A stretch of DNA of 10,594 nt from Spirochaetes bacterium RIFOXYC1_FULL_54_7 (GTDB taxonomy: Bacteria; Spirochaetota; Spirochaetia; Treponematales; UBA12059), in NCBI GenBank assembly GCA_001830645.1, contig MIBM01000034.1, forward strand, positions 3,210-13,803, written 5' to 3'. Position 1 is the stretch's first letter. Every line of letters begins with the position of its first letter. This document shows, piece by piece, positions 1 to 10,594 of this stretch. The position numbers were made by a program, and so were the translations under genes. A model generated the notes under the pieces. It was not told the DNA's origin and did not search any database. It was given only the letters and a program-made list of their open reading frames with translations.

Positions 1-1590
1 AGTGAAGGCGTCGTTGCGGCGGCCAAGCCTGAGGCATCCCAGGTTGGCGTGGACATACTCAAGCGCGGCGGCAATGCGGTTGATGCTGCTGTTGCCACCG
101 GGTTTGCCCTGGGTGTCCTTGAAGCCAATGCTACCGGTATTGGTGGTGGTGGCTTCATGATCATCAAAATGGCAGACATGAAGGAAGCGGTGATCATAGA
201 CTTCCGGGAGACCGCTCCGGCGGCGGCCAAGCCGGATATGTTCAAGTATGGTACCGATGGCAAAGTAATAGACAGCATGAATACTGTGGGCGGTCTTTCC
301 TCCGGTGTTCCCGGCGAAGTAGCTGGCCTGCTGTATGCTTTTGACAACTATGGTTCCAAGCGGATCACCCGCAGTGCTATGCTGGAGCCTTCCATCCAGT
401 ATGCCCAGAATGGCTACAGGGTCACCGAGAACCTTTCACCCATCATCAGGGACAACCTGGCCAAGATAAACAAGTATCCGGCTACCGCGGCCATCTATAC
501 CGATGGCGGTCTGCCGCCCGAGATCGGTGCCACCATCAGGAATCCTGATCTGGCTGCTACCCTGCGCCTGATTGCCAGGGACGGCGTGGATGCCATCTAC
601 AAGGGTGCCATGGCCGAGCGCATCGCCAAGGCTGTCCGTGATGCCGGTGGTATCCTGACTGCCCAGGATCTGGCAAACTACAAGGTGCAGGTACGCAAAC
701 CGGTAGTAGGAACCTACCGCGGCTATACCATAGTCTCGACGCCTCCTGCCAGTTCCGGTGGCGCCCACATAATCCAGATCCTCAATATCCTGGAGAACCT
801 CGACATTGCCAAGATGGGTATCGGTACCACAGCTACTGCCCATGCCTGGATAGAAACCCTGCGTCTGGCTTTTGCGGACAGGGGCAAGTACATGGCAGAC
901 GCCGACTTCGTGAAAGTCCCGATGGCCGGTCTGACCAACAAGAACTACGCCAAGGAACTTTTCGGTAAGATAGACATGAACAAGGCCATGGGCAGCGCTT
1001 CGGCCAGCGATCCTACTAAATACGAGAGTGGCTCTACCACCAGCTTCTCGGTGATGGACAAGGCCGGCAATATGGTTACCGTAACCAAGAGCATCAACTA
1101 CTTCTTCGGCTCCGGTGTGGTCGTACCCGGGGCTGGTTTCATCATGAACAACCACATGGATGATTTTGTCCTTAAACCAGGTCATATCCAGTCCATCGAG
1201 CCAGGCAAGCGCCCCCTGTCATCCATGACTCCTACTTTGGTGCTTGATCCAAATGGCCAGCCGTTCATGACCCTCGGTTCACCTGGAGCAACCCGTATCA
1301 TAGCAGCCAATGCCCAGGTGATCTCCAACGTCATAGACCACGGCATGCCCATCCAGGAAGCCATCCTGGCACCCCGCCTGTTTGCCATGGCCAGCGGCCA
1401 GGCCACAATGGAAGGCCGCGTTTCCATCAATACATTCAACGGTTTGAAGGCTCTTGGCCATGATATCATGGTCCGCGGAGACTGGGATGCCTACTTCGGC
1501 GGTGTCCATGCGGTGTTGTTCGATCGTTCGAAAAAAGTGCTCTATGGCGGTGCCGATCCCCGCCGTGACGGCCAGGCCGCAGGGTTCTGA
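1..1590 (+). CDS. ggt: Gamma-glutamyltransferase (GGT/CapD family), 5'-truncated by window edge
   Basis: N-terminal nucleophile hydrolase that cleaves or transfers gamma-glutamyl groups, normally exported and self-processed into two subunits. The frame is open to base 1 and the first residues (SEGVVAAAKPEASQVG) are already family sequence, so the true start and signal peptide lie outside; about 529 residues are visible. Arg69 in FRETAP matches the substrate-binding Arg. Thr346 in STTSFSV (bases 1036-1038) matches the catalytic Thr, giving a small subunit of about 184 residues, normal for the family. NNHMDDF, KRPLSSMTPT (Ser407, Ser408) and the C-terminal GGADPRRDG follow. Between DDF and KRPLSS only 13 residues remain, as I recall for Bacillus subtilis GGT and shorter than in E. 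coli, so the lid loop is absent. The usual Pro-Gly-Gly oxyanion motif reads Pro-Gly-Ala (Ala430). Next to PGA synthesis genes, a role as PGA depolymerase or CapD-like transpeptidase is likely but inferred. Confidence 0.93.
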   Translation, partial: SEGVVAAAKPEASQVGVDILKRGGNAVDAAVATGFALGVLEANATGIGGGGFMIIKMADMKEAVIIDFRETAPAAAKPDMFKYGTDGKVIDSMNTVGGLSSGVPGEVAGLLYAFDNYGSKRITRSAMLEPSIQYAQNGYRVTENLSPIIRDNLAKINKYPATAAIYTDGGLPPEIGATIRNPDLAATLRLIARDGVDAIYKGAMAERIAKAVRDAGGILTAQDLANYKVQVRKPVVGTYRGYTIVSTPPASSGGAHIIQILNILENLDIAKMGIGTTATAHAWIETLRLAFADRGKYMADADFVKVPMAGLTNKNYAKELFGKIDMNKAMGSASASDPTKYESGSTTSFSVMDKAGNMVTVTKSINYFFGSGVVVPGAGFIMNNHMDDFVLKPGHIQSIEPGKRPLSSMTPTLVLDPNGQPFMTLGSPGATRIIAANAQVISNVIDHGMPIQEAILAPRLFAMASGQATMEGRVSINTFNGLKALGHDIMVRGDWDAYFGGVHAVLFDRSKKVLYGGADPRRDGQAAGF

Positions 1591-1598
1591 TTCTGTTA

Positions 1599-1639
1599 CC
1601 GACCGGATTCAGCAAGGTGCAAACCCTGCCGCCGGTCGG
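1599..1639. repeat. 8-bp inverted repeat in the leader upstream of the PGA operon
   Basis: CCGACCGG at 1599-1606 is exactly complementary to CCGGTCGG at 1632-1639, with a 25-base loop. A smaller 4-bp hairpin (1630-1641) competes with the right arm. It lies in the 124-base gap between ggt and the next gene, just upstream of the terminator at 1658. It could be an RNA hairpin in a leader or simply GC-rich chance pairing. No clear -35/-10 pair was found in this gap. Confidence 0.35.
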
Positions 1640-1657
1640 CGCTGCATGATCTAACTG

Positions 1658-1697
1658 GCCGCCCGCGGGTATCATGCCTGTGGGCGGCATTTTGTTT
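1658..1697 (+). terminator. Intrinsic (Rho-independent) terminator or attenuator after ggt
   Basis: The arms GCCGCCC (1658-1664) and GGGCGGC (1682-1688) pair perfectly. Pairing continues inward, with some G-U pairs, to 1670/1676, giving a stem of about 13 bp with a 5-base loop. A T-rich tract, ATTTTGTTT (1689-1697), follows at once. This is a convincing + strand terminator for ggt. It ends only about 4 bases before the AAGGGG ribosome binding site of the next gene, leaving no room for a promoter, so downstream genes must depend on read-through or on a promoter upstream of or inside the hairpin region. Confidence 0.8.
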
Positions 1698-1714
1698 CAC
1701 GAAGGGGTAATCCT

Positions 1715-2266
1715 ATGCAAAGAGTGGTGTTGTTTCTCCTTTTATCGTCCCTGGTTCTGGCTGGTTCCTGGGCCCAGCCTACCACGGCCTTTGCCGACAA
1801 GCCGGCCCTGCTGACATCCATAGGCCAGAGTGCCGACCTGGAGATGGTAAAGGTATTGCTCACCCGGGCGCGGGTCGCCTTTAACCATGATCCGCTGGTA
1901 CTGGCAGCAGGCCTGACTGGTGATGCCAAGACCCTGGTACTTGTAGTGGGTGGTAGTTCCAAGGGACTTGGTGCGGCTGGCATTAGTGCGGATGCCGAGA
2001 TGGAGCGTGCAAGAGCGCTGATAAAGCGTGCACGGGAGCTTGGCATGAAGATAATCACCGTACATGTCGGCGGAGAAGCCAGGCGAGGTACCCTGTCCGA
2101 TGTCTTTATCGAACTCTGTGTCCCCATCGCCGATTATGCCCTGGTGGTTGCCGATGCGGACAAGGATGGCCTTTTTACCCGCCTTGCAGCGGGGGCAAAG
2201 ATAGCCCTGACCAAGGTGGACAAGATATCCGCCGTAGGCGCTCCCCTGGCTGCGGCCTTCAAGTAA
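1715..2266 (+). CDS. Secreted DUF6305-like protein
   Basis: 183-residue protein with a clear signal peptide: basic start (MQR), hydrophobic core through about residue 19, and probable cleavage after AFA near residue 27. The mature part has alternating hydrophobic strands and helices, with a glycine-rich turn in LVLVVGGSSKGLGAAGIS and later HVGGEARRGTLSD and DADKDGLFT. I recall this pattern from the DUF6305 family; its function is not known to me. The ATG start has GAAGGGG at 1701-1707, seven bases upstream. It is the first gene after the terminator, and the permease follows with only 10 bases between. The position suggests an extracytoplasmic partner of the permease or of the PGA machinery. 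The glycine-rich loop could bind a small anionic ligand, but no catalytic residues can be named. Confidence 0.85.
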   Translation: MQRVVLFLLLSSLVLAGSWAQPTTAFADKPALLTSIGQSADLEMVKVLLTRARVAFNHDPLVLAAGLTGDAKTLVLVVGGSSKGLGAAGISADAEMERARALIKRARELGMKIITVHVGGEARRGTLSDVFIELCVPIADYALVVADADKDGLFTRLAAGAKIALTKVDKISAVGAPLAAAFK

Positions 2267-2276
2267 GGGAGGCATT

Positions 2277-3545
2277 GTGCCCTTTGAAATGACAATCTTT
2301 CTGGTCATGGTTGGCGTATTTGCCGCCGGTGCCTTTCTTGTAAAATTGCCGGTTTCAATCTCCATGCTGCTCGCAGCCTTTTCCGCCCTTCTGGTATCGG
2401 GTAACGGTCTTGGGGTCAGGCACCTGGTGGAAGGTACCTTTGGCTATGTCGATACCATCCTGGTCATAGCCACGGCCATGATCTTCATGCGGGCGGTGCA
2501 GGAAAGTGGAGCCCTTGAGGCGCTCAATATTGTCATCATAAAGCGCTTCCGCAAGGTGCCGGTCCTGCTGTTGCCGCTTTTGATGCTGGTGGCTATGTTT
2601 CCGGGCATGATAACCGGCAGTTCCAGTGCATCGGTGCTGACAGCCGGAGCAGTGGTAGCGCCGGTGCTCATGATCCTGGGTATGCCCATGGCCAGCGCTG
2701 GAGCCTTCATAGCCATGGCGGGCATTCTGGGCATGATAGCCCCGCCGGTGAATATTCCGGCCATGATCATAGGTGGCGGTATAGACATGCCCTTCGTGGG
2801 CTTTGAAGTGCCCCTGCTGCTCCTGACCATGCCATTGGCGGTACTGTTTTCATGGTGGCTGGGCCTCAGGTACGTGAAGAAGACAGCCTGGGAGGATCTG
2901 GCTCCGAAGCTGGACCTGGTTAGCTATGGCAAGTATGGACCAAGGCTCTTCATTCCCATCCTGGTGGTTGCTGCCCTGATGGTTCTTGGCAAAGTCGTGC
3001 CCGGGATCTTCGGCATGGGCCTGCCGGTGATCTTCCTGATCGGGGCCGGTCTGGGTTGTGTGGTTGGCAAGCGCTTCAACATCCTGCAAGCTGCCAAGGC
3101 CGCGGTAAACGATGCCCTGCCTGTGCTGGGCATACTGGCCGGTGTGGGCATGTTCATCCAGGTAATGACCCTGACGGGTGTCAGGGGCTTCGTGGTGGTA
3201 AGCGCCCTTTCGGTGCCCCAGGCCCTGTTGTTCGTGGCCATTGCGGTAACCATGCCCCTGTTCGGGGCTGTCTCCTCCTTCGGTTCCGCCAGTGTGCTGG
3301 GCGTGCCCTTCCTCCTGGCCTTGCTTGGCCGGGACCAGATAGTGACCGCCGCCTCTCTGTCCCTGATAGCCGCCCTTGGCGACTTCATGCCACCCACCGC
3401 CCTGTCGGCAATCTTTGCTGCCCAGGTTGTGGGGGAGGAGAAGTATTCCAGGGTACTTGTCAAGCTGATACTGCCATCCCTGGTGATTGTCGCCTGGGCA
3501 CTGGTATTCATCGCTTTTTCAAAGCAGATCCGGGCCATGTACTGA
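2277..3545 (+). CDS. DctM-like (TRAP large-subunit type) membrane permease
   Basis: 422-residue polytopic inner-membrane protein of the ion transporter superfamily, the usual length of a TRAP DctM subunit. It shows the expected two-fold internal pattern: GSSSAS (residues 114-119) and GMIAPP (152-157) in the first half, GSAS (336-339) and GDFMPP (368-373) in the second. These helix-breaking Gly/Ser and Pro-Pro motifs form the substrate and ion sites in the family. The GTG start has GGGAGG at 2267-2272, four bases away; the next ATG (codon 5) is too far from it. TRAP systems normally have a DctP binding protein and a four-helix DctQ; neither is present. The neighbours are instead a secreted DUF6305-like protein and a 48-residue membrane protein. 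In this operon the substrate may be glutamate, a related dicarboxylate or a PGA fragment, but this is inference. Family call is firm; substrate is unknown. Confidence 0.88.
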   Translation: MPFEMTIFLVMVGVFAAGAFLVKLPVSISMLLAAFSALLVSGNGLGVRHLVEGTFGYVDTILVIATAMIFMRAVQESGALEALNIVIIKRFRKVPVLLLPLLMLVAMFPGMITGSSSASVLTAGAVVAPVLMILGMPMASAGAFIAMAGILGMIAPPVNIPAMIIGGGIDMPFVGFEVPLLLLTMPLAVLFSWWLGLRYVKKTAWEDLAPKLDLVSYGKYGPRLFIPILVVAALMVLGKVVPGIFGMGLPVIFLIGAGLGCVVGKRFNILQAAKAAVNDALPVLGILAGVGMFIQVMTLTGVRGFVVVSALSVPQALLFVAIAVTMPLFGAVSSFGSASVLGVPFLLALLGRDQIVTAASLSLIAALGDFMPPTALSAIFAAQVVGEEKYSRVLVKLILPSLVIVAWALVFIAFSKQIRAMY

Positions 3546-3561
3546 TGGAGCATCTATTGAT

Positions 3562-3566
3562 GGAGG
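3562..3566 (+). promoter_or_regulatory. Ribosome binding site fixing the start of the 48-residue membrane protein
   Basis: GGAGG sits seven bases before the ATG at 3574. The same frame stays open further upstream, overlapping the permease gene, but the hydrophobic protein and this Shine-Dalgarno sequence both point to the ATG at 3574 as the true start. Confidence 0.75.
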
Positions 3567-3573
3567 CAAACCA

Positions 3574-3720
3574 ATGATGACCATAGTCTATCTAGCCATC
3601 GCCGCAGGCATACTGGCTCTTACGGTCTGGAACCTGTGGACTGAAAAGGATTGGCGCAAGCAGGCTTCCGCAGCCATGGTGGCCATACCTCTGCTGTTGC
3701 GCGTATTTCTGGTCAAGTAG
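3574..3720 (+). CDS. Small two-helix membrane protein (48 residues)
   Basis: Predicted microprotein with a strong ribosome binding site and tight spacing: 28 bases after the permease stop and 9 bases before the next start. It has a hydrophobic segment at residues 3-20, a charged turn (WTEKDWRKQ, 23-30) and a second, shorter hydrophobic segment at 33-46, so a helical hairpin in the inner membrane is likely. I do not recognise a family. Its place directly after a DctM-like permease that lacks a DctQ subunit makes it a candidate accessory subunit; alternatively it could assist the membrane-anchored hydrolase or PgsB/PgsC, small accessory proteins being known in PGA systems (PgsE/CapE). It has no sequence likeness to those that I can see. 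Confidence 0.75.
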   Translation: MMTIVYLAIAAGILALTVWNLWTEKDWRKQASAAMVAIPLLLRVFLVK

Positions 3721-3729
3721 GGGACTGCA

Positions 3730-4860
3730 ATGAAGAAACACCATATCACTGCCCTTATCGTGTCGGTCGTAGCGCTATTAATGGCCGTTACCGCCGGCAA
3801 GGCCTTCCTTGAACATCGCAGACCTGAAGCAATAGTGCGTGGTCCCGGCGTTACCGGAATCCGTAAACTTTCGTCCTGGTTCCCGACCCTGGCTGGTTCG
3901 CCGGGTGACACGGATGTCTACATCTTCCAAGGAGAAGAATCCGGCGGTTCCATGCTGATCATAGGCGGGACCCACCCCAACGAACCATCCAGTTTCCTGT
4001 CCGCGGTCCTGCTCATAGAGAATGCCGTTGTGAATGCGGGTACCTTGTACGTCATACCCCGGGCCAACTCATCCGGCTTTACCCACAATGACCCCCAGGA
4101 AGGCGCTCCTATGGGCTACTCCCTGACCCTGTCTGACGGATCATCGCGTTACTTCCGCTATGGATCAAGGGCGACCAATCCGGTGCACCAATGGCCGGAT
4201 CCCGATGTGTACATCCATGCCACCAGCGGCCAGACCCTGTCGGGCAACGAGACCCGGAACCTGAACCGGGGCTATCCTGGCAGACCTGACGGAACCCTTA
4301 CCGAGCGCGTGTGTTACGGTATAACCGAACTGATACGTACGGAGAAGGTGGACATCAGCATAGACCTGCACGAAGCCTCGCCGGAATACCCGGTAATCAA
4401 TGCCATCGTGGCCCACGAGCGGGCTATGACGGTAGCTTCCTATGTCGTGCTGGGCCTGGAAATGTACGATATCAATATCGGCCTTGAACCGTCACCCAAG
4501 AACCTGCGGGGTCTGACCCACCGGGAACTTGGGGATGCCACGGATACCCTTGCGGTGCTGATGGAAACCGCAAACCCCTCCCAGGGGCGCCTTCGCAGCC
4601 GGACCGGCGAGGCTTTGGTGCTGACAGGCAAGGATCCGTACTATGTGAAGGCCCAGGCCCTGGGGCGATTGTACGTGCCCTTCGATGAAACCGGCCACCC
4701 CATTGAGCAACGGGTGGGAAGGCATCTGACCGCCATCGGCGAGTTTGCCTTTGCCCTGTCCATGGAGTACCCGGACAAGCCCCTTGAGATAGATGGAATC
4801 CCTGGCTACGACGAACTTCTGGAATCCGGGGTTGGAGCCTTTCTCCTGCCTGTGCAATGA
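3730..4860 (+). CDS. Membrane-anchored zinc hydrolase, succinylglutamate desuccinylase/aspartoacylase (M14-like) family
   Basis: 376-residue protein with an N-terminal hydrophobic segment (about residues 7-25) after MKKHH, acting as a signal anchor or signal peptide, so the catalytic domain faces outward. Zinc site: HPNE (His82, Glu85) and DLHE (His214). NLNRGYPG (Asn177-Arg180) matches the substrate-binding Asn-Arg of AstE, aspartoacylase and M14 carboxypeptidases, and Glu279 in LMETANP is the probable catalytic Glu. Such enzymes cleave amide bonds next to a free carboxylate, which suits gamma-glutamyl chains. The start has AGGGGA at 3719-3724, five bases upstream. The gene overlaps the next hydrolase gene by four bases (ATGA). 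In this operon it may trim, release or degrade PGA. The fold and metal site are well supported; the substrate is inferred. Confidence 0.85.
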   Translation: MKKHHITALIVSVVALLMAVTAGKAFLEHRRPEAIVRGPGVTGIRKLSSWFPTLAGSPGDTDVYIFQGEESGGSMLIIGGTHPNEPSSFLSAVLLIENAVVNAGTLYVIPRANSSGFTHNDPQEGAPMGYSLTLSDGSSRYFRYGSRATNPVHQWPDPDVYIHATSGQTLSGNETRNLNRGYPGRPDGTLTERVCYGITELIRTEKVDISIDLHEASPEYPVINAIVAHERAMTVASYVVLGLEMYDINIGLEPSPKNLRGLTHRELGDATDTLAVLMETANPSQGRLRSRTGEALVLTGKDPYYVKAQALGRLYVPFDETGHPIEQRVGRHLTAIGEFAFALSMEYPDKPLEIDGIPGYDELLESGVGAFLLPVQ

Positions 4861-5960
4861 GCTTGTGCAATTCAGTGTTTTCCAGGGGAAGCGCTGTGGC
4901 TTTGTCCGGGGTGCTTCCCCGGTTTGTGCACGAGCCTCGGTTCCTGACCCTGCTTTTGACTTTTATCCTTTTCATGGCCTTCCCCCTGCCTGCCTGCGCC
5001 GCACCTTCCGAGCGAACAGTAGACGGGCCTGCTCCTGGGAAAGCCAGCCAACCATGCAGCATACCACTCAGCAAGCCAGGCAGCATGACGACCGGCAAGC
5101 CAACGGGTGGCTATGACATGCCAAGTTGGGCAGACCTGACAATACTGTCAGATGAGGAGCCAGGAACGGTACTGATGGTGGTAGCAGGGGTTCATGGTGA
5201 CGAAACTTCGGGGCCCATGGCTGCCAGAAAGCTGGCTGCAGGGCCAGCACCGGTCAGAGGAATACTCTTTGTGCTGCCTGTTGCCTCTCCCGAAGCCCTG
5301 GCCGCCGGCCAGCGCTGGCTGCCAGGATGGTCCGACCTGAACCGGGCTTTTCCCGTGGCAGGTGAATCCGGGGTTTCCGGAACCTCCAGATCAGCCGGAA
5401 CAGCCGGAACAGCCGGAGCAACCAGAACAGCCGGAACCTCCAGATCAGCCGGAACAGCCGGAGCAACCGGAACACCTGGGTCGGCTTACGCGGTATCCGA
5501 TCCTACTTACCAGAGGGCTGATGAAATCCTGGCTCTCATAGCCTCGGTACGGCCAGCCCTTTTACTTGATCTGCACGAGAGCGATCACTACTGGACCGAA
5601 GGAGATGAACCTGCTCTGGTGGTGCCCGCCTCGGCGGGTTCGGTTGGTTCGGCTGGCTCGGTACAGTCCGCTGAACTGGCTCTTGAATTGATGGAGTTGC
5701 CAGGCATGGAGGGGTTTGCTTTTACCGGACCGCCTCCGGCAGGAAGCCTGGTGGCGGCGGTGGCTGGCCTGCTTGGCATACCGGCCCTGCTGGTGGAGGT
5801 ACCGGATGCCCTGGTGGTGGATGCCAGGATTGCGGTATATCTTGCGGTGGTCGAGGCAGCTATGAGAATTCTGGGCATGGGCTGTCAGGGTACGGGCGAT
5901 GTGGAAAATCCGGTCGGTTCCCCGCAAGGAGCTGACCCCGGGGCTGGAGCTGCACCGTGA
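4857..5960 (+). CDS. Secreted zinc hydrolase, succinylglutamate desuccinylase/aspartoacylase (M14-like) family, with repeat insertions
   Basis: 367-residue second hydrolase, divergent from the first. A hydrophobic segment at about 29-45 ending in LPACA is a signal peptide; cleavage after ACA or lipidation at that Cys are both possible. Catalytic set: HGDE (His113, Glu116), DLNRAFP (Asn162, Arg163), DLHE (His240) and Glu314 in LLVEVPDA. Between DLNRAFP and the next helix sits a Gly/Ala/Ser/Thr-rich insert of about 40 residues made by 9-bp DNA repeats; a second short repeat (GSVGSAGSV, residues 261-269) follows His240. The first hydrolase has only short loops at the first site. The ATG at 4857 overlaps the previous stop but lacks a ribosome binding site. 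GTG at 4896 has AGGGG seven bases upstream and gives a more normal signal peptide, so it may be the real start. The gene ends in GTGA, overlapping pgsB. PGA processing is the likely role, by context. Confidence 0.82.
   Translation: MSLCNSVFSRGSAVALSGVLPRFVHEPRFLTLLLTFILFMAFPLPACAAPSERTVDGPAPGKASQPCSIPLSKPGSMTTGKPTGGYDMPSWADLTILSDEEPGTVLMVVAGVHGDETSGPMAARKLAAGPAPVRGILFVLPVASPEALAAGQRWLPGWSDLNRAFPVAGESGVSGTSRSAGTAGTAGATRTAGTSRSAGTAGATGTPGSAYAVSDPTYQRADEILALIASVRPALLLDLHESDHYWTEGDEPALVVPASAGSVGSAGSVQSAELALELMELPGMEGFAFTGPPPAGSLVAAVAGLLGIPALLVEVPDALVVDARIAVYLAVVEAAMRILGMGCQGTGDVENPVGSPQGADPGAGAAP
4884..4888 (+). promoter_or_regulatory. Possible ribosome binding site for an alternative GTG start of the second hydrolase
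   Basis: AGGGG lies seven bases before the in-frame GTG at 4896. The upstream ATG at 4857 has no Shine-Dalgarno sequence at useful distance (nearest GGAG is 19 bases away). Starting at 4896 removes 13 residues and leaves a shorter N-region before the hydrophobic core of the signal peptide. Confidence 0.45.
5376..5474 (+). repeat. In-frame 9-bp tandem repeat array (11 units) in the second hydrolase gene
   Basis: Eleven successive 9-base units fit the consensus GCCGGAACA, with variants TCCAGATCA and ACCAGAACA. A higher-order copy is visible: the 32 bases at 5377-5408 recur exactly at 5431-5462, an offset of 54 bases (six units, 18 codons). Units are in phase with the reading frame and encode Ala-Gly-Thr, Ser-Arg-Ser and similar tripeptides, so changes in unit number keep the frame open. 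The array falls between the Asn-Arg motif and the third zinc ligand of the enzyme. Confidence 0.93.
5637..5663 (+). repeat. Second short 9-bp repeat array (3 units) in the same gene
   Basis: Three units, GGTTCGGTT, GGTTCGGCT and GGCTCGGTA, encode Gly-Ser-Val, Gly-Ser-Ala, Gly-Ser-Val in frame. Flanking codons (TCGGCG before, CAGTCCGCT after) look like decayed units. The unit length equals that of the larger array but the base sequence differs, so it seems to be a separate expansion. Confidence 0.75.
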
Positions 5961-7207
5961 ACAGCGGACAGTTCCAGCTTGTCCTTGGTCTTGGTGCCTT
6001 TGCCTTGTATCTGGGGTTTCTGGCTGCCGAGAGAGTGTTGCTCAAGGTAGCCCGTCGCCGGCTGAGGCTGGTGATCCATGTGAATGGCACCAGGGGTAAA
6101 TCGACGGTGACCCGGATGGTCCATGCCATACTGCTTGAGGCCGGTTACCGGGCCTGGGGCAAGACCACCGGTACGGAGCCACGGTTGCTGTTGCCCGACG
6201 GGGGTGAGCAGCTTATCCGGAGGCTGGGTCCGGCCAATGTCCGGGAGCAGCGGAACATGCTGCTGGCCGCAGTCCGGGGCGGGGCCGATACCCTTGTGTT
6301 TGAATGCAATGCTGTACGCCCGGAACTGCAATTGGTTTCGTCGGCTTTTCTGGATCCCGATCTGCTGGTGATCACCAACGCCCGGCTGGATCATGGGGTT
6401 GAACAGGGTGATGCCGATACCGCAGCCTCCTCCTTTGCGTCCACCATACCTGCGGGGAAGGCTCTGGCCAGTTCGGATACCGTGCATAAATCCTTGTGGG
6501 AGGCGGAGGCGAAAAATAAAGCTGCCCGGTTGCTTTTTGTCGATCCCCAGGATGGTGAAGGCCTGGGTGACTTGCCGGAGAACGTGGCCTGTGCCTTTGC
6601 CGTCGCAGACTGGCTTGGTCTGTCCAGGGACAGAGCTGCCAAGGCGGTTCGATGTTACACACCTGATCCTGGTGCCTTCAAGTTGCTGCACTGGACAGGC
6701 ACTGGAGGCCAGAGGGTGTGGTTTGCTGATGCCCTTGCAGCCAATGACCCTGAGTCCAGCGACAGGCTGGCGCAGCGGGCCTTGGCTTCCGCCGGGAAGG
6801 AAGGGATGAACCTGGCACCAGGGCAGACTGTCCGGGTGCTTCTCGTCGCCCTGCGCAGGGACAGGCCGGAGCGTACCAGGCTGTTTGTGGACTATGCCCT
6901 TGCAAGATTCCGGAGTGGAAGAGAGCCGGCTGAGGGTGATCCCGGAAGTGACACCAGCCTTCTTTTTGACAAGGTGCTTTTCATTGGTGCTGTCCCCTGG
7001 GGTAAACGAATCCGGCTGGGGGAGGCAGGTGTCATGTATCAAATCCTGGGTACATCCAGTGGGGTGTTGCAGGCAGCCTTGGATAAGCTGTGCGCCCCCC
7101 CCGGTAGGGATGTTTTCATCTTTGCCGGAGGCAACAGGATCGGGCCTGGCAAGATTGTCCATGACTGGGCTGTAGCCAAGTCAGAGGAGGCCTGCCTTGA
7201 ATCCTGA
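5957..7207 (+). CDS. pgsB: Poly-gamma-glutamate synthase PgsB/CapB (ATP-dependent amide ligase)
   Basis: 416-residue ligase of the Mur-ligase-like fold that activates the gamma-carboxylate with ATP and joins glutamates into PGA, at the inner face of the membrane with PgsC. It starts with a hydrophobic helix (residues 7-24), as in Bacillus PgsB. The P-loop GTRGKST (44-50, Lys48) follows in VIHVNG, then KTTGTEPR, GPANVREQ, ECNAV (Glu116), ITNARLDH, DPGA (237-240) and the family motif AAND (261-264); each has a counterpart in B. subtilis PgsB as I recall it (393 residues). The GTG start overlaps the previous stop (GTGA) and has GGAG at 5946-5949, seven bases away. All key residues are present and the gene appears intact. 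Residues around 310-330 form a modest charged insertion. The identification is very secure and sets the function of the whole operon. Confidence 0.96.
   Translation: MNSGQFQLVLGLGAFALYLGFLAAERVLLKVARRRLRLVIHVNGTRGKSTVTRMVHAILLEAGYRAWGKTTGTEPRLLLPDGGEQLIRRLGPANVREQRNMLLAAVRGGADTLVFECNAVRPELQLVSSAFLDPDLLVITNARLDHGVEQGDADTAASSFASTIPAGKALASSDTVHKSLWEAEAKNKAARLLFVDPQDGEGLGDLPENVACAFAVADWLGLSRDRAAKAVRCYTPDPGAFKLLHWTGTGGQRVWFADALAANDPESSDRLAQRALASAGKEGMNLAPGQTVRVLLVALRRDRPERTRLFVDYALARFRSGREPAEGDPGSDTSLLFDKVLFIGAVPWGKRIRLGEAGVMYQILGTSSGVLQAALDKLCAPPGRDVFIFAGGNRIGPGKIVHDWAVAKSEEACLES
7183..7190 (+). promoter_or_regulatory. Strong ribosome binding site inside pgsB that sets the TTG start of pgsC
   Basis: AGAGGAGG lies in the last codons of pgsB, six bases before the TTG at 7197. 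It is one of the best Shine-Dalgarno matches in the window and justifies a non-ATG start overlapping the pgsB stop by 11 bases. Confidence 0.8.
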
Positions 7208-7637
7208 AGCCTATCTGGTCCTCGGGGTGGTTCTGGGCATCCTGTTCATGGAACTGACCGACGTTTCCCCCGGTGGACTCATTGTTCCCGGCTACATCGC
7301 CCTCTTCTGGAACAGGCCGGACAGGCTTGCCCTAAGCCTGGTTATAGCCTTGCTGACAGTGGCCGTCATACGCCTGGCCGGTCGAACTCTGGTACTCTTC
7401 GGACGCCGGCGCTTTGCCCTCTTCCTGCTTGCCGGCTTTGCCATCCGGGTTGCGGCGGAATTCCTGCTGCCTATGGTTAATCCAGCTTTTGGCGGTCTTG
7501 AGGCCATAGGCTGGCTCATACCCGGCATCATCGCATCGGACATGGATAAACAGGGAGTGCCAAAGACCCTGCTTGCCGCAGTAGCCGTGGCTGGGTTGGT
7601 CTCTCTGGTGGCTTTGGCCGTTGAATATGTTGTATAA
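7197..7637 (+). CDS. pgsC: Poly-gamma-glutamate biosynthesis membrane protein PgsC/CapC
   Basis: 146-residue integral membrane protein, close to the 149 of B. subtilis PgsC, that forms the PGA synthase complex with PgsB. Recognisable family stretches: LTDVSPGGLIVPGYIALFWNRP near the N-terminus, LFGRRRFALFLLAGF in the middle, and IGWLIPGIIASDMDKQG in the C-terminal half. About four to five hydrophobic helices are visible. The TTG start is supported by a strong ribosome binding site at 7183-7190. The gene overlaps pgsB by 11 bases and the next gene by up to 17, so translation of all three is likely coupled and their amounts matched. Nothing is missing compared with the family. Confidence 0.95.
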   Translation: MNPEAYLVLGVVLGILFMELTDVSPGGLIVPGYIALFWNRPDRLALSLVIALLTVAVIRLAGRTLVLFGRRRFALFLLAGFAIRVAAEFLLPMVNPAFGGLEAIGWLIPGIIASDMDKQGVPKTLLAAVAVAGLVSLVALAVEYVV

Positions 7638-8772
7638 CCCGGTTCGCGGAATTGTTTTTCTTTCCTCTCCTCTATCCAAGCTGCCTTTCCTGTTGCTCTG
7701 CAGCTTCCTGATCGCCTGGGCCTTGTTGATGTCCTGGCTTGCTGGTTTTCTGCCTGTTGACCAGGCAGCGCTGGAGGCAGCACGCATTCAGGCCTTGGTG
7801 ATCCAGGCGGTCAGCCAAGGCGCTGGCGACCGTGGTTTGTCCATCGACCTGGAAGTAGACCGGCATGGCACGGGTATGATTGGCGAAGTGTTTACCGGTC
7901 TGACCAGCACCCAGGGCAGTTTGCCTGCCAAGCGCACCGCATCCACGCCGGATGCCGCCGCCCTGCTGGTCGCGCTCCTGCGGGAGGCCGGGGTAGGAGA
8001 AGGCAGCCTGGTTGCGGTTAATGCATCCGGGTCTTTTCCTGGCTTTGCCCTGGCAGCCGCTTCGGCTTGCGGCGCCCTGGGAGCGGATGCGGTGATTGTG
8101 CTGTCCATCGGGGCCTCCAGCTGGGGCGCCAATCGGCCGGATTATACCGTACTTGATATGTTCATGGTTGCCGCCGAGGGTGGGGTCTGGCCGCCTGGAT
8201 ATCCTGTGGTAATTGCAGCGCTGTCCCCCGGAGGCTCGGATGACCGTGGTCTGGATCTGGATACCCAGGCTCTTGAACCGGCCCTTGACCGTGCTGCCGC
8301 CCTTGGCATCCCGGTATTGCGTCCAACGTCCCTTGCCGGAGCGGTTTCTTCCAGAATGGCTATTTCCCGTGCCAGGGGGGAGCCTGACGTACTGTTGACC
8401 ATAGGAGGCAATTACGCCTCCACCGGAGCAGATCCAGCCCTGGCCCTGCTGTCCGGTGTCATCCGGCCTGAAGACTCGAGGGGACTGGGCCAGGCAGGAA
8501 ACGGCGGGCTAGTACAGGAATTCCTGCGTGCGGGGCTGCCGGTCATCCAGGTGCTCAACATAGAAGATCTGAGTACCCGGTACGGTCTACCCTTTGATCC
8601 GGCTACGGTTCCTGACCTTGGCCAGGCCGGGGTGTACCGTCGCGGGGTGGGGCACAGCCTGAGTCCGGGCTTGCGGTTTGGCATGTTGGCCCTGGTATTG
8701 CTGCCCGCCTTGGGAGCAGTGGCTGCTTTTGCAGGTTACCGGAGGTTCAAGCGAAAGGCTGTGATGGTCTGA
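7621..8772 (+). CDS. pgsW: Poly-gamma-glutamate system protein, PgsW-like
   Basis: About 383 residues with one membrane helix near each end (about 21-44 and 353-372, then a basic tail YRRFKRKAVMV) and a large domain between them that should lie outside the membrane. The order pgsB-pgsC-this gene and the two-anchor design match what I recall as the 'poly-gamma-glutamate system protein' family (TIGR04332/PgsW), found where CapA/PgsA is not adjacent. Conserved-looking stretches include FPGFALAAASACGALGADAVIVLSIGASSWGANRPD (given here only as part of a Gly/Ala-rich fold), LTIGGNYAS and GVGHSLSPGLRFG. TTG at 7621 has GGTGG nine bases upstream; ATG at 7627 is an alternative that would give an 11-base overlap with pgsC. 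A role in translocating or releasing PGA is inferred. No enzyme motif is recognised. Confidence 0.83.
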   Translation: MNMLYNPVRGIVFLSSPLSKLPFLLLCSFLIAWALLMSWLAGFLPVDQAALEAARIQALVIQAVSQGAGDRGLSIDLEVDRHGTGMIGEVFTGLTSTQGSLPAKRTASTPDAAALLVALLREAGVGEGSLVAVNASGSFPGFALAAASACGALGADAVIVLSIGASSWGANRPDYTVLDMFMVAAEGGVWPPGYPVVIAALSPGGSDDRGLDLDTQALEPALDRAAALGIPVLRPTSLAGAVSSRMAISRARGEPDVLLTIGGNYASTGADPALALLSGVIRPEDSRGLGQAGNGGLVQEFLRAGLPVIQVLNIEDLSTRYGLPFDPATVPDLGQAGVYRRGVGHSLSPGLRFGMLALVLLPALGAVAAFAGYRRFKRKAVMV

Positions 8773-8794
8773 TGCCGGAGAACCGAGGTGTACA

Positions 8795-8829
8795 ACCGGC
8801 CCCTGCCTGACCCGGATTCAGCGGCCGGT
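8795..8829. terminator. Weak candidate bidirectional terminator between convergent genes
   Basis: ACCGGCC (8795-8801) pairs exactly with GGCCGGT (8823-8829). Inside, CTGA (8807-8810) pairs with TCAG (8818-8821) across an asymmetric bulge. It sits where the + strand operon ends (8772) and the - strand transporter ends (8818), where a shared terminator would be expected. No T-tract follows on either strand, so it may be only a 3'-end-protecting hairpin or chance. No other terminator is seen in this 45-base gap. Confidence 0.3.
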
Positions 8830-10594
8830 GATGCTGCCGTCTTTCAGGCCAAAGGGCAGCCGGGGAACCACTACCAGGGTAACCGCGGTAGCAGCGCCAA
8901 GGCTTAGTATGGAAAGCAGTCCTGTCCAGGCTGCGGATACGAAGGCAGAAAACAGCAGTATCAGCAAGCCAAGCATGATGATGACGGTGGTCTGGACAAT
9001 GGATGTTCCCGCCGAGGCTATGGCCATAGAAAAGGCATCGGTCTTGCCAAGCCCCAGCCGGGTTCCGTTTCTGGCAGTCAGGAGTAGATGAATGACGTCA
9101 TCCACTCCTACACCCATTACTGCTGCCGCCCCGACGGCCACTATGGGATCAAGGGCCACACCAAGCCAGCCTGCCATGCCGAAATAGATGCCCAGGGCAG
9201 CAAGCGGTGGCAGCAGGGCCTGAATTGCCATTCCCAGGGAACGGAAATAAAAGGAAAAGAATAACAGCAGGGTTGGCATGAAACTGAGTATTCCCATGAT
9301 CATACCATCTACCAGGAAGTCCCTTATGGCAAGGCGCTCCTTGATGATGCTGAAGCTGGATATACCGGCTTCGGGGAAAGCCTGGCTTGCCATGGCCATT
9401 AGTGTAGCCTCGAAGGCATCATAGGACTCCATGTCCGCGGAGGAGAACCGGATGAGCAGGCGTGTAGCGGATGCTTCGGGAGACAGCAAGGATGACAGGG
9501 ATAGCCCTGCCCCGCTGCCTCCAGCGAGTTCAATGGTTTCGCCTATTTCTTCCATGGTGGATGGCCCGGTATCAACACCATTCAGACCCATGAAGGTCCA
9601 GTCGACGAAGGCAGGGGCATCCAGGACTATCGAAACATGCCTGTTCTGCCTGATGGTCAAGGCAAGGTCACGCAATTTGTCATATCGCCCTGGATCGACA
9701 AAGTAGTATGGCTCCCTGCTGTTTATGACAAGCGCAAGTTCCTCCATGCCACCAAATCTTTCATTGTAATACTCCGCGGATTTGAGGTAAGGATCATTCC
9801 TGCGGAAAGACTGTTCATCTGACCAGCGTGACTGGATCAGAGGGGTTCCTGCGGCAGCAAGGATTACCAAGGCTGAAAGGATATACCCACCGAATGGGAT
9901 CCTGGCCATGGCCAGGACAGAGTGACTGGGTTCTTCCCGAACCGGCTTTTCGAGTATGGCTGTAAGTCGCAGCAGGGCAGGCAAAAGCAGCAAGGCTGAC
10001 AGGATAGCGAATAGTATACCGCTGATTATGAAAGCCGCGGTACGTTGAACGGAAGAGATAGGTATGAAGAAGAGGGATGAGAAGCCCAGTATCGTGGTTC
10101 CCCCTGACAGCAGGATGATGGGAGTAACGCCATGGCCGGTTTTCCTGGTCGATTGATGTCTGGTGCGGAGTGCGTGGCGATAATACTGGATGGCATAGGA
10201 TGTTGAGAGTGCAAGGATCTGCACAGGAACCAGTATGGAATCGTTGCGGAATACTGTACCGGTCAAGGGATACAGGGCAAGGGTCCACAGGGCAGGGATT
10301 ACCGAAACGCTCCAGAGGCACAGGCCTGTCCTGATATCCCTGGCCATCCAGGCATGTACGAGCAGAATCAGTGCCGCGGCAAAGGGGATCAGCAAAAACG
10401 TGTCCCTTCGCGCACGGTCCCTCAGTACGGAATTGAAATACGGACCTCCCCAGAAATACAGGATATGTTGCAGTTCCCCAGGTAAGCTGGCCATGACCCT
10501 GTCCATGAACACCGCGGGGCTGGCGGCTTCCAGATCATACAGGTACAGCACCCGGCCATTCCCGTTGGTAGATTGGAACAGTGATGAGATGAAA
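8818..10594 (-). CDS. RND-superfamily (MMPL-type) transporter, 5'-truncated by window edge
   Basis: About 591 C-terminal residues are visible and the frame stays open to the window end, so the GTG at 10551 is not a credible start. The visible part begins at the end of the first extracytoplasmic loop. It then has a group of about five membrane helices (roughly 10420-9950), a seventh helix, a second large outer loop (about 9830-9350, with FRRNDPYLKSAEYYNERFGG as family-like entry sequence) and five final helices. GVGVDDVIHLLL (about 9085-9120) is the family signature in the helix that carries proton-relay acids. Such pumps export lipids, hopanoids or hydrophobic compounds by proton motive force; the substrate here is unknown. 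TM1 and most of the first loop, probably 150-250 residues, are missing. The gene is convergent with the PGA operon and need not be related to it. Confidence 0.88.
   Translation of the reverse strand, partial: FISSLFQSTNGNGRVLYLYDLEAASPAVFMDRVMASLPGELQHILYFWGGPYFNSVLRDRARRDTFLLIPFAAALILLVHAWMARDIRTGLCLWSVSVIPALWTLALYPLTGTVFRNDSILVPVQILALSTSYAIQYYRHALRTRHQSTRKTGHGVTPIILLSGGTTILGFSSLFFIPISSVQRTAAFIISGILFAILSALLLLPALLRLTAILEKPVREEPSHSVLAMARIPFGGYILSALVILAAAGTPLIQSRWSDEQSFRRNDPYLKSAEYYNERFGGMEELALVINSREPYYFVDPGRYDKLRDLALTIRQNRHVSIVLDAPAFVDWTFMGLNGVDTGPSTMEEIGETIELAGGSGAGLSLSSLLSPEASATRLLIRFSSADMESYDAFEATLMAMASQAFPEAGISSFSIIKERLAIRDFLVDGMIMGILSFMPTLLLFFSFYFRSLGMAIQALLPPLAALGIYFGMAGWLGVALDPIVAVGAAAVMGVGVDDVIHLLLTARNGTRLGLGKTDAFSMAIASAGTSIVQTTVIIMLGLLILLFSAFVSAAWTGLLSILSLGAATAVTLVVVPRLPFGLKDGSITGR

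Follow-up and report, generated by a model that had tools for sequence, protein, structure and literature searches.

A recurrent PgsB-PgsC-PgsW gene cluster with candidate roles in making, trimming and retrieving poly-gamma-glutamate

Introduction

Poly-gamma-glutamate (PGA) has been studied mainly in Bacillus, where the synthase genes PgsB and PgsC stand in tandem and are followed by a membrane-anchored third protein of the CapA/PgsA family. Relatives of DctM, the large permease of TRAP transporters (DctP-DctQ-DctM), are known as importers. Here we analyze a 10,594-nucleotide stretch of DNA from Spirochaetes bacterium RIFOXYC1_FULL_54_7 (hereafter, the window), in which genes resembling both kinds of system lie in one run. 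Our main reading, to which we assign a rough probability of 0.5, is that the window holds a self-contained cluster to make, trim and retrieve PGA, with a gamma-glutamyltransferase (GGT) and zinc enzymes cutting the polymer and a transporter recovering the pieces. The eight-gene locus reported in a preliminary description of this DNA is confirmed, and the interpretation offered there is, as a whole, supported.

Layout and extent of the cluster

Checking of ORF coordinates placed all eight genes on the + strand in the order previously listed, with intergenic gaps, from the DUF6305 gene onward, of 10, 31, 9, -4, -4, -11 and -17 bases. The eight genes had also been described as looking like a complete module; the genes are real, but the set omitted a GGT gene immediately upstream of the DUF6305 gene, which is found in 76 of 80 related loci. 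Because GGT is part of the set, we treat the cluster as one of nine genes, with the following features:

1..1590, + strand: GGT, 5' end lost at an assembly gap; TIGR00066 527.2 bits (cut-off 357.85); lid-loop negative
1658..1688, + strand: terminator-like hairpin between the GGT and DUF6305 genes, 14 pairs
1715..2266, + strand: DUF6305 protein (PF19823), exported, with a signal-peptide-like N-terminus; lipobox in Bacillota relatives
2277..3545, + strand: DctM-like permease (PF06808)
3577..3720, + strand: 47-residue membrane microprotein; alternative ATG possible at 3574
3730..4860, + strand: Zn1, AstE/DoeB/M14-like hydrolase, N-terminally anchored; weak PF24827 match, invariant H82, E85 and H214, solved relatives
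4857..5960, + strand: Zn2, AstE/AspA-like hydrolase carrying a low-complexity insert; PF24827, HGDE and DLHE motifs
5957..7207, + strand: PgsB, predicted PGA ligase (TIGR04012), NGTRGKST loop
7197..7637, + strand: PgsC (TIGR04011)
7621..8772, + strand: PgsW (TIGR04332), at the CapA/PgsA position

The window contains six terminator-like sites, against 6.1 expected by chance, the one at 1658..1688 having the longest stem; this hairpin may split or attenuate the GGT and DUF6305 transcripts, although its role is uncertain. A promoter scan of the window returned none (2.7 expected by chance), an Rfam search gave no match, and neither PHROGs (four window proteins tried) nor PADLOC (five tried) matched.

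The synthase genes

Family models agree with the earlier identification of PgsC (TIGR04011, 120.4 bits; cut-off 96.45) and of PgsW as third component, the latter matching TIGR04332, 'poly-gamma-glutamate system protein', at 241.1 bits (cut-off 100). PgsB reaches 215.7 bits with TIGR04012, slightly below the cut-off of 222.7, and carries the NGTRGKST loop; its relative in C. tetanomorphum scores 370.8 bits. The two membrane anchors previously proposed for PgsW were recovered with a hydropathy window as hydrophobic segments near both ends, together with an additional internal one at 143-161. CapA/PgsA (PF09587) is absent from the window as claimed, with 0 matches across the whole genome (72.6% complete), including the 18,880-base contig, whose immediate flanks had been named as the place where a capA gene would count against the proposal. 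Judging from these families, a glutamate polymer appears to be made by PgsB-PgsC-PgsW, without the usual CapA/PgsA helper. The complete PgsB-PgsC-TIGR04332 triple recurs in 39 of 42 pgsB-bearing loci and in every one of 20 additional pgsC stretches.

A CapA supplied from elsewhere in the genome is conceivable for part of the set. Over half of the DUF6305-bearing genomes (28/50) have a CapA-family gene over cut-off, and in only one of the 28 (G186) does that gene share a contig with pgsC at a distance of no more than 20 kb, many of these assemblies being fragmented. Among the PgsC-bearing DUF6305 genomes, such a source could exist in 24 of 43, the other 19 having no CapA-family gene over cut-off (several assemblies are incomplete). 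CapA-family genes also occur in 7/7 genomes that carry PgsBCW without the remaining genes of the cluster (the module).

The gene combination as a whole had been called little described. Our literature search indeed found nothing on TIGR04332, DUF6305, or PgsW together with poly-gamma-glutamate, but TIGR04332 is already curated and named for poly-gamma-glutamate systems, so that the lack of CapA is by itself no novelty. The PgsW profile gave no match to solved structures up to E = 1, and a kinship between DUF6305 and PgsW, considered separately, was not supported (10% probability between profiles).

The transport genes

The DUF6305 protein matches PF19823 at 166.3 bits (cut-off 25). Among its relatives, a lipobox is present at 27 of the 31 loci from Bacillota, at 2 of the 46 from diderms and at 1 of the 3 left unassigned; DUF6305 is thus usually a lipoprotein in Bacillota and of soluble type in diderms, the same split that binding proteins show. 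Against solved structures its profile gave weak local matches only, the best of them, to dihydropteroate synthases (E 0.006 over ~46 residues), being judged a local motif and rejected as an identity.

Similarity of the permease to DctM is weak (PF06808, 36.4 bits; cut-off 23.8), and 20 of 21 relatives match DctM at E <= 0.001, with further matches to other ion-transporter families (CitMHS, DcuC-type). Searched against solved structures, the DctM profile returned only a TRAP DctMQ permease, at E 0.96 and across the whole length. Membership in the DctM superfamily leaves the direction of transport unfixed. Among the ten window ORFs scanned, there was no match to DctQ, in whose stead stands the 47-residue protein, nor to a DctP or TAXI binding protein. 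The microprotein, which has no family match, is a conserved membrane protein under purifying selection, with a family of 1306 protein clusters. A DUF6305-DctM fusion (L030) was set aside as evidence of partnership, as it comes from one short metagenome contig and misses the first 28 permease model positions.

We infer that the DctM-like permease, the microprotein and DUF6305 jointly make up a gamma-glutamyl/glutamate importer, their partnership, the substrate and the direction of transport all being part of that inference. More tentatively still, and less likely than not in our view, the three may represent a kind of tripartite secondary transporter that is new as a class, with the microprotein as a reduced DctQ-type subunit and DUF6305 as a small unrelated receptor in place of the large binding protein. 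Its dedicated task would be to win back gamma-glutamyl material from PGA that the cell itself has made, and anaerobes of several phyla would then have in this polymer an external reserve of glutamate that can be recycled.

Proposed mechanism

In the make, trim and retrieve reading, PgsB and PgsC would polymerise glutamate via gamma-amide bonds, with PgsW as a third, membrane-anchored subunit where Bacillus has CapA/PgsA. On the outer side of the cytoplasmic membrane, glutamate would be stripped from the amino end of the polymer by the lid-less GGT, and Zn1 and Zn2 would cut it from the carboxyl end or internally. The permease, the microprotein and DUF6305 would form a TRAP-like secondary importer with DUF6305 as receptor, returning glutamate or short gamma-glutamyl pieces to the cell, and PGA would serve as a recoverable store or coat. 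The synthesis and cutting steps are assigned here by protein family.

Conservation of gene content and order

In a Fusobacteriota panel of 98 genomes, PgsC, DUF6305 and the DctM-like permease were found in the same 17 genomes, a count that, with related species in the panels, is not one of independent events. PgsW accompanies them in 16 of the 17; in the exception, pgsC lies at a contig end. The proposed association of the upstream genes with pgsBC also holds across DUF6305-bearing genomes, of which 43/50 have PgsC and 44/50 PgsW; for comparison, PgsC exceeded the cut-off in 1 of 291 genomes within the class of C. tetanomorphum, that of C. tetanomorphum itself. The gene order of the window was recovered in 18 of the 80 loci, which represent four phyla. 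Chance assembly of the cluster is excluded by its recurrence in different phyla and by the purifying selection acting on the microprotein.

It is rather unlikely, in our estimate, that the permease, microprotein and DUF6305 instead belong to the export path of the synthase, aiding PGA exit or balancing ions, with the hydrolases only setting chain length. The near-perfect co-occurrence, the tight linkage and the rarity of the module without PgsBCW would suit such a role; however, seven genomes carry PgsBCW without the module, which is therefore dispensable for having the synthase, and the B. subtilis control has PgsC with neither DUF6305 nor TIGR04332. Moreover, the relatives of DctM are known as importers, and DUF6305 is extracytoplasmic, located as binding proteins are. 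The module follows the host's own pgsBC and is not found alone in scavengers, a distribution that fits maturation or export equally with uptake.

Import of a PGA precursor (glutamate or a C4/C5 dicarboxylate) rather than of products is similarly unlikely. The DctM, CitMHS and DcuC-type matches and the co-occurrence with synthesis genes are what it would predict, but the transporter genes adjoin the hydrolase gene more constantly than PgsB: the microprotein gene is followed by Zn1 in 66/66 loci, whereas Zn1 (or Zn1-Zn2) is followed by PgsB in 22/80. DUF6305, for its part, is adjoined by GGT in most loci. Further upstream in the run, DUF6305 is followed by DctM in 66/69 loci and DctM by the microprotein in 65/66.

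Ten of the 80 loci are without DctM, three of them incomplete. The other seven have room for it (L019, L023, L025, L027, L028, L029 and L063) and place DUF6305 beside Zn1-like or GGT genes with no DctM in the stretches examined, so that DUF6305 is not always beside the permease; these loci speak against import.

The cutting enzymes

In the window GGT the segment MDDFVLKPGHIQSIEPGKRPLSSMTP has no lid loop, and the lid segment spans 7-14 residues in all 78 measurable copies (84 in total), vs 23 in E. coli. GGTs without a lid are reported as PGA degraders in the available part of PMC8062742. Zn1 matches the AstE/AspA model PF24827 at 21.8 bits, under the cut-off of 25, and 19 of 20 Zn1 relatives match it; its invariant H82, E85 and H214 are of M14 type. 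Zn2 reaches 50.9 bits with the same model. None of the ten window ORFs scanned matched a PghP or PgdS model. It is plausible that PGA is cut by the GGT, which lacks a lid, together with the M14-like zinc hydrolases.

That the GGT and zinc enzymes tailor PGA or anchor it to the envelope in the manner of a CapD-type transpeptidase, the transporter having some other, linked function, is quite improbable. The capsule operon of Bacillus encodes an anchoring enzyme that belongs to the GGT family, according to the accessible part of PMC4497714, and 29 of 35 Bacillota copies in our set have lipobox-like N-termini. Against solved structures, however, the module GGTs are closest to ordinary GGTs, with the anchoring enzyme far lower in the list, and Zn1 adjoins the permease, not the synthase. 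Hitch-hiking of amino-acid-use genes with no common pathway is very improbable: amino-acid fermenters commonly carry GGT and DctM-type genes, but PgsC, DUF6305 and the DctM-like permease share the same 17 of 98 genomes, and the cluster retains its linkage, in identical order, in four phyla.

Implications

If the make, trim and retrieve reading is true, a CapA-less PGA system with its own breakdown and recovery exists in Spirochaetota, Bacillota, Fusobacteriota and Acidobacteriota, and beyond these in a small number of genomes from Bacteroidetes and Ignavibacteria. A first concrete, testable role would then fall to DUF6305, to one clade of permeases and to a microprotein family that has no name, and the role of PgsW would become testable as well.

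Comparison with known systems

The cluster resembles TRAP transporters in having a large DctM-type permease flanked by an extracytoplasmic and a small membrane protein, but differs in that DUF6305 and the 47-residue protein replace DctP/TAXI and a recognizable DctQ. With the enzymes that break down PGA in Bacillus (GGT, PgdS) and the phage enzyme PghP, it has in common a secreted GGT that lacks a lid and, as another kind of cutter, a zinc enzyme (available part of PMC4497714). By contrast, the ggt gene of B. subtilis shows no linkage to pgs in that source, and Zn1 and Zn2 match AstE/AspA models instead of PghP or PgdS. An operon of Cloacimonadota is likewise a case of PGA genes beyond Bacillus, in anaerobes not yet cultured, but is reported as CapB-CapC-CapA, and the accessible portion of that source (PMC13082233) does not mention the genes of the module. 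With the TIGR04332 system, compared by family name alone, the cluster shares a PgsW member and the PgsB-PgsC-PgsW triple. Finally, as in Bacillus PgsBCA(E)/CapBCA(E), PgsB and PgsC are in tandem with a membrane-anchored third protein next to them; that protein is of TIGR04332 (PgsW) here and of the CapA/PgsA family in Bacillus, and the cluster differs further in carrying hydrolases and a transporter in the same run.

Composition and conservation of the gene cluster

The eight forward-strand genes named in the preliminary description, encoding DUF6305, a DctM-like permease, a microprotein, two zinc hydrolases (Zn1 and Zn2), PgsB, PgsC and PgsW, were all recovered from the open reading frames of the window in the order proposed, with neighbouring genes close-set or overlapping. 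Two further genes lie beside this run:

1-1590, gamma-glutamyltransferase (GGT), outside the eight-gene set
8818-10593, minus strand, MMPL/RND-type transporter, facing the cluster

PgsC and PgsW both score above the curated cut-offs of their own NCBIfam models, while PgsB reaches 215.7 bits against a cut-off of 222.7. PgsW matches TIGR04332 ('poly-gamma-glutamate system protein'), of which the window's genome holds one gene, and its link with poly-gamma-glutamate (PGA) is therefore already present in the public family library. Within Zn2 (4857-5960), residues 169-208 form a low-complexity insert rich in Gly, Thr, Ser and Ala, with a weak, below-cut-off collagen match.

We scanned a DUF6305 alignment against 84,980 species (one genome each), yielding 134 relatives. 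By record title, the best 80 of these, which we used, come chiefly from spirochaetes, Bacillota (largely Clostridia) and Fusobacteriota, with a minority from Holophagaceae and other Acidobacteriota, three Bacteroidetes, one Ignavibacteriae and three whose title gives only 'bacterium'. Using profiles grown from the window proteins, we counted GGT in 76 of the 80 loci, DUF6305 in 79, the DctM-like permease in 70, the microprotein in 67, Zn1 in 73, PgsB in 42, PgsC in 41 and PgsW in 40, absences being soft as many contigs are short. The corresponding MMPL/RND-type transporter profile found no relative in these 80 loci.

Gene order is tightly kept: DctM follows DUF6305 in 66 of the 69 loci with both, the microprotein follows DctM in 65/66, and Zn1 follows the microprotein in 66/66. 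The full window order, GGT-DUF6305-DctM-microprotein-Zn1-(Zn2)-PgsB-PgsC-PgsW, recurs in 18 of the 80 loci, whose titles point to spirochaetes (five), Bacillota (seven), Fusobacteriota (four) and Holophagaceae (two). The nine-gene PGA cluster is real and widely conserved. An alternative arrangement, DUF6305-Zn1-like-GGT-Zn1-like without DctM or microprotein, occurs in L019, L023, L025, L027, L028 and L029 (five spirochaete-titled records and one 'bacterium'). Elsewhere, four loci (L079, L100, L105 and L112) carry a diverged DUF6305-DctM-Zn1 copy near PgsBCW, with the microprotein in three of them. In a Treponema metagenome contig (L030:1633-3426), DUF6305 and the permease form a single open frame in which the first 28 permease model positions are missing, and which may be a true fusion or an assembly or deletion artefact.

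Clusters of histidine kinases (32/80 loci; e.g., L073:653-2068) and response regulators (30/80; e.g., L069:9030-9659), each checked through one representative, have no member in the window and possibly form a dedicated regulator of the cluster. A glutamate-racemase cluster is found in 5/80 loci, its one representative scoring above the TIGR00067 cut-off.

Co-occurrence of the module with the synthase

The expectation that the upstream genes travel with pgsBC held up for pgsC in a 98-genome panel of the phylum of Fusobacterium gastrosuis, drawn around that species: PgsC, DUF6305 (over cut-off) and the DctM-like permease (E <= 1e-20) occur in the identical 17 genomes (17/17 vs. 0/81, Fisher's test 2e-19, uncorrected for kinship). 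PgsW is present in 16 of the 17; in the remaining genome, pgsC lies at the end of a contig. Below-cut-off DUF6305 matches appear in two more genomes. In one panel genome (G224), the DUF6305 and DctM matches are broken across several frames, while pgsC and pgsW appear open.

For 50 of the 80 loci we also searched the source genome, 37 chosen for a locus without pgsBC and 13 with it. PgsC was found in 43 (30/37 and 13/13, respectively), including all nine titled as named strains, and PgsW in 44; the six with neither (G149, G161, G172, G182, G183 and G185) are titled as metagenome assemblies or uncultured organisms. Background frequency is low: PgsC exceeds its cut-off in 1/291 genomes of the C. 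tetanomorphum class, the single hit being the genome around which that set was drawn, and in 1/14 control genomes (B. subtilis).

Across the window's phylum, TIGR04332 occurs in 8/149 genomes and DUF6305 exceeds its cut-off in 2/149, one barely. Of the eight genomes with TIGR04332, seven lack a DUF6305 match and carry PgsB-PgsC-PgsW without a module gene in the surrounding 14.5-19.5 kb, indicating that PgsBCW can exist without the module; the module without PgsBCW is hardly seen.

PgsW in the position of CapA

The reported lack of CapA/PgsA extends beyond the window, with zero PF09587 matches in its whole genome, which is 72.6% complete and includes the window's contig of 18,880 bases. Among the 50 genomes, PF09587 exceeds its cut-off in 28, and in 19 of the 43 PgsC-bearing genomes it does not; G186 alone has a CapA-family gene and pgsC on one contig at most 20 kb apart (L050 / G186:C4, about 3 kb). 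CapA-family genes also occur in each of the seven genomes with PgsBCW but no module, about 11.5 kb off in G107 and on other contigs or distant in the remaining six. The gene adjoining PgsC is PgsW, not CapA. Of the 42 pgsB-bearing loci, 39 hold the whole PgsB-PgsC-PgsW triple and the remaining three each miss one member. The triple is likewise whole in 20/20 further pgsC stretches, taken from 20 of the 30 genomes whose pgsC lies beyond the related locus, 9 of these stretches having module genes or a diverged copy and 11 having neither. Loss of pgsA is reported to block PGA synthesis in Bacillus (PMC5751247), so a substitute would be expected where CapA is absent.

Putative degradation and transport functions

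To assess the GGT lid, we counted residues between the DF and KRPLSS-type motifs, finding 7-14 in the 78 measurable copies among 84 module GGTs (13 in 61 copies), compared with 23 in structure 2e0w and 13 in 4y23, which we take to be the E. coli and B. licheniformis enzymes. What the module GGTs lack is the lid loop. According to a review, lid-less GGTs are suited to PGA and Gram-negative GGTs are lid-positive (PMC8062742); elsewhere it is reported that adding a lid to B. subtilis GGT changes donor choice in a size-dependent manner (PMC9073855), and GGT takes off units from the amino end (PMC4497714).

Zn1 has a hydrophobic N-terminal segment. Among proteins of known structure it is related to DoeB/AstE-type enzymes, with a weak match to the secreted protein 4wck (presumably a cell-shape carboxypeptidase). 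Residues H82, E85, N177, R180, H214 and E279, kept in 20/20 aligned sequences, presumably represent the zinc ligands, the carboxylate-binding pair and the general base of an M14-type enzyme.

A DUF6305 lipobox was detected in 27/31 Bacillota, 2/46 diderm and 1/3 unassigned loci (grouped by record title), and can be made out by eye in L060, L073 and L080, three of the four Bacillota loci where none was detected; such a split is typical of transporter binding proteins. Of 21 permease relatives, 20 match PF06808, and some also match CitMHS (9), Na_H_antiporter (6) or DcuC (5). The microprotein measures 46-51 residues in nearly all loci, with Y5, P38, L41 and R42 invariant across 22 sequences. Its dN/dS is at most 0.15 for nine of the ten pairs with finite dS and 0.48 for the tenth (five further pairs were saturated). 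Hydropathy of the window copy gives one clear segment, and by-eye reading of the alignment suggests a second. Homologous clusters number 1306, and the descriptive names among the best 120 of these are all 'hypothetical protein'.

In the pathway proposed here, PGA synthesis by PgsB-PgsC-PgsW is the firmest step, with PgsW, judging from its position, probably standing in for CapA. GGT and Zn1/Zn2 likely cut PGA outside the cell, as their families, localisation and the lid-less GGT suggest. DctM, microprotein and DUF6305 may then retrieve the pieces, a role suggested by their being neighbours, by where DUF6305 is placed, like a receptor, and by what the permease family usually does. Counting against retrieval, seven loci have DUF6305 without DctM in the sequenced stretch, six of them as DUF6305-Zn1-GGT-Zn1, and transport direction is not readable from sequence.

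Comparison with known systems

Within open-licence literature, we found no mention of DUF6305 or TIGR04332, none of PgsW together with poly-gamma-glutamate, no joint mention of poly-gamma-glutamate with gamma-glutamyltransferase and DctM or with Leptospira and pgsB, and no report of the present gene association. If anything in it is new, it would be the transport trio (DctM, microprotein and DUF6305). Fusobacterium nucleatum is cited as a PGA producer that carries a homologous operon (PMC3815933), and CapB-CapC-CapA genes are reported from Cloacimonadota (PMC13082233), where the third gene is CapA, whereas in the window's cluster it is PgsW.
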